This document shows, piece by piece, positions 1-64,000 of a stretch of DNA of 64,000 nt. Position 1 is the stretch's first letter; the number at the start of each line of letters is the position of its first letter. The notes under the pieces were generated by a model. That model was not told the origin of the DNA, did no database searches, and saw only the letters and a program-made list of their open reading frames with translations. This DNA is from Actinoplanes lutulentus (GTDB lineage Bacteria; Actinomycetota; Actinomycetes; Mycobacteriales; Micromonosporaceae): positions 248,001 through 312,000 of the forward strand of contig NZ_QLMJ01000007.1 of assembly GCF_003259845.1 (NCBI RefSeq), read 5' to 3'. Made by a program: the position numbers and the translations under genes.

Positions 1-529
1 GCCGCGACCAGCGCAGTCTTATCCCGACCCGCTCGTTGGGCGAGCCGTTCCAGTAGACGTCCAGCCCCTCGGCCCGCAGCGCGGCCGCCACCTCGGCGCC
101 GATCTCCGCGGTCGGCGGGGCGCCGAACAGCCCGAACGCGATCCGCAGGTCACCCGAGTCGACAGCGTTCTCGGCGTCCTGCTGGTGGTAGAAGGCGTAG
201 CCGCGGCCGGCGCCCTCTCCCCCGATCTCGGCAACCCCGCAGTTCTGGCAGCAGGCGAAGTCCTCCCGCGCGACGATCCCGGCCAGGTCGAGAGCCCGGA
301 ACGCGTCGGTCAGCCGGTCGCTGTCGGTCCGCGCCGGCCACGCCGTCTGTGTCTCCCGGTGCGCGGCGAGATGCACCCCGGCGAGCCGGGCCGCCTGCGC
401 CCGGATCGTCTCAGGGTCGCCCTCGCCGGCCAGGTGGTCGACGCAGTCGCCGACGAGCGTGTCGTAGTCGTAGCAGCCCCTGGCCACGGCGACACGAAGA
501 AATTCGTCGGCGGTTTCCTCCGATGACAT
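1..529 (-). CDS. Partial conserved protein with CCxxC motif (DUF6891-like)
   Basis: The gene runs off the left edge; 176 codons are visible from an ATG at 529. The N-terminal half is helical and acidic. A Cys cluster, CCQNCG, sits at residues 93-98, followed by FYHQQDAE and an alpha/beta-like tail containing VYWNGSPNERVGIRL. This arrangement resembles the actinobacterial DUF6891 family as I remember it, but no function is known to me and the assignment was not tested by search. The start lies 5 bases after the stop of the pullulanase gene, so the two are probably co-transcribed. A metal-binding or redox role for the Cys pair is only a guess. Confidence 0.6.
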   Translation of the reverse strand, partial: MSSEETADEFLRVAVARGCYDYDTLVGDCVDHLAGEGDPETIRAQAARLAGVHLAAHRETQTAWPARTDSDRLTDAFRALDLAGIVAREDFACCQNCGVAEIGGEGAGRGYAFYHQQDAENAVDSGDLRIAFGLFGAPPTAEIGAEVAAALRAEGLDVYWNGSPNERVGIRLRWSR

Positions 530-534
530 GCCGA

Positions 535-3500
535 TCAGGATGCGTCACTGACGAAGACCGCCACGGAACGGGGTGGGACGGTCAGCAGATCGGCGGCCGC
601 TGTTGCCGTACGCAGGACCGGGTCCGCCGACTCGGCCAGCTCGGGATGCAGCCGCAGAACGGGCAGATCCGGCACCCGCTGCTCGGCGGCGTCCTCGGTG
701 CCGTTGAAGACGACAACGATCGTCGCCCACGGCGAGTCCAGGCCGGTGGCGTCGAGGGACATCACGATCACGCCGGGCGTCTCGGCCGAGCCGCTCAGCG
801 GGAACGTGAGCCGGCGCTGCACCTCGTCGGCCGTCGGCAGCCCGAAGACCGGCGACGAGCGGCGGATGCGCAGCAGCTCCCGGTAACGCTCGGCGGCCAG
901 CTCGATCACATCGGGCGGCGGGATCAGCTCCGGCGAGGACAGCAGCGGGCGCGCGAACGACCACGCGTCGCTGTTGTCGGAGTACGGCGGCAAGCCCACC
1001 CCGAAACCGTTGCCGAGCGCCGGGTCCCAGCGGATCTGGTTGAACCAGTCACCCGAGTTGAACGAGTTGCGGTCCAGCGACTTCGACCGCAGACGGTCAC
1101 TGCCGAGGGCCACGAATCCGGCGCCCTGGCTCAGCACCACCAGCGACAGGGCGAGCACCTGCATCCTGGCCCGGTCCAGCGGGGCCATGCCGGCCGGGAG
1201 CTTGAAGGCCATCGCGTCGTACAGAATCTCGTTGTCGTGGGCGTCGACGTAGTTGATCGCCTCGCCCGGATCGTGGGCGTAACCGCTGGGTGAGCCGTGG
1301 TAATCGATCTGCGCGCCGCTGAGCTCGACTCCCGTGTGCGTCGTGAAGCGATAGGTCGCCAGGGCGCCCGAGAGTCCGACTTTGATCTGGTCGTGCAGCC
1401 AGAGCGGCGTGCCCGATCCGAGGCCGCTCGCGAAACCCCGCACACCGGGGTCGCCGGACGAGCCGCCGCCGCGGATCGCGTCCCGGAGCCGGTCGTTGAA
1501 CGTCCCGATCCCGGTGCCGGCCATGTTGACCTGGGTGGCCTGGGCGAACCGCGCGTCGTACGCGACCTCGCCGAAGTTCCACCCCTCGCCGTAGAGACAG
1601 ATCTCCCGGCCGTGCTCGCCGAGCCGGTCCAGAGCTATCCGCGCCTCCAGGATGTTGGCACGCGGATGGTGGCCCATCAGGTCGAACCGGAAACCGTCGA
1701 TCTTGTAGTGAACCGCCCAGGTCACCAGCGATTCGATGACCAGCTTGCTCATCATCATGTGCTCGGTCGCGGTGTTCGGGCAGCAGGTGGACTCGGCGGT
1801 GCTGCCGTCGGCGAGCAGCCGGTGGTAGTAACCGGGCACCAGCCGGTCCAGGACGCTGAACCGGTCGAGGCCGTCGCCCATCGTGTGGTTGTAGACGACG
1901 TCGAGGACCACGCGCAGCCCGGCCGTGTTGAGCGCGGCCACCGCCGAGCGCAGCTCCAGGATCCGCCGCTCACCGGACGGGTCGGTGGTGTAACTGCCCT
2001 CCGGCGTGGTCCAGTGCCACGGGTCGTAACCCCAGTTGTAGCCGTCCTCGTCGGCGATCGCGGCGATGGCCTGCTGCTGCTCCGGCGAGTCCGGCGGGAA
2101 CGACGCCAGGTCGCAGGCCGGAACCTTCTGGTCGGCGCGCCGGTCCGGGACGGTGGCGAAATCGTTGATCGGCAGCAGGTGCAGGTGGGTGAGCCCGGCG
2201 CCGGCGAGCGACCGCAGGTGCCGCATCCCGTCCGAGGAGTCCCGGGCGAACGCCGCGAAGGTTCCCCGTTCGGCAACCGGAACCGAGGCGTCGAAGATGG
2301 AGAAGTCGCGGACCGAGACCTCGCCGATCTGCATCCGGGCCGGTGCCACGGCCGCCGGCTTCTCCAGCCGGTCCCAGCCGGGCGGCTTCAGCGCCGGATC
2401 GGCGAGATCAACGAGCTGGCTGTGCGTGGAGTCGGCGGCGAGCGACACCGAGTACGGGTCGGTCACGCTGGTCGTGACGATCCGCTGGGCCGCCGGGTGC
2501 CAGATCTCCACCTGGTATCGGTAGTACCGGCCCAGCCACTTGCGCTTCGCCGCGATCGACCAGATGCCGGTGACCTGGTCGCGGTCCATCGGCAGGACCC
2601 GGGGCTCGGCACCGGGTTCCCGGAACAGCTCCAGCTTCACCGAGATGGCGGTCGGCGCCCAGACCGACAGCTGCGGGCGGTCCTCGTCGCCGAACGTCAG
2701 GCCCAGCTCGGCGTCGGCGGCATCCGCGTACAGGTCGTCGAGGACGCCGGCCAGCTGCACCGAGGTGAGCGCGGTGACCTCGCCGTTCTCGTCGGTGCCG
2801 GTGATCACGAGCTGGCCGCGGAGCAGGTCGCCGAGGGCGGCGTCGCCCATCTCCCGGATGGCGAAGGCACGGTACGCGCGCAGATGCGGGAAACGGCGGC
2901 TCTGCGCCTGGAAGAGCCCGCCGGGCCGGGGCACCAGCGCGAGCTCCTGACCGTTACTGGTCAGCGTGAACGACACCGCCCGCGCCGCGAACCAGTCCGG
3001 CAGCGCGATCGTTCCGCGGTCCACGAACACGCCGTACGCGCGGGCCGGGTCCAGCTCCGGGCCGAGGGTGCCGAGATCGGGCCGGACCGGGGCCGCGACA
3101 CCGGCGACCATCCACAGCTCGCGGGCGATCGTCAGGTCCAGGCGCTGGTCGTCGGGCAGGTCCTTGACGTCGCCGCGGTGCACGACGAAACGCAGGCCGG
3201 CGGCGTCGGGGCGGACCGTGATCTCGAAAACCGCGCCGAAGGCATCGAAGCGGGCCGGTGCTGTGGGCGTACCCCAGCGGGTTTTCTCCTTGACCGGGAC
3301 GCCCTCCCAGCAGTGCAGGCCCCAGCCGGTGTAGTCGCCGTCCGGCCGGCGGTAGTGAATGACGATCTTCTCAGGCTGCTGCGGAGCAGGCGGCGGATCC
3401 TGGAGACGCCGGTCGTTGGCCGTGATCCAGATTTCCGACTTTTCCGCAATATCAACCCAGCGGTCGACGTCTACGTCTTTGGCGCCATAACGATGGACGA

Positions 3501-3744
3501 CCAGGAACCCGACTTCGCGGGCGTTCTCCGCCAGCCGCACCCAGGCAAAACGCCCGTTTTCGTCTTCGCCGTCGAAAGGGGCGCCACCCGGATAGATCAT
3601 CTCGTCGGCCACGTCGCCCCAGGCGTGCAGCGACCAGTCGGAGTAATCACCATCTGGCCGGTGATAGTGCACGATGAGCCATTTCGGGCGGGTCCGGCTC
3701 TGCGGCGGGTCAATCGCGGTCGCAGTGATCTCGATCGTCGTCAC
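535..3744 (-). CDS. pulA: Pullulanase-type alpha-1,6-glucosidase
   Basis: This 1069-residue glycoside hydrolase family 13 enzyme cleaves alpha-1,6 branches in pullulan, glycogen or limit dextrins. Two N-terminal starch-binding modules are visible as a repeated motif (HYHRPDGDYSDWSLHAWGD near residue 24 and HYRRPDGDYTGWGLHCWEG near 130), as expected for CBM41/PUD domains. The type I pullulanase signature YNWGYDP is at 568-574. The catalytic triad can be placed as Asp688 (DGFRFD), Glu720 (EGWNFGE) and Asp837 (DAHDNE). A C-terminal beta domain follows. No signal peptide is seen, which suggests an intracellular glycogen-debranching role. The start is a GTG at 3744 without a strong ribosome-binding site. 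Confidence 0.95.
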   Translation of the reverse strand: MTTIEITATAIDPPQSRTRPKWLIVHYHRPDGDYSDWSLHAWGDVADEMIYPGGAPFDGEDENGRFAWVRLAENAREVGFLVVHRYGAKDVDVDRWVDIAEKSEIWITANDRRLQDPPPAPQQPEKIVIHYRRPDGDYTGWGLHCWEGVPVKEKTRWGTPTAPARFDAFGAVFEITVRPDAAGLRFVVHRGDVKDLPDDQRLDLTIARELWMVAGVAAPVRPDLGTLGPELDPARAYGVFVDRGTIALPDWFAARAVSFTLTSNGQELALVPRPGGLFQAQSRRFPHLRAYRAFAIREMGDAALGDLLRGQLVITGTDENGEVTALTSVQLAGVLDDLYADAADAELGLTFGDEDRPQLSVWAPTAISVKLELFREPGAEPRVLPMDRDQVTGIWSIAAKRKWLGRYYRYQVEIWHPAAQRIVTTSVTDPYSVSLAADSTHSQLVDLADPALKPPGWDRLEKPAAVAPARMQIGEVSVRDFSIFDASVPVAERGTFAAFARDSSDGMRHLRSLAGAGLTHLHLLPINDFATVPDRRADQKVPACDLASFPPDSPEQQQAIAAIADEDGYNWGYDPWHWTTPEGSYTTDPSGERRILELRSAVAALNTAGLRVVLDVVYNHTMGDGLDRFSVLDRLVPGYYHRLLADGSTAESTCCPNTATEHMMMSKLVIESLVTWAVHYKIDGFRFDLMGHHPRANILEARIALDRLGEHGREICLYGEGWNFGEVAYDARFAQATQVNMAGTGIGTFNDRLRDAIRGGGSSGDPGVRGFASGLGSGTPLWLHDQIKVGLSGALATYRFTTHTGVELSGAQIDYHGSPSGYAHDPGEAINYVDAHDNEILYDAMAFKLPAGMAPLDRARMQVLALSLVVLSQGAGFVALGSDRLRSKSLDRNSFNSGDWFNQIRWDPALGNGFGVGLPPYSDNSDAWSFARPLLSSPELIPPPDVIELAAERYRELLRIRRSSPVFGLPTADEVQRRLTFPLSGSAETPGVIVMSLDATGLDSPWATIVVVFNGTEDAAEQRVPDLPVLRLHPELAESADPVLRTATAAADLLTVPPRSVAVFVSDAS

Positions 3745-3768
3745 CGGACCATGGTCGCAGAGCAGGGC

Positions 3769-4158
3769 TCAACGTGTGGCTATGACCGTGGTGATCAGCG
3801 GACCGTCCGTGCCGGTGCGGATCAGGTACCGATACCGCTCGCCGGGCACCGCACCACCCTCGTTGTCGAGGTACTCCCACTCGACCGACACCAGCGTGAG
3901 AGCCTTGGAGAGTTGCTGCACGGCGAGCAGCTGCGCGTGCGCCGCGACGATCCGATGCTCGCGGTACGCGGGCGCGGCCCCGAGAAACGACAGCGCCACC
4001 GCGGCCGGCGAACTGAACGTGAAGCTGTACGTGTCGGAGACCACGAGCCCGGGTAGTGCGTGGCAGTTCGCGATGGCCGCGACATCGCCGGTGGTGAGTG
4101 CCGCGCCGTAACGCCCGAAGAAGTCGGTGAGCTCGTCGGTGTCGACCGATGCCGTCAT
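3769..4158 (-). CDS. NTF2/SnoaL-like domain protein
   Basis: This is a small protein of 129 residues from the ATG at 4158 (a TTG at 4191 would add 11). The sequence ELTDFFGRYGAALTTGDVAAIANCHALPGLVVSD is split across an N-terminal helix pair and a beta strand typical of the NTF2-like cone fold. Later strands include a VEWEYLD segment and an RYRYLIR segment. Such proteins often act as small-molecule binding or isomerase-like scaffolds; no catalytic residue can be named here. It lies 24 bases upstream of the pullulanase start on the same strand and may be read with it. Function is unknown. Confidence 0.7.
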   Translation of the reverse strand: MTASVDTDELTDFFGRYGAALTTGDVAAIANCHALPGLVVSDTYSFTFSSPAAVALSFLGAAPAYREHRIVAAHAQLLAVQQLSKALTLVSVEWEYLDNEGGAVPGERYRYLIRTGTDGPLITTVIATR

Positions 4159-4231
4159 GCGGCGCGTATGCCCATCTATCAAAAATCCCAAACGCCGCTG
4201 GGACTGAGAGGATCGGCAGGTGGACCCCGCC

Positions 4232-4261
4232 TTGCGAGAGTTAGCAAGACGGACGTACGGT
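4232..4261 (+). promoter_or_regulatory. Predicted acnA promoter
   Basis: A -35-like TTGCGA (4232-4237) and a -10-like TACGGT (4256-4261) are separated by 18 bases, giving a transcription start near 4268 and a leader of about 95 nt. The -10 lies inside the 14-bp sequence shared with the acnR promoter. An inverted repeat, CTTGC/GCAAG, flanks 4231-4248. Prediction by eye only. Confidence 0.5.
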
Positions 4262-4266
4262 TTACA
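4253..4266 (+). promoter_or_regulatory. Candidate AcnR operator at acnA
   Basis: ACGTACGGTTTACA matches ACGTACGGATTGCA at 11327-11340, just ahead of acnR, in 12 of 14 positions. It overlaps the predicted -10 of acnA, which is where a TetR-type repressor would block transcription. The role is inferred from the shared sequence and from the known repression of acn by AcnR in Corynebacterium. Confidence 0.55.
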
Positions 4267-4283
4267 GAAGACGTGAACCGAGA

Positions 4284-4299
4284 GTTAGGCCTACCTAAC
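4284..4299 (+). promoter_or_regulatory. Iron-box-like inverted repeat in acnA leader
   Basis: GTTAGGCCTACCTAAC is a perfect GTTAGG/CCTAAC inverted repeat with a 4-base spacer. Aligned to the 19-bp DtxR/IdeR iron box it agrees at 13 positions. It lies just downstream of the predicted transcription start of acnA, an Fe-S enzyme gene, so iron-dependent control is plausible but unproven. Confidence 0.4.
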
Positions 4300-4363
4300 C
4301 CGCAGGTCGCCCTTTCGGTGCGAAAGACTTGACTTCCAGTCGCTGGGTGTGAAGGAGAAGACG

Positions 4364-7135
<2,772 letters not shown>

Positions 7136-7150
7136 GGTTTTTGCTTCTTC

Positions 7151-7183
7151 GGAAACCCCGTCTCACTTCGAGGCGGGGTTTCC
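7151..7183. terminator. Hairpin terminator between acnA and the TPR gene
   Basis: A 13-pair stem with one G-T wobble (GGAAACCCCGTCT / AGGCGGGGTTTCC) surrounds a 7-base loop and is followed by GCTTTTC. It ends acnA transcription and, because the genes converge, probably also serves the minus-strand gene whose last codons overlap it. Confidence 0.8.
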
Positions 7184-7987
7184 GCTTTTCTCGGATTTGC
7201 TGTCGTCGCGCCGATCCGCCTCCTCCGCCGCCGCTTGGGCTTCATGATCACGACCGACCTGCTCCAGGAACACCGCATGTCGCCGCAGGTCAGCGGCCAG
7301 CTGCTGCTCAGCGCTACGCCGATGATGCGCCACACACTCCGTGCTCAACTCGACCGCGTCGGCCCAGCGCCCCAGCTCATAGAGCCGATCGGCATGCTCA
7401 CTCAACGACTGCCCGAGCCGCTCGTCCGCACCGGGATCCCGCCCGGCCAGAGTCCGCCACATCGCCAGCGCCCGCTCACTGATCACCACGGCCTCGGCAT
7501 GCTCCCCGGCCTCGGCGAGCCCGGCCGCGAGAGCCGACATCCCCCGTGCCAGCACCGGCTCCGGACAGGCCTCGACGATCCCGGTAGCCTCCCGCTCGGC
7601 ATCCAGCGCCTCCGCCAGCCGACCGGCCTTGACCAACCGATTGGCAAGCGTCACCAGCGCGGTAGCCAGCAACTGCCCCCACGCGGGATCCGCTCTCGCC
7701 AGCCCGGCAGCCTCAGCCGCGAGCGCGAGTGCCTCATCCTCCCGAGCGAGCACGGCGACATAACCCGACTGGTTGTCCAGCGCCCGCACCAGCACCGGCT
7801 CCGCCGCCCGAACCCCTTCATCCACGAGCTCCCGCAACATCCGGACGGCCTCACCCCCACGCTCAGCCGCCCGCGCTGCGTCACCCACCCGAAAAGCACG
7901 CGCGGCCGCGTCCACCGCTTCCACCGCTCGGCGCGTACTCACGCCCCCGTCACCGGCCGCCTGCCGCAGCCTCTGAATCCAGCCCAC
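7163..7987 (-). CDS. Tetratricopeptide-repeat protein
   Basis: This 274-residue protein is made almost entirely of Ala-rich helical pairs of TPR type, for example LANRLVKAGRLAEALDAERE and DRLYELGRWADAVELSTECV, spaced about 40 residues apart. It has no membrane segment or signal peptide. Such proteins mediate protein-protein contacts; no partner is indicated by neighbours. The GTG at 7987 is preceded by TAGATT ending 6 bases upstream (7994-7999) and by no ribosome-binding site, which suggests a leaderless transcript. Its last codons overlap the terminator shared with acnA. Upstream lies the repeat cluster of 8.27-9.06 kb. Confidence 0.8.
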   Translation of the reverse strand: MGWIQRLRQAAGDGGVSTRRAVEAVDAAARAFRVGDAARAAERGGEAVRMLRELVDEGVRAAEPVLVRALDNQSGYVAVLAREDEALALAAEAAGLARADPAWGQLLATALVTLANRLVKAGRLAEALDAEREATGIVEACPEPVLARGMSALAAGLAEAGEHAEAVVISERALAMWRTLAGRDPGADERLGQSLSEHADRLYELGRWADAVELSTECVAHHRRSAEQQLAADLRRHAVFLEQVGRDHEAQAAAEEADRRDDSKSEKSGNPASK

Positions 7988-8280
7988 GCCAGAAATCTAA
8001 AAACACCGATCAACACCGTCAAATCCATGTCGCATCCAGTCAGTGGCCCAGACCGCTGCTCCCGCCGAGGGCCCGGCCCGGTTCGCTGGCCGCTACGCGT
8101 CCAAAACGCTCCCCGCCCCAGGCGACCTGAGCAATCACTCCCGCTCCCCCTCCTATCACCCCCGCCCCCAAAAAAGGCAGGCCCACCCCCACTGCCCAGC
8201 CCAGCACACACCCAGCCCGTCCCACGGGCGACCCAGCACGCGGACAGTCCGGGCAGCGCGTGCCGCAGGCCGCGGGCGCA
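7988..8280. other. Non-coding stretch upstream of TPR gene
   Basis: Apart from the TPR gene promoter hexamer at 7994-7999, this stretch has C-rich runs (about 8140-8230) and a degenerate first unit of the 14-bp repeat at 8267-8280. Open frames here have repetitive, unnatural composition and are not called. Confidence 0.6.
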
Positions 8281-8602
8281 GGCCGGCTGGCGCAGGCCGG
8301 CTGGCACTGGCCGGCTGGCACTGGCCGGCTGGCACTGGCCGGCTGGCACTGGCCGGCTGGCACTGGCCGGCTGGCACTGGCCGGCTGGCGCAGGCCGGCT
8401 GGCACTGGCCGGCTGGCACTGGCCGGCTGGCACTGGCCGGCTGGCACTGGCCGGCTGGCACTGGCCGGCTGGCACTGGCCGGCTGGCACTGGCCGGCTGG
8501 CGCAGGCCGGCTGGCACTGGCCGGCTGGCGCAGGCCGGCTGGCACTGGCCGGCTGGCGCAGGCCGGCTGGCACTGGCCGGCTGGCGCAGGCCGGCTGGCG
8601 CT
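8281..8602. repeat. 14-bp tandem repeat array, 23 units
   Basis: Twenty-three consecutive 14-bp units run without interruption. Type A is GGCCGGCTGGCACT and type B is GGCCGGCTGGCGCA. The order is B, six A, B, seven A, then B-A-B-A-B-A-B and a final GGCCGGCTGGCGCT that merges into the 64-bp repeat. As 14 is not a multiple of 3, every frame reads as a 14-residue repeat, which explains the long spurious frames. Each unit contains the GCCGGC palindrome. Confidence 0.97.
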
Positions 8603-8740
8603 CACGGTTGCCTTGAAACGTTGCAGCGCGACCGTAAGCGCGAGCCGCTCGAAACCGGCTGGCGCTCAGGGCTGCCCTGAAACGTTGCATCACGACCGCA
8701 AGCGCAAGCCGGCCGAAACCGGCTGGCGCTCAGGGCTGCC
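8593..8740. repeat. 64-bp tandem repeat, two copies plus a partial third
   Basis: Copies start at 8593, 8657 and 8721, each with GGCTGGCGCTCA. The unit includes CGACCGCAAGCGCAAGCC and GAAACCGGCTGGCGC. The third copy breaks off into the next repeat family. A diverged relative with 63-bp period lies at 22664-22815. Confidence 0.9.
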
Positions 8741-8795
8741 AGCTGCACACCAGGGCGACCGTAACGTTCAGCTGGGTGACGGCGGAGTGCCTCGG

Positions 8796-9055
8796 CTGTA
8801 CGCCACGGCTGCCGGCTGCACGTCAGGGTCACCGCGACGTTCAGCTAAGTGACCACGGCGTACAGCCGGGCAACAGCGAGGCGGCTCGGCTGTACGCCAC
8901 GGCTGCCGGCTGCACGTCAGGGTCACCGCGACGTTCAGCTGAGTGACCACGGCGTACAGCCGGGCAACAGCGAGGCGGCTCGGCTGTACACCACGGCCGC
9001 CAGCTGCACGTCAGGGTCACCGCGACGTTCAGCTGAGTGACCACGGCGTGCGGCT
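8796..9055. repeat. 94-bp tandem repeat with internal hairpin, about 2.8 copies
   Basis: Copies start at 8796, 8890 and 8984. A diverged, shortened copy precedes them at about 8734-8795. In the first copy GGCGTACAGCCG (8857-8868) pairs perfectly with CGGCTGTACGCC (8887-8898) across an 18-base loop; the second copy has one mismatch (8951-8962 with 8981-8992). The array ends about 100 bases before the DUF2630 gene. Confidence 0.92.
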
Positions 9056-9162
9056 GGGTAGCGGGGCTGGAGTGGGCTTTGGGGTTGCGGGCGGGTGGGG
9101 CATGGCGGGGAACACGTCGGGTGGGTGGGTCTCGGGTGGGCTGGGGTGAATAGGCTTCGGGA

Positions 9163-9408
9163 ATGGATGACAAGACGGTGCTGAGCCGGATTCACGGTTT
9201 GGTCGATGAGGAGCACGAGCTCCGCCAGCAGCTGAGCCAGGGCGCGATCTCCTCCGATGAGGAGCACGCCCGGCTGAAGGATCTCGAGGAATCGCTGGAC
9301 CAGTGCTGGGACCTGCTGCGTCGCCGGCGTGCGGCCCGCACGGCCGGGAACGACCCCGACACCGAGCAGGCGCACTCCGTCAGTGAGGTCGAGAACTACC
9401 TCCAGTGA
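9163..9408 (+). CDS. DUF2630 family protein
   Basis: This is an 81-residue, charged, fully helical protein containing IHGLVDEEHELRQQLSQG and LKDLEESLDQCWDLLRRRR, as in the small actinobacterial DUF2630 family. It is probably a coiled-coil hairpin. No biochemical role is established as far as I know. TAGGCT (9151-9156) ends 6 bases before the ATG and there is no ribosome-binding site, so the transcript is probably leaderless. The gene is followed by a strong hairpin and a convergent RIO kinase gene. Confidence 0.88.
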   Translation: MDDKTVLSRIHGLVDEEHELRQQLSQGAISSDEEHARLKDLEESLDQCWDLLRRRRAARTAGNDPDTEQAHSVSEVENYLQ

Positions 9409-9420
9409 CGCGGCCCCGGT

Positions 9421-9448
9421 CGCGGCCGCCGTGGACGCGGCGGCCGCG
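9421..9448. terminator. Hairpin between DUF2630 gene and RIO kinase gene
   Basis: A perfect 11-bp GC-only stem, CGCGGCCGCCG (9421-9431) and CGGCGGCCGCG (9438-9448), with a 6-base loop lies between two convergent genes. There is no T tract. It is likely a bidirectional terminator. Confidence 0.65.
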
Positions 9449-9514
9449 GGCCGGGAACCGGACGTCTGCCCAACCCGGACCTGGCCGGCCTGCGCCTGCC
9501 CGACTCCGGCGGGG

Positions 9515-10414
9515 TCAGCGGAGGCCTGCCTCGTAGTGGAGGCGTTCGATCAGGGCTTCCGGGTCCACCGGCAGGCCCCGGGAGCGGAACCAGGCCGCGA
9601 CGTTGTTGACGTCGCGGGCGATGAACTCGGCGCCGCGCGGGTTGGCGATCACATCGACGATCTGGGGCAGGTCGATGAGAACGAGGCGTCCGTCGCGTAC
9701 CAGAGTGTTGTAGGGCGACAGGTCGCCATGGGCGACCTGGGCGCGGGCCAGAACCGACAGCGCGTCGGTCATCTGGCGCCAAAGGTCGGCCAGTTCATCC
9801 GGGTTTGCCCGCACCTGGGCGAGCCGGGGTGCGGCTTCGCCGGTCTCCCAGTCGCCGATGAACTCCAGCATCACTTCGGTGCCGATGAGCTGGACCGGGT
9901 ACGGCACGCAGACCAGGCCGCTCTCCTGGCCGATCTGCCACAGCCGGCCGAGCGCGTCGAACTCGGCAGCTGCCCACTGCCCGGCGATCATCTCCTTGCC
10001 GAACGCCGTGCGGTTGGTCATGGCGCGCATCTCCCGGGAGCGCCGCACGCGGCGGCCTTCCAGGTATCCGGCGTCGCGGTGGAACAGCCGGTGCTCGCCG
10101 TCGCGATAACGCTTCGCGGCCAGCAGCGACACCTGGCCGGAATCAGGTACTGCCCGGCGGACCAGGAAAACGTCGGCTTCCTTGCCGGTTTTCAGGATGC
10201 CGAGCTCGGTGTCGACAGCGCCGTGCTCCGTGCGTACCCAATCGGGTCTGGGAATTGGACCATGTAAAGCGCCGTCCCAGGTCGACCAGCGATCGCCGGT
10301 CGGCGGGAGGTCGGGGTCTTCTTTGAGGGCCGGCTCGAGCCGGCCGCGCTTCAGAAAGTCTGGTTCGTCGTCGTCGAACTTGCGGCGTCCACGCCGCATC
10401 GAGTGCTCGCGCAC
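9515..10414 (-). CDS. RIO1-family atypical protein kinase/ATPase
   Basis: This is a 299-residue protein with the RIO kinase core: TGKEADVFLV nucleotide loop, LAAKRYR with the ATP-binding Lys, the helix MTNRTAFGKEMIAGQWAAAEF, catalytic loop HGDLSPYNTLV and metal-binding LIDLPQ. The RIO1-type ends after these motifs, so the size is normal for bacterial members. Eukaryotic RIO1 acts in small ribosomal subunit maturation; the bacterial substrate is unknown. The start is GTG 10414 with GAGGAG 8 bases upstream; an ATG at 10399 is a weaker alternative. The HAD-like gene lies 155 bases upstream on the same strand. Confidence 0.92.
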   Translation of the reverse strand: MREHSMRRGRRKFDDDEPDFLKRGRLEPALKEDPDLPPTGDRWSTWDGALHGPIPRPDWVRTEHGAVDTELGILKTGKEADVFLVRRAVPDSGQVSLLAAKRYRDGEHRLFHRDAGYLEGRRVRRSREMRAMTNRTAFGKEMIAGQWAAAEFDALGRLWQIGQESGLVCVPYPVQLIGTEVMLEFIGDWETGEAAPRLAQVRANPDELADLWRQMTDALSVLARAQVAHGDLSPYNTLVRDGRLVLIDLPQIVDVIANPRGAEFIARDVNNVAAWFRSRGLPVDPEALIERLHYEAGLR

Positions 10415-10569
10415 TGGAGGGTCTCCTCGGAGAAAGAAGTAAACAGGGAAATCTGGACGGCAGGCATCACAAAGACAGCCATGGAGTCCACCCCCTTCTC
10501 TCTCGTCGGACCTCTCGCAGGACCGGTGTCAGAAAACCAAACCCGGAAAACCCGCGCAACCTATTTAAT

Positions 10570-11217
10570 TCAGCGGGTCGCCATGATCGCCGAGATCCCC
10601 TGGATCACGTTGCCGACCACCTTCGTCGGGGCGAACCTGCTGTCCACCCACTCACGACCGCGGTGCAGCCACACGCTCGGCAGCCCCATCGCGGCCGCGC
10701 CACCGATATCCGCTTCCGGGCTGTCGCCGACCACCCACGCTCCAGCGAGGCGCATCCGGACCCGCTGGGCGGCCAGCGCGAAGATTCTCGGGTTCGGCTT
10801 GCTGACCCCGCACTGCTCCGAAATCACCCAGTCGGCGACATAGCGGTCCAGACCGGTACGCCGAATGCGCGCCTCCTGCTGCTCAGCAGGACCGTTCGTG
10901 ACCACGACGGGGATCAGTCCCGCATCACCGGCGATCTCGAGTGCACAGCCCACCATCGGATCGAGACGCTCGAACGCCTGCGGGCCCACGTTGAGCTCGT
11001 CCACGAGATCGATGGACGGGATTCGTAGCTGGTAGCGGTCCCGGATCAGGTCGGCCAGGTCCCACCGGGAGGTCAATCCGTCGGCGTCCACGGAGACCAG
11101 CCAGTCCAGATCTTCCTGCGGCGCGGCTATCTCGTCGATGAAGCCTTTAGCCCACAGACGGAAGGCACCGCCGCGATCAAGCAGGGTGTCGTCCAGAGCG
11201 AGGAAGACTAGAGGCAC
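10570..11217 (-). CDS. HAD-superfamily protein lacking the nucleophile Asp
   Basis: This 215-residue protein has the fold markers of a haloacid-dehalogenase phosphatase: motif II VVVTNG, motif III Lys in SKPNPRIF, motif IV GDSPEADI. Motif I reads FLALDDTLLD, where the family has DxDDT, so residue 7 is Ala (codon GCT) instead of the nucleophile. Asp9, the general acid, is present. A normal phosphoaspartyl reaction should not be possible. A binding or regulatory role, or loss of activity, is inferred. The GTG start at 11217 has TAAGGT ending 6 bases upstream (11224-11229), suggesting leaderless transcription. Confidence 0.88.
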   Translation of the reverse strand: MPLVFLALDDTLLDRGGAFRLWAKGFIDEIAAPQEDLDWLVSVDADGLTSRWDLADLIRDRYQLRIPSIDLVDELNVGPQAFERLDPMVGCALEIAGDAGLIPVVVTNGPAEQQEARIRRTGLDRYVADWVISEQCGVSKPNPRIFALAAQRVRMRLAGAWVVGDSPEADIGGAAAMGLPSVWLHRGREWVDSRFAPTKVVGNVIQGISAIMATR

Positions 11218-11322
11218 CCGGGCACCTTACGTGAGGCGTCGCCAAACCTGACAGTCCAGGAGTGTTAACAAAAGCCCGGAATTCGCATCATCCGATCGAG
11301 CGATGGCGCCCCGTTTAAAAAG

Positions 11323-11365
11323 CCGTACGTACGGATTGCAAGACCTGACCGCCCCGTGACACGAT
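11323..11365 (+). promoter_or_regulatory. acnR promoter with candidate AcnR operator
   Basis: A perfect 12-bp palindrome, CCGTACGTACGG (11323-11334), runs into ATTGCA. The segment 11327-11340 matches the acnA promoter segment 4253-4266 in 12 of 14 bases. It overlaps a -35-like TTGCAA (11336-11341); a -10-like CACGAT (11360-11365) follows after 18 bases and ends 6 bases before the GTG. Negative autoregulation is inferred. Confidence 0.55.
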
Positions 11366-11371
11366 CAGCGC

Positions 11372-11950
11372 GTGCCCCGGGTTAGTCAGGACCAGCTAGA
11401 CGCGCGCCGCCACGAGATCCTCACGGCGGCTCGCGCGTGTTTCGCGAGGTTCGGCTATGAGGGCGCCACGGTCCGCCGCCTCGAGGAGGCCACGGGCATG
11501 TCCCGTGGTGCGATTTTCCACCATTTTCGTGACAAGGAGTCGCTGTTCCTCGCGGTCGCCGAGGACGACGCGGCCACGATGGTGGAGACGGTCACCCGCA
11601 ACGGTCTCGTCCAGGTGATGCGTGACCTGCTGGCACGGGCCGGCGGCAGCGAGGGCGACACGGCCGGCTGGCTCGGCACCCAGCTGGAGGTGGCACACCG
11701 GCTGCGCACCGATCCCGCGTTCGCGAAACGCTGGGCGGAGCGCTCGGCCGCGATCGCCGACGCCACCCGGGAGCGCCTGGAGCGCCAGCGTGACGCCGGC
11801 GTGCTGCGCCAGGACGTGCCGGTCGAGGTGCTCACCCAGTTCCTGGAGCTGGCGTACGACGGACTGGTCCTGCACCTGGCGACCGGCCGCCCACCGGGCG
11901 AGCTGGCCCGCGTCCTGGACGTTGTCGAAGAGGCCGTCCGCCGCCACTGA
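11372..11950 (+). CDS. acnR: TetR-family repressor of aconitase
   Basis: This is a 192-residue TetR-type regulator. The N-terminal helix-turn-helix region reads FARFGYEGATVRRLEEATG then SRGAIFHHFRDKESLFLAVA, which closely follows Corynebacterium AcnR as I remember it, including the C-terminal ligand domain (LRTDPAF, DVPVEVLTQFLE, LDGL-like segment). In C. glutamicum AcnR represses acn and senses citrate. Here acnA is about 4.2 kb away, yet the promoters share a 14-bp sequence. No ribosome-binding site precedes the GTG at 11372 and the predicted -10 ends 6 bases upstream, so translation is probably leaderless. Confidence 0.92.
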   Translation: MPRVSQDQLDARRHEILTAARACFARFGYEGATVRRLEEATGMSRGAIFHHFRDKESLFLAVAEDDAATMVETVTRNGLVQVMRDLLARAGGSEGDTAGWLGTQLEVAHRLRTDPAFAKRWAERSAAIADATRERLERQRDAGVLRQDVPVEVLTQFLELAYDGLVLHLATGRPPGELARVLDVVEEAVRRH

Positions 11951-11956
11951 GGCACT

Positions 11957-12670
11957 ATGGACCGGGTGCAGAACGCGATGTTGCTGGCCGTCACACCCGG
12001 GCTGCGGTGGCTGACGGCACGCTTCGCCGTCGAACCCGGCGCCCCGGTTCGCACCCGCTGCGGCGGCTGCGGCACACCACTGGCCGGACGCTTGTTTTCG
12101 CCGAGCGGCCGATGCGGTGACTGCGGTGTCATGATCGGCGCTCCGCCGTACCTTCTGGAGCTCGTCACCGTGACCGGCGCCGTGCTGGCGGTCCTCGCCG
12201 CGCCGTCGGTTCCGATCGCCCTCGCCGCACTCTGGTGGGTGGCCTGCGCCGTGCCGCTGCTCTTCATCGACCTGCGGGTCCACCGGCTGCCCGACCCACT
12301 CACCGGCGCCGCTCTGGCCGGCGTGCTGCTGATGGAGGCGGTCGCCGCGGTGACCACCGGACCGCCGGCCGCGCTGGGCCGGGCGTTGCTGTGCGCTCTG
12401 GCGTACGGCGCGTTGCTGCTCGTACCGGCCCTGATCCTGGGTCCGCGTGGTCTCGGCCTCGGCGATGTGAAGCTGTTCGTGTCGATTGCCGCGCTTTTCG
12501 GCTGGTGGGGCTGGAGCACCGTGTTCACGGTGCTGTTCCTGGCCTTCCTCGCCAGCGGCGTCGTGGCGGCCGGACTGCTGGTCACCCGCCGGGCGCGGCG
12601 AGGCACGCACATCGCGATGGGCCCGTACCTGGTAGGCGCGGCCTTCACGATGCTGGCCCTGCTCGCCTGA
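11957..12670 (+). CDS. Prepilin peptidase, A24 family
   Basis: This is a polytopic membrane aspartyl protease of 237 residues that would cleave prepilin-type leader peptides. The two catalytic aspartates can be placed at Asp105 (FIDLRVHRLPD) and Asp170 (GLGDVKL). Two CxxC pairs (CGGCG and CGDCG, about residues 35-56) form the zinc-ribbon-like cytoplasmic loop seen in PilD-type enzymes. About seven hydrophobic segments follow. It starts 7 bases after acnR and is likely co-transcribed with it. No pilin genes are in the window, so the substrate lies elsewhere. Confidence 0.92.
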   Translation: MDRVQNAMLLAVTPGLRWLTARFAVEPGAPVRTRCGGCGTPLAGRLFSPSGRCGDCGVMIGAPPYLLELVTVTGAVLAVLAAPSVPIALAALWWVACAVPLLFIDLRVHRLPDPLTGAALAGVLLMEAVAAVTTGPPAALGRALLCALAYGALLLVPALILGPRGLGLGDVKLFVSIAALFGWWGWSTVFTVLFLAFLASGVVAAGLLVTRRARRGTHIAMGPYLVGAAFTMLALLA

Positions 12671-12694
12671 CCCGGGAGTGGCAGGATCCAGGGC

Positions 12695-13456
12695 ATGGAT
12701 CTCGGGTTGGCTGATCGCGTCTTTATCCTCACCGGCGCCTCGCGCGGTCTCGGCTTCGCCACCGCGCAGGCGCTCGTCGACGACGGCGCCCGGGTGGTGA
12801 TCTCGTCGCGCTCGGCGGAGCAGGTCGCCGGCGCGGTGGCCGATCTCGGCGGGCCGCAGCACGCCGCCGGGGTGGCCGCCGACCTCAGCGACCCGGGTAC
12901 GCCCCGCGAGCTCGTCGACACCGCCCTCGAAAAGTTCGGGCGGCTCGACGGCGCCCTCGTCTCGGTCGGCGGGCCGGCGCCGGGCACGGCCGCGAGCATG
13001 ACCGACGATCAGTGGCGGCAAGCGTTCGACACGGTCTTCCTGGGTTCGGTCCGGGCGGCCCGGACGTTCGCGTCGTCGCTGCCCGAGGGCGGTGCGGTCG
13101 GTCTGGTGCTCTCCACCTCGGTGAAGACGCCGCTCGCCGGGCTCGGGCTCTCCAACGGGCTGCGGCCGGGCCTCGCCATGGTCGCGAAGGACATGGCCGA
13201 CGAGTTCGGCCCGCGCGGCGTCCGGGTGCTCAGCATTCTGCCGGGCCGCTTCATGACCGACCGCAGCCGCGAGCTGTTCGAGGCCTCCGACGACCCGGCG
13301 ACCGCGACGGCAACGGTGGCCGGCGCGATCCCGCTGCGCCGCATCGGCGAGCCGCCGGAATACGGCCGCGTCGCCGCGTTCCTGCTCTCCCCCGCCGCGA
13401 GCTACGTGACCGGAACGGCGGTCACCGTCGACGGCGGCTCCATGCGCACCCTGTGA
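12695..13456 (+). CDS. SDR-fold oxidoreductase with atypical active site
   Basis: This 253-residue short-chain dehydrogenase/reductase-fold protein has a normal NAD(P) site (TGASRGLG), the C-terminal VTGTAVTVDGG segment and a catalytic-type Ser near residue 140. The expected YxxxK is missing: the aligned positions read Ser153-N-G-L-Arg157. A group of FabG-like proteins with an SNxxR motif exists as I recall, so this may be a subfamily trait. Substrate is unknown. CAGGAT (12682-12687) ends 7 bases before the ATG, suggesting leaderless transcription. The stop overlaps the start of the DNA glycosylase gene. Confidence 0.88.
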   Translation: MDLGLADRVFILTGASRGLGFATAQALVDDGARVVISSRSAEQVAGAVADLGGPQHAAGVAADLSDPGTPRELVDTALEKFGRLDGALVSVGGPAPGTAASMTDDQWRQAFDTVFLGSVRAARTFASSLPEGGAVGLVLSTSVKTPLAGLGLSNGLRPGLAMVAKDMADEFGPRGVRVLSILPGRFMTDRSRELFEASDDPATATATVAGAIPLRRIGEPPEYGRVAAFLLSPAASYVTGTAVTVDGGSMRTL

Positions 13457-14010
13457 CGCCGTCCGGTTTTGCCAAGCCGTCCGCCTCAGAGGTTGCCGCC
13501 GCAGCCGGGCGGACCATTCCCGATCTCGTCGGGCCGCACCTGCGCGTGCTCTTCTCCGGGATCAACCCGAGCCTGTACTCGGCGGCGACCGGCCACCATT
13601 TCGCCCGCCCCGGCAACCGTTTCTGGCCCGCCCTGCACGGCGCCGGCTTCACCGACCGGCTCCTGCACCCCTCCGAACAGCACCTGCTGCCATCGCTGGG
13701 CCTCGGGATCACCAACGTCGTCGCGCGGGCCACGGCCCGCGCCGACGAACTCTCGCCGGTCGAGCTGATCGCGGGCGGCCAGCTCCTGACCCATTTGGTA
13801 CGCGTAACCGAACCGGCCCACGTGGCAATCCTGGGCGTGACCGCGTACCGCACCGCGTTCGGCAAACCGAAGGCCCGGCTGGGCCCCCAGTCCGACACGA
13901 TCGGCGGGACCCCGGTCTGGGTGCTCCCCAACCCGAGTGGCCTCAACGCCCATTTCCAACTCCCGGCCCTGATCGACGAGTTCCACCGCCTGCGCGAAGC
14001 GACGAACTGA
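13453..14010 (+). CDS. mug: Mismatch-specific uracil/thymine DNA glycosylase
   Basis: This 185-residue glycosylase removes uracil or thymine from G mismatches in base-excision repair. The family motifs are visible: FSGINPSLYSAATGHHFARP followed by GNRFW near residues 34-60, GITNVVARAT, and NPSGLNAHF near the C-terminus that inserts into DNA. The Asn of GINP is the catalytic residue in Mug. The GTG at 13453 overlaps the preceding stop codon by 4 bases (GTGA), showing translational coupling to the SDR gene. Length is normal for the family. Confidence 0.93.
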   Translation: MTPSGFAKPSASEVAAAAGRTIPDLVGPHLRVLFSGINPSLYSAATGHHFARPGNRFWPALHGAGFTDRLLHPSEQHLLPSLGLGITNVVARATARADELSPVELIAGGQLLTHLVRVTEPAHVAILGVTAYRTAFGKPKARLGPQSDTIGGTPVWVLPNPSGLNAHFQLPALIDEFHRLREATN

Positions 14011-14021
14011 GGCCGGGCGAT

Positions 14022-14255
14022 TCAGCCGGTTTCGTGCGGGGGCTCGGTGAGGTCGTCGCCGGGACGGGGTGGCAGGACCCGCTGCTCGTGGACCGCGGTC
14101 TCGCGGCGGAACCGGTCGGCCGACGGGTGCCACATCTCGTCGATCGGGCCCATCACGCCGCCGCCGATGCCCTTGCCGCGGGCCCAGCCGGCGAACCGCC
14201 AGAAGCCGTAGAGCAGCACCGCGACGACCACGAGGGTGATCAGCAGACCGGTCAT
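14022..14255 (-). CDS. Small single-pass membrane protein
   Basis: This 77-residue protein has one hydrophobic segment at the N-terminus (TGLLITLVVVAVLLYGFWRF) followed by a charged cytoplasmic-type tail ending in RPGDDLTEPPHE. I do not recognise a family. The ATG at 14255 overlaps the stop of the upstream ABC exporter gene by 4 bases, so it is translated in the same operon and may associate with that transporter; this is inference from position only. Confidence 0.7.
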   Translation of the reverse strand: MTGLLITLVVVAVLLYGFWRFAGWARGKGIGGGVMGPIDEMWHPSADRFRRETAVHEQRVLPPRPGDDLTEPPHETG

Positions 14256-16138
14256 GGGCCGACCCGGATCGGTGAGTCCGTGGTGAACTGGGTTCGGTAG
14301 AGGTCGGCGTAGAGCCCGCCCGCCGACATCAGCTCGGTGTGCCGGCCGCGCTCCACGATGCGGCCGTGGTCGAGGACCAGGATCTCGTCAGCGTCCCGGA
14401 TCGTCGACAGCCGGTGGGCGATGACCACCGCGGTCCGCCCCCGCAGCGCCTCGGCGAGTGCTCGCTGCACGGCGGCCTCCGACTCGCTGTCGAGGTGCGC
14501 GGTGGCCTCGTCGAGCACCACGATCGACGGCTGTTTCAGCAGGATACGGGCGATGGCGATGCGCTGTTTCTCGCCGCCGGAGAACCGGTAGCCACGCTCG
14601 CCGACGACCGTGTCCAGCCCGTCGGGCAGGGCGCGGACCAGGTCACCGACCTGGGCGCCGTCGAGGGCGGCCCACATCTGCTCGTCAGTGGACTCGGGTG
14701 ACGCGTACCGAAGGTTTTCGGCGATCGTCTCGTGGAAGAGGTGCGAGTCCTGGGTGACCACCCCGATCGTGTCGCGTAGCGACGCGAGGGTGGTGTCGCG
14801 CACGTCGACGCCGCCGATCAGGACCGCGCCGCCGCTGACGTCGTAGACCCGGGAGAGCAGCATCGACGTGGTGGATTTGCCGGCGCCCGACGGGCCGACC
14901 AGGGCGACCATCCGGCCCGGCTCGACGGTGAAGTCGACGCCGTCGAGGACCAGTTCGTTTTCCCGCTGGTCGAGGCTGGCGACGTCCTCCAGGGTGGCGA
15001 GGGAGACCTGGTCGGCGCTCGGATATCGGAACTGGACGCCGCGGAACTCGATGCGCCCGGCACCGGCCGGGATCGGTGCGGCATCCGGTTTCTCGGTGAT
15101 GCCGGGATCGAGGTCGAGCACCTCGAAGACCCTGTCGAACGAGACGAGCGCGCTCATCACGTCGACCCGGACGTTGCTGAGGGCGGTGAGCGGGCCGTAG
15201 AGCCGGGTGAGCAGCAGCGCCAGGGTGACGACGGTGCCGGCCGAGACCTGCCCCCGCACGGCGAGCCAGCCGCCCAGCCCATATGTCAGGGCCTGGGCGA
15301 GCGACGCGACCAGCAGCATCGCCACGAAGAAGGTCCGGCCGTACATCGCCTGCTGGATGCCGATGTCTCGTACCCTCTCGGCGCGGTCACCGAACCGCGC
15401 GGCCTCCGCGTCGGGGCGACCGAAGAGCTTGACGAGCAGCGCGCCGGAGACGTTGAAGCGCTCGGTCATCGTCGCGTTCATCTTGGCGTCGAGGTTGTAC
15501 GACTCGCGGGTGATCTCGGCGAGCCGTTTGCCGACCCGCCGCGCCGGGATGATGAAGACCGGCAGCAGCACCAGCGACAACACGGTGATCTGCCAGGACA
15601 GGGTGAACATCACGGCCGCCGTCAGCACCAGCTGGATGACGTTGCTCAGCACCCCGGACAGGGTCGACGTGAACGCCCGCTGCGCGCCCACCACGTCGTT
15701 GTTGAGCCGGCTCACCAGGGCGCCGGTCTGCGTACGCGTGAAGAACTGCAACGGCATCCGCTGCACATGGTCGAAGACCCGGGTCCGCAGGGTGAGGATG
15801 ATCCCCTCGCCGATGCGCGACGAGTACCACCTCTGCGCCAGCGACAGCAGCGCGTCGGCGACCGCGAGCCCCGCGATGAGCAACGCGAGCCGCACCACAG
15901 TGCCGCCCGCCTCGGACCCGCCGCCGGTGATCGCGTTGATGACGTGGCCGGCGAGCAGCGGCGTGGCGACGCCGATGCCGGCCGCGATCACGACGGTCAC
16001 CAGGAAGATCGTGATGTCGCGCCGATAGGGCTGGGCGAATGTCAGGATCCGGCGCGCGGTGCCGGGTGTGACCTGGTGACGGTTCACCTGGTCGGAGTTC
16101 TGGATCGAGCGCAGCACGGTCCAACTGGGCATGGACAT
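14252..16138 (-). CDS. ABC transporter, fused permease and ATPase
   Basis: This 628-residue half-exporter would work as a dimer. An N-terminal six-helix domain (about residues 35-330) begins after AQPYRRD; the ATPase domain has Walker A GPSGAGKST, signature RFSGGEKQR, Walker B IVVLDEATAHLD and switch AHRLST. This is the multidrug/lipid exporter type (MsbA/LmrA-like); the cargo is unknown. The start ATG 16138 is supported by GGAGGTG with 4 bases spacing. A small membrane-protein gene follows with a 4-base overlap. Confidence 0.95.
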   Translation of the reverse strand: MSMPSWTVLRSIQNSDQVNRHQVTPGTARRILTFAQPYRRDITIFLVTVVIAAGIGVATPLLAGHVINAITGGGSEAGGTVVRLALLIAGLAVADALLSLAQRWYSSRIGEGIILTLRTRVFDHVQRMPLQFFTRTQTGALVSRLNNDVVGAQRAFTSTLSGVLSNVIQLVLTAAVMFTLSWQITVLSLVLLPVFIIPARRVGKRLAEITRESYNLDAKMNATMTERFNVSGALLVKLFGRPDAEAARFGDRAERVRDIGIQQAMYGRTFFVAMLLVASLAQALTYGLGGWLAVRGQVSAGTVVTLALLLTRLYGPLTALSNVRVDVMSALVSFDRVFEVLDLDPGITEKPDAAPIPAGAGRIEFRGVQFRYPSADQVSLATLEDVASLDQRENELVLDGVDFTVEPGRMVALVGPSGAGKSTTSMLLSRVYDVSGGAVLIGGVDVRDTTLASLRDTIGVVTQDSHLFHETIAENLRYASPESTDEQMWAALDGAQVGDLVRALPDGLDTVVGERGYRFSGGEKQRIAIARILLKQPSIVVLDEATAHLDSESEAAVQRALAEALRGRTAVVIAHRLSTIRDADEILVLDHGRIVERGRHTELMSAGGLYADLYRTQFTTDSPIRVGP

Positions 16139-16226
16139 GCGTCACCTCCCGGGGCGTCGCTCGACGAGACAGCAGGAGCCTGCCACGTGGGTACGACAAC
16201 CCGGGAGGTAAGGACGCTATTCCGCG

Positions 16227-17015
16227 TTACTCCCCAGACCCGAGAAGGTCGCTGAGGCGCCGCGTCTGGGCCTCGCGCTCCGCTCGGTCCTGCTCCGCGT
16301 ACGACCTCTGGGGTGCACCCGCGAGCAGGGCTTTGATCTCGGTGACCGCGCCGGTGTCGGCAGCGAGCACCGCTGCGGCGAGGTCGGACACCGCGCCGTC
16401 CAGCTCGGCCCTGGGCACCACCGCGGTGGCCAGGCCGATCCGGTCCGCCTCGTCCGCCGAGATCCGGCGGCCGGTGACGCAGATCTCCAGCGCCCGGGAC
16501 GGACCGACCAGCTCGGTGAGCCGTTTGGTTCCGCCCAGATCGGGCACCAGGCCGAGAGTCACCTCGGCCATCGAGAACTTCGCGTCGTCGGCGAGAACAC
16601 GCATGTCGCAGTTCAGTGCCAACTGGAAGCCGGCGCCGATCGCGTGTCCTTGTACGGCTGCGATAGTCACAATGGACGGGTTGCGCAACCACGTGAACGC
16701 GGTCTGGAAGCCGGCAATCCGATCGGCACACTCGGTGGCGGACAACTGTGCCAGCGTGGCCAGTGAAGAATGTCCGTCACCGCGTGCCACCGACAGATCC
16801 AGGCCCGCCGAAAAAGCGCGCCCTTCGGCTTGCACAATGACGACGCGTACGTCGCCCGGTAATTTCCTCGAAATGTTGCCGAGCTCCGTCCACATGGACG
16901 GAGTCTGGGCATTGAGAACGTCGGGCCGGCACAACGTCACCGTCGCAACCGGCCCGTCCTGTTCGTAACGAACGCCTACCTCGTCGGTCGCCGGCGCGGC
17001 GTTGCCAGTCGTCAC
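16227..17015 (-). CDS. Enoyl-CoA hydratase/isomerase family protein
   Basis: This 262-residue crotonase-fold protein has the first oxyanion motif AFSAGLDLS and the second HAIGAGFQLALNCD. The first of the two hydratase glutamates is replaced by Gln131 (GAGFQL where hydratases have GGCEL). The second, Glu151 in SMAEVTLG, is kept. That pattern fits an isomerase or another crotonase activity better than a classical hydratase. In memory, M. tuberculosis echA12 has the same neighbours. Its ATG overlaps the stop of the small HTH gene by 4 bases. Confidence 0.9.
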   Translation of the reverse strand: MTTGNAAPATDEVGVRYEQDGPVATVTLCRPDVLNAQTPSMWTELGNISRKLPGDVRVVIVQAEGRAFSAGLDLSVARGDGHSSLATLAQLSATECADRIAGFQTAFTWLRNPSIVTIAAVQGHAIGAGFQLALNCDMRVLADDAKFSMAEVTLGLVPDLGGTKRLTELVGPSRALEICVTGRRISADEADRIGLATAVVPRAELDGAVSDLAAAVLAADTGAVTEIKALLAGAPQRSYAEQDRAEREAQTRRLSDLLGSGE

Positions 17016-17239
17016 GCCTTCTTACGGCGGCGGGCGCCGCCACGCTGGCGCAACTGAACTCCTGATTCGGTGAGCACGCGGTGCACGAATCCGTAGGACC
17101 TACCGGTGGAAGCGGCCAGCGCTCGGATGCTCTCACCCGAGGTGTATCGCTTCACCAGGTCTTTGGCGAGCGACTGCCGCTCGCTACCGACGATTCGACG
17201 ACCCTTCTCAGTACTGGTAGCTGTGCCAGTGGCTGCCAT
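17012..17239 (-). CDS. Small helix-turn-helix protein
   Basis: This 75-residue basic protein has a helix-turn-helix, LVKRYTSGESIRALAASTG then RSYGFVHRVLTESG, and ends in an Arg/Lys-rich tail (RQRGGARRRKK). It matches a conserved actinobacterial family; the Rv1473A-type protein sits in the same neighbourhood in mycobacteria as I recall. It is probably a DNA-binding regulator, target unknown. GAGGA lies 6 bases before the ATG. It is the first gene of a two-gene operon with the crotonase gene and has a long upstream gap. Confidence 0.85.
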   Translation of the reverse strand: MAATGTATSTEKGRRIVGSERQSLAKDLVKRYTSGESIRALAASTGRSYGFVHRVLTESGVQLRQRGGARRRKKA

Positions 17240-17716
17240 CTTGAATCCTCACGTCGCAGACAGTGCGGTCAGATACGGTCTCACCTATTACACCGTCTCC
17301 AACGATCATGCGCCAGGTATCTAGCGCTCGCGAACGTGCCCATTTGTTACTGTCAGGAACTTGACGGTTACCACGGGCATCAATGTCAGACAGTTTGCCG
17401 GCAGCATCTCGCGAGGCAATTCAGGTCCGCGTGCGATCGTCGAGCACTCTCGTCAAGACCATCGATCACCTGCAAAAACACTCGATCGAGACGACCCGCA
17501 GGTGGGAGCCTTGACCGCTCCGGAGAGTGGTGTGATCGCTCCGAGGGGTGACGATCGAACGGGTTCGACACGACATCGGACGCGCCCGACCTGTTCACAA
17601 ACGCCCGAACATCGCACTGTCTGTGTGGGCACCAGTTGACAACTGACGATGCGGTTGATCCCCGGATTTCGCTGCAAGAGAACGTTTACCCGGGCGCCGA
17701 GGCGCCCGGGTAGGTC
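17240..17716. other. 477-bp gap with nested inverted repeats
   Basis: No credible gene is seen. The gap contains the upstream region of the small HTH gene and, at 17452-17515, nested inverted repeats: GTCAAG/CTTGAC outside (17452-17457 with 17510-17515) and CACCTGC/GCAGGTG inside (17467-17473 with 17498-17504) around a TCGATCGA palindrome. This could be a structured RNA or operator; nothing more can be said. The terminator of the ABC-F gene closes the gap. Confidence 0.5.
17688..17711 (-). terminator. Hairpin downstream of ABC-F gene
   Basis: ACCCGGGCGC and GCGCCCGGGT form a perfect 10-bp stem with a 4-base loop, 6 bases after the ABC-F stop. No T tract follows, as is common in actinobacteria. 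Confidence 0.7.
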
Positions 17717-19321
<1,605 letters not shown>

Positions 19322-19357
19322 TATGCTTCTCGCTCTCGGGTGATCGGGCTGACTCAG

Positions 19358-19398
19358 GGCGCAATAAAGCGCCGGCCATCCTCCTGGACGGTCGGCGC
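19358..19398 (-). promoter_or_regulatory. Candidate attenuator in ABC-F leader
   Basis: Two hairpins share the segment GCGCC at 19369-19373 and so exclude each other: GGCGC/GCGCC (19358-19373) and GCGCCGGCC/GGTCGGCGC (19369-19377 with 19390-19398). On the minus strand a short frame starts at ATG 19377-19379, directly behind AGGAGG, and runs past the ABC-F start in another frame. This is the layout of translational attenuators before ABC-F resistance genes, but it is prediction only. Confidence 0.3.
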
Positions 19399-19524
19399 GG
19401 GGCAGGTCAGCCTTCGCAGAGCAGCACGCGGCCATACTACTCGGCTGCCACGTCCAGCTCCCACTCGATTAGTTCACAAGATCATCGGGTACACCGCGGG
19501 CAACCGTGGCGAAGGCAGGACGAC

Positions 19525-20433
19525 ATGGAACTCAATGAACGTGCGGACATCGACACCAGTCAGGTCGAGGACGGCCGGGGATCCGGCGGTGGTGGTGGCG
19601 GCATCGGTGGCTTGCCCATCGGTGGCGGTGGCCTGGCCGGCATCGTCGTCACCCTCGTCATCGCGCTGGTCGGCGGATACTTCGGGATCAACACGATCGG
19701 CGGTGACAGCGGCGGCTCGTCGTCAGGCACCCCGCTGAGCCAGTGCACCGGCGACCAGAAGCTCCAGGCGCTCGAATGCCGCAATGGGCTCTTCGTCACC
19801 TCGATCCAGGCGTACTGGCGCGACCAGCTGCCGGAATCCTTCGGCGAGCAGTACAAGCCCGCCGTCACCCACATCTTCTCCAACCAGGTGAGCACCGGGT
19901 GCGGCTCGGCCGACTCCGGTGTCGGGCCGTTCTACTGCCCCGCCGACGACAAGGTCTACATCGACCTGACCTTCTACGAGGTTCTGTCGAAGCAGCTCGG
20001 CGCGCCGGGCGAGTTCGCGCAGCCCTACGTTCTGGCCCATGAGTACGGCCACCACGTGCAGGACGTGCTCGGCACCGAGGCGGAGATGCGCCGCCGGCAG
20101 GAACGCGACCCGGGCTCGGCCAACGCCGAGTCGGTGAAGCTGGAGCTGCAGGCCGACTGTTACGCCGGCGCGTGGGCGAACGCCGCGGCGAACACCACCG
20201 ACAAGGACGGCGACAAGATCTTCACGAGCCTCACCGACCAGGACATCCAGGAGGGCATCCAGGCGGCCGGCCAGATCGGCGACGACACCCTGCAGAAGAA
20301 GGGTGGCGGCGACATCAACCCGGAGGAGTTCACCCACGGCTCGTCCGCGCAGCGGCAGCAGTGGTTCCGGGTCGGTTACGACAGCGGCGACCCGAAGCAG
20401 TGCGACACCTTTAAGGCCGGAGCGGTCAGCTAG
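19525..20433 (+). CDS. Neutral zinc metallopeptidase, YpfJ type
   Basis: This 302-residue protein has an acidic N-terminus, a Gly-rich stretch (about residues 20-38), one membrane helix (GLAGIVVTLVIALVGGYFGI) and an extracytoplasmic domain. The zinc motif HEYGHHVQ begins at His172, with Glu173 as the expected catalytic base; LQADCYAGAWAN downstream supplies the third ligand region. Paired Cys residues suggest disulfides. The family is annotated as putative neutral zinc metallopeptidase; substrate unknown. AAGGCAGGA lies just upstream of the ATG. It diverges from the ABC-F gene. Confidence 0.92.
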   Translation: MELNERADIDTSQVEDGRGSGGGGGGIGGLPIGGGGLAGIVVTLVIALVGGYFGINTIGGDSGGSSSGTPLSQCTGDQKLQALECRNGLFVTSIQAYWRDQLPESFGEQYKPAVTHIFSNQVSTGCGSADSGVGPFYCPADDKVYIDLTFYEVLSKQLGAPGEFAQPYVLAHEYGHHVQDVLGTEAEMRRRQERDPGSANAESVKLELQADCYAGAWANAAANTTDKDGDKIFTSLTDQDIQEGIQAAGQIGDDTLQKKGGGDINPEEFTHGSSAQRQQWFRVGYDSGDPKQCDTFKAGAVS

Positions 20434-20451
20434 AAGCTCTTTTCTCCGTTA

Positions 20452-20476
20452 TCAGGCCTCTTTGTCAGGCCTCTTT
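20452..20476. repeat. 13-bp tandem duplication over a stop codon
   Basis: TCAGGCCTCTTT occurs at 20452-20463 and again at 20465-20476, period 13. The second copy contains the stop codon of the acVLRF1-type gene (minus strand, 20465-20467); the first repeats the same stop just beyond it. Confidence 0.85.
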
Positions 20477-21097
20477 TAACAGGATCGGCACGGCGCGAGC
20501 CGCGGCGACCGCGTCCACCAGGATCGCGCGCCGCGGCTCGGGCACATCCAGAAGGCGTCCGGCCCGTAGTGCGGCAACCGGTGCCAGGTGCCGCAATGCC
20601 AACACGGACTCGACCGCCGAACGATCCCCTCCGGTGACCACGGCGGCCAATGACCGTACCTCGGGCAGGAGAATGCGCTCGACGATGCCGGCGCCGTCGG
20701 CAGCCGCTGCTTTTGCCTGATTGTCGCGGCGGCGAGCGAAGCGCTGCTGCGACCAGCCGCCGGCAGCTGTCCGCCCTTGCACATAGTGCGTGTCCACTTT
20801 GGAAACCACCAGGTCAGGACCGTCGGCGATGCCGACGGCGATCGCGCCTTTGCGCGCCAGGAGAAGACCCAGCCGACGACTCGCTTGCGCTTCGCGAATC
20901 AGCTCGGCCACCGTCTCGGCCGGACCAGCGCCCGGGGGCGCGCTCAGCGTCGCCGTCACACCGTCAGCGGCGATCAAGGTCAAACCCATTTCCTGGTACG
21001 CACCATGCCGGGTCCCGAAGTTCTCCAGCCATCGCGGCAGCCGCTCCGGGGCGATATCCACCCATTTTCCGCCGCCGGCAGCCGCACGTTCGCCCAT
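20465..21097 (-). CDS. acVLRF1-type peptidyl-tRNA hydrolase/release factor-like protein
   Basis: This 210-residue protein has the catalytic loop GGWSQQRFARRRDNQ near residues 130-145, the hallmark of the VLRF1/Vms1 release-factor superfamily, in the actinobacterial form. Relatives cleave peptidyl-tRNA on stalled ribosomes; the Gln in the loop takes the role of the GGQ Gln. The preceding strand-helix-strand with KGAIAVGIADG and a VDTHYVQG segment fits the RNase H-like core. It is a good candidate for a ribosome rescue factor. It is convergent with the metallopeptidase gene and its stop codon lies in a 13-bp duplication. Confidence 0.85.
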   Translation of the reverse strand: MGERAAAGGGKWVDIAPERLPRWLENFGTRHGAYQEMGLTLIAADGVTATLSAPPGAGPAETVAELIREAQASRRLGLLLARKGAIAVGIADGPDLVVSKVDTHYVQGRTAAGGWSQQRFARRRDNQAKAAAADGAGIVERILLPEVRSLAAVVTGGDRSAVESVLALRHLAPVAALRAGRLLDVPEPRRAILVDAVAAARAVPILLKEA

Positions 21098-21130
21098 TCT
21101 TGTCAGACTACGGTGGCAGGATCGCTGGGC

Positions 21131-21805
21131 ATGAGCGAGTTGGCCGGGACCTTGATGGGGCGTCTCGACGGTGAGTTCACGGCGGCGCGTGACCCGGTGC
21201 GCGCGGTGGGCATGGCCGCTTACATGCGCGACCAGTTCCCGTTCCTCGGCCTGCCGTCACCGATCCGCCGCGCCCGGGCCCGCGCCGCGCTGACCGGTCT
21301 GGGAGCGCCCACGTCCGATGATCTGCGCGCGGTCGCACTGGCCTGCTGGGACCGTGACGAGCGGGAGTTCCAGCAGTTCGCATGTGATTACCTGGCGGCT
21401 CATGTCGCGGAGCCTTCTCTCCTGGACACGGCGGCCTCGCTGATCACGACAAAATCCTGGTGGGACACGGTCGATCCGCTCGCCACTCATTTCGTGGCAG
21501 GGTTGGTGCGGCGGCATCCGGTGCTGGTCGCGGAGATGGACGAGTGGTCCCGGGCGCCGGATTTGTGGCTGGTCCGCACGGCGATCCTGCACCAGCTGCA
21601 TTACGGGGCGTCGACGGACACCGCGCGGTTGTTCGGCTATTGCACGGCACAGGCCGGGCACCCGGATTTCTTCGTCCGCAAGGCGATCGGGTGGGCGCTG
21701 CGGCACTACGCGAGGACGGATCCGGGGGCGGTGCGAGCGTTCGTGTCAGCGAACAGCGACCGCCTGTCCCCGCTGTCGATCCGAGAGGCCACAAAGCACC
21801 TCTGA
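21131..21805 (+). CDS. alkD: DNA alkylation repair enzyme AlkD
   Basis: This 224-residue HEAT-repeat DNA glycosylase excises bulky or N3/N7-alkylated bases. The catalytic cluster can be placed: SWWDTVD with Trp110, Trp111 and Asp112, matching the Trp/Asp pair of Bacillus AlkD, and KAIGWALR later with the second essential Trp and Arg. The ATG at 21131 follows CAGGAT (21117-21122) by 8 bases with no ribosome-binding site. Reading further upstream would enter the divergent acVLRF1 gene, so this start is preferred. Confidence 0.93.
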   Translation: MSELAGTLMGRLDGEFTAARDPVRAVGMAAYMRDQFPFLGLPSPIRRARARAALTGLGAPTSDDLRAVALACWDRDEREFQQFACDYLAAHVAEPSLLDTAASLITTKSWWDTVDPLATHFVAGLVRRHPVLVAEMDEWSRAPDLWLVRTAILHQLHYGASTDTARLFGYCTAQAGHPDFFVRKAIGWALRHYARTDPGAVRAFVSANSDRLSPLSIREATKHL

Positions 21806-21852
21806 CGATGGAGGGGGTGGTTTTCGCGCTGGGTCGTCGCGTGGTCATCGTG

Positions 21853-22509
21853 CTAAGTCGTCGTCAGGAGGTGGAGTGCCAGGGCTGCGATCAGGGCGCT
21901 GGACGTCAGGGCGGTGACGAGACGGCCGCGTTCGCCGGTGAGGACGCGCCCGATCAGCGAACCACCGCCGGCGATCAGCAACTGCCAGCTCGCCGAAGCG
22001 AGAAACGCACCGGCCACAAACCACACGCCGCCTCCGGCGCCACCACTGCCGAGCACCAGCGCCGCGAAATAGATCACGGTCGCCGGGTTGAACAGCGTCA
22101 ATGCAAGAACCCCGAGGTACGCCCGAAGCACCGCCCCCGACCCGTTCTCAGGTCCCTCTTTCGCGGGCAGCACTCGGCTCTGGTCTTTCGCGCGGTGACG
22201 TAGTGCGCCCCAGGCCGTCCACCCGGCCAGCCCGAGCAGAACCACGGCCCCGGCCCACCGCAGTGGAGTAGCGAAGGGCGCGATCACCGCCGCGACGGCC
22301 GCACCACCGACCACGGCGACCAGTGCATAGATCCCGTCAGCGGTAGCCGCACCAAGCCCGGCTGCCGCACCGACCCGCAGCGACGTGCGAGCGCTCAGCC
22401 CAGCGATCAGCACTCCGATGGCGCCGACCGGCACAGCGATCCCATATCCGGCGACCACACCGGCGAGAAACGCCCCGTTCACGACAGCTGCCGAAACACC
22501 GCCGCCCAC
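21853..22509 (-). CDS. LysE-family exporter
   Basis: This is a polytopic membrane protein of up to 218 residues with about six hydrophobic segments. The N-terminal GYGIAVPVGAIGVLIAGLSA and the central ALTLFNPATVIYFAAL with its conserved Asn-Pro are typical of LysE/RhtB amino-acid exporters. The exact substrate cannot be told. The GTG at 22509 gives the longest form; a GTG at 22482 would start at VNGAFLAG and is about as likely. It converges with alkD, 47 bases apart. Confidence 0.88.
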   Translation of the reverse strand: MGGGVSAAVVNGAFLAGVVAGYGIAVPVGAIGVLIAGLSARTSLRVGAAAGLGAATADGIYALVAVVGGAAVAAVIAPFATPLRWAGAVVLLGLAGWTAWGALRHRAKDQSRVLPAKEGPENGSGAVLRAYLGVLALTLFNPATVIYFAALVLGSGGAGGGVWFVAGAFLASASWQLLIAGGGSLIGRVLTGERGRLVTALTSSALIAALALHLLTTT

Positions 22510-22663
22510 AAGTCAGCGGCCTGCTGTCGCCCAGCCCGATCGGCCACAGCGACAGAAACAGCGGCATACGACTCCAGCGCGTTCACGCCACCATCATCGA
22601 CCCCACCCAGCCCGCAAAACCACCGATTATCAGCCGCACCAGGGGCACCCCCGAACCCGCTGG

Positions 22664-22815
22664 CGACCACAAGCACAAGCCAAACCAAACCAGCTCGCGC
22701 ACACGGTCGCCCAGAAGCCGAAAAGACGACCACAAGCACAAGCCAACCGAAACCGGCTCGCGCACACGGTCGCTCGGAAGCCGAAAAGACGACCGCGAGG
22801 ACAAGCCGGCTGGGG
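22664..22815. repeat. 63-bp tandem repeat, related to the 8.6-kb repeat
   Basis: Copies start at 22664, 22727 and 22790 (partial). The unit has CGACCACAAGCACAAGCC, CCGAAACCGGCTCGCGC and GGAAGCCGAAAA. Aligned to the 64-bp unit at 8657-8720 about three quarters of the first 45 bases agree. Confidence 0.85.
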
Positions 22816-22873
22816 TCGCGCGCGCGGGGAACTTTGCGGTGGCGGTGAACGCACGCGGAAACGCTTTGCGAAC

Positions 22874-22918
22874 AAGCCGAACAGGCCGAACAGGCCTAAC
22901 GGGCCTAACGGGCCTCGG
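22874..22918. repeat. 9-bp tandem array, five units
   Basis: Units AAGCCGAAC, AGGCCGAAC, AGGCCTAAC, GGGCCTAAC and GGGCCTCGG follow without gaps. Each neighbour differs by one or a few changes, so the array looks like recent slippage followed by stepwise mutation. Confidence 0.85.
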
Positions 22919-22960
22919 GCGAGCGTCGTTGAGGTCGCACGAACGCTCGGTTTGGCGTAG

Positions 22961-22995
22961 GTGGGGTCGCACGGTTGCGGTTCGTGCGACCCCAC
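22961..22995. other. Perfect 13-bp hairpin in non-coding DNA
   Basis: GTGGGGTCGCACG (22961-22973) pairs with CGTGCGACCCCAC (22983-22995) over a 9-base loop. It is too far (more than 400 bases) from flanking stops to be an obvious terminator. A palindrome-binding site or a remnant of a repeat element is possible. Confidence 0.6.
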
Positions 22996-23721
22996 CACGG
23001 CCAGGGCCTGGATCCGGGCGCACAGAGACGTTACGTGCGACCTGATCCACCCTGCGACCGGTCCAGCTGGTTCCGCTGCTGCCTCTCACGGGCAATTTGA
23101 CAGCGCTGACAGCCAGCCGGACGGCACGAGCTGGCTCCCGGCGCTGCCCTCGAAAGTTCGTCCCAGCACTGACCCTGCTGGTTGATTCAAACGCCGCCAG
23201 CAATGCACGCTCGGGCTTGATCGCCTCTCCGCCCAGAGGCCTCCCGTGGCGATCGTGGTCCCCGAACCACACCCCGACGGGAACCACGGCCCAAGATCGC
23301 GCAGGCCAGAGCACGCGTGTCGACTTCGGGTTCAATACGCACCCAAAATCGACACACATCGGGCAGGATGCTCGCGGCGTGATGCCTTCGGACCCGCCAA
23401 CCGGGCCGAGCCCGGCCGCCGGCATGAGCCGACCGCTTGCACGAGCCGACCGCCTGGCACGAGCCGTAGCTCAGAACACGCTCGGCCACAGTTCCACGGC
23501 GCGCATCCCCGGTCAGCGGCTACCTCAATTGACCAGCACGGGCGGTTCTGAGGGTCAGCCGGACCACCGGCGCACCAGACACGGCACCGGCGGTGACTCG
23601 TCGGAGATCAAGTGATGTATCACGATTCGTTCCGGGTCGTTGCGTCAACCATTGATTACGTGATGCTTCTCCTTGGTTTCGGAACGTGACCAGAGCGCCC
23701 TTTGCTCGGTAGGGTCCGATC

Positions 23722-24411
23722 ATGGTCGCTGAGCTGATTCTGGTCCGGCACGGGCAGAGCCTGGCCAACGTCGCCTTCCCCGCCGCCGACGCCGCAGGCC
23801 TTCTGGAGGTGGAGTTCGGCGGACGTGACGCCGACGTTCCGCTCACCCGCACCGGCGAGGAGCAGGCCTCGGCCCTCGGCCGCTGGCTCGCCACCCTCCC
23901 ACCGGGGCATCGACCACAGGTGGTGATCACGTCGCCGTACCTGAGGGCTCGCGAGACGTGGCGCATCGCGGCCGAAGCGTCCGGTGTGGACCTTCCGGAG
24001 CCACGCACCGACAATCGGCTCGTCGATCGGCTCATGGGTGAGCTGGAACTGCTCACCCGAGCCGCGGTCGCTGCCCGCTTTCCCGGCGAGGCGGACCGGC
24101 GTGCCGAGGCGGGCGAATACGAGTACGCCCCTCCGGCCGGCGAGTCGTTCGCCGACATCCGGGTGCGGCTCGCCTCGTTCCTCGACGACCTGCGCCGCGA
24201 ACAGAACGGAAAGCGGGTCGTCGTGGTCGCCCACGACTCCATCGTGCTCATGATGCGAGCCGTCGTCGAGGACCTCGACTGGGAAAAGGTGCTCGCTGTC
24301 GAGGCCGAGTCGGGTTACGTCCGCAACGCGTCGATCAGCCGTTTCGCCGACAAGGACGGCCGCCTCACCCTGGACAGATACAACGTGATCGACCATTTGC
24401 CACCAGCGTGA
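23722..24411 (+). CDS. Histidine phosphatase family protein
   Basis: This 229-residue protein of the phosphoglycerate-mutase-like fold starts with LVRHGQSLANV; the phospho-acceptor is His10 with Arg9. The second catalytic region is VVVAHDSIVLMM near residue 175. A VITSPYLRARETW segment holds the conserved Arg. Substrate cannot be told; family members act on small phosphometabolites or phosphoproteins. TAGGGT (23710-23715) ends 6 bases before the ATG, with GTGACC 18 bases further upstream as -35, so the mRNA is probably leaderless. Confidence 0.93.
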   Translation: MVAELILVRHGQSLANVAFPAADAAGLLEVEFGGRDADVPLTRTGEEQASALGRWLATLPPGHRPQVVITSPYLRARETWRIAAEASGVDLPEPRTDNRLVDRLMGELELLTRAAVAARFPGEADRRAEAGEYEYAPPAGESFADIRVRLASFLDDLRREQNGKRVVVVAHDSIVLMMRAVVEDLDWEKVLAVEAESGYVRNASISRFADKDGRLTLDRYNVIDHLPPA

Positions 24412-24437
24412 AACCCCGTTATACATAGACGGGCGTC

Positions 24438-24468
24438 TTGCAAAGAAATATTTGCAAACTTATCTTTG
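24438..24468 (+). promoter_or_regulatory. Promoter and candidate autorepressor operator
   Basis: TTGCAA (24438-24443), a 17-base spacer and TATCTT (24461-24466) form a near-ideal promoter ending 6 bases before the ATG. A 28-bp imperfect palindrome (24441-24468, 11 of 14 positions symmetric, centred on TTTGCAAA) lies over it. It is unusually A/T-rich for this DNA. Binding by the adjacent ArsR-type regulator is inferred. Confidence 0.6.
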
Positions 24469-24472
24469 GACG

Positions 24473-24985
24473 ATGCCCGGAACCCTTGGCCCACAGTCCT
24501 TGCGTGGTCTCGCGCACCCTTTGCGCGTACGCATCCTGCGTGTCCTGCGTGAGCAGGGCGCCTCGACCGCGACCCGGCTGGCTGGTCTTCTGGGTGAGAG
24601 TTCCGGCGCCACGAGTTATCACCTGCGGCAGCTCGCCGGTTACGGCTTCGTCGAGGAGGAGCCACGGCGCGGGCCCGGGCGGGAGCGCTGGTGGCGGCCG
24701 GCCGTTCCGGAGGACGCGCCGGTGGGGTTGCGGGCGGAAGCGGTCGCCGATTTCCAGCGAGTGCAGGACTTCCTGGCTGTCGCCGGGACGGTCCCCGACG
24801 AGTGGGGCGGCAGCGTGACCATCGGCAACCGGGCGCTGCGGCTCACCCCGTCTCAAGCCGCTGAGCTGCTAGGACGCATCGACGGGGTGCTCGCGGACTA
24901 TCCGGCCGACCAGCCCGGCGAGGAAGCGCCGACGGACACCGGGAGGGTGGTGTTCCAATGGCAGTCGTTTCCACAGATCCGGTGA
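24473..24985 (+). CDS. ArsR-type winged-helix regulator
   Basis: This 170-residue protein has an N-terminal winged-helix domain (LRGLAHPLRVRILRVLREQG, TRLAGLLGESSGATSYHLRQ, then the wing RGPGRERWWRP). The C-terminal 90 residues form a less conserved, probably dimerising or ligand domain. There is no metal-binding Cys motif. The ATG at 24473 is chosen because a full promoter ends 6 bases before it. The gene overlaps the following MFS exporter by 28 bases, so it probably represses its own operon and responds to a compound the exporter removes. Confidence 0.9.
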   Translation: MPGTLGPQSLRGLAHPLRVRILRVLREQGASTATRLAGLLGESSGATSYHLRQLAGYGFVEEEPRRGPGRERWWRPAVPEDAPVGLRAEAVADFQRVQDFLAVAGTVPDEWGGSVTIGNRALRLTPSQAAELLGRIDGVLADYPADQPGEEAPTDTGRVVFQWQSFPQIR

Positions 24986-26241
24986 ACACACATCCGATGA
25001 ACCGCCAGCTCATCGTCCTCCTCGCCGCCGAGGGGATCTCGATGCTCGGCAGCCGGATCACCTTCGTGGCGCTGCCGTGGCTGGTCCTGACCAGCACCGA
25101 TTCGGCCCTGCTCGCCGGGGTGGCCGGGTTCGCCGAGATGGTTCCGTACATTCTCGCCGGCCTGATCGGCGGTCCGATCGTCGACCGGGTCGGCCCGCGA
25201 CCCACGGCGGTGGTCGCCGACGCGGCCAGTGTGCTCGCGGTCGCCGGCATCCCGCTGTTCGCGTTCTATCAGAGCGCCTCCCTCGGCGTCCTGCTCACGC
25301 TCATCGCGCTCGCCGGCGCGCTGCGCGGGTTCGGCGACGCGGCCAAGCGCGCGCTTCTCCCCCGTACGATCGCTGCGGCCGGCGTCTCCACGGAACGCGG
25401 GACCACGCTCTACGACGGTGTCTCCCGCGCGTCGACGCTGGTCGGGCTGCCGCTGGCCGGGCTGCTGATCGCGGCTTTCGACCCGGCGACCGTGCTCCTC
25501 TTCGACGCCGCGACCTTCGCCGTCGCGGCCGTTCTCATCGGCGCGCTTCTGCGTGTCGGCTTCGCCGACGCCGCCGCTTGCGACGAGACCGAGGAGCATG
25601 GGTACGGGGCCGCCCTGCGCAACGGTTTCCGGTACGTCCGCGACGACCGGCTGATCCTCGGCGTGATGTCGCTGCTCTTCGTGACGAACATGTTCGATCA
25701 GGCGTACGCCACGGTCTTCGTACCCGTGTGGGTGCGTGAGGGTCCGCACGGACCCGCAGCCCTCGGGGTTGTCGGCACGGCGTTCGGGCTCGGTGCGGTG
25801 GCCGGGAACATCCTGTACACCGTTATCGCGCCACGGCTGCCCCGGCGGCGTACGTTCGGGATCTGTTTCTTCGTCGGCGGGCCGGCCCAGTTGGTCGCGC
25901 TCGCGTTCACCAACGAGGTCTGGGTCGTGCTGGCCACCGCGGCGATCTCCGGAGCGCTGATGTCCACGGTCAATCCGATCCTGCTGGCGGCGGTCTACCG
26001 GCGGATCCCGGCACACATGCACGGCCGGGTGTTCAGCGTGCTGATCTCGGTGTCCTGGGCGGGCATCCCGCTCGGCGGCGTGCTGGGCGGCTGGGTGACC
26101 GACGTGCTCGGGCTGCGAACGGCGGCGCTGCTGGCCGCGATCGGATATCTCGCGGTGACCGCGGCACCGTTCGTCTTCCCCGCGTGGGAGGCCTTGGACC
26201 GCACCGAGCAGGCGGCCCGCAAAGCGGTGGCAGCCGCCTGA
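24958..26241 (+). CDS. MFS transporter
   Basis: This 427-residue major-facilitator protein has about 12 hydrophobic segments. It begins LIVLLAAEGISMLGSRIT and has the loop GGPIVDRVGPRP between helices 2 and 3, the motif A equivalent. The sequence type is that of Bcr/MdfA-like or macrolide-efflux-like drug exporters. GGGAGG is upstream of the ATG within the end of the regulator gene. Its last residues (KAVAAA) and stop codon are the first unit of a 30-bp tandem repeat, an unusual 3' end. Confidence 0.92.
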   Translation: MAVVSTDPVNTHPMNRQLIVLLAAEGISMLGSRITFVALPWLVLTSTDSALLAGVAGFAEMVPYILAGLIGGPIVDRVGPRPTAVVADAASVLAVAGIPLFAFYQSASLGVLLTLIALAGALRGFGDAAKRALLPRTIAAAGVSTERGTTLYDGVSRASTLVGLPLAGLLIAAFDPATVLLFDAATFAVAAVLIGALLRVGFADAAACDETEEHGYGAALRNGFRYVRDDRLILGVMSLLFVTNMFDQAYATVFVPVWVREGPHGPAALGVVGTAFGLGAVAGNILYTVIAPRLPRRRTFGICFFVGGPAQLVALAFTNEVWVVLATAAISGALMSTVNPILLAAVYRRIPAHMHGRVFSVLISVSWAGIPLGGVLGGWVTDVLGLRTAALLAAIGYLAVTAAPFVFPAWEALDRTEQAARKAVAAA

Positions 26242-26335
26242 CAGTCCGGCAACCCGGTGGCAGCCAACTGACAGTCCGGCAACGCAGTGGCAGGCAACTG
26301 ACAGTCTGGCAACGCAGTGGCAGCCGTCTGACAGT
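26239..26335. repeat. 30-bp tandem repeat at the MFS stop codon
   Basis: Units start at 26239, 26269, 26299 and 26329 (partial), each with TGACAGTC. The first TGA is the stop of the MFS gene, and the preceding coding bases (GCAAAGCGGTGGCAGCC) resemble the repeat body, so the array grew out of the gene end. Each unit brings CTGACA, which in the last unit serves as the -35 of the next gene. Confidence 0.92.
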
Positions 26336-26364
26336 CGTCGATAAGTGCCGGATAGGGTCGCCGA

Positions 26365-27264
26365 ATGCTTTTAGCTCATGACATTTCCGGCAGCGGCCCG
26401 GCCGTGATCCTGCTCCACTCGACCGTCGCCGACCGCCGGATGTGGGACCCGCAGGTACCGGCGCTGACCGCCGCCGGCCACCAGGTCGTGCGGTGTGACC
26501 TGCGCGGTTACGGCGAATCCCCGATTCCGATCGGCACCGACTGGGACGAGGCCGACGACGTGGCCGCCCTGCTCGACGCGCTCGGCATCACCCGCACGGC
26601 CATCATCGCGGCGTCCGGCGGCGGCCGCGTGGCGCTCGAGTTCGCTGTCCGCTGGCCGGACCGGGTGGCCGCTCTCGCGCTGCTCTGCACCGCACTGCGG
26701 GGCCACGAGCCGAGCGCCGCGCTGCGCGAGTTCGGCGACCGCGAGGACGCACTGCTGGAAGCGGGCGACGTAGCCGGCGCAACCGACCTCAACGTCAACC
26801 TCTGGCTGGGCCCAGAGGCAGGCGAGGACCAAAAATCTTTGGTACGCACCATGCAACGCAACGCCTTCGACGTCCAGCTAGCCGCCGAAGAGGCCGCACA
26901 GGCCGCAGCCCACACAGCCGACCCAGCCACGCCACTCGATGCCCCCGCAGAGCCCACCGTCAGGCCCGCCGCCGAGCCGCATGATGCCGCGGCGCTGTCC
27001 TCCGCCGAACCCACTGCGGACGCCGGAGAAGATGCCTCGGGGCCGGCCGCCGCTTTCGCCTCGATCACCGCGCCGGCCCTGCTGATCTCCGGTGCGCACG
27101 ACCTCCCCGATTTCCACGAGATCGCCGTCCAGCTCGCGAAAACTCTGCCCAACGCCCGCCACCAGGAACTCTCCTGGGCCGGCCACCTGCCAAACCTGGA
27201 ACGCCCCGACCTGCTGAACCCGATCCTCACCGCCTTCCTCGCGGACCCCGCCACGAAGGGCTAG
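26365..27264 (+). CDS. Alpha/beta hydrolase with Ala/Pro-rich insertion
   Basis: This 299-residue hydrolase has the oxyanion strand LLHSTVADRRMW, nucleophile elbow AASGGGR with Ser near residue 93, and the catalytic His in WAGHLPNLE. Between about residues 175 and 230 there is a low-complexity segment rich in Ala, Pro, Glu and Asp in place of a compact cap region. Substrate is unknown. TAGGGT (26353-26358) ends 6 bases before the ATG, and CTGACA 19 bases further upstream lies in the tandem repeat. The stop codon lies in a 59-bp duplication. Confidence 0.9.
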   Translation: MLLAHDISGSGPAVILLHSTVADRRMWDPQVPALTAAGHQVVRCDLRGYGESPIPIGTDWDEADDVAALLDALGITRTAIIAASGGGRVALEFAVRWPDRVAALALLCTALRGHEPSAALREFGDREDALLEAGDVAGATDLNVNLWLGPEAGEDQKSLVRTMQRNAFDVQLAAEEAAQAAAHTADPATPLDAPAEPTVRPAAEPHDAAALSSAEPTADAGEDASGPAAAFASITAPALLISGAHDLPDFHEIAVQLAKTLPNARHQELSWAGHLPNLERPDLLNPILTAFLADPATKG

Positions 27265-27367
27265 ACCCTGCTCCACTCCCGGAGCTGCGCGGCCACCTCG
27301 CGGTCGCCGCCACGAGGGACTAGACCTTGCTCCACTCCCGGAGCTGGTCAGCCACCTCGCGGTCGCC
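27250..27367. repeat. 59-bp tandem duplication of a convergent gene junction
   Basis: 27250-27308 and 27309-27367 agree at 53 of 59 bases. Each copy contains CTAG. The plus-strand hydrolase stops at TAG in copy 1 (27262-27264), and the minus-strand gene stops at the CTA of copy 2 (27320-27322). Confidence 0.93.
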
Positions 27368-28054
27368 GTCGACTCGGATGTCTGCCGGCTCGATCCGGCG
27401 GTAGAGCGCGAGCACCAGCTCACTCGCTTTCCCCTGGAGGCGGGTGACCGGGTCGCCGCTGGCGGCCGGGCCGACGGTCACCCCGGCCGGGGACAGGTCG
27501 ACCGTCCAGGACGGGCCCTCCAGGGCCTGGAACTCGATGCGGGCCGGGCGGTGCGGCCAGGCGCCCAGGGAGCGCAGCGGGACCTCGAGGAACTCGCCCA
27601 CACCGTCGACGGCGATCGCCGCGGGCAGCGGCTCCGGTTTGCCGAGCGCGTCCTGTGCGTCGAACGCGTGGACGGCCGCCTCCTGCACCTGGTGACGGGC
27701 GACCGCACGAACCGTGTGGGGAGCGGCTGAATCCGGCCACCAGGCCCAGCACGGCGCCTCCGGGCCGGTGGCGCGCAGCGCGTCGAGCAGCAGGGCTGTC
27801 GACTCCGCCGACCAGTCCAGGAGGTCGCCGCCGGGCGCGGCCTCCTCACGGGGCGGTGGAGCGGACGGGTCGCCGGCCCGGGCCGCGGCAGCCCAGAAGC
27901 GCTGGACGCGGCCGAGGTGCAGGACCAGGTCACGCACGGACCAGTCAGGACAGCCGGGAACCCGGGCCGTGAGATCGTCGGCGGCCTCCCGCAGCGCGGC
28001 TGACCGAGACTCGATCAGCGACAGCAGCTCGGGAAAGGGCGGTGTCGATGCCAT
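27320..28054 (-). CDS. Maleylpyruvate isomerase family mycothiol-dependent enzyme
   Basis: This 244-residue protein has the DinB-like four-helix N-terminal domain of the MDMPI family, recognised by PGCPDWSVRDLVLHLGRVQRF (split around residues 33-53) and a later VARHQVQEAAVHAFDAQ with the metal-binding His pair. A C-terminal beta domain ends in VTRLQGKASELVLALYRR. The family uses mycothiol as cofactor, consistent with an actinobacterium. The reaction is not known. The gene stands alone; its stop is in the second copy of a 59-bp duplication. Confidence 0.9.
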   Translation of the reverse strand: MASTPPFPELLSLIESRSAALREAADDLTARVPGCPDWSVRDLVLHLGRVQRFWAAAARAGDPSAPPPREEAAPGGDLLDWSAESTALLLDALRATGPEAPCWAWWPDSAAPHTVRAVARHQVQEAAVHAFDAQDALGKPEPLPAAIAVDGVGEFLEVPLRSLGAWPHRPARIEFQALEGPSWTVDLSPAGVTVGPAASGDPVTRLQGKASELVLALYRRIEPADIRVDGDREVADQLREWSKV

Positions 28055-28084
28055 GCCACGGTTCTATCACCGGGGTACGACAAA

Positions 28085-28112
28085 GGGCGGCGCGCTTCGC
28101 AGCGCACCGCCC
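28085..28112 (-). terminator. Terminator of the suf operon
   Basis: GGGCGG/CCGCCC and GCGCT/AGCGC arms with one internal mismatch and a TCGC loop lie 16 bases after the sufT stop. On the minus strand the hairpin is followed by TTTGTCG. Confidence 0.75.
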
Positions 28113-28127
28113 TAATGACGTACGAAA

Positions 28128-28652
28128 TCAGACGTTGAAGCCGAGAGCCCGCAACTGCTCTCGTCCGTCGTCGGTGATCTTGTCGGGGCCCCACGGCGGC
28201 AGCCACACCCAGTTGATCCGGAAGTCCTGCACGAGCCCGCCGCCGGGGCCGGTGGTCAGCGCCTGCCGGGTCTGGTCCTCGATCACGTCGGTCAGCGGGC
28301 AGGCCGCCGACGTCAGCGTCATGTCGAGGGTGACCACGTTGTCGTCGTCGACGTGGGTGCCGTAGACCAGGCCCAGGTCAACCACGTTGATGCCGAGCTC
28401 GGGGTCGACGACGTCCTTCATCGCTTCCTCGATATCGGCGTGCGACGGCTTGGGCTTGTCCGAGACGGCGACCGCGGCGGGAGCAGCGGCGGCCTCCGAC
28501 ACGCTGGTGGCCGGAACCTCAACGGGCTCGCCCGCCTCAGCGGCCTCGGCCCGCTCGGAAGCGAGCCAGTTCGGAACCTCGTCGGCAGCCGCATCGCCCG
28601 CAGAACCCTGCGCGGTAGCCACTGTCTGAACAGAATCGGTCTTGTCGCTCAT
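28128..28652 (-). CDS. sufT: SufT/PaaD-like Fe-S assembly factor
   Basis: This 174-residue protein has an Ala/Glu-rich N-terminal extension of about 75 residues and a DUF59/MIP18 domain: IEEAMKDVVDPELGINVVDL, then LTSAACPLTDVIEDQ with the conserved Cys, and WLPPWGPDKIT. SufT proteins help Fe-S cluster maturation or transfer. The ATG at 28652 overlaps the sufU stop by 4 bases, and the gene is last in the suf operon. The low-complexity extension is common in actinobacteria. Confidence 0.92.
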   Translation of the reverse strand: MSDKTDSVQTVATAQGSAGDAAADEVPNWLASERAEAAEAGEPVEVPATSVSEAAAAPAAVAVSDKPKPSHADIEEAMKDVVDPELGINVVDLGLVYGTHVDDDNVVTLDMTLTSAACPLTDVIEDQTRQALTTGPGGGLVQDFRINWVWLPPWGPDKITDDGREQLRALGFNV

Positions 28653-29101
28653 GCCTTCACCTCCGGGCTCACGCCCACCTCCACGCCGGCGCGAACCGCC
28701 GCGTCCTTGAACGCCATCCACGGCAGCAGGGCGCATTTCACCCGGGCCGGGAACTTCGCGACCCCGGCGAACGCGATGCCGTCGCCGAGCACTTCCTCGT
28801 CGGGCTCGATCTGGCCGCGGCTCTGCATCAGGTCCACGAAAGCCTGGTGGATCTCCGAGGCCGTCGCCGCGTCCCGCCCCTGGAGCAGCTCGTGCAGCAC
28901 CGAGGCCGAGGCCTGGCTGATCGAGCACCCGAGGCCGTCGTACGAAATTTCCGACAAGTCGGAGTTGACCCGAACGGTGATCTCGTCGCCGCACGTCGGG
29001 TTGACGTGGTGCGCCTCCCCGTCGAACGGGTCACGCAGCCCCTTGCCGTGCGGATTCTTGTAGTGATCGAGGATGATCTCCTGGTAGAGCCCGTCGAGCA
29101 T
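28649..29101 (-). CDS. sufU: Cysteine desulfurase-activating sulfurtransferase SufU
   Basis: This 150-residue protein takes persulfide sulfur from SufS and hands it to the SufBCD scaffold. The zinc ligands are visible as Cys in NPTCGDE with its Asp, Cys in GLGCSIS, and Cys in RVKCALLPW. Length and the insertion between the second and third ligands match the SufU type rather than IscU. Its ATG shares one base with the sufS stop and its end overlaps sufT by 4 bases, so translation is coupled across the operon. Confidence 0.95.
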   Translation of the reverse strand: MLDGLYQEIILDHYKNPHGKGLRDPFDGEAHHVNPTCGDEITVRVNSDLSEISYDGLGCSISQASASVLHELLQGRDAATASEIHQAFVDLMQSRGQIEPDEEVLGDGIAFAGVAKFPARVKCALLPWMAFKDAAVRAGVEVGVSPEVKA

Positions 29102-30330
29102 CAGCCGAACACCTTCCGCACCTGGTCGAGACCGCGTGCCAGGGCATCGATCTCGTCCGTCGTCGTGTACAGGTAGAACGAGGCCCGCGTCATCGCCGGA
29201 ACGCTGAAGCGGGAGCAGACCGGCCGCGCGCAGTGGTGGCCGACCCGCACCTCGACACCGAGGGCGTCGAGGATCTGTCCCACGTCGTGAGGGTGTACCC
29301 CATCGACGCCGAACGACACCGTCCCGCCCCGGCCCTCCGTGGTGGCAGGCCCGAAGATCCGCACACCCTTGATGCTGGTCAGCGCGTCCAGGGCGTACGC
29401 CGTGATCGCCTGTTCGTGCTGGTGGATCGCCTCCATGCCCAGCCCGGTCAGGTAATCCACTGCCGCACCGAGGCCGATGGCCTGCGTGATCGGCGGGGTG
29501 CCGGCCTCGAAGCGGGCCGGCGGCGCGGCGTAGGTCGTACCCGTCATGGTGACCGTCTCGATCATCGAGCCGCCGCCGAGGAACGGAGGCAGCTGCGCGA
29601 GAAGGTCGTACCGCCCCCACAGGACACCGATGCCGGTCGGGCCGACCATCTTGTGCCCGGTGAAGGCGATCAGGTCGGCGCCGAGCTCGGCCACGTTGAT
29701 CGGCAGGTGCGGGACGGACTGCGAGCAGTCCAGAACCAGCAGAGCGCCGACCTCACGGGCCCGAGCGGAGATAGCCGAAATATCGTTGATCGTCCCGAGA
29801 ACATTGGACATGTGCACCAACGACACGATCTTGGTGCGCGAGGTGATCAACTCGTCGAGCCCCGACTCGTCCAGCCGCCCCTCATCCGTGATCCCGAACC
29901 AGCGCAGAGTCGCGCCGGTCCGCTCACAGAGCAGCTGCCAGGGAACCAGGTTCGAGTGGTGCTCCATCTCGGAGACGACCACCTCGTCACCCGGCCCGAG
30001 CCGCAAATGCTGCCCGGCCGAGTGCGCGACCAGGTTCAGCGCCTCGGTGGAGTTCTTGGTGAAGACCACCTCGTCCGGGCTCGCCGCACCGATGAAGGCG
30101 GCGATGCGAGCCCGCGCGCCCTCATAGGCCTCGGTCGACTCGGTGCCGAGCGTGTGCACGGAGCGGGACACGTTGCCGTTGTACCGCTCCTGGTGCGCGC
30201 GCATGACGTCGAGCACCTGCACAGGTTTCTGCGAGGTGTTGGCGCTGTCCAAGTAGACCAGCGGGTGGCCGTTGACCTCCCGCTCGAAGATCGGGAAGTC
30301 CTTACGGACCTGCTCGACGTCGAAGCTCAT
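29101..30330 (-). CDS. sufS: Cysteine desulfurase SufS
   Basis: This 409-residue PLP enzyme (class V aminotransferase fold) converts cysteine to alanine and an enzyme-bound persulfide. The PLP lysine is Lys227 (FTGHKMVGPTG) and the persulfide cysteine is Cys367 (RVGHHCARPV). The short loop around Cys367 is that of the SufS group, which needs SufU for activation. It sits between sufC and sufU in the operon, 20 bases after sufC. Confidence 0.97.
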   Translation of the reverse strand: MSFDVEQVRKDFPIFEREVNGHPLVYLDSANTSQKPVQVLDVMRAHQERYNGNVSRSVHTLGTESTEAYEGARARIAAFIGAASPDEVVFTKNSTEALNLVAHSAGQHLRLGPGDEVVVSEMEHHSNLVPWQLLCERTGATLRWFGITDEGRLDESGLDELITSRTKIVSLVHMSNVLGTINDISAISARAREVGALLVLDCSQSVPHLPINVAELGADLIAFTGHKMVGPTGIGVLWGRYDLLAQLPPFLGGGSMIETVTMTGTTYAAPPARFEAGTPPITQAIGLGAAVDYLTGLGMEAIHQHEQAITAYALDALTSIKGVRIFGPATTEGRGGTVSFGVDGVHPHDVGQILDALGVEVRVGHHCARPVCSRFSVPAMTRASFYLYTTTDEIDALARGLDQVRKVFG

Positions 30331-30350
30331 CTTTATCGACTCCCAGCGAA

Positions 30351-31109
30351 TCAGGCGCGGGTCAGGAACTTCTCGTAACCCTCGACCTCGAGCCGCTCGG
30401 CCAGCTCCGGGCCGCCCTCTTCGACGATCTTGCCGCCGACGAAGACGTGCACGAAGTCCGGCTTGATGTAGCGGAGGATCCGGGTGTAGTGGGTGATCAG
30501 CAGGAAGCCGGTCTCGCCGGTCGCGCGGACCCGGTTCACGCCCTCGCTGACGATCCGCAGCGCGTCGATGTCGAGGCCGGAGTCGGTCTCGTCGAGGATC
30601 GCGATCTTCGGCTTCAGCAGCTCGAGCTGCATGATCTCGTGACGCTTCTTCTCACCACCGGAGAAGCCCTCGTTCACGTTGCGCTGTGCGAACGCGGGGT
30701 CCATCTGCAGCTTCTCCATGGCGCCGCGCAGCTCGCCGGCCCAGGTACGCAGCTTCGGCGCCTCGCCGTCGATCGCGGTCTTCGCGGTACGCAGGAAGTT
30801 CGCCACCGAGACACCGGGGACCTCGACCGGGTACTGCATCGCCAGGAAGAGTCCGGCCCGGGCGCGCTCGTCGACGCTCAGCTCGTGGACGTCCACGCCG
30901 TCCAGGGTGACCGAACCACCGGTGATCTCGTACTTCGGGTGGCCCGCGATGGAGTACGCCAGGGTCGACTTGCCGGAGCCGTTCGGACCCATGATCGCGT
31001 GGGTCTCGCCGGCTTTCACGGTGAGGTCGACACCGGCCAGGATCGGCTTCAGCTCGCCCTCGGGCAGCTTCACCGAAACCTGCAGGTCACGGATCTCCAG
31101 GGTGCTCAC
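30351..31109 (-). CDS. sufC: Fe-S assembly ATPase SufC
   Basis: This 252-residue ABC-type ATPase of the SufBCD scaffold has Walker A GPNGSGKST, signature FSGGEKKR and Walker B IAILDETDSGLD, with the SufC-typical ETDSGLDID. The H-loop is ITHYTRIL. It has no membrane domain; it drives conformational change of SufB-SufD during cluster building. Its start overlaps the Rieske ferredoxin gene end by 4 bases. Confidence 0.97.
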   Translation of the reverse strand: MSTLEIRDLQVSVKLPEGELKPILAGVDLTVKAGETHAIMGPNGSGKSTLAYSIAGHPKYEITGGSVTLDGVDVHELSVDERARAGLFLAMQYPVEVPGVSVANFLRTAKTAIDGEAPKLRTWAGELRGAMEKLQMDPAFAQRNVNEGFSGGEKKRHEIMQLELLKPKIAILDETDSGLDIDALRIVSEGVNRVRATGETGFLLITHYTRILRYIKPDFVHVFVGGKIVEEGGPELAERLEVEGYEKFLTRA

Positions 31110-31438
31110 GGCTCTACTCCATTACTCGGTGTCGTCGAAACGTAGATGTCGCCGTCGCGGATCTCGACGGGGTAGACCGCCACTGAATCGATGGCGGGTG
31201 GTCCGGAGGGTTCACCGGTGCGCAGGTCGAAGCGGGAGCCGTGCAGCCAGCACTCGAGAGTGCAGCCGTCCACCTCTCCTTCGGAGAGTGCCACGGAGGC
31301 GTGACTGCACTCGTCACGCACCGCATAGAAGTTGTCGTCGTCGGCGTGCACGACCGCGACCTCGACACCGTCGACCTCCACCTGGAGGGCGGTGCCTTTG
31401 GCCACGTCGGTCACCGGTCCGACGTACTCGAAATCCAC
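31106..31438 (-). CDS. Rieske-type ferredoxin in suf operon
   Basis: This 110-residue Rieske [2Fe-2S] protein has ligands Cys-x-His in CSHASVAL and Cys-x2-His in CWLHGSRFD, 17 residues apart, without membrane anchor. The type is that of dioxygenase ferredoxin subunits. Its place between sufD and sufC, with a 4-base overlap to sufC and one shared base with the sufD stop, implies co-translation with the Fe-S machinery. It may give electrons for cluster assembly; this is inference. Confidence 0.93.
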   Translation of the reverse strand: MDFEYVGPVTDVAKGTALQVEVDGVEVAVVHADDDNFYAVRDECSHASVALSEGEVDGCTLECWLHGSRFDLRTGEPSGPPAIDSVAVYPVEIRDGDIYVSTTPSNGVEP

Positions 31439-32565
31439 TATGAACCGGCCTCGACCAGACGAGCCTCGATGGTGTCGCCGAGGCGCTCACGCAGCCCCTC
31501 GACCGGGATCTTGTTGATCAGCTCGGCGAAGAAGCCGCGAACCACCAGCTTGCGGGCCTCACCCTCGGGGATACCGCGGGCCATCAGGTAGAACAGCTGC
31601 TCGTCGTCGAAACGACCGGTCGCGCTCGCGTGCCCGGCGCCGGCAACCTCGCCGGTCTCGATCTCCAGGTTCGGCACCGAGTCGGCCCGTGCCCCATCGG
31701 TGAGGATGAGGTTGCGGTTGATCTCGTACGTGTCGGTGCCGGTCGCAGTCGCCCGGATCAGCACGTCGCCGACCCAGACGGTGTGCGCCGACGCGCCCTG
31801 CAGCGCGCCGCGGTAACCCACGTTGCTGCGGCAGTCCGGCGCACTGTGGTCGACGAGCTGCCGGTGCTCCTGGTGCTGGCCGGCGGTCGCGAAGTAGAGG
31901 CCGAACAGCTCGGCGTCGCCGCCGCGTCCGGCGTACTCAACGCTGGTGAACTGGCGTACCAGATCTCCGCCAAGGGTGACCTGCAGGTGCTGGACGTGCG
32001 CGTCCTTGCCGACCCGGATCTTGACGTGCTGGGCCTGGACCGCGTCGCGGTCCCATTCCGCGAGGGTGATGAACGTCAGCTGAGCGCTGTCGCCGACCAC
32101 GACCTCGATGTTGTCAGCGAGCGTGACCGAGCCGGACTGCTCCAGGATGATCGTGGCCTTGGCGAAGTTGCCCACCTTCACGAAGGTGCGCGCCGCCGCG
32201 GCGTCGCCGCCCTTGCCGACCAGGCGGATCACCGCGGCCTCGGCAGGCTCGGCCTCGGCCGCCACCTCGATCACGGTGACGCCGGCGGCCGAGCCGTACG
32301 CGAGAGCGCTGACCCGGTCGAACGGCGTGAGCACCGGGTCGACGTCGTCGGCGGTCGAGACCGTCACGCCGTCCGGCAGGTCGCCGAACTCGACGCTCGG
32401 CGCCGCGCCGGTCAGCGACGTGGCCTTGACCAGGTCACCGAGCCGCTTGAGCGGGGTGAAGCGCCACTCCTCCTCCAGGCCGTTCAGGGCCGGGAAGTCG
32501 GTGACGTCGAAGGAGCGCAGCACCTGCGACTTGGTGCTCGGCGGGGCGATGGCCTCGGTTGTCAT
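31438..32565 (-). CDS. sufD: Fe-S assembly scaffold protein SufD
   Basis: This 375-residue right-handed beta-helix scaffold partners SufB and SufC. The C-terminal SufBD core is visible as DHSAPDCRSNVGYRGALQG with the conserved His, followed by VPNLEIETGEV and HASATGRFDDEQLFYLMARG. The N-terminal part has FPALNGLEEEWRFTPLKRL, typical of SufD. It lies 44 bases after sufB. Confidence 0.96.
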   Translation of the reverse strand: MTTEAIAPPSTKSQVLRSFDVTDFPALNGLEEEWRFTPLKRLGDLVKATSLTGAAPSVEFGDLPDGVTVSTADDVDPVLTPFDRVSALAYGSAAGVTVIEVAAEAEPAEAAVIRLVGKGGDAAAARTFVKVGNFAKATIILEQSGSVTLADNIEVVVGDSAQLTFITLAEWDRDAVQAQHVKIRVGKDAHVQHLQVTLGGDLVRQFTSVEYAGRGGDAELFGLYFATAGQHQEHRQLVDHSAPDCRSNVGYRGALQGASAHTVWVGDVLIRATATGTDTYEINRNLILTDGARADSVPNLEIETGEVAGAGHASATGRFDDEQLFYLMARGIPEGEARKLVVRGFFAELINKIPVEGLRERLGDTIEARLVEAGS

Positions 32566-32609
32566 CTCTTCCTTATGTCCGCTTTGTTCGCTTCGGGAGG
32601 GCCGGGTGA

Positions 32610-34031
32610 TTAACCCACGGCCCCTTCCATCTGGAGCTCGATCAGGCGGTTCAGCTCGAGCGCGTACTCCATCGGGAGCTCCTTGGCGATCGGCTCGATG
32701 AAGCCACGCACGATCATCGCCATCGCCTCGTCCTCAGTGAGGCCACGGCTCATCAGGTAGAAGAGCTGGTCCTCGCTGACCTTGGAGACGGTCGCCTCGT
32801 GACCCATGTTCACGTCGTCCTCGCGGATGTCGACGTACGGGTACGTGTCCGAGCGGGAGATCGTGTCGACCAGGAGCGCGTCGCACTTGACCGTGCTCTT
32901 CGAGCTCGACGAGCCCTCCAGCACCTGGACCAGGCCGCGGTACGACGTCCGGCCACCACCACGGGCGATCGACTTCGAGATGATCGTCGACGAGGTGTGC
33001 GGCGCGGCGTGCACCATCTTGGCGCCGGAGTCCTGGTGCTGACCCTCGCCGGCCATGGCGATCGAGAGAACCTCGCCCTTGGCGTGCGCGCCGGTCATGT
33101 AGACCGCCGGGTACTTCATCGTCACCTTGGAGCCGATGTTGCCGTCGACCCACTCCATGGTCGCGCCCTCTTCGCAGGTGGCGCGCTTGGTGACCAGGTT
33201 GTAGACGTTGTTCGACCAGTTCTGGATGGTCGTGTACCGAACGCGGGCGTTCTTCTTCACCACGATCTCGACGACCGCCGAGTGCAGCGAGTCGGACGAG
33301 TAGATCGGGGCGGTGCAGCCCTCGACGTAGTGGATGTAGCTGCCCTCGTCGGCGATGATCAGCGTCCGCTCGAACTGGCCCATGTTCTCGGTGTTGATCC
33401 GGAAGTAGGCCTGCAGCGGGATGTCGACGTGCACACCCTTCGGCACGTAGATGAACGAGCCGCCGGACCACACGCTGGTGTTCAGCGCGGCGAACTTGTT
33501 GTCGCCGACCGGGATGACGGTGCCGAAGTACTCCTTGAAGAGTTCCTCGTGCTCCCGCAGCGCGGTGTCGGTGTCCAGGAAGAGCACGCCCTGCTGCTCG
33601 AGGTCCTCACGGATCGCGTGGTAGACGACCTCGGACTCGTACTGCGCGGCGACGCCGGAGACCAGACGCTGCTTCTCCGCCTCGGGGATGCCGAGGCGGT
33701 CGTACGTCGCCTTGATGTCCGCGGGCAGGTCATCCCAGGTGGCGGCCTGCTTCTCGGTGGAGCGCACGAAGTACTTGATGTTCTGGAAGTCGATGCCGGT
33801 GAGGTCGGCGCCCCAGTTCGGCATGGGCTTGCGGTCGAACAGCCGCAGACCCTTCAGGCGCAGGTCGAGCATCCACTGGGGCTCGCTCTTCAGCGCCGAG
33901 ATGTTGCGCACCACCGCTTCGGACAGTCCGCGCTGAGCCGTGGCGCCAGCCGTGTCGGTGTCGGCCCAGCCGTACTCGTACCGACCCAGAGCGGCGAGGT
34001 GCTCTTCCTGAGTGACGATCTGGTCAGTCAT
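32610..34031 (-). CDS. sufB: Fe-S assembly scaffold protein SufB
   Basis: This 473-residue scaffold protein is where the nascent cluster forms. The SufBD core has [36 protein letters not shown], the conserved Cys in STVKCDALL, and [20 protein letters not shown]. No intein interrupts it, unlike the mycobacterial gene. The ATG at 34031 overlaps the sufR stop by 4 bases. Confidence 0.97.
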
Positions 34032-34756
34032 GTATCTGTCCTAACCGTGATTGCGGTGGTTACACATGATGAGGCGGGAATGTGCGTTGTACACACCCCG
34101 TCACCGTGGGCGATGGTGGCGAGACGCTGGACGTGGGTGCCGACGAGCCGGGAGATGACTTCGGTCTCGGCGTCGCACAGCTGAGGAAACTCGGCAGCCA
34201 CGTGAGCCACCGGGCAGTGATGCTGGCACAGCTGCCCACCGGACGCGATCGTGGTCGCGCTGGCAGCGTAACCCTCGGCGGTCAATGCGTCGGCGAGTGC
34301 CTCGGCCCGCGCCATCGGATCGGACCCGGCAGACAAAATAGCGGCTTGCAGACGCTCCTCGAGCGCCTGGACCTGGGCTGCAGCGAACGCGCTCAACGCT
34401 TCCGGACCGTGCTGCTCGGCGATCCATCGCAGCGCGGCGGTGGCGATGCCGTCGTAGTGGTGCGGGTTGTTGCGGTCGTCGCGGCCGGCGGCCGTGAGAA
34501 CGAATGCCTTGGCCGGTCTGCCTCGTCCACGAGGTTTGTCCCGGCGCAGCTCGCGCGTCTCCACGAGATCCTCGGCGAGCATGGCGTCGAGGTGCTTGCG
34601 AATGGCGGCCGGACTCAAGCCTAGCTCGGCTCCCAGCTCCGCCGCGGTGGCCGCGCCACGCTCCAGGAGCAGGCGGGCGACACGGTCCCGGGTGCGCCCG
34701 TCCGAGGCGGTGGCGGACGCCACCACGCTCGTCGGTATCAACACCAGGTTTTTCAC
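34028..34756 (-). CDS. sufR: SufR-type Fe-S sensing repressor
   Basis: This 242-residue regulator has an N-terminal winged helix ([20 protein letters not shown], then [14 protein letters not shown]) and a C-terminal cluster-binding region with three Cys in [19 protein letters not shown]. SufR proteins repress the suf operon when their Fe-S cluster is intact. The GTG at 34756 is preferred; longer frames run into the divergent ctaA gene. TAACGT (34764-34769) ends 7 bases before it. It is the first gene of the operon and overlaps sufB by 4 bases. Confidence 0.94.
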
Positions 34757-34758
34757 TA

Positions 34759-34793
34759 CGGCAACGTTACGTATTTCCGCGAGGGCCCGCAAA
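34759..34793 (-). promoter_or_regulatory. suf operon promoter with candidate SufR site
   Basis: On the minus strand TTTGCG (34788-34793) and TAACGT (34764-34769) are spaced by 18 bases. An inverted repeat of CGGnAA/TTnCCG type (34759-34779) covers the -10. SufR control is inferred from position. Confidence 0.45.
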
Positions 34794-34871
34794 CCAAACC
34801 CCGGTGATCCACCACACCGGTGACCGGAGCTGCCAAAATTCGTGTCGTACCCCGCGCGTACGATCCGTCGC

Positions 34872-35795
34872 GTGAAGTACTCCGTGCTGCGCCCGCTGGC
34901 CCTCGCGTCGCTGATCGCCAATGCCGCGCTGATCGTCACCGGTGCCGCGGTTCGACTCACCGGTTCCGGCCTCGGCTGCCCGACATGGCCGAAATGCACC
35001 GACGACTCCTACACGACGACGTCCGAGATGGGCGTCCACGGGATGATCGAGTTCGGCAACCGCCTGCTCACCTTCGTCCTGGTCGCCCTGGCGTTCGCCA
35101 CGTTCTTCGCCGCGCTGCTCAACCGCCCGCGCCGCAAATCGCTGATCGTGCTCTCCGTCGTGGTCGCGCTCGGCATCCCCGGCCAGGGCATCGTCGGCGG
35201 CATCACGGTCCTGACGAACCTCAACCCGTGGGTCGTGGGCATCCACTTCCTGCTCTCGATCGCGCTGATCGCCGGCTGTTACGCCCTCTGGCGCCGCATC
35301 GACGAGGGCGACGCCAAGCCGATCCCGCTGGTCCCGGCCCCGATCCGCCACCTCGCCTGGATCACCGCGTCGGTCAGCCTCGCCGTCATCACCGTCGGCG
35401 TCATCGTCACCGGCAGCGGCCCGCACGCCGGCGACCAGGGCGCCAAACGCAACGGCCTCGACCCGGCCACGATCTCCCAGGTCCACGCCGACCTGGTCTT
35501 CCTCCTGATCGGCCTGTCCGTCGCCCTCTGGTTCGCCCTCCGCGCGATCAACGCCCCCGCACACACGATCCGAGCGGCCGGCGTCCTGATCCTGGTCGAA
35601 TTCGGTCAGGGCATCATCGGCTTCGTCCAGTACTTCACCCACCTCCCCGTCCTCCTGGTCGCCGCCCACATGCTCGGCGCCGCAATCACCTGGACAGCCA
35701 CCCTCGCCGTCCTCTGGTCCCTCCGCACCCGCCCACAGCAAGAAGCCCCAAACCCCACCGAAACCCTCACCCCCTACGAATCGGTCACCGCCTAA
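34872..35795 (+). CDS. ctaA: Heme A synthase (COX15/CtaA)
   Basis: This 307-residue membrane enzyme oxidises the C8 methyl of heme O to give heme A for cytochrome c oxidase. The family pattern is clear: RLTGSGLGCPTWPKC in the first external loop with its Cys pair, EFGNRLLTF, GQGIVGGITVLT, HFLLSIALIAG, and in the second half GSGPHAGDQGAKRNG and HMLGAAITW with the heme His residues. About eight transmembrane segments are present. The GTG at 34872 is used because TACGAT (34859-34864) ends 7 bases upstream; a start at 34842 is possible. It diverges from sufR. Confidence 0.96.
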   Translation: MKYSVLRPLALASLIANAALIVTGAAVRLTGSGLGCPTWPKCTDDSYTTTSEMGVHGMIEFGNRLLTFVLVALAFATFFAALLNRPRRKSLIVLSVVVALGIPGQGIVGGITVLTNLNPWVVGIHFLLSIALIAGCYALWRRIDEGDAKPIPLVPAPIRHLAWITASVSLAVITVGVIVTGSGPHAGDQGAKRNGLDPATISQVHADLVFLLIGLSVALWFALRAINAPAHTIRAAGVLILVEFGQGIIGFVQYFTHLPVLLVAAHMLGAAITWTATLAVLWSLRTRPQQEAPNPTETLTPYESVTA

Positions 35796-35806
35796 CCCCT
35801 TTTTCC

Positions 35807-35903
35807 GTACGCGTAACCGCACACCTCTCAAGAGTCCCCCGCGACCTCTGACGCGGGTCCAGGCCGCAGCGCCCCTCTCGCGACACGTCGCCGGCCACTC
35901 CCC
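35807..35903 (+). repeat. Left arm of about 96-bp inverted repeat
   Basis: It begins GTACGCGTAACCGCACACC, 12 bases after the ctaA stop, and ends GTCGCCGGCCACTCCC. Compared with the reverse complement of 36814-36909, 84 of 96 positions agree, with perfect blocks of 23 bases at the outer end and 29 at the inner end. Confidence 0.93.
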
Positions 35904-35942
35904 CTACGCGTCCCGCTACCGGCTCCCCCGCGGCTCTCGGCC

Positions 35943-36016
35943 GCGACGCGGCCGCGTCACCGGCCCCAGCCCCCTTCGCGCGACGCGGCCGTGTCGCCGA
36001 TCCCAGCTCCCTTCGC
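35943..36016. repeat. 37-bp direct repeat, two copies
   Basis: Copies start at 35943 and 35980, each with GCGACGCGGCCG followed by TCACC or TCGCC and then CCCAGC and CCCTTCGC. They differ at only a few positions. Confidence 0.8.
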
Positions 36017-36248
36017 GCGGCTCGCCCTGGGTGCCGGGTCAAGCTCGGGATGCCAGGCGGGGTGAGCGCGAGTCCAGGCCGTTGCGCCACCCAACCTGCC
36101 TGCATGGCCCCGGCCGTTACGCGGCGAGGTCGCCGGCCCACCCGATGAGCGCGGCGCATGGCAGTGCCGGGCCGGAATCCAGGCCCCCGGGATCCAGGGC
36201 CGGGCCCAGAGCTCGCAAGATCGACCCCGGCACGACCGGAACGCCGCG

Positions 36249-36525
36249 AGCCGTCGCCCAGCCATGGAATGACCGGCCCATAACGTGCCTCAACGACGGC
36301 TGACACCGCCCGGCCGTAGCCCAGCCACGAAATAGCGCCCCGATTACATGCGCGAGCTACGGCCGGAGCCCCGCAACCCGCCCCGAACCCGTAAAGCCCA
36401 CCCGCGCCGTAGCCTCACCCCGCGCCACAGCCTCACCCCGCGCCGTAGCCTCACCCACGCCGTGGCCTCACCCGAGCCGTAGCCCAGAGAGGTCATCCGG
36501 CCCGATGACCTACATGCGCTACGGC
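36249..36525. repeat. Three copies of a hairpin-forming repeat with a compensatory change
   Basis: Copy 1 (36249-36301) pairs AGCCGTCG with CGACGGCT. Copy 2 (36313-36363) and copy 3 (36476-36525) pair GCCGTAGC with GCTACGGC. All share CCCAG after the left arm and a CCCATAACGTGC, CCGATTACATGC or GACCTACATGC stretch before the right arm. The C-G pair of copy 1 is an A-T pair in copies 2 and 3, so pairing is kept while sequence changes. Copy 3 also has an inner GGTCATC/GATGACC stem. Confidence 0.8.
36404..36474. repeat. 18-bp tandem array
   Basis: Units GCGCCGTAGCCTCACCCC (36404-36421), a variant with CCACAGCC (36422-36439), a third (36440-36457) and a 17-base fourth (36458-36474) lead into the left stem arm of hairpin copy 3. 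The unit is itself a form of that stem arm. Confidence 0.88.
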
Positions 36526-36813
36526 CCGCCCCCTCGCAGCCACACCACGCCTCACCGGTCGAGCCTCGCCTCGCGGCCGCGCTTGGCAGACGGCCGCGTT
36601 ACGGCCTGGATCGAGGCGGAGCGGAAGCTGCGCAACGGCCTGAGCTCGCACCCAGCCCGCGTGGCGACCCAGCTCGACCCGGCAACCACCGCAAGCCGCG
36701 CGAATGGACCTGGACCAGCGACACGGCCGCGCTACGGCCTGAACCACGCGGGGAGTCGGCGGCAAACGGCGGAGCGAGGGCGGGCTCGGGAGCCGGCGGC
36801 GAAGGGTTGGGCA

Positions 36814-36909
36814 GGGAGTGGCCGGCGACGTGTCGCGAGAGGCGCGTTGCGGCCTGGGGCACCGCGAGACCTCGCGGGGGACTCACGAGAGGTGTGCGGT
36901 TACGCGTAC
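36814..36909 (-). repeat. Right arm of about 96-bp inverted repeat
   Basis: It is the inverted partner of 35807-35903. Its outer end covers the stop and the last codons of the ATP-grasp gene, so the final residues VRVTAHLS are encoded by repeat sequence. The left arm encodes the same VRVTAHLS when read from the plus strand. Confidence 0.93.
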
Positions 36910-37776
36910 CAAAATGGCGTCGGCAAGACGGTCCGCCGCTGAGGGGGCTGAGCGCAGGAAGAGGCTGGGTTCTGTCAGCTCCAGCTCGATCAGCGTGGGG
37001 GCGCCGTCCGGGCCGGGGATCAGGTCCACCCGGGCGTAGAGGAGCTGGGACGTCCCACCTGGGATCGCGGCCAGAACCCGCGCCGCCACGTCCCGTTCCG
37101 CCTGCGAGGGCGTGCGCGGGGTGATGGACTCGTCGCCCGGCTGGATGGTGCCGTCGGCGGGGCCCTTCAGCATGGGGCCCTTGCGGATGGCGTGGCTGAA
37201 CGAGAGCTCGCCCGATTTGTCCGGAAGGCACAGGAGCGCGGTCTCGCCGGCCGTGTCGACCGCTCGCAGATAGGGCTGGATCATCGCGGTTCGGCCGGCC
37301 GCGTGGAGGCGGGTGACCAGAGTTTCGGCTTGCTCGCTCTGCGCGGGGAAAGCGTAGCGGCCGGTGTCCTGGCTGCCGGCGCTGATCGTCGGCTTGACCA
37401 CCCACTCACCCTCGGCCGGCGGCTTCCAGGTCTGGCCCGGTGCGACGAACTCGGTGGGGATGGTCGGGATGCCGGCGGCGGCGAGGTCGCGGAGGTAGAC
37501 CTTGTCGGTGTTCCACTCGACGATCGTGGCCGGGTTCACCAGGCGGGGCACGCGGTGCGCCCAGGCGACGAACGCGTCGTGGCGGGCCACGTAATCCCAT
37601 GGGGAACGGATGACCGTGAGGTCGTAACGGGACCAGTCCGCGGACTCGTCGTCCCAGCGGACCGCCTCGACGATCACCCCGCGCTCGCGCAAGGCGTCGC
37701 GCAGGGGGTGATCGTCGTCCCAGAGGTCAGGAAAGGTCGCGCACGTCACGAGTGCGACCCGGGTGGCGGTGCTCAC
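36883..37776 (-). CDS. ATP-grasp domain protein
   Basis: This 297-residue ATP-grasp ligase-like protein has the N-terminal VALVTCATFPDLWDDDHPL and VIRSPWDY, the nucleotide-binding WVVKPTISAGSQDTGRY and the metal site LIELELTEPSLFL. The type is that of RimK/glutathione-synthetase-like enzymes, close to the cycloserine cyclo-ligase fold as I recall; substrate is unknown. The GTG at 37776 is chosen since the upstream gene stops 2 bases before it. The last eight residues come from the inverted repeat, so the native C-terminus may have been changed. Confidence 0.88.
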   Translation of the reverse strand: MSTATRVALVTCATFPDLWDDDHPLRDALRERGVIVEAVRWDDESADWSRYDLTVIRSPWDYVARHDAFVAWAHRVPRLVNPATIVEWNTDKVYLRDLAAAGIPTIPTEFVAPGQTWKPPAEGEWVVKPTISAGSQDTGRYAFPAQSEQAETLVTRLHAAGRTAMIQPYLRAVDTAGETALLCLPDKSGELSFSHAIRKGPMLKGPADGTIQPGDESITPRTPSQAERDVAARVLAAIPGGTSQLLYARVDLIPGPDGAPTLIELELTEPSLFLRSAPSAADRLADAILVRVTAHLS

Positions 37777-37777
37777 T

Positions 37778-38071
37778 TCAGCGGGCCATGCTCCGGCGCG
37801 CCATCGAACGCCACAGGTCGTTGCTGGGACGCATCTGCTCCAGGAGCTCCCGCTCCCACTCGTTCTCCACGGCGACGCCGGCCTGCTCGCAAGCCTCGCG
37901 AGCGACACCGGTGTCCTGGGCGAACTGGTCGGACCACTCGCCGTCCTCTCCGACGAGGACGATGCGGGCGCCGCGCTTACCGACGTACTCGATCACCGCC
38001 TTGGCGCCGTCGTGCTCGGCGGCGAAAGACTTGATCTCGCGGGTCAGTGTCGTAACGGAACCTTCTGCCAT
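37778..38071 (-). CDS. Conserved hypothetical protein, 97 residues
   Basis: The protein begins with EGSVTTLTREIKSFAAEHDG, has a beta-strand segment KAVIEYVGKRGARIVLVGEDG and a C-terminal helical region with VENEWERELLEQM ending in RRSMAR. I do not recognise a characterised family. TAGGCT (38079-38084) ends 7 bases before the ATG, indicating a leaderless mRNA. It is the first gene of a pair with the ATP-grasp gene (2-base gap) and could be its partner or regulator. Confidence 0.75.
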   Translation of the reverse strand: MAEGSVTTLTREIKSFAAEHDGAKAVIEYVGKRGARIVLVGEDGEWSDQFAQDTGVAREACEQAGVAVENEWERELLEQMRPSNDLWRSMARRSMAR

Positions 38072-38287
38072 AGGTCGCAGCCTAAGCAGTGAAGGACGCC
38101 CCGTGGGTAACCCCGGACTTGTTTTGTGACTCCAATTACCAGCAGGTTTCGTAATCTGCGGCATTGTTTTGAGTTGATTACGCCCGAATTGTCAGGTCAA
38201 CCAATATCAACCCAACGAGTGACGGACAGTAACTGACACTGATCACAATCCGGACATCCGGTGCGACGGCAGGCGGGACGGTGACGC

Positions 38288-39223
38288 TTAGATGAGAGCG
38301 TCGACAGCGATCGCCATGAAGACCACGGTCAAATAAGTGATCGACAAGTGGAACAGCCGCATCGGGTTCACCGTGTCACCCGCGCGGGTCTTGACCACCA
38401 GCCGGATCGCCTCGGCGAGGAAGACGAGGCCCATCACGATGGCGGTCACGCCGTAAATCGGTCCGAGACCGAGCGGCCAGGCCACGAGCGAAGCGACCAC
38501 AGTGAGGACGGTGTAGACCAGGATCTCGAAATTGACCCTGCTCATCGACCGGACAACAGGGAGCATCGGAATGCCGGCCCGCGCGTAGTCGTCCTTGTAC
38601 TTCACCGCGAGCGCGTAGAAGTGCGGCATCTGCCAAAAGAAGACAACCGCGAAAAGCGCCCAGGCCAGCGGCGGGATGGACCCGGTCACCGCGGCCCAGC
38701 CGATCACCACGGGCGCGGCACCGCAGGCGCCACCCCAGAAGGTGTTCGCCGGGGTCCGGCGCTTCAGCCACATCGTGTAGATCACGTCGTAGTAGAAGAT
38801 CGACGCTGCGGTGAGGACGGTGGCGAGCCAGTTGGTGAGCAACGCCATGACCACCAGCGACACGACGGACAGCGTCAATCCGAAGATCAGCACGGCACGC
38901 GGCGTGAGCTGGTTGGCCGGGAGTGGACGGCGCTTGGTCCGCCGCATCAACTGGTCGATGTCACGGTCGATGTAGCAGTTGAGGACGCTCGCCCCGCCAC
39001 CGGCGAGACCGCCTCCGACCAGGACCGCCGCGAACGTCACGGGGTCGGGCCAGCCGCCTGCGGCCAGCATCATGGTCGGCACTGTGGTTACTAAAAGGAG
39101 CTCGACGATCTGCGGCTTGGTGAGCGCCAGGTACGCCCTGAGAAGCGCTATCCGGTTACGCGGCGCACGCTCCGCCACGCCGGGCGACCGTCGGTGGACG
39201 GGACGCTCGGTGATCATGCTCAC
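38288..39223 (-). CDS. ctaB: Protoheme IX farnesyltransferase
   Basis: This 311-residue membrane enzyme adds a farnesyl group to heme B to make heme O, the substrate of CtaA. The UbiA-family motif [20 protein letters not shown] (Asn and spaced Asp residues) is present, followed by a second [17 protein letters not shown]. About nine hydrophobic segments are seen. The GTG at 39223 is chosen because AAGGTGG lies 6 bases upstream; the next codons include ATG 39217. It diverges from tkt. Confidence 0.96.
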
Positions 39224-39481
39224 GGACAGCCACCTTCCGGCATCGGCTTTATTTCGCGGCCGTTGCCGGGTATTCACCCAGCGGCTCGCCCGGACAGCCT
39301 ACGCGCAGCCGTCTCCGCTGCTCGGGGCACCCAGTGCGGGTGCAGACGGTCACACCACTTGATCCGGCGTGTCCGCTCACAGCGTATGTGCCTAGGGCGT
39401 TCACTGCGCACGTGTTTAGCCCGACTGGATAGGGTCAAGCCGAAAAGGGTTCCATAATTTTGCCCGAGGAGCACAACCGAC

Positions 39482-41596
39482 GTGGCTGCCACAGATCCCG
39501 CTCTCAACTGGTCCGACCTCGACCGCAAGGCGGTGGACACCAGCCGGGTGCTGGCCATGGACGCCGTGGAGAAGGCCGGCAACGGCCACCCCGGCACCGC
39601 TATGAGCCTGGCGCCGGCCGCCTACCTGCTGTTCAACCGCGTGATGCGGCACGACCCCACGGATCCGCAGTGGGCGGGACGCGACCGCTTCGTGCTGTCC
39701 TGCGGACACTCGAGCCTCACGCTTTACGTACAGCTCTTCCTCAACGGATACAGCACCTCACTGGATGACCTGAAGTCCCTGCGCCAGTGGGACTCGCTCA
39801 CTCCGGGTCACCCCGAGTACGGGCACACCCCCGGCGTCGAGATCACCACCGGCCCGCTGGGCCAGGGCATCGGCAACGCGGTCGGCATGGCGATGTCCGC
39901 CCGCCGCGAGCGCGGTCTGTTCGACCCGGACACCGCCGCCGGCCAGTCCCCCTTCGACCACCGCGTGTACGCGCTCTGCTCGGACGGCGACATCGAAGAG
40001 GGTGTCAGCCACGAGTCCAGCGCCATCGCGTCGGTGCAGAAGCTCGGCAACCTCACGGTGATCTACGACGACAACGAGATCTCCATCGAGGACGACACCC
40101 GGATCGCCAAGTCCGAGGACGTCGGCGCCCGGTACGCGGCGTACGGCTGGCACGTCCAGACCGTGAACTGGCGCGGCGAGAACGGCTACGACGAAGACGT
40201 CGAGGCCCTCTGGGACGCGATCCAGGCCGCCAAGGCGGTGACCGACAAGCCGTCCTTCATCGTCCTCAAGACGATCATCGGCTTCCCCGCGCCGAAGAAG
40301 CAGAACACCGGCAAGATCCACGGCTCCGCGCTGGGCGCCGACGAGATCGCCGCGACCAAGAAGATCCTGGGCTTCGCCAACGAGCCGTTCGCCATCGACG
40401 ACGACGTCGTGAAGCACGCGCAGCAGGTTGTCGAGCGCGGCAAGGCGGCGCACGCCGAGTGGGACAAGGCGTACGGCGCCTGGGCTGCCGGCAACGCCGA
40501 GGGCAAGGCGCTGTTCGAGCGTCTCGCCACCCGCACCCTGCCGGAGGGCTGGCTCGACGCGCTCCCGGTCTTCCCCGCGGACGAGAAGGGCATCGCCACC
40601 CGCGCCGCGTCCGGCAAGGTCCTGGAGGCGCTCGCGCCGGTGCTCCCCGAGCTCTGGGGCGGCTCCGCCGACCTGGCGGAGAGCAACAACACCACGATGA
40701 AGGGCGAGCCGTCCTTCATCCCGGCGGAGTACGCCACCAAGGAGTTCCCGGGCCACGAGTACGGCCGCACGCTGCACTTCGGCATCCGTGAGCACGGCAT
40801 GGGCTCGATCCTCAACGGCATCGCGGTCCACGGCGGCACCCGCCCGTACGGCGGCACGTTCCTGGTCTTCAGTGACTACATGCGTGGTTCGGTCCGCCTC
40901 TCCGCGCTGATGAAGCTGCCGGTCACGTTCGTGTGGACGCACGACTCGATCGGCCTCGGCGAGGACGGCCCGACGCACCAGCCGATCGAGACGCTGACCG
41001 CGCTGCGCGCGATCGTCGGCCTCGACGTGGTCCGCCCGGCCGACGCCAACGAGACCGCGTACGCGTGGCGTGGCGCCCTGGAGAACAAGGACCGCCCGAC
41101 CGCGCTCGCGCTGTCCCGGCAGAACCTGCCCACCGTCGACCGCACCAAGTACGCGTCGGCCGAGGGCACCCTCAAGGGCGGCTACATCCTGTCCGAGGCG
41201 TCCACCGGCGAGCCCAAGGTGATCCTGATCGCCAGCGGTTCCGAGGTGTCCATCGCGCTCACCGCGCAGGAGCGCCTCGAGGCTGAGGGCACCCCGACCC
41301 GGGTGGTCTCGATGCCGTGCCAGGAGTGGTTCTACGCGCAGGACATCGCGTACCAGCAGCAGGTCATCCCGCGTGGCGTGAAGGCTCGCGTCACCGTCGA
41401 GGCCGGCATCCGGATGAGCTGGGACCGCATCCTCGGTGACGCCGGCGAGGCCGTCAGCATCGAGCACTACGGCGCCAGCGCCCCGGCGAAGATCCTCTTC
41501 GAGCAGTTCGGCTTCACTCCCGACAACGTCGTCGCGAAGGCCAACGCATCACTCGCCAAGGTCGGCGAGATCACCGGCCACAAGACCGGCAACTGA
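39482..41596 (+). CDS. tkt: Transketolase
   Basis: This 704-residue thiamine-diphosphate enzyme transfers two-carbon units in the non-oxidative pentose phosphate pathway. Visible markers are EKAGNGHPGTAMSLAP, the ThDP motif CSDGDIEEGVSHE, HDSIGLGEDGPTHQP and the C-terminal SMPCQEWF. GAGGAG lies 10 bases before the GTG start. TAGGGT near 39430 could be a -10, giving a short leader. It is first in the tkt-tal pair, with tal 20 bases downstream. Confidence 0.97.
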   Translation: MAATDPALNWSDLDRKAVDTSRVLAMDAVEKAGNGHPGTAMSLAPAAYLLFNRVMRHDPTDPQWAGRDRFVLSCGHSSLTLYVQLFLNGYSTSLDDLKSLRQWDSLTPGHPEYGHTPGVEITTGPLGQGIGNAVGMAMSARRERGLFDPDTAAGQSPFDHRVYALCSDGDIEEGVSHESSAIASVQKLGNLTVIYDDNEISIEDDTRIAKSEDVGARYAAYGWHVQTVNWRGENGYDEDVEALWDAIQAAKAVTDKPSFIVLKTIIGFPAPKKQNTGKIHGSALGADEIAATKKILGFANEPFAIDDDVVKHAQQVVERGKAAHAEWDKAYGAWAAGNAEGKALFERLATRTLPEGWLDALPVFPADEKGIATRAASGKVLEALAPVLPELWGGSADLAESNNTTMKGEPSFIPAEYATKEFPGHEYGRTLHFGIREHGMGSILNGIAVHGGTRPYGGTFLVFSDYMRGSVRLSALMKLPVTFVWTHDSIGLGEDGPTHQPIETLTALRAIVGLDVVRPADANETAYAWRGALENKDRPTALALSRQNLPTVDRTKYASAEGTLKGGYILSEASTGEPKVILIASGSEVSIALTAQERLEAEGTPTRVVSMPCQEWFYAQDIAYQQQVIPRGVKARVTVEAGIRMSWDRILGDAGEAVSIEHYGASAPAKILFEQFGFTPDNVVAKANASLAKVGEITGHKTGN

Positions 41597-41616
41597 ATTC
41601 TTAAGGAGCAAGGCAA

Positions 41617-42753
41617 ATGACGGACAGGCTGGCTGAGCTCTCCGCGCAAGGCGTTGCGGTGTGGCTCGACGATCTCTCCCGGGTACGGCTGACCAGCGGT
41701 TCGCTGGAGAAGCTGCGCCGTGACCAGCACGTGGTCGGTGTCACCACCAACCCGAGCATCTTCCAGAAGGCTCTCTCCGACGCTGACGCGTACGACGAGC
41801 AGCTGCGCGACCTCGCGGTCCAGGGTGTGACGGTCGAGGAGGCCGTCCGCCTGATGACCGCCAAGGACGTCCGCTGGGCCGCTGACGTGTTCCGCCCGAC
41901 CTACGACGCCTCGAACGGCATCGACGGCCGGATCTCCATCGAGGTGGACCCGCGCAAGGCGCACGAGACCGCCTCCACGGTCGCCGAGGCGAAGACCCTC
42001 TGGTGGCTGGTGGACCGCCCCAACCTCTACATCAAGATCCCGGCGACGCTGGCCGGCCTGCCCGCCATCACCGAGGTTCTCGGCGCGGGCATCAGCGTGA
42101 ACGTGACGCTGATCTTCTCGGTCGAGCGCTACGAGGCGGTCATCGACGCGTTCCTGACCGGCCTGGAGAAGGCCAAGGCGAACGGCCACGACCTCAGCAA
42201 GATCGGTTCGGTCGCGTCGTTCTTCGTCTCCCGCGTGGACACCGAGATCGACAAGCGGCTCGACAAGATCGGCTCGGACGAGGCCAAGGGCCTCAAGGGC
42301 AAGGCGGCCATCGCCAACGCTCAGCTGGCGTACGAGGCGTACACCAAGGTGTTCAGCGGCGACCGCTGGAAGGCCCTGGCCGACGCCGGCGCCCACCCGC
42401 AGCGTCCGCTCTGGGCGTCGACCGGCACGAAGAACCCCGACTTCCTCGACACGATCTACGTCGAGGAGCTGATCGCGCCCGGCACGGTCAACACCATGCC
42501 GGAGTCGGTCATCTTCGCGTACGAGGACCACGGCACCACCCGCGGCGACACCGTCACCGCGAATTTCGCGAGCGCTCACCAGGTCTTCACCGACCTCGCG
42601 GCGGCCGGAATCGACCTCACCGACGTCTTCAAGGTCCTTGAGGACGAGGGCGTCGAGAAGTTCGAGGCTGCCTGGAACGAGCTGCTCGAGGGCGTCACGA
42701 AGTCGCTGAAGGCCGCCGCCGGCGGTGCCAAGAACCCCAGCGACGCTGCCTGA
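41617..42753 (+). CDS. tal: Transaldolase
   Basis: This 378-residue transaldolase of the longer actinobacterial type transfers a dihydroxyacetone unit. It has [14 protein letters not shown] at the N-terminus and [10 protein letters not shown] with the Schiff-base Lys, then [25 protein letters not shown] codes the [11 protein letters not shown] region. AAGGAG precedes the ATG. It ends just before a strong hairpin that separates it from zwf. Confidence 0.97.
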
Positions 42754-42767
42754 CCCGAGGTTTTTGT

Positions 42768-42797
42768 GGCCTGTCGCGGGAGTCCCCGCGACAGGCC
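42768..42797 (+). terminator. Hairpin between tal and zwf
   Basis: GGCCTGTCGCGGG and CCCGCGACAGGCC form a perfect 13-bp stem with a 4-base loop, 15 bases after the tal stop. TTTTT lies before it rather than after. It separates tkt-tal from zwf-opcA. Confidence 0.8.
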
Positions 42798-42831
42798 GTT
42801 CCATCTGACGAAAATTTGGCAGGATGGCAAC

Positions 42832-44349
42832 GTGGGTAATCCGCTGCGTACCGCACAGGACCGTCGGCTTCCGCGGATTCCGGAGCCCTGCGCTCTGGTG
42901 ATCTTCGGGGTCACCGGTGACCTGTCCCGTAAAAAGCTCATCCCGGCCGTCTACGACCTGGCCAACCGCGGTCTTCTACCGCCTGGCTTCGTGGTCGTCG
43001 GCTTCGCCCGCGCCGACTGGGGTGATGGCGACTTCGAGTCGCTGGCCTACGCCGCCGCCAAGAAGGGCGCCCGGACGCCCTGGCGGGAGGACGTCTGGCA
43101 GCGACTCAACAGTCAATTCCACTTCGTTCCCGGCTCTTTCGACAACGACGACGACTTCGACAAGCTCTCCGAGACTCTCGATGATCTCCGTGAGCGCAAT
43201 GGCATCACCGGCAACACGGCCTTCTACTTCTCCATCCCGCCCGCCGCGTTCCCGCTGGTGCTCAACCAGCTCAACCGCACCGGGCTCGCGGACAACGCGA
43301 AACTCGGCGGCTGGCGCCGGGTCGTGGTGGAGAAGCCGTTCGGCCACGACTTCGCCTCCGCGGTCTCCTTGAACGAACTCGTCGACGACGTGTTCAATCC
43401 GCAGGAGGTCTACCGGATCGACCACTACCTGGGCAAGGAGACGGTTCAGAACATCCTGGCCCTTCGCTTCGCGAACAGCCTGTTCGAACCGGTCTGGAAC
43501 TCCAAGTACGTCGACAGTGTCCAGATCACCATGGCCGAGGACGTCGGCATCGGCTCCCGGGCGGCGTTCTACGACGCCTCCGGCGCCGCACGCGACGTAC
43601 TGCAGAACCATCTTCTGCAGCTACTCGCTCTGGTCGGCATGGAAGAGCCCACAAGCTTCGACCCCCAAGAGGTACGGGCGGAGAAGCTCAAAGTTCTGAA
43701 AGCGATCAGTCTGCCGGCCGACATCTCGACGGGCTCGGTCCGCGGGCAGTACCTGTCCGGCTGGGTCGCCGGCGAGCGCGCACCCGGTTACCTGGAAGAG
43801 GCGAACATCCCGCCGAACTCCAACACCGAGACGTACGCGGCGGTCCGGCTCGGCATCCAGAACCGGCGCTGGGCCGGCGTCCCGTTCTTCGTACGGGTCG
43901 GCAAGCGGATGCCACGGCGGGTCTCCGAGATCGCGATCCTGTTCAAGCAGGCGCCGCACCTTCCGTTCGACCCGGCCGACGTGGAGATGCTGGGTCACAA
44001 CCAGCTCGTCATCCGCGTCCAGCCGGACGAGGGCGTGGTGCTGAAGTTCGGCTCCAAGGTGCCGGGCACCGCCATGGAGGTCCGCGACATCGCGATGGAC
44101 TTCCAGTACGGCGAGGCGTTCACCGAATCCAGCCCGGAGGCGTACGAGCGACTCGTGCTCGACGTGCTGATCGGTGACCGCACACTCTTCCCGGACGCTG
44201 CCGAGGTGGAGCAGTCGTGGCGGGTCATCGACCCGCTCGAGGCCGCCTGGGCGGGTACCGCTCCGGAGCCGTACCGGTCCGGTGAGTGGGGCCCCCGGGC
44301 CTCCGACGAGATGCTGGCCCGCGAGGGCCGTGCTTGGAGGCGAGCATGA
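42832..44349 (+). CDS. zwf: Glucose-6-phosphate dehydrogenase
   Basis: This 505-residue enzyme oxidises glucose 6-phosphate to 6-phosphogluconolactone. It has the nucleotide motif GVTGDLSRKK, the substrate motif YRIDHYLGKE with the catalytic His, and EKPFGHD. The GTG at 42832 is used because upstream codons would lie within the terminator hairpin and because CAGGAT (42820-42825) ends 6 bases before it, suggesting a leaderless mRNA. It overlaps opcA by 4 bases. Confidence 0.97.
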   Translation: MGNPLRTAQDRRLPRIPEPCALVIFGVTGDLSRKKLIPAVYDLANRGLLPPGFVVVGFARADWGDGDFESLAYAAAKKGARTPWREDVWQRLNSQFHFVPGSFDNDDDFDKLSETLDDLRERNGITGNTAFYFSIPPAAFPLVLNQLNRTGLADNAKLGGWRRVVVEKPFGHDFASAVSLNELVDDVFNPQEVYRIDHYLGKETVQNILALRFANSLFEPVWNSKYVDSVQITMAEDVGIGSRAAFYDASGAARDVLQNHLLQLLALVGMEEPTSFDPQEVRAEKLKVLKAISLPADISTGSVRGQYLSGWVAGERAPGYLEEANIPPNSNTETYAAVRLGIQNRRWAGVPFFVRVGKRMPRRVSEIAILFKQAPHLPFDPADVEMLGHNQLVIRVQPDEGVVLKFGSKVPGTAMEVRDIAMDFQYGEAFTESSPEAYERLVLDVLIGDRTLFPDAAEVEQSWRVIDPLEAAWAGTAPEPYRSGEWGPRASDEMLAREGRAWRRA

Positions 44350-45332
44350 TCGGCCTTTGGGACACCACCGGCAACGAGGTAGTCAAGGCCCTGGCCGCCG
44401 AACGCCGCAGTGCCGGCGGCGTGGCCTCCGGCCTGGCGCTCACCCTGATCGCGGTGGTCGAGGAGAAGAAGGTACGCGAGGCGGAAGCGGCAGCCACCAT
44501 CGCCGCGGCCGCACACCCGTGCCGTCTGCTCATCGTGGTGCGCTCCGACATGGACGGCCGCAGCCGCCTGGACGCGGAGATCGTCGTGGGCGGGCGCCTC
44601 GGCCCCGCCGAGGCGGTCGTCATGCGGATGTACGGCCGTCTCGCCCTGCACGCCGAGTCGGTGGTGATGCCGCTGCTGGCGCCGGACGTGCCGGTCGTCT
44701 CGTGGTGGCACGAGGAACCGCCGAACTCGATCGCGAACGACTTCCTCGGCGTCGTCGCGGACCGCCGGATCACCGACGCCGCGCAGTCCCCCGACCCGGT
44801 GGCCGCACTGCGCCAGCGGGCCGTGGACTACGCACCCGGTGACACCGACCTGACCTGGACCCGGATCACCCTCTGGCGCACGCTGGTGGCCGGCGCGTTC
44901 GACTCGACCGACGCCCGGGTCACCGGCGCTCGGATCGTGGCGCCGGAGAAGGACCCCACCGCGTGGCTGATGCTCGGCTGGCTCAAGTCCCGCCTCGGCA
45001 TCGAGCCGGTGCTGGAGCACACCGACCGGTCACCTCGCCTGCACTCGGTGGAGCTGCTGTGCGAGAACGGCGACTGTGTACGGGTCACCCGCGAGGAAGG
45101 TACGGCGCTGTTCAGCCGGACCGGCCAGGAGGACCGGTACATGCCGCTGCCGAAGCGGGCCGTCGGTGACGAACTCGCCGAGGAGCTGCGCCGGCTCGAC
45201 GCCGACCAGATCTACGCGGACGCTCTCAGCGCGATGGCCGGCGTGCCGGACCTGAGCCAGCGGGCGCCGATGCGCGTACACGTCTGGAAGGACCCGGCAC
45301 TGGCCGCCCGCGCGGCCAGTGCGGCTTCCTGA
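44346..45332 (+). CDS. opcA: G6PDH assembly protein OpcA
   Basis: This 328-residue protein is the OpcA partner of glucose-6-phosphate dehydrogenase in cyanobacteria and actinobacteria. It has MIGLWDTTGNEVVKALAAER at the N-terminus, VVRSDMDGRSRLDAEIVV and PLLAPDVPVVSWWHEEPP. The ATG overlaps the zwf stop (ATGA), so both are made together. A hairpin follows. Confidence 0.96.
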   Translation: MIGLWDTTGNEVVKALAAERRSAGGVASGLALTLIAVVEEKKVREAEAAATIAAAAHPCRLLIVVRSDMDGRSRLDAEIVVGGRLGPAEAVVMRMYGRLALHAESVVMPLLAPDVPVVSWWHEEPPNSIANDFLGVVADRRITDAAQSPDPVAALRQRAVDYAPGDTDLTWTRITLWRTLVAGAFDSTDARVTGARIVAPEKDPTAWLMLGWLKSRLGIEPVLEHTDRSPRLHSVELLCENGDCVRVTREEGTALFSRTGQEDRYMPLPKRAVGDELAEELRRLDADQIYADALSAMAGVPDLSQRAPMRVHVWKDPALAARAASAAS

Positions 45333-45356
45333 TCATCGTTTGCCGAATTCGACACC

Positions 45357-45387
45357 GGGCCGTCCGCCGCATCGCGGCGGGCGGCCC
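45357..45387 (+). terminator. Hairpin after opcA
   Basis: A 14-bp stem with one G-T wobble (GGGCCGTCCGCCGC / GCGGCGGGCGGCCC) and a 3-base loop lies 24 bases after the opcA stop and before pgl. Confidence 0.78.
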
Positions 45388-45409
45388 TTCATAGGGGAGA
45401 GACCTCAAA

Positions 45410-46129
45410 TTGAGTGAGACCGTGGTCGTGGTTGTTCCGGACGCCGACATCCTGGCGTCGACGGTGGCGGCACGGCTCGCCATCAAGATCATTGACGCGC
45501 AGGCGGTGCACGGCACGGCCAGCGTGGTGCTGACCGGCGGGCGCGTCGCGGCGAAGGTGCTGCGCTCGCTCAGTGACCTGCCCGCCGCCGCGGCGATCGA
45601 CTGGTCGCGGGTGGACCTGTGGTGGGGCGACGAGCGTTTCCTGCCGTCCGGCGACCCGGACCGCAACGAGACCCAGGCCCGCGAGGCGGTGCTGGACAAG
45701 CTGCCGCTCGACCCGGCCCGGGTGCACGCGATGCCGGCCACCGACGGCCCGGACGGCGACGACGCCGTCGCGGCCGCTGCCCGGTACGCGGCCGAGCTGG
45801 GTGACACCCTCCCCCGCTTCGACGTGCTGATGCTCGGTGTCGGCGAGGACGGCCATGTGGCGTCGCTGTTCCCCGGCCACCCCGGCCTTGAGGCGACCGG
45901 GAGCGCGGCCGCGGTGTTCGACAGCCCGAAGCCGCCGCCCACCCGGGTGACGCTGACCTTCTCGACGATCCGGAGCGCCGACGAGGTGTGGCTGATCGCG
46001 GCCGGACCGGACAAGGCGGCCCCGATCGGCGCCGTCCACGGTGGTGCTTCGCTGCCGGCTGGGAGCGCTGTGGGCGTACGGAAGACCCTCTGGCTGCTGG
46101 ACCGGGCAGCGGCGTCAGAGATCCGCTGA
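45410..46129 (+). CDS. pgl: 6-phosphogluconolactonase
   Basis: This 239-residue enzyme hydrolyses the lactone made by Zwf. It shows VVLTGGRVAAKVLRSL, VDLWWGDERFLPSGDPDRNE and MLGVGEDGHVASLFPGHPG, the family signatures. The start is TTG 45410, supported by GGGGAGAG at the right distance; no better in-frame ATG exists. It follows opcA after a hairpin and is itself followed by another. Confidence 0.95.
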   Translation: MSETVVVVVPDADILASTVAARLAIKIIDAQAVHGTASVVLTGGRVAAKVLRSLSDLPAAAAIDWSRVDLWWGDERFLPSGDPDRNETQAREAVLDKLPLDPARVHAMPATDGPDGDDAVAAAARYAAELGDTLPRFDVLMLGVGEDGHVASLFPGHPGLEATGSAAAVFDSPKPPPTRVTLTFSTIRSADEVWLIAAGPDKAAPIGAVHGGASLPAGSAVGVRKTLWLLDRAAASEIR

Positions 46130-46138
46130 GCGTGGTGA

Positions 46139-46163
46139 GGAGAGGGCGTTATGCGCCCTCTCC
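46139..46163 (+). terminator. Hairpin after pgl
   Basis: GGAGAGGGCG and CGCCCTCTCC form a perfect 10-bp stem with a 5-base loop followed by TTAGAAT. It covers the first possible ATG (46151) of the next gene, which argues for a later start there. Confidence 0.78.
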
Positions 46164-46177
46164 TTAGAATGGCGGCC

Positions 46178-46777
46178 GTGACGATCCGCAGCTACCGGCC
46201 CAGTGACCTTGAAGCGATCTACGACATCTGTGCGCGCACCGGCGCCGCAGGGCAGGACGCGCGGGGGCTGTACAGCTCGGATCGGCTGCTCGGGGACATC
46301 TGGGCGGTGCCGTACGTGGTGCACGAGCCGGAGCACGCCCATGTGGCCGAGGACGGCGAGGGCAATCCGATCGGTTACATCCTCGGTACGGCCGACACCG
46401 CCGCGTTCGTGAAGTGGTACCGCGCCGAGTGGCTGCCGGCCACGGTGGACCGTCTCGTCGCCGGGGATCCCCGCGACGAGGGGATGCTCGATCTGCATCA
46501 CGAGCCGGAGCGGATGCTGATCCCGGAGCTGGCCGGCTATCCGGCACATCTGCACATCGACCTGCTGCCGCAGGCGCAGGGCCAGGGGCTGGGACGGCAG
46601 CTGATGGCGGCGTTCCTGGCCGGGCTGCGCGACGCCGGCGTCTCGCGGGTGCACCTCGGGATGGCGCCGGAGAACCACGGCGCGTACCGGTTCTACCAGC
46701 GTCTCGGTTTCCACGACGTCGAGGTGCCGGACGCGGGCGCGCTCTTCCTGGGCCGGGACACCACACCGCTGAGCTGA
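46178..46777 (+). CDS. GNAT family N-acetyltransferase
   Basis: This 199-residue GCN5-type acetyltransferase has IRSYRPSDLEAIYDIC at the N-terminus and the acetyl-CoA motif QAQGQGLGRQLMAAFL, then APENHGAYRFYQRLGF. The substrate is not known; similar proteins modify sugars, antibiotics or proteins. The GTG at 46178 is preferred: TAGAAT (46165-46170) ends 7 bases before it, and the earlier ATG 46151 lies in the terminator hairpin. ATG 46169 is an alternative. Confidence 0.9.
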   Translation: MTIRSYRPSDLEAIYDICARTGAAGQDARGLYSSDRLLGDIWAVPYVVHEPEHAHVAEDGEGNPIGYILGTADTAAFVKWYRAEWLPATVDRLVAGDPRDEGMLDLHHEPERMLIPELAGYPAHLHIDLLPQAQGQGLGRQLMAAFLAGLRDAGVSRVHLGMAPENHGAYRFYQRLGFHDVEVPDAGALFLGRDTTPLS

Positions 46778-46781
46778 TTGA

Positions 46782-46805
46782 GCCGGCCGCCCCCGTGCGG
46801 CCGGC
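46782..46805. terminator. Hairpin between GNAT gene and rbpA
   Basis: GCCGGCCGC and GCGGCCGGC form a 9-bp stem with a 6-base loop between two convergent genes. Confidence 0.7.
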
Positions 46806-46820
46806 CTCAACCGCGTCTGT

Positions 46821-47165
46821 CTAACGCTCGCCGCGCCGCTGGCGCAGCTTGGCGAGCGCCTCGGCGAGGATCGCCTGGGCGTCCTCTTCGGAGCGGCGCT
46901 CCTTCACGTACGCGAGATGCGACTTGTAGGGCTCGGCGCGGAGCCGGCCCGGCGGGTTCGACCGGTCGAGACCGGCCGGCTGCCCGCAGCGAGGGCAGTC
47001 CCACGTATCCGGTGTCGCGGCCTCCGCCGCGAACCAGATCTGGCTGTCGTGGCCGGCCGCGCAGAAATACGTGATCTGCCTGCGCGGTGCGGGTTCGGTG
47101 CGCTCGTCGGGCCGCATCGGGCTGGACCCGACACGACTGCCGCGGATAGCGCTGCCACTGGACAC
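46821..47165 (-). CDS. rbpA: RNA polymerase-binding protein RbpA
   Basis: This 114-residue actinobacterial factor binds RNA polymerase and the housekeeping sigma factor and stabilises open promoter complexes. It shows GSAIRGSRVGSSPMRPDER, YFCAAGHDSQIWFAAEA, a CPRCGQPAG zinc-ribbon-like piece and a basic C-terminal helix (YKSHLAYVKERRSEEDAQ). GTG 47165 is preferred since AGGAG lies 8 bases upstream. Confidence 0.96.
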   Translation of the reverse strand: MSSGSAIRGSRVGSSPMRPDERTEPAPRRQITYFCAAGHDSQIWFAAEAATPDTWDCPRCGQPAGLDRSNPPGRLRAEPYKSHLAYVKERRSEEDAQAILAEALAKLRQRRGER

Positions 47166-47237
47166 GGACGTCACTCCTGTCTCGAGGGGCCTCAAGAGCC
47201 GCCCGGGCGGGGGTTGGTCAAACCGGACGGCGAGGAC

Positions 47238-47272
47238 AAAAAACCGCGCGGCCGGAAAAACCGGCCGCGCGG
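47238..47272 (-). terminator. Canonical intrinsic terminator after secG
   Basis: On the minus strand CCGCGCGGCCGG and CCGGCCGCGCGG form a perfect 12-bp stem with a 5-base T loop, followed by six T residues. It is the most typical Rho-independent terminator in the window and lies 26 bases after the secG stop. Confidence 0.9.
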
Positions 47273-47297
47273 CAGATTGTACGACTATGAGCGCCCG

Positions 47298-47552
47298 TCA
47301 GGAAGCCAGCTGAAGTTTGAGCCAGAAACCGAGGCCGACAATGCAGGCGAACCAGATGATGCCCACCAGAACGGTGTAGCGATCCAGGTTCTTCTCCGCC
47401 ACCGAGGAACCGGCCAGGCTGGAGGTGACGCCGCCACCGAACATGCTCGACATGCCGCCGCCCTTACCCCGGTGCAGCAGGATCAGCAGGGTCAGCAGAA
47501 TGCTGGTGGTGATCAGCAACACGATCAACGTGTAAGCGAACGCGATCGGCAT
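47298..47552 (-). CDS. secG: Preprotein translocase subunit SecG
   Basis: This 84-residue protein of the SecYEG channel has two membrane helices (AFAYTLIVLLITTSILLTLL and VLVGIIWFACIVGLGFWL) around the polar loop HRGKGGGMSSMFGGG typical of SecG. The start is ATG 47552, or ATG 47564 four codons earlier. It lies downstream of tpiA and a hairpin separates the two. Confidence 0.93.
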   Translation of the reverse strand: MPIAFAYTLIVLLITTSILLTLLILLHRGKGGGMSSMFGGGVTSSLAGSSVAEKNLDRYTVLVGIIWFACIVGLGFWLKLQLAS

Positions 47553-47603
47553 GGTCGGGTTCATTCCTCTCGAAGGGCACAGCAAGCGGTCCCACAATAG
47601 CGG

Positions 47604-47632
47604 GTGCCCGGCCGTTTGTTACGGCCGGGCAC
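47604..47632 (-). terminator. Hairpin between tpiA and secG
   Basis: GTGCCCGGCCGT and ACGGCCGGGCAC form a perfect 12-bp stem with a TTGTT loop, 24 bases after the tpiA stop. No T tract follows on the minus strand. Confidence 0.75.
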
Positions 47633-47656
47633 GCGCGATCTGCATGTGATCAGAGA

Positions 47657-48442
47657 TCAGCGAGCTACGTGCTCCGGGAAGCGCACGATGGCCGCGAAGC
47701 CCTCGGCGTCCAGAGCCGCGCCACCGACCAGGGCGCCGTCGACATCCGGCTGCGCCATGATCGAGGCGATGTTCCCCGCCTTGACCGAGCCGCCGTACTG
47801 GATGCGGACCGCTTCGGCCACCTCGGCGCCGTACTTCTCGACCAGCCGCGCACGGATCGCGCCGCAGACCTCCTGCGCGTCGTCCGGCGTGGCGGTCTTG
47901 CCGGTGCCGATCGCCCAGACCGGCTCGTACGCGATGACGATCTGCTTGATCTGGTCTTCCTTGAGCCCGTCCAGGCCCGCGTCGACCTGCGAGGTGCAGT
48001 GGCCCACGTGAGCGGACTCCTCGCGGACCGACAGGCCCTCGCCGACGCAGAAGATCGGGGTCAGGCCGGCCGTGAAGGCCGCCTTGATCTTCGCGTTGAC
48101 CAGCTCGTCGGTCTCGTTGTGGTACTCGCGGCGCTCGGAGTGCCCGATCACCACGTAGCTGCAGCCGAGCTTCGCCAGCATCGAGCCGGCGATCTCACCG
48201 GTGTACGCGCCGGACGCGTGCTGCGAGATGTCCTGAGCGCCGTACGCGATGCCGAGCTTGTCGCCGTCCACAGCGGTCTGCACGGTACGCAGGTCGGTGA
48301 AGGGCGGCAGCACGACGGTCTCGACCGCGTCCAGCTGGGCCGGGGTGAGGCTCGCGGCCAGCTTCTGGATGAGGAGATTCGCCTCGAAGTGGTTGAGGTT
48401 CATCTTCCAGTTGCCGGCAATGATCGGCTTACGGGTCGTCAT
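47657..48442 (-). CDS. tpiA: Triosephosphate isomerase
   Basis: This 261-residue TIM-barrel enzyme interconverts dihydroxyacetone phosphate and glyceraldehyde 3-phosphate. It has [19 protein letters not shown] with the catalytic His, and [15 protein letters not shown] with the catalytic Glu. The ATG at 48442 shares its A with the pgk stop codon (TGATG), giving tight coupling; GTG 48445 is possible. Confidence 0.97.
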
Positions 48443-49638
48443 CACTTCTCCAGTGCGGCGACGCCCGGCAGCGTCTTGCCTTCGAGGTACTCCAGGGACG
48501 CGCCCCCGCCGGTGGAGATGTGGCCGAACGCGGTCTCGTCCAGGCCGAGCGTGCGTACCGCCGCGGCCGAGTCGCCGCCACCGACGACCGAGAAGCCGTC
48601 GATCTTGGTGATCGCCTCGGCGACACCGCGGGTGCCGGCGGCGAACGGAGCGAGCTCGAAGACGCCCATCGGGCCGTTCCAGAAGACCGTCTTCGCACCG
48701 GCGACAGCCTCGGCGAAGAGAGCCGTCGACTTCGGGCCGATGTCGAGACCGAGCCGGTCAGCCGGGATGTCCGAGACATCCACGACGTCGTGCTCGGCGT
48801 CCGCCGAGAACTCGGTGGCCGCGACCACGTCGACGGGCAGGACGATCCGGCCGTCCGCCTGCTCCAGCAGGTCGGCACACACGGAGATCATCTCGGCCTC
48901 GAGGAGGGACTTGCCCACCTCGTGACCCTGCGCCTTGAGGAACGTGAAGCACATGCCGCCACCGACGAGGAGCTTGTCCACCTTCGGCAGCAGCGCCTGG
49001 ATCACGGCGAGCTTGTCGGAGACCTTCGAACCGCCGAGAACGACGACGTAGGGCTGCTCCGGGCTCTCCGAGACCTTCTTCAGGACCTCGACCTCTTTGA
49101 GGACGAGTCCACCGGCGTAGTGCGGCAGCCGGGCCGGTACGTCGTACACCGACGCGTGCTTGCGGTGCACCGCACCGAAAGCGTCATCGACGTAGAAGTC
49201 CGCGAACTTCGCCAGTTCGTCGGCGAAAGCGCCACGCTCCGCGTCGTCCTTCGACGTCTCGCCCTTGTTGAAGCGCAGGTTCTCCAGAAGAAGCACCTGC
49301 CCGTCCTCAAGAGCCTCGACCGCGGCCGAGGCGGAGGCGCCGACAGTGTCCTCAGCGAAGACAACCGACGAGCCGAGCAGCTCACCCAGCCGGGCAGCGA
49401 CCGGCGCGAGCGTAAATGCAGGGTCCGGCGCGCCCTTCGGACGGCCCAGGTGGGACGCCACGATCACGCGGGCGCCCGCATCGCGCAGGGCGATCAGCGT
49501 CGGCAGGACCGCGCGGGCGCGGCCGTCGTCACTGATGACACCCGGATTTGCCTTGTCGAACGGGACGTTCAGGTCGGCGCGCACGAACACGCGCCGACCC
49601 GAGACACCCTCGCCGAGCAGGTCGTCGAGAGTCTTCAA
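48442..49638 (-). CDS. pgk: Phosphoglycerate kinase
   Basis: This 398-residue glycolytic kinase makes ATP from 1,3-bisphosphoglycerate. It has [11 protein letters not shown] near the N-terminus, [20 protein letters not shown], and the C-terminal [14 protein letters not shown]-binding segment. The start is TTG at 49638, 6 bases after the gap stop; no nearby ATG fits the conserved N-terminus. It is the middle gene of gap-pgk-tpiA. Confidence 0.97.
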
Positions 49639-49644
49639 GTTAGA

Positions 49645-50928
<1,284 letters not shown>

Positions 50929-50940
50929 TCACATGACGGT

Positions 50941-51921
50941 CTAACAGGCCATCATTTCCGGCGTTACCGCCGCTTCGGTGTCGGGAATGCCGAGGTCACG
51001 CGCCCGTTTGTCGGCCAGGGCCAGCAGCCGCCGGATACGGCCGGCGATGGCGTCCTTGGTCAGCGGCGGGTCGGCCAGCGCGCCGAGCTCCTCAAGCGAG
51101 GCCTGCCGGTGCTCCAGCCGCAGTGCCCCGGCCGAGGTCAGGTGGTTCGGAGCGTCGTCGGCGAGGATCTCCAGGGCGCGGGTGACCCGGGCCGCCGCCG
51201 CCACCGCTGCCCGCGCCGAGCGGCGCAGGTTCGCGTCGTCGAAGTTGGCCAGCCGGTTCGCGGTGGCGCGGACCTCACGGCGTACCCTCCGCTCCTCCCA
51301 GGCCAGCACGCTGGAGTGCGCGCCGATCCGGGTGAGCAGCGCCGCGATCGCGTCGCCGTCCTTGATCACCACGCGGTCGACGCCGCGTACCTCGCGCTCT
51401 TTCGCGGTGATCCCGATGCGGCGCGCGGCGCCGCGCAGAGCGAGAGCCGCCTCCGGTCCCGGGCAGGTGATCTCCAGGGCGCTGGAGCGGCCCGGCTCGG
51501 TGAGCGAGCCGTGCGCCATGAACGCGCCCCGCCAGGCAGCCACCGAGCAGCAGACGTTGCCGTTCACCACGTGCTGCGGCAGACCGCGCACCGGGCGGCC
51601 CCGCACGTCCAGGAGGCCGGTCTGGCGGGCCAGAACCTCGCCGTCCTTGACGATCCGCACGATGTAGTGGCTGCCCTTGCGAAGGCCGCCCGAAGCGAGG
51701 ACGTGCACCTCGCTCTGGTACCCGTAGACATCCGAGATCTCGCGCCTCAGCCGCCGCGCCACCGCGCCGGTGTCGAGTTCCGCTTCGACCACCACTCGGC
51801 CGGAAACGATGTGCAAGCCACCGGCGAAACGCAGCAGAGCTGCCATCTCGGCCCGGCGACAGCAGGGCTTCGGAACATCGACCCGGCTCAGCTCGTCCTT
51901 GACCGCTGCCGTCATCGCCAT
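50941..51921 (-). CDS. whiA: DNA-binding protein WhiA
   Basis: This 326-residue protein has a LAGLIDADG-like N-terminal domain ([20 protein letters not shown]) and a C-terminal helix-turn-helix ([20 protein letters not shown]). In Streptomyces it acts with WhiB on sporulation septation genes. ATG 51921 is supported by GAGGTG 9 bases upstream. It follows yvcK in the rapZ-yvcK-whiA cluster conserved in Gram-positive bacteria. Confidence 0.97.
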
Positions 51922-51978
51922 CGTTCTAGTCACCTCATGCGCCGGATCTGAAGAGTGTGTGCCGCACTACGCCAGTAA

Positions 51979-52986
51979 CTAACGAGCGGAGCCCAATACT
52001 GGCACCAGTGCAACGCTCAACGACTCAGGATCATGCCGTGGGCTGCCGTCCGCCACGGCGACGGGTGCCAATACCAGTTCCGCGCCGAGGGCGAGCGCTG
52101 CCGCACGCACCGGTTCCGGTTCGCCCGCCCACTTGGCGTCGGCGAGCACCGTGTCGACCCGGAGTTCCGGGAGGTACCAGTGCAGCGCCGCCAGGTGGTC
52201 GGCCGTGGAGAGACCGGACGTCTCCTTGTCGGCGCTCAGATTGAGCGTGACCAGGCGACGGGCCGGGCTCGCCACGATCGCCGCAGCGAGTTCCGGCACC
52301 AGCAGATGCGGTAACACGCTGGTGTACCAGCTACCCGGGCCGAAGATCAACCAGTCGGCCGCGGTGACCGCGGCGATCGCGTCCGGACAGGCCGGCGGAT
52401 CCTGCGGGACGAGGCGCAGCGCGCTCACCCGGCCGTCGGCGACGGCCACGGCGTGCTGTCCCCGAACGGTGGTCGCCTCACCCGCGGCACCCACCATGTC
52501 GGCCTCGATACCGACAGCGTGCAGCGCCATCGGCAGCACCCGGCCCTGCGCGCCGACCATCTCGGCCGCGTGGTCCAGGGCCCGCACCGGGTCGCCCAGC
52601 ATCTCTATCAACCCGAGCAGCAGCAGGTTGCCCACCGCGTGCCCGGCCAGGGTGTCCACCGACCGGTCGGCACGCCGCTCCCCCGGAGGGCTGGTGCGCT
52701 GGGTCGGCATCGCCGCGAACCGGTGCTGCATCAGGCTCGCCGTACGCCGAGCCGTCGGGTGATCGTCGGCCAGCGCCGCGAGCGCCTGGCGCAGATCACC
52801 CGGGGGCAGCAGCGCGTCACGCTCCACCCGCAGCCGCCCGCTGGAACCGCCGTCGTCGCCCACCGTCACTATCGCGGTGATTTCCAGGTTCAGATCCCGG
52901 GAGCAGTGCCGCAACGCGCGCAGCGAGGCGCTCAGGCCGTGCCCACCGCCGAACGCCACGACCCGGATCGGAGCCGCCGCCGTCAC
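51979..52986 (-). CDS. yvcK: YvcK/gluconeogenesis factor family protein
   Basis: This 335-residue UDP-sugar binding protein of the CofD-like fold has VAFGGGHGLSASLRALR at the N-terminus and VGDDGGSSGRLR, both family signatures. YvcK affects carbon metabolism and cell envelope control in other bacteria. It overlaps rapZ by 4 bases (ATGA) and lies 57 bases before whiA. Confidence 0.95.
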   Translation of the reverse strand: MTAAAPIRVVAFGGGHGLSASLRALRHCSRDLNLEITAIVTVGDDGGSSGRLRVERDALLPPGDLRQALAALADDHPTARRTASLMQHRFAAMPTQRTSPPGERRADRSVDTLAGHAVGNLLLLGLIEMLGDPVRALDHAAEMVGAQGRVLPMALHAVGIEADMVGAAGEATTVRGQHAVAVADGRVSALRLVPQDPPACPDAIAAVTAADWLIFGPGSWYTSVLPHLLVPELAAAIVASPARRLVTLNLSADKETSGLSTADHLAALHWYLPELRVDTVLADAKWAGEPEPVRAAALALGAELVLAPVAVADGSPRHDPESLSVALVPVLGSAR

Positions 52987-53870
52987 TCGCGCCCCAGGTC
53001 GCGGTGCGAGGTATGCGCGGACAGCCGCATCCCGGACAGCCGCGCGGTGAGCTCCTCGGCGATCGCGACACTGCGGTGCTTGCCGCCGGTGCAGCCGATC
53101 GCGACAGTGAGGTACCGCTTGCCCTCGCGCTCGAAGCCGGGCGCGGTCGCCGCGATCAGGCCGGCGTAGGTCCCGACGAACTCGCCGGCACCCTCCTGGC
53201 CCAGGACGTAACTGCTCACGCCCTCCTCCAGGCCGGTGTGCTCGCGCAGTTCCGGCACCCAGAACGGGTTCGGCAGGAACCGGGCGTCCAGCACGTAGTC
53301 GGCGTCCGGCGGCAGGCCGTACTTGAAGCCGAACGACAGCACGGTGATCCGCAGCCGGCGCGAGTCGTCGCCGCTGAACAGCTCCTCGACCCGGCGCCGC
53401 AGCTGGTTCACGTTCAGGTGACTGGTATCGATGATCACGTCGGCCTGGTCGCGGGCCTCCTCGAGCAGCTTGCGCTCGGCCGCGATCCCGTCGGCCAGCC
53501 GTCCGTCGCCCTGAAGCGGGTGCGAGCGGCGCACCGACTCGAAGCGCCGGATCAGCACCTCGTCATCGGCGTCGACGAACACCACACGCGGCGCGAAGCC
53601 GCGTTCCTTGAGCTCACGGACCGCCCCCGCCAGGTCGGTGGAGAACGCCCGGCTGCGCACGTCGAGCACCATCGCGGTACGCCGTGCCGCGCCACCGGCC
53701 GCGAAGGCCAGCTCCGCCATCTCCAGCATCAGCGCCTGCGGCAGGTTGTCGACCACGTAGAAGCCGACGTTCTCCAGCGCGCGGGCCACCGTGCTGCGCC
53801 CGCCGCCGGAGAGCCCGGTCACCACCACCAGGTCGGTACCGGCCTCATCGGGCTCCACTACCTCGTCCAC
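52983..53870 (-). CDS. rapZ: RapZ/YvcJ-family nucleotide-binding protein
   Basis: This 295-residue P-loop protein has VVTGLSGGGRSTVARALENV, where the Walker A Lys is Arg, then VDNLPQ, and the C-terminal IGCTGGKHRSVAIAEEL motif. Mycobacterial members have the same Arg as I recall, so nucleotide binding may be altered in this lineage. GTG 53870 is chosen because GGAGG lies 5 bases upstream. It is the first gene of the cluster with yvcK and whiA, after uvrC. Confidence 0.95.
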   Translation of the reverse strand: MDEVVEPDEAGTDLVVVTGLSGGGRSTVARALENVGFYVVDNLPQALMLEMAELAFAAGGAARRTAMVLDVRSRAFSTDLAGAVRELKERGFAPRVVFVDADDEVLIRRFESVRRSHPLQGDGRLADGIAAERKLLEEARDQADVIIDTSHLNVNQLRRRVEELFSGDDSRRLRITVLSFGFKYGLPPDADYVLDARFLPNPFWVPELREHTGLEEGVSSYVLGQEGAGEFVGTYAGLIAATAPGFEREGKRYLTVAIGCTGGKHRSVAIAEELTARLSGMRLSAHTSHRDLGRE

Positions 53871-53962
53871 GCACGCCTCCCGCGTCGGTTCGCTCGCATT
53901 GCACGAGCGACACAACATCCTAGGCCGTGAGACACCTGGACGACCGCCGGACAGCCTGTCCG

Positions 53963-55897
53963 CTACCGGTCCGGGTTAAGGGCGGCGAGGACCGTCTCGG
54001 CCGTGCGCCGACCGATGCCGGGCACCTCGGAGATCTCCTCCGGCGTCGCGGCGGCCAGGCGTTTCAGCGAGCCGAAATGCCGCAGCAGGGCCTTGCGCCG
54101 CACGTCGCCGAGGCCGGCGATGTCATCCAGCGCGGAGGCCGTCATCCGCTTGGAACGCCTCTCCCGGTGGAACGTGATGGCGAACCGGTGTGCCTCGTCA
54201 CGGATGCGCTGCAGAAGATAGAGCGACTCGGACGTGCGCGGAAGGATGACCGGGAAGTCCTCACCCGGCTGCCACACCTCCTCGAGGCGTTTCGCGAGCC
54301 CGCAGAGCGCGACGTCGGTGATCCCCAGCTCGGAGAAGACCGCGGCCACCGCGTTGACCTGCGGCTGACCACCGTCGACGACGACAAGCTGCGGAGGGTA
54401 CGCGAACCGGCGCGGTTTGCCGGTGAGCGGATCGATGCCGGGCAGCGTGACCGGCACGACGCCGTCGGCATCGGGCTCCGGCAGGTCCTCCGCGATGACG
54501 GCTTCCTGTGCTTTGAAGCGGGCGAACCGGCGCCGCATCACCTCGCTCATCGCCGAGAGGTCGTCGGTGGCGCCTTTGATCGCGAAGCGGCGGTACTCAC
54601 TCTTACGGGCCAGGCCGTCCTCGAAGACCACCATCGAGGCGACCACGTCGGTGCCCTGGATCTGCGAGACGTCGAAACACTCGATGCGCAGCGGAACGGT
54701 GTCCATGCCGAGCGCCTCGGAGATCTCCTCCAGCGCCTTGTTGCGGGTCGTCAGGTCGCCGGCCCGGCGCAGCTTGTGCCGCTGCAGCGACTCGGCGGCG
54801 TTGCGCGCCACCGTCTCCATCAGCGATTTCTTGTCACCGCGCTGCGGCACCCGCAGGGTCGCCCGGCTGCCGCGCCGCTCGGTGAGCCAGTCGGCGAGCG
54901 CGTCGGCGTCCTCGGGCAGGGCCGGCACGAGCAGCTCGCGGGGAACGTCGTTCTCCCCCTCGGCGCCACCGTAGACCTGGGTGCAGAAGTGGTGGACCAG
55001 GTCGCCGGTGCTCAGGTCCTCGACCTTGTCCACCACCCAGCCACGCTGGCCGCGGACCCGGCCGTCCCGGACGTGGAAGACCTGCACCGCCGCCTCCAGC
55101 GGGTCCTCGGCGAAGGCCACCACGTCGGCGTCGGTGCCGTCACCGAGCACCACGGCCTGCTTCTCCATCGCCCGGCGCAGCGCCGCGATGTCGTCACGCA
55201 GCCGGGCCGCCCGCTCGAACTCGAGCTCCTCGGAGGCCTGCAGCATGTCGCGCTCGAGCCGTCGCACGAACGCGTCGGACTTGCCCGCCATGAAGTCGCA
55301 GAAGTCGTCGACGATCGCCCGGTGCTGCTCGGCGCTGACCTGGCCGACGCACGGCGCCGAGCACTTGCCGATGTAACCCAGCAGGCAGGGCCGGCCGATC
55401 TGACCGTGCCGTTTGAAGACGCCGGTCGAGCAGGTGCGCGCCGGGAAGACCCGCAGCAGCAGGTCGAGCGTCTCGCGGATGGCCCAGGCGTGCGAGTAGG
55501 GACCGAAGTAGCGGACACCCTTGCGCTTGGCGCCGCGCATCACCTGGAGGCGGGGGAACTCCTCGTCGAGGGTGACGGCCAGGAACGGGTACGACTTGTC
55601 GTCGCGGTATTTGACGTTGAAGCGGGGGTCGAACTCCTTGATCCAGGAGAACTCGAGCTGGAGCGCCTCGACCTCGGTGCCGACCGTGACCCAATCCACA
55701 CTGCCGGCGGTGGTGACCATCTGCTGGGTGCGCGCATGCAGCGACCAGACGTCGGCGAAGTAGGAGTTGAGCCGGTTACGCAGGCTTTTCGCCTTGCCGA
55801 CGTAGATCACCCGGCCGGCGGGGTCGCGGAAGCGGTAGACACCCGGGGCGTCCGGGATGGTACCCGGAGCCGGACGATAAGTGGACGGGTCTGGCAC
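53963..55897 (-). CDS. uvrC: Excinuclease ABC subunit C
   Basis: This 644-residue nuclease makes both incisions in nucleotide excision repair. It has the GIY-YIG domain ([20 protein letters not shown]), a UVR motif near residue 215, the RNase H-like C-terminal nuclease ([25 protein letters not shown]) and terminal helix-hairpin-helix motifs ([20 protein letters not shown]). The GTG start at 55897 has GGAG close by and TACTGT ending 7 bases upstream. Confidence 0.97.
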
Positions 55898-55994
55898 ATC
55901 TCCAACAGTAGTGCCTGGGACTGACAGAATTGCCCGACCGGAGGTCCGGTGCCGCCGCCACGGCGCCGGATCTCCGGCCTGTCACGTCACGCGA

Positions 55995-56534
55995 TCAGGC
56001 GGCTTTCACCACGTTGTCGCCATCGAGCTCGACCTTGGTCTCGGTGAGCGGCTGCTGAGCCGGCCCGGACGTCGGAGCGCCGTCCTTGATCGAGAAGAAG
56101 CTGTTGTGGCAGCGGCAGATGATCTGCCCGTCAGCGATCTCACTGACCTCGCAGCCCTGGTGGGTGCAGACCTTGCTGAAGGCCTTGAAGGTGCCCTCGG
56201 TCGGCTGGGTGACCACCAGGTCGTTCGTGATCACGCCACCGCCGACAGCGACCTTGGACGCCGCCACCAGGACCGTGGCGCTGCCGCCGCTGTCACCGGT
56301 GTCGCCGTCACCCGTGCCGCCGGCCGCGGTGCTGCCGGCCGGTGCCGGGTTGGTGTCGAAGTCGGTGCCGTTCGGGTTGGTGCCGCTGCTGTCGGTGCCA
56401 CAAGCGGCCAGGACCGCGCCGGCGCCGAGAGCTCCCGCGCCGACCAGGATGCAGCGGCGCGTCGAGGTCGCGCCACTGGCGCTGGCGCACTCATGGTGAG
56501 TCGCGGCCTCGGTCCTCGTCTGCACGTCGGTCAT
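55995..56534 (-). CDS. Rieske (2Fe-2S) lipoprotein
   Basis: This 179-residue exported protein has a twin-Arg start followed by a hydrophobic stretch and lipobox (STRRCILVGAGALGAGAVLA then AC), an extended Ser/Gly/Thr-rich linker (about 40 residues) and a C-terminal Rieske domain with CTHQGCEV and CRCHNSFFS holding the Cys and His ligands. It is likely Tat-exported with its cluster and lipid-anchored. It could be an electron-transfer subunit; no partner is nearby. GGGAGGG precedes ATG 56534. Confidence 0.93.
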   Translation of the reverse strand: MTDVQTRTEAATHHECASASGATSTRRCILVGAGALGAGAVLAACGTDSSGTNPNGTDFDTNPAPAGSTAAGGTGDGDTGDSGGSATVLVAASKVAVGGGVITNDLVVTQPTEGTFKAFSKVCTHQGCEVSEIADGQIICRCHNSFFSIKDGAPTSGPAQQPLTETKVELDGDNVVKAA

Positions 56535-56646
56535 GTGTAGCCCTCCCAGTACTGGATTTCCGCTCGCCATCACGCGGAGTCGCCCTTGGATACGCGGCTG
56601 GGCAGTTGATCAGTTCACCGTCACTACCGAAATCATGCCCATACGA

Positions 56647-56680
56647 CCGCCCGGCCGAGGTTAGTTTCCCGACCGGGCGG
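56647..56680 (-). terminator. Hairpin after uvrA
   Basis: On the minus strand CCGCCCGGTCG and CGGCCGGGCGG form an 11-bp stem with one wobble and a 12-base loop, 33 bases after the uvrA stop. Confidence 0.65.
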
Positions 56681-56712
56681 CTTCGCTATGAGGCGTCTAA
56701 GAAATTCCTAAA

Positions 56713-59652
56713 TCACACGGTCGCCTTGGCCCGCGTCTTTCGCGCCGGGGCCGGGTTGTTCGCCTTCCCGGCCCGGCCGGTGGCCGCGGTCGCGCCCTTC
56801 GGCTTGCCGGCCAGCCCGAGCACCGGCCGCAGGAACTGCCCGGTGTGGCTCTCGGCGACCTCGGCGATCTCCTCCGGCGTGCCGGTGGCGAGCACCACAC
56901 CGCCCTTGTGGCCGCCTTCCGGACCCATGTCGATCAGCCAGTCGGCCGTCTTGATGACGTCCAGGTTGTGCTCGATCGTGATCACCGTGTTGCCCTTGTC
57001 GACCAGGCCGTTGAGCACGATCAGCAGCTTGCGGATGTCCTCGAAGTGCAGGCCGGTGGTCGGCTCGTCGAGAACGTAGACGGTCCGGCCGGTGGACCGT
57101 TTCTGCAGCTCGGAGGCGAGCTTCACGCGCTGCGCCTCACCACCGGAGAGGGTGGTCGCCGGCTGGCCCAGCCGCACGTAACCGAGGCCGACGTCGACAA
57201 GCGTCTTCAGGTGCCGGTGGATCGCCGGGAGCGCCGAGAAGAACTCCGCGCCCTCCTCGATCGGCATGTTCAGCACCTCGGAGATGGTCTTGCCCTTGTA
57301 GTGCACCTCAAGGGTCTCCCGGTTGTACCGAGCGCCCTTGCACACCTCGCAGGGGACGTAGACGTCCGGCAGGAAGTTCATCTCGATCTTGATGGTGCCG
57401 TCGCCGGAGCAGTTCTCGCAGCGGCCGCCCTTCACGTTGAACGAGAAGCGGCCTGGGCCGTACCCCCGGACCTTCGCCTCGGCGGTCTCCGCGAAGAGCT
57501 TGCGGACGTGGTCGAAGACACCGGTGTAGGTGGCCGGGTTGGACCGCGGGGTCCGCCCGATCGGCGACTGGTCCACGCCGACGACCTTGTCGATGTTCTC
57601 GATGCCGGTGATCTTGGTGTGCCGGCCGGGCACCTGCCGGGCCCGGTTGATCTGGTTCGCCAGGACCGTGTGCAGGATGTCGTTGACCAGCGTCGACTTG
57701 CCCGAGCCGCTCACACCGGTGACCGCGATGAACTGGCCCAGCGGGAACGGGACGGTCAGGTTGCGCAGGTTGTGCTCGCGGGCACCGTGCACAACCACCT
57801 CGCGGCCGGCCTCCTGCGGGCGGCGGGAAGCCGGGATCGGGATCGACTTGCGGCCGGAGAGGTAGGCGCCGGTGGGCGACTCCTCGTTCGCCAGCAGGCC
57901 CTCGACGGTGCCGCTGTGCACGATCTTGCCGCCGTGCTCGCCGGCGCCGGGGCCGATGTCGACGATCCAGTCGGCGGTCCGGATGGTGTCCTCGTCGTGC
58001 TCCACCACGATCAGGGTGTTGCCGAGGTTACGCAGCCGGACCAGCGTCTCGATGAGCCGGTGGTTGTCGCGCTGGTGCAGGCCGATCGACGGCTCGTCCA
58101 GCACGTAGAGCACGCCGACCAGGCCGGAGCCGATCTGGGTGGCGAGCCGGATGCGCTGCGCCTCGCCGCCGGACAGCGTGCCGGCGCCCCGGTCCAGCGA
58201 CAGGTAGTCGAGGCCGACGTCGACCAGGAAGCGCAGCCGGGCGTTGATCTCCTTGAGCACCCGCTCGGCGATCATCTTCTGCCGGTCGTCGAGGACCAGG
58301 CCGGACAGCAGCTCCGCGCACTCGCCGACGGAGAGGTTGCAGACCTCGGCGATGCTCTTGCCGGCCAGGGTCACCGCGAGCACCTCGGGCTTGAGCCGGG
58401 CGCCGCCGCAGACCTTGCAGGGCACGTCGCGCATGTACCCCTCGTACTTGTCGCGCGACCAGTCGCTCTCGGTGTCGTTGTGCCGCCGCTCGATCCACTG
58501 CACCACGCCCTCGAAGCCGGTGTAGTAGGAGCGCTCGCGGCCGTACTTGTTGCGGTAGCGGACGTGGACCTGGTCGTCCGACCCGTGCAGGATGGTTTTC
58601 TGCACCCGGCTGGAGAGCTGCCGCCACGGCGTGTCGATGCTGAATTTCTCCGCGTCGGCGAGCGCCTCGAGCAGGCGCAGGAAGTACTCCTGGGTGGTGC
58701 CGCCGGACCACGGCTGGATCGCGCCGTCGCGGAGGGTGGCCTCCTCGTCCGGGATGATCAGCTCGGGGTCGACCTCCTTCTTGGTCCCGAGGCCGGTGCA
58801 CTCGGGACACGCGCCGTACGGCGCGTTGAAGGAGAACACCCGGGGCTCGAGGTCCTCGATGGCGAGCGGGTGATCGTTCGGACAGGCCAGGTGCTCGGAG
58901 AAGCGCCGCTCCCGTTCCGGGTCGTCCTCCGGCAGGTCGACGAAGTCGAGCAGGATGATGCCGCCGGCCAGGCCGAGCGCCGCCTCCACCGAGTCGGTGA
59001 GCCGCTGCTTGCTGGACGACTTGACGCTGAGGCGGTCGACGACCACCTCGATGGTGTGCTTTTCCTGCTTCTTCAGTTTCGGCGGCTCGGTCAGCGGGTG
59101 GACCGTGCCGTCGACCCGGGCCCGGGCGAAGCCCTTGGACTGCAGCTCGGCGAAGAGGTCGACGTATTCACCCTTGCGGCCGCGGACCACCGGGGCGAGC
59201 ACCATGAAGCGGGTGCCCTCGTCCATGGCGAGCACCCGGTCGACGATCTGCTGCGGCGTCTGCTTGCTGATCCGCTCGCCGCAGACCGGGCAGTGCGGGG
59301 TGCCGGCGCGGGCGAAGAGCAGGCGCAGGTAGTCGTAGACCTCGGTGATGGTGCCGACGGTCGAACGCGGGTTGCGGTTCGTCGATTTCTGGTCGATCGA
59401 CACGGCCGGGGACAGGCCCTCGATGAAGTCGACGTCGGGCTTGTCCATCTGGCCGAGGAACTGCCGTGCGTACGACGACAGGGACTCGACGTAACGCCGC
59501 TGTCCCTCCGCGAAGATCGTGTCGAAGGCGAGGCTGGACTTGCCCGAGCCGGACAGGCCCGTGAAGACGATCATGGCGTCGCGGGGCAGGTCCAGGTTGA
59601 CGTCGCGCAGGTTGTGCTCGCGAGCGCCACGAATAGTCAGTCGGTCGGCCAC
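56713..59652 (-). CDS. uvrA: Excinuclease ABC subunit A
   Basis: This 979-residue damage-recognition ATPase has two ABC modules: [14 protein letters not shown] with [16 protein letters not shown], and [13 protein letters not shown] with [15 protein letters not shown]. Zinc-binding [22 protein letters not shown] and [14 protein letters not shown] pairs are present. The C-terminus has an Ala/Lys-rich tail. GGAGAGG precedes the GTG at 59652. Confidence 0.98.
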
Positions 59653-59761
59653 TGCCAGCCTCTCCGTACAGGTGTATGAGTCGAGCAGACACTTTAGCCA
59701 GGGGGTATGACATTTTCTGGCGACCCAGGTTCAGCGCCTAGCAGATGGCGAACATTCCCCG

Positions 59762-61567
59762 TCACTCCTTCGGAGGAACCGGCAGACTCCGCATGTCCCA
59801 GAACTCCACACCACCGGCTGACTTCGGTTCGCCGAGCGCGTCGACCAGCAGCTCACGCTGTGCCTCAGGGTTGCGGCCCCCGGGCACCAGGATGATCACG
59901 CCGGCTCGCCAGAAGATCAGGTCCTCGGTGATCCGGGCCCGGTCGGCGTCGGTGAGCTCAGGCACTCGACCGTACTCCCGGACCCGCCAGAGCAGGTCGG
60001 AGGTGAAGCGGCGGGGCGCGTTCCAGGAACCGGTGTCGTCAGCCGGCGGATTCACCGGGCCCATGAAATATCCGCGCGGCGTGGCGTAGTCCAGGTTCAT
60101 CAGGGTGGCCCAGCGCATGCCGGTGCGACCGGTGGTGACCTCCGGCAGGGGCACGGTGATCAGGGTGCGGTCGTTCGCCACGTACTCCTTGTAGGTGCCC
60201 TGGGTGAGGAAGGCCGGCAGGGGCTCGCCCTCGACGACGGGCAGCGGCTTCGGGATGAGCGGCACGAGGGCGAGCGTCATGCCGATCCAGAAGAGCCTCC
60301 GCTTTTTGTCCGGATAAATACGGACTTTGTCGGCGGCCAGCGCGTAGAGCACCCCGACGATCGTCGCCGGCACCATCGCGAACCTCGTCACACTGACCAG
60401 GTCGATGATCGGAACGTGGCTGATCAGGCCGAACGGTAGCGGGATACCGGTGTCGCGACCGAACACCTTCAGCACCGGGCCGAACGACATCAGCAGCAGC
60501 ACCAGACCGGCGATCCCGGCGGCACGGGCAGCGACGTTCCGCCACACCATGACCACGGCCACCACGATCATCACGAACCCGAACGGCCCGAAGAACGTGT
60601 TGTCCTCGGTCGCGCTGACGCTCATGCTCCGGGTCAGCGCCGCGTTGCCGGCCAGCGACTGCCGGGCGAACCCGAAGAGCGAGGCCAGGTCGGTGACGTA
60701 CATGTCCGGCTCGAACGGCTGGCCGTGGTAGTTGCCGGGCGCGAAGAACTGGTACCAGAGCGGATAGGCCAGCAGCACCCCGGCGGTGGCGGCGGCGACC
60801 CCGAGCCCGGCGAGGAATCGCTTCCACACGGCACGGACCACGTCAAAGGCCATGACCGCGTACGCGACCACGAACACGCCCAGTGTCAGTGCGGTGAAGA
60901 GCAGCGTCTCCTCGTTGATGAAGCACTGGAGCACGATCAGCAGGCCCAGGATGATCCCGCCGCGCAGCGCCCGCCCCGGCTCCCGCAGCCGCAGGACCTG
61001 CCAGACGATGAACGGCACCACGTACTGGTTGACGAAGTTCACGTGCCCGTTCGCGTGCGACACCATGGTCGGCGCGAACCCGCAGAACACGCCGCCGATC
61101 GCCGCCGCCACCCGGCTGCGGACCAGGTGCCGGGAGAGAACCCAGTACCAGGCGTACGCGGTCCCGGCCAGGCCGAGAGTGATCAGGAGCGCGACCGACA
61201 CGCCCGCGCCGAGGAAGTGGGTGATCGGCGCCAGCGGGAGGCTCAGCGCCAGGATCGACGTGTTCGCCATCATGTTGACCCCGACGGGGGCGTTCAGCCG
61301 ATCACTGAAGAACGGCGACGCCCCGTCGAAGATCACCCGGTCGGCGTGCGCCAGCACGAAGAGGAAGACGCCGTGGTCGTCGTCGTTGCTGGCCAGCACC
61401 CGTCCGTTGGGGTCGATCCAGAGCCGGATCAGCACCACGATCGCGAGCAGCAGGTAACCCAGCGGAACCCAGACGTCGATCCGCCGGAGCCACCAGGACC
61501 CGGTCGCCGCAGGAACCTCCCCCGCGGTCGACACCGGCTCCTCGATCATCTCTTCAGCCGCACGCAC
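59762..61567 (-). CDS. Large polytopic membrane protein, possibly GT-C glycosyltransferase
   Basis: This 601-residue protein has about ten hydrophobic segments in its first 430 residues and a soluble C-terminal part. The first external loop contains ASNDDDHGVFLFVLAHADRV with acidic residues, and the next region has NAPVGVNMMANTS and HANGHVNFVNQY. This layout, with acidic residues in the first loop, fits GT-C type glycosyltransferases that use lipid-linked sugars, but I cannot assign it. CACAAT ends 7 bases before the GTG at 61567. It follows rsgA. Confidence 0.75.
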   Translation of the reverse strand: MRAAEEMIEEPVSTAGEVPAATGSWWLRRIDVWVPLGYLLLAIVVLIRLWIDPNGRVLASNDDDHGVFLFVLAHADRVIFDGASPFFSDRLNAPVGVNMMANTSILALSLPLAPITHFLGAGVSVALLITLGLAGTAYAWYWVLSRHLVRSRVAAAIGGVFCGFAPTMVSHANGHVNFVNQYVVPFIVWQVLRLREPGRALRGGIILGLLIVLQCFINEETLLFTALTLGVFVVAYAVMAFDVVRAVWKRFLAGLGVAAATAGVLLAYPLWYQFFAPGNYHGQPFEPDMYVTDLASLFGFARQSLAGNAALTRSMSVSATEDNTFFGPFGFVMIVVAVVMVWRNVAARAAGIAGLVLLLMSFGPVLKVFGRDTGIPLPFGLISHVPIIDLVSVTRFAMVPATIVGVLYALAADKVRIYPDKKRRLFWIGMTLALVPLIPKPLPVVEGEPLPAFLTQGTYKEYVANDRTLITVPLPEVTTGRTGMRWATLMNLDYATPRGYFMGPVNPPADDTGSWNAPRRFTSDLLWRVREYGRVPELTDADRARITEDLIFWRAGVIILVPGGRNPEAQRELLVDALGEPKSAGGVEFWDMRSLPVPPKE

Positions 61568-61588
61568 CGGCCGAATTGTGCCAGAGCC

Positions 61589-62596
61589 CTAGCGGGCAAG
61601 CCGCGCGGAGCGGCGGGCGCTCTCCACCTGGACCTCGTGGTTCAGCTTGCGCCAGCTCGCCAGGCGGCGGGCCGTCAGTGTTCCCCCGGTCAGGGCCGCC
61701 TGCACCGCGCAGGCCGGTTCGGTCTCGTGCCGGCAGTTGTCGAAGCGGCAGTGTGCTGCCAGTCCGGTGATGTCGGCGAAAGCCCGTTCCAGGCCGTCGG
61801 CGGTGTCCAGGAGGCCCACGCCTCTGATGCCGGGTGTGTCGATCACCGCACCTCCGCCGGGCAGGGTGACCAGGTTGCGATAGGCGGTGGTGTGCCGGCC
61901 CTTGCCGTCGGCGTCCCGGATCGTCTGCACCGGCATCACGGCGGCGCCGGCCAGCGCGTTCACCAGCGTCGATTTACCGGCGCCGGAGCGGCCCAGCAGG
62001 GCGACGGTCCGGCCCGCCGCGGCCGCGCGGAGCTCGGCGAGCCCGTCACCGGAGCGGACGCTCACCGGCAGGACCGGCACGCCGGGTGCCAGCTCGGCCA
62101 TCTGGCGGGCGATCGCGACCGGGTCGGGCGTGGTGTCGCATTTGGTGAGGACCAGCAGCGGCTCGGCCCCGGACTCCCAGGCGAGCGCCAGGAGACGTTC
62201 GACACGGCCGTCGTCGGGTTCGGGATGGATCGGCTCGACCACCGCGACGACGTCCATGTTGGCCGCCAGGACCTGCCCGGAGGAGTCCTTGTCGGCGGTA
62301 CGCCGAATCAGTGTGGTGTGCCGTGGCAGCACCAGTTCAAGTGTGGTCCGGCGGTCCGGCCACTGACGCAGCACCACCCAGTCGCCGGAGCAGGGCAGCC
62401 CCGCCGGGTCGCGGGCGGCGTCGAGCAGCACGCTGCCGCCCAGGCTGGCGCGGGTGGCGCCGGCCGCGGTGAGCACCGTGCAGACGCCTCGGTCAGCACG
62501 CAGAACCCGCCCGGGTAGTGCGTCGGCGCGGTCGAAAGGCCGGTACGCGGATGCGAAAGTCTCGTCCCAGCCCAGCTGGGACAGGTCGTACGACAT
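61589..62596 (-). CDS. rsgA: Ribosome small subunit-dependent GTPase A
   Basis: This 335-residue circularly permuted GTPase helps mature the 30S subunit. The G motifs occur in permuted order: G4 LTKCD, then G1 GRSGAGKSTLVNAL, then G3 DTPGIRGVGL. The C-terminal zinc site is CRFDNCRHETEPAC. The N-terminal OB part has RVLRADRGVCTVL. AAAGGA lies 5 bases before the ATG at 62596, so this start is preferred to the frame beginning at 62653. Confidence 0.96.
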   Translation of the reverse strand: MSYDLSQLGWDETFASAYRPFDRADALPGRVLRADRGVCTVLTAAGATRASLGGSVLLDAARDPAGLPCSGDWVVLRQWPDRRTTLELVLPRHTTLIRRTADKDSSGQVLAANMDVVAVVEPIHPEPDDGRVERLLALAWESGAEPLLVLTKCDTTPDPVAIARQMAELAPGVPVLPVSVRSGDGLAELRAAAAGRTVALLGRSGAGKSTLVNALAGAAVMPVQTIRDADGKGRHTTAYRNLVTLPGGGAVIDTPGIRGVGLLDTADGLERAFADITGLAAHCRFDNCRHETEPACAVQAALTGGTLTARRLASWRKLNHEVQVESARRSARLAR

Positions 62597-62766
62597 GAGA
62601 ATCCTTTTACGGTCGTGGGGTACAGCGGCCCCCGGGGTGACAAAACGCGACATCGATGAACTGCACGTTCCTCACCTCCCCGCTGGGATTCGATCGATCT
62701 ACGCGGCAGAAACGACGGTACGTTCACGGTGACCGGGGCGAAAGCGATTTCCGATAGGGTCGGCAC

Positions 62767-63465
62767 GTGACCATGGATCCGCTGGTCCTGATGACCGACG
62801 TGGAAGAGTCCACCGATGCGCTGCTGCGTGACGCGGAGAGCTGGGACGACGGCGTGCTCGCCGAGCCGTCCGGGCTGCCCGGCTGGTCAGTGGGGCACGT
62901 CCTGACCCACCTGGCCCGCAACGCCGACGCCCTGACGAACCTGCTGGTCGCCGCGCGCACCGGCGCCGAGGCACAGCTGTACGCGAGCCGCGCCGCCCGT
63001 GACGAGGCCATCGAGTCCGGGTCCGGCCGGCCGCTGGCCGAGCAGCTCGACGACCTGCGGGCCGCGCACGACCGGTTCGCCGACGCGGCCGCCTCGATGC
63101 CGGCGAGCGCCTGGTTCACCCACCTGCCGGCGATCGGCCAGTCCGCCGCCGGCGTGCCGTGGGGCAGGCTGCGCGAGATCGAGGTGCACCGGGTCGACCT
63201 GGCCCGCGACTACACCGCGCAGGAGTGGACGGACGCCTTCGCGCTGCGCCTGCTGCGGGAATTCGTGGCGCAGCCACCGGCCGACGCGCCCGCCATGGTG
63301 CTGCGTCCGCTCGGCCTGGAGCACCCGCTGACGATCGGAGACAGCGGCCCGGTGATCGGCGGTCCGACCAAGTCGCTTGCCGGCTGGCTGATCGGGCGAG
63401 CCGACGGCACAGACCTGACCGTCGCTCCCGACGGGGAACTACCCAAGCCAGCGAGGTGGAAATGA
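62767..63465 (+). CDS. Maleylpyruvate isomerase family mycothiol-dependent enzyme
   Basis: This 232-residue DinB/MDMPI-fold protein has PSGLPGWSVGHVLTHLARNA and LREIEVHRVDLA, the two His-bearing helices of the metal site, and a C-terminal SCP2-like beta domain with SLAGWLIGR. TAGGGT (62755-62760) ends 6 bases before the GTG at 62767; ATG 62773 is the alternative start. It overlaps the following hydrolase gene by 4 bases, suggesting that the two handle the same mycothiol-linked or toxic metabolite. Confidence 0.93.
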   Translation: MTMDPLVLMTDVEESTDALLRDAESWDDGVLAEPSGLPGWSVGHVLTHLARNADALTNLLVAARTGAEAQLYASRAARDEAIESGSGRPLAEQLDDLRAAHDRFADAAASMPASAWFTHLPAIGQSAAGVPWGRLREIEVHRVDLARDYTAQEWTDAFALRLLREFVAQPPADAPAMVLRPLGLEHPLTIGDSGPVIGGPTKSLAGWLIGRADGTDLTVAPDGELPKPARWK

Positions 63466-64000
63466 GCACGGATCTCGGCGGTGGCCTCACCATGACCAAG
63501 GTGTCGGTCGGCCCGATGGACAACAACGCCTACCTGCTGGAACACGGCGGCGAACGCCTCCTGATCGACGCGGCGAACGACGCCGGCACCCTGCAGGACC
63601 TGATCGGCTCCGGCGGCCTGCGCGCCGTGGTGACCACGCACCGGCACCAGGACCACTGGCAGGCGCTGGAGGAGATCACCCTCGCGACCGGGGCGGAGTC
63701 ACTGGCGCACGTCGACGACGCCCAGGGCATCCCGGTGGTGACCCGCACGCTGCGCGACGGCGACGTGGTCGAGGTCGGCGGTGCCAGCCTCGACGTGATC
63801 CACATCGTCGGGCACACGCCGGGTTCGATCGTGCTGTCCTACCAGGGCAAACACCTGTTCACCGGGGACAGCCTCTTCCCCGGCGGGCACGGCAAGACGG
63901 CCACCCCGGAGAACCACACAGAGATCATGGACGATCTGGAGAGCAAGATCTTCGGCCGGTTCGGCGACGACACCGTCTTCTATCCCGGTCACGGCAAGGA
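63462..64000 (+). CDS. MBL-fold metallo-hydrolase (partial)
   Basis: This gene runs off the right edge; about 179 codons are visible. It has THRHQDHW, the metallo-beta-lactamase metal motif HxHxDH, then GHTPGSIVLS and FTGDSLFPGG with the bridging Asp, and FYPGHGK at the edge. This is the glyoxalase II-like group, which often hydrolyses thiol esters. Overlap with the mycothiol-dependent enzyme gene (ATGA) suggests a mycothiol-thioester hydrolase, by inference. Confidence 0.93.
   Translation, partial: MSTDLGGGLTMTKVSVGPMDNNAYLLEHGGERLLIDAANDAGTLQDLIGSGGLRAVVTTHRHQDHWQALEEITLATGAESLAHVDDAQGIPVVTRTLRDGDVVEVGGASLDVIHIVGHTPGSIVLSYQGKHLFTGDSLFPGGHGKTATPENHTEIMDDLESKIFGRFGDDTVFYPGHGK

Follow-up and report, generated by a model that had tools for sequence, protein, structure and literature searches.

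A probable old fold-back element copy, bounded by a dispersed terminal repeat, between two convergent genes of Actinoplanes lutulentus

We analysed a window of 64,000 nucleotides from Actinoplanes lutulentus (contig NZ_QLMJ01000007.1, positions 248,001 to 312,000 of the forward strand), in which a gap of 1087 nt separates two convergent genes (Table 1). The left gene had been called ctaA in a first-pass annotation of the window, which its COX15-CtaA domain bears out, and it has a match at E ≤ 1e-40 in all 67 genus genomes. The right gene gave no Pfam match at E ≤ 1e-3, and its label as an ATP-grasp gene is without confirmation. The inverted arms noticed by the same annotation are real: positions 35807–35902 match the reverse complement of 36814–36909 at 84 of 96 positions without gaps. 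A repeat search extends them to 101 nt (35802–35902 and 36814–36914; 86%), and with gaps allowed the inverted repeat reaches 290 columns at 75% identity (171 bits, E 1.6e-42). It is modular, with 85–90% identity over the outer 96 columns, 54–60% over the next 96 and about 80% further in, and the interior is full of smaller repeats, as had been remarked. A comparison of 348 gaps across 464 kb of the A. lutulentus genome (G000; the window plus 20 sampled stretches) ranks this inverted repeat as the strongest, the gap counts being approximate because genes were called with a simple in-house caller. Both arms are copies of a dispersed sequence of about 105 nt, here termed D, with the head GGTACGCG.

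Table 1. Coordinates of the element, its modules and its neighbouring genes (window positions)
Feature	Position	Strand	Basis or remark
ctaA (COX15-CtaA domain), left convergent neighbour	34842–35795	+	stop TAA 35793–35795; PF02628, E 1.7e-22
Left D element (outer arm), head GTACGCGTAACCG at 35807–35819, pointing away from ctaA	35800–35906	+	D model, E 4.5e-9 genome-wide
Left arm of gapped inverted repeat	35807–36087	+	self-alignment
C module, left copy	36017–36124	+	similar sequence at G000:C5:174247–174353 and C6:341570–341652
A module, imperfect palindrome of ~128 nt, dispersed in G000	36244–36371	.	several places, 69–83%
Short tandem run of ~18-nt units (CCCGCGCCGTAGCCTCAC)	36401–36484	+	repeat search
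B module, palindrome of ~56–62 nt, many dispersed copies	36473–36532	.	genome search
C module, right inverted copy	36586–36699	-	genome search
Right arm of gapped inverted repeat	36630–36909	-	self-alignment
Right D element (outer arm), head at 36897–36909, pointing away from right-hand gene	36808–36915	-	D model, E 2.2e-9
Right convergent neighbour, putative ATP-grasp	36883–37776	-	C-terminal TAHLS encoded within D
GTACGCGTAACCG in the window	13798–13810, 35807–35819, 36897–36909		

The element had been thought to fill the intergenic space exactly, which has to be amended: the right-hand D overlaps the last 11 codons of the neighbouring gene, including its stop codon at 36883–36885 (...ILVRVTAHLS*). 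The corresponding protein stops five residues earlier in 38 of 40 relatives (37 times with x-R-L/V/I/F*, once with K-S-L*), and in the other two it ends one and five residues beyond this common end. From D to D, the unit measures 1116 nt, while the region used for searching and folding has 1125 nt. A hidden gene inside the element was considered and rejected, as there are just mutually overlapping frames on both strands, without support. Rfam returned no match for the window at the gathering threshold, nor for four loci at E ≤ 0.1. Elsewhere in the window (8240–9060) lies another repeat-filled gap, where units similar to GGCTGGCACTGGCC form a long tandem array and palindromes of about 100–220 nt come after it.

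The predicted fold of the 1087-nt gap scores z = -11.5 against 12 dinucleotide shuffles. The gaps at the ctaA locus of 32 relatives, scored in the same way, range from -10.5 to +2.1, so that strong folding is neither universal nor exclusive to A. lutulentus. For the 1125-nt region, one long hairpin with side branches is predicted (-683 kcal/mol), and 274 of its 390 predicted pairs cross the midpoint of the D-to-D unit. According to this prediction, the region would be able to fold as a single long hairpin, compatible with the arms belonging to one large structure.

The first-pass annotation had suggested looking for the arm sequence elsewhere, and D was found dispersed in G000 and in relatives. 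The 1125-nt region has at least 75 matches in its own genome, mostly to interior pieces (40 of 295 candidate places scored). As plain DNA, it found matches in just two of the 67 genus genomes, namely G000 and one piece in G059 (six candidates scored per genome); a model of D was therefore needed. This sequence-only model, R1, has matches in 51 of the 67 genomes and none in the other 16, while 12 genomes have at least 50–56 matches each (at most 56 candidates scored). In a family-wide draw, R1 matched 13 of 150 genomes: 10 of the 15 shown that belong to the genus, and three of other genera with one weak match each. A confinement of the arms to this one locus, conserved in distant genera, would have spoken against mobility in the first-pass annotation; the pattern found is the reverse, with D dispersed and mostly within the genus.

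An alignment of 28 D copies from G059 has invariant blocks between variable stretches (26 of 124 columns invariant), and seven copies from G000 have the same layout in different letters. In a tree of D, the G000 and the G059 copies form separate groups (support 100/99). Grouping by genome implies that the family turned over within lineages. We discarded an RNA structure in D alone: seven weak pairs are predicted, of which none covaries, and no double-sided change was seen. On the plus strand, the left D of the window has 49 C and 24 G and the right D 28 C and 47 G; that is, both are C-rich in the sense of their own gene. Many D copies are single, and each of the modules A, B, C and D also occurs singly elsewhere. 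In the titles, abstract openings and partial texts consulted, we saw no description of the D family, which does not prove its absence from print.

The 13-mer GTACGCGTAACCG occurs in 64 exact copies in G000, against none for the reversed control. As a marker of D, it was abandoned, since 11 of 30 examined copies lie inside called genes, so the 13-mer is wider in occurrence than D. The five gene-internal copies that run with the gene all share one phase and encode Val-Arg-Val-Thr; genomes of this kind seldom use the codon GTA.

D mostly sits downstream of genes and in few divergent gaps. In four genomes, the head lies no more than 100 nt from a same-strand stop codon in 78 of 106 copies (G059 25/31, G032 17/27, G005 20/27, G000 16/21), and so it does in one of the two copies read in G034. 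In each of the 25 facing pairs seen, the heads point outward. Convergent gaps are strongly enriched: D occurs in 52 of them, in 29 tandem and in two divergent gaps, against a background of 116, 433 and 112, respectively, in sampled sequence (Fisher 4e-17; two gaps were entered twice and three had been chosen for their palindromes). A fixed orientation of D relative to the preceding stop codon did not hold up, as orientation is about even in tandem gaps, and we keep the claim for heads facing the nearest gene; D thus marks the edge of a gap, and not strictly the end of a gene. In the relative G032, 15 of 57 D ends have the motif (G)AGAYC immediately downstream of the stop codon. Eight of these 15 stops are TAG, compared to 25 among all 113 stops of the loci fetched (rough Fisher p of 0.004 against the remainder, uncorrected for the way in which the motif was noticed). 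Separately, 23 of the 57 ends have a further sequence similar to GTGGTCGAGGTCCG on their outer side, and in some G032 copies a terminator-like hairpin with a short T run can be seen, by eye, just in front of such outer sequence.

Whole units are found in G032. Seven D-bounded units of 479–1326 nt each match a partner over 79–100% of their length, in both orientations and with roughly 68–95% identity per aligned piece. With one G032 unit as the query, at least 186 matches were obtained (40 of 388 candidate places scored). Twenty units chosen from that list measure 728–2106 nt and include no called gene; they are located in 12 convergent and seven tandem gaps, one gap of unresolved type and no divergent gap. 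Nine of them, compared over a core of about 640 nt, are mostly 88–94% identical where aligned, with one copy at 77–89%. Four core copies (L329, L330, L332 and L333) carry inversions relative to the others, of the flanks in three and of the centre in one; these inverted segments are natural spacer flips. The ends of 11 units have 72–87% inverted identity.

The gap between a gene for a solute-binding protein and a DUF6817 gene (Pfam) measures 2071 nt in G032, with 480-nt arms at 70%, compared to 15, 30 and 19 nt in G022, G045 and G066. In 17 more of the 20 relatives fetched, the second gene did not turn up next to the first (5–204 nt separate the latter from whichever called gene comes next), and these genomes therefore have no direct bearing on an empty site. 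The contrast between 2071 nt and 15–30 nt is the clearest evidence of movement; it concerns one locus, and the original short gap is unrecognisable in the filled site. Dispersed units and an empty site, taken together, lead us to conclude that the family has spread. The suspicion of a non-autonomous mobile element thus fares well for the family, with dispersed units repeated end to end in G032 and one occupied site empty in three relatives. Other expected marks did not turn up: there is no consistent target-site duplication at 25 facing pairs (the longest shared words are of 5–8 nt at scattered offsets), no transposase-bearing element in the fetched loci and no full-length second copy of the window element in G000 (40 of 295 candidate places scored), where several copies were found for D and the modules alone. 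Plasmid and phage collections hold no match for the 2071-nt unit.

At the ctaA locus itself, we examined the convergent gene order in 40 relatives, with gaps from 44 to 2465 nt. D follows ctaA in G000, G034, G054, G005 and G059. There is no D match at this locus in G051, though by these proteins it is about as near to G000 as G034 and G054 are. A strong D on the right side occurs just in G000 and G059, with weaker matches in three more distant species. In G059, D is present at both ends of the gap, and 592 of its 686 nt lie in a palindrome of its own sequence. A search for an empty site in close species had been proposed as a check; five species have short gaps here (44–171 nt in G013, G022, G032, G045 and G047). 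Some relatives' ctaA gaps seem to hold extra conserved sequence, and that of G051 (L021) seems, by eye, to hold a decayed gene, which we take to resemble one for a CAP/SCP-domain protein.

The two D copies of the window are each other's best match within G000 (80.7%, versus 72.3% at most with any other), and so are those of a second facing pair on C24 (84.4% versus 67.0%). The interior order C-A-B is common to the window and a gap on C5, and C-A to a gap on C6. Near the end of C6 (L063, about 3404–3518), a GAGCCC hexamer array of about 19 units lies beside A and C modules. In our reading, the copy in the window is old and mosaic and belongs to the D-bounded family. It probably arrived in an ancestor of A. 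lutulentus and its nearest relatives, and it has probably since decayed and gained other repeats.

Close likeness of facing arms is not a general rule. Mutual best pairs number 0 of 7 in G032 and 0 of 9 in G005, against 3 of 5 tested in G059 (pairs L132 and L154 are outside that alignment), so that homogenisation of arms holds for both G000 pairs and three G059 pairs and is not seen in G032 and G005. The ctaA pair of G059 agrees at 90.9%, compared to 84.9% at most. The three G059 pairs and the window were noticed by their palindromes and are hence biased, while the model search supplied the second G000 pair. Inverted repeats are known to undergo template switching that homogenises their arms and inverts spacers (PMC8604942 and PMC8794818, in the portions available), and like arms and flipped segments fit such a process.

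Taking these observations together, we consider it likely (a probability of about 0.68) that the gap in the window holds an old copy of a non-coding fold-back element, in which two D terminal inverted repeats of about 105 nt enclose dispersed palindromic modules at converging genes, and whose family moved as non-autonomous units and was reshaped by arm exchange. The elements would move with an enzyme supplied elsewhere, would aim at, or survive best at, the 3′ ends of genes, and would later be remodelled as their inverted arms exchanged sequence or switched templates; this last step is proposed to account both for segments flipped inside the units and for facing arms that resemble each other more than they resemble other copies.

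Selection rather than mobility might have retained D, if the structure were a bidirectional transcription terminator or insulator with a C-rich D after each stop codon and a read-through RNA that folds as a giant hairpin. Such a function suits D heads near stop codons, mostly in convergent gaps, the C-richness of D in the sense of the gene, and the columns that stay invariant over 28 diverged G059 copies; the window hairpin may also have a terminator role. As an explanation of D, we nevertheless hold it to be unlikely: D alone is without covarying structure, 16 of the 67 genomes are without a D match, the same convergent pairs live with gaps of 15–171 nt in relatives, and the near-copies of 1–2 kb in unrelated gaps are left unexplained. 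The unit-length copies in unrelated G032 gaps are also left unexplained by an origin in place from the D on the ctaA side, without movement, through inverted duplication or quasi-palindrome correction by template switching, as are the pairs of G005 and G032 that are not mutual best matches. We regard this local origin as quite improbable, even though D on the ctaA side is present in five species and a strong right-side D in G000 and G059 only, both G000 pairs and the G059 ctaA pair are so alike, the right arm covers the stop codon of the neighbour, and both arm homogenisation and spacer inversion are described for template switching.

It is hard to believe that unrelated small palindromes simply piled up in a tolerant convergent gap, with the ends as two independent arrivals of D. 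The single occurrence of each module elsewhere and the resemblance of the G005 and G032 pairs to independent family members would agree with a composite of this kind, but the shared C-A-B order of the window and the C5 gap, the near end-to-end homology of G032 units and the mutual best matches of the facing G000 pairs would not.

An old fold-back element copy, our preferred reading, can be compared with known systems. The miniature elements called MITEs or TIMEs (the latter derived from Tn3; PMC4133298, as far as its text was accessible) are alike in being non-coding, with terminal inverted repeats, many copies, and filled and empty sites; D units differ in that they reach 2.1 kb, have terminal inverted repeats of 105–150 nt and are predicted to fold on themselves, and in that neither a target-site duplication nor a parent transposon was found. 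Among the properties that define MITEs, terminal inverted repeats are present in the window (84/96) and in 11 G032 units (72–87%), the lack of coding capacity with multiple copies is seen in G032, and a filled versus an empty site at one G032 locus against three relatives; a target-site duplication was absent at the 25 pairs.

REP sequences and BIMEs (GTAG and CGTC families) are intergenic, downstream of coding regions and between convergent or same-direction genes, and REP units are often close together in opposite orientation (PMC3733652, available portion). The placement of D is alike. REPs are palindromes of 20–40 bp (same source), whereas D has about 105 nt, shows no conserved hairpin by itself and delimits units of 0.2–2.1 kb; no palindromic unit of 20–40 nt with a GTAG or CGTC tag was found in D. 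Eukaryotic fold-back transposons have long inverted repeats of variable length that are made of sub-repeats. D units are similar in their long inverted repeats built from sub-repeats and differ in being bacterial, and we know of no sequence common to both. Only tentatively would we go further and suggest a new class of bacterial fold-back elements that insert at the 3′ ends of genes, in many cases abutting the stop codon, using a target signal tied to the ends of translation or transcription and a route of mobility without target duplication.

Within the genus, many stable G+C-rich secondary structures are reported to have blocked sequencing in Actinoplanes sp. SE50/110 (PMC3364876); the part of that text available describes no repeat family. 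Elements like the D units might physically give rise to such structures.

If our reading is right, some of the long intergenic DNA between convergent genes of Actinoplanes, a genus of antibiotic producers, would be a spreading hairpin element of hundreds to about 2000 bases parked at gene ends, and not idle spacer. Related species with filled and with empty sites would then offer a clear setting in which to learn how elements without a visible enzyme reach gene ends harmlessly, how the likeness of long inverted repeats is kept up and whether hairpins of this kind alter transcription termination. Moreover, D-bounded hairpins may help to explain why such genomes were difficult to sequence.
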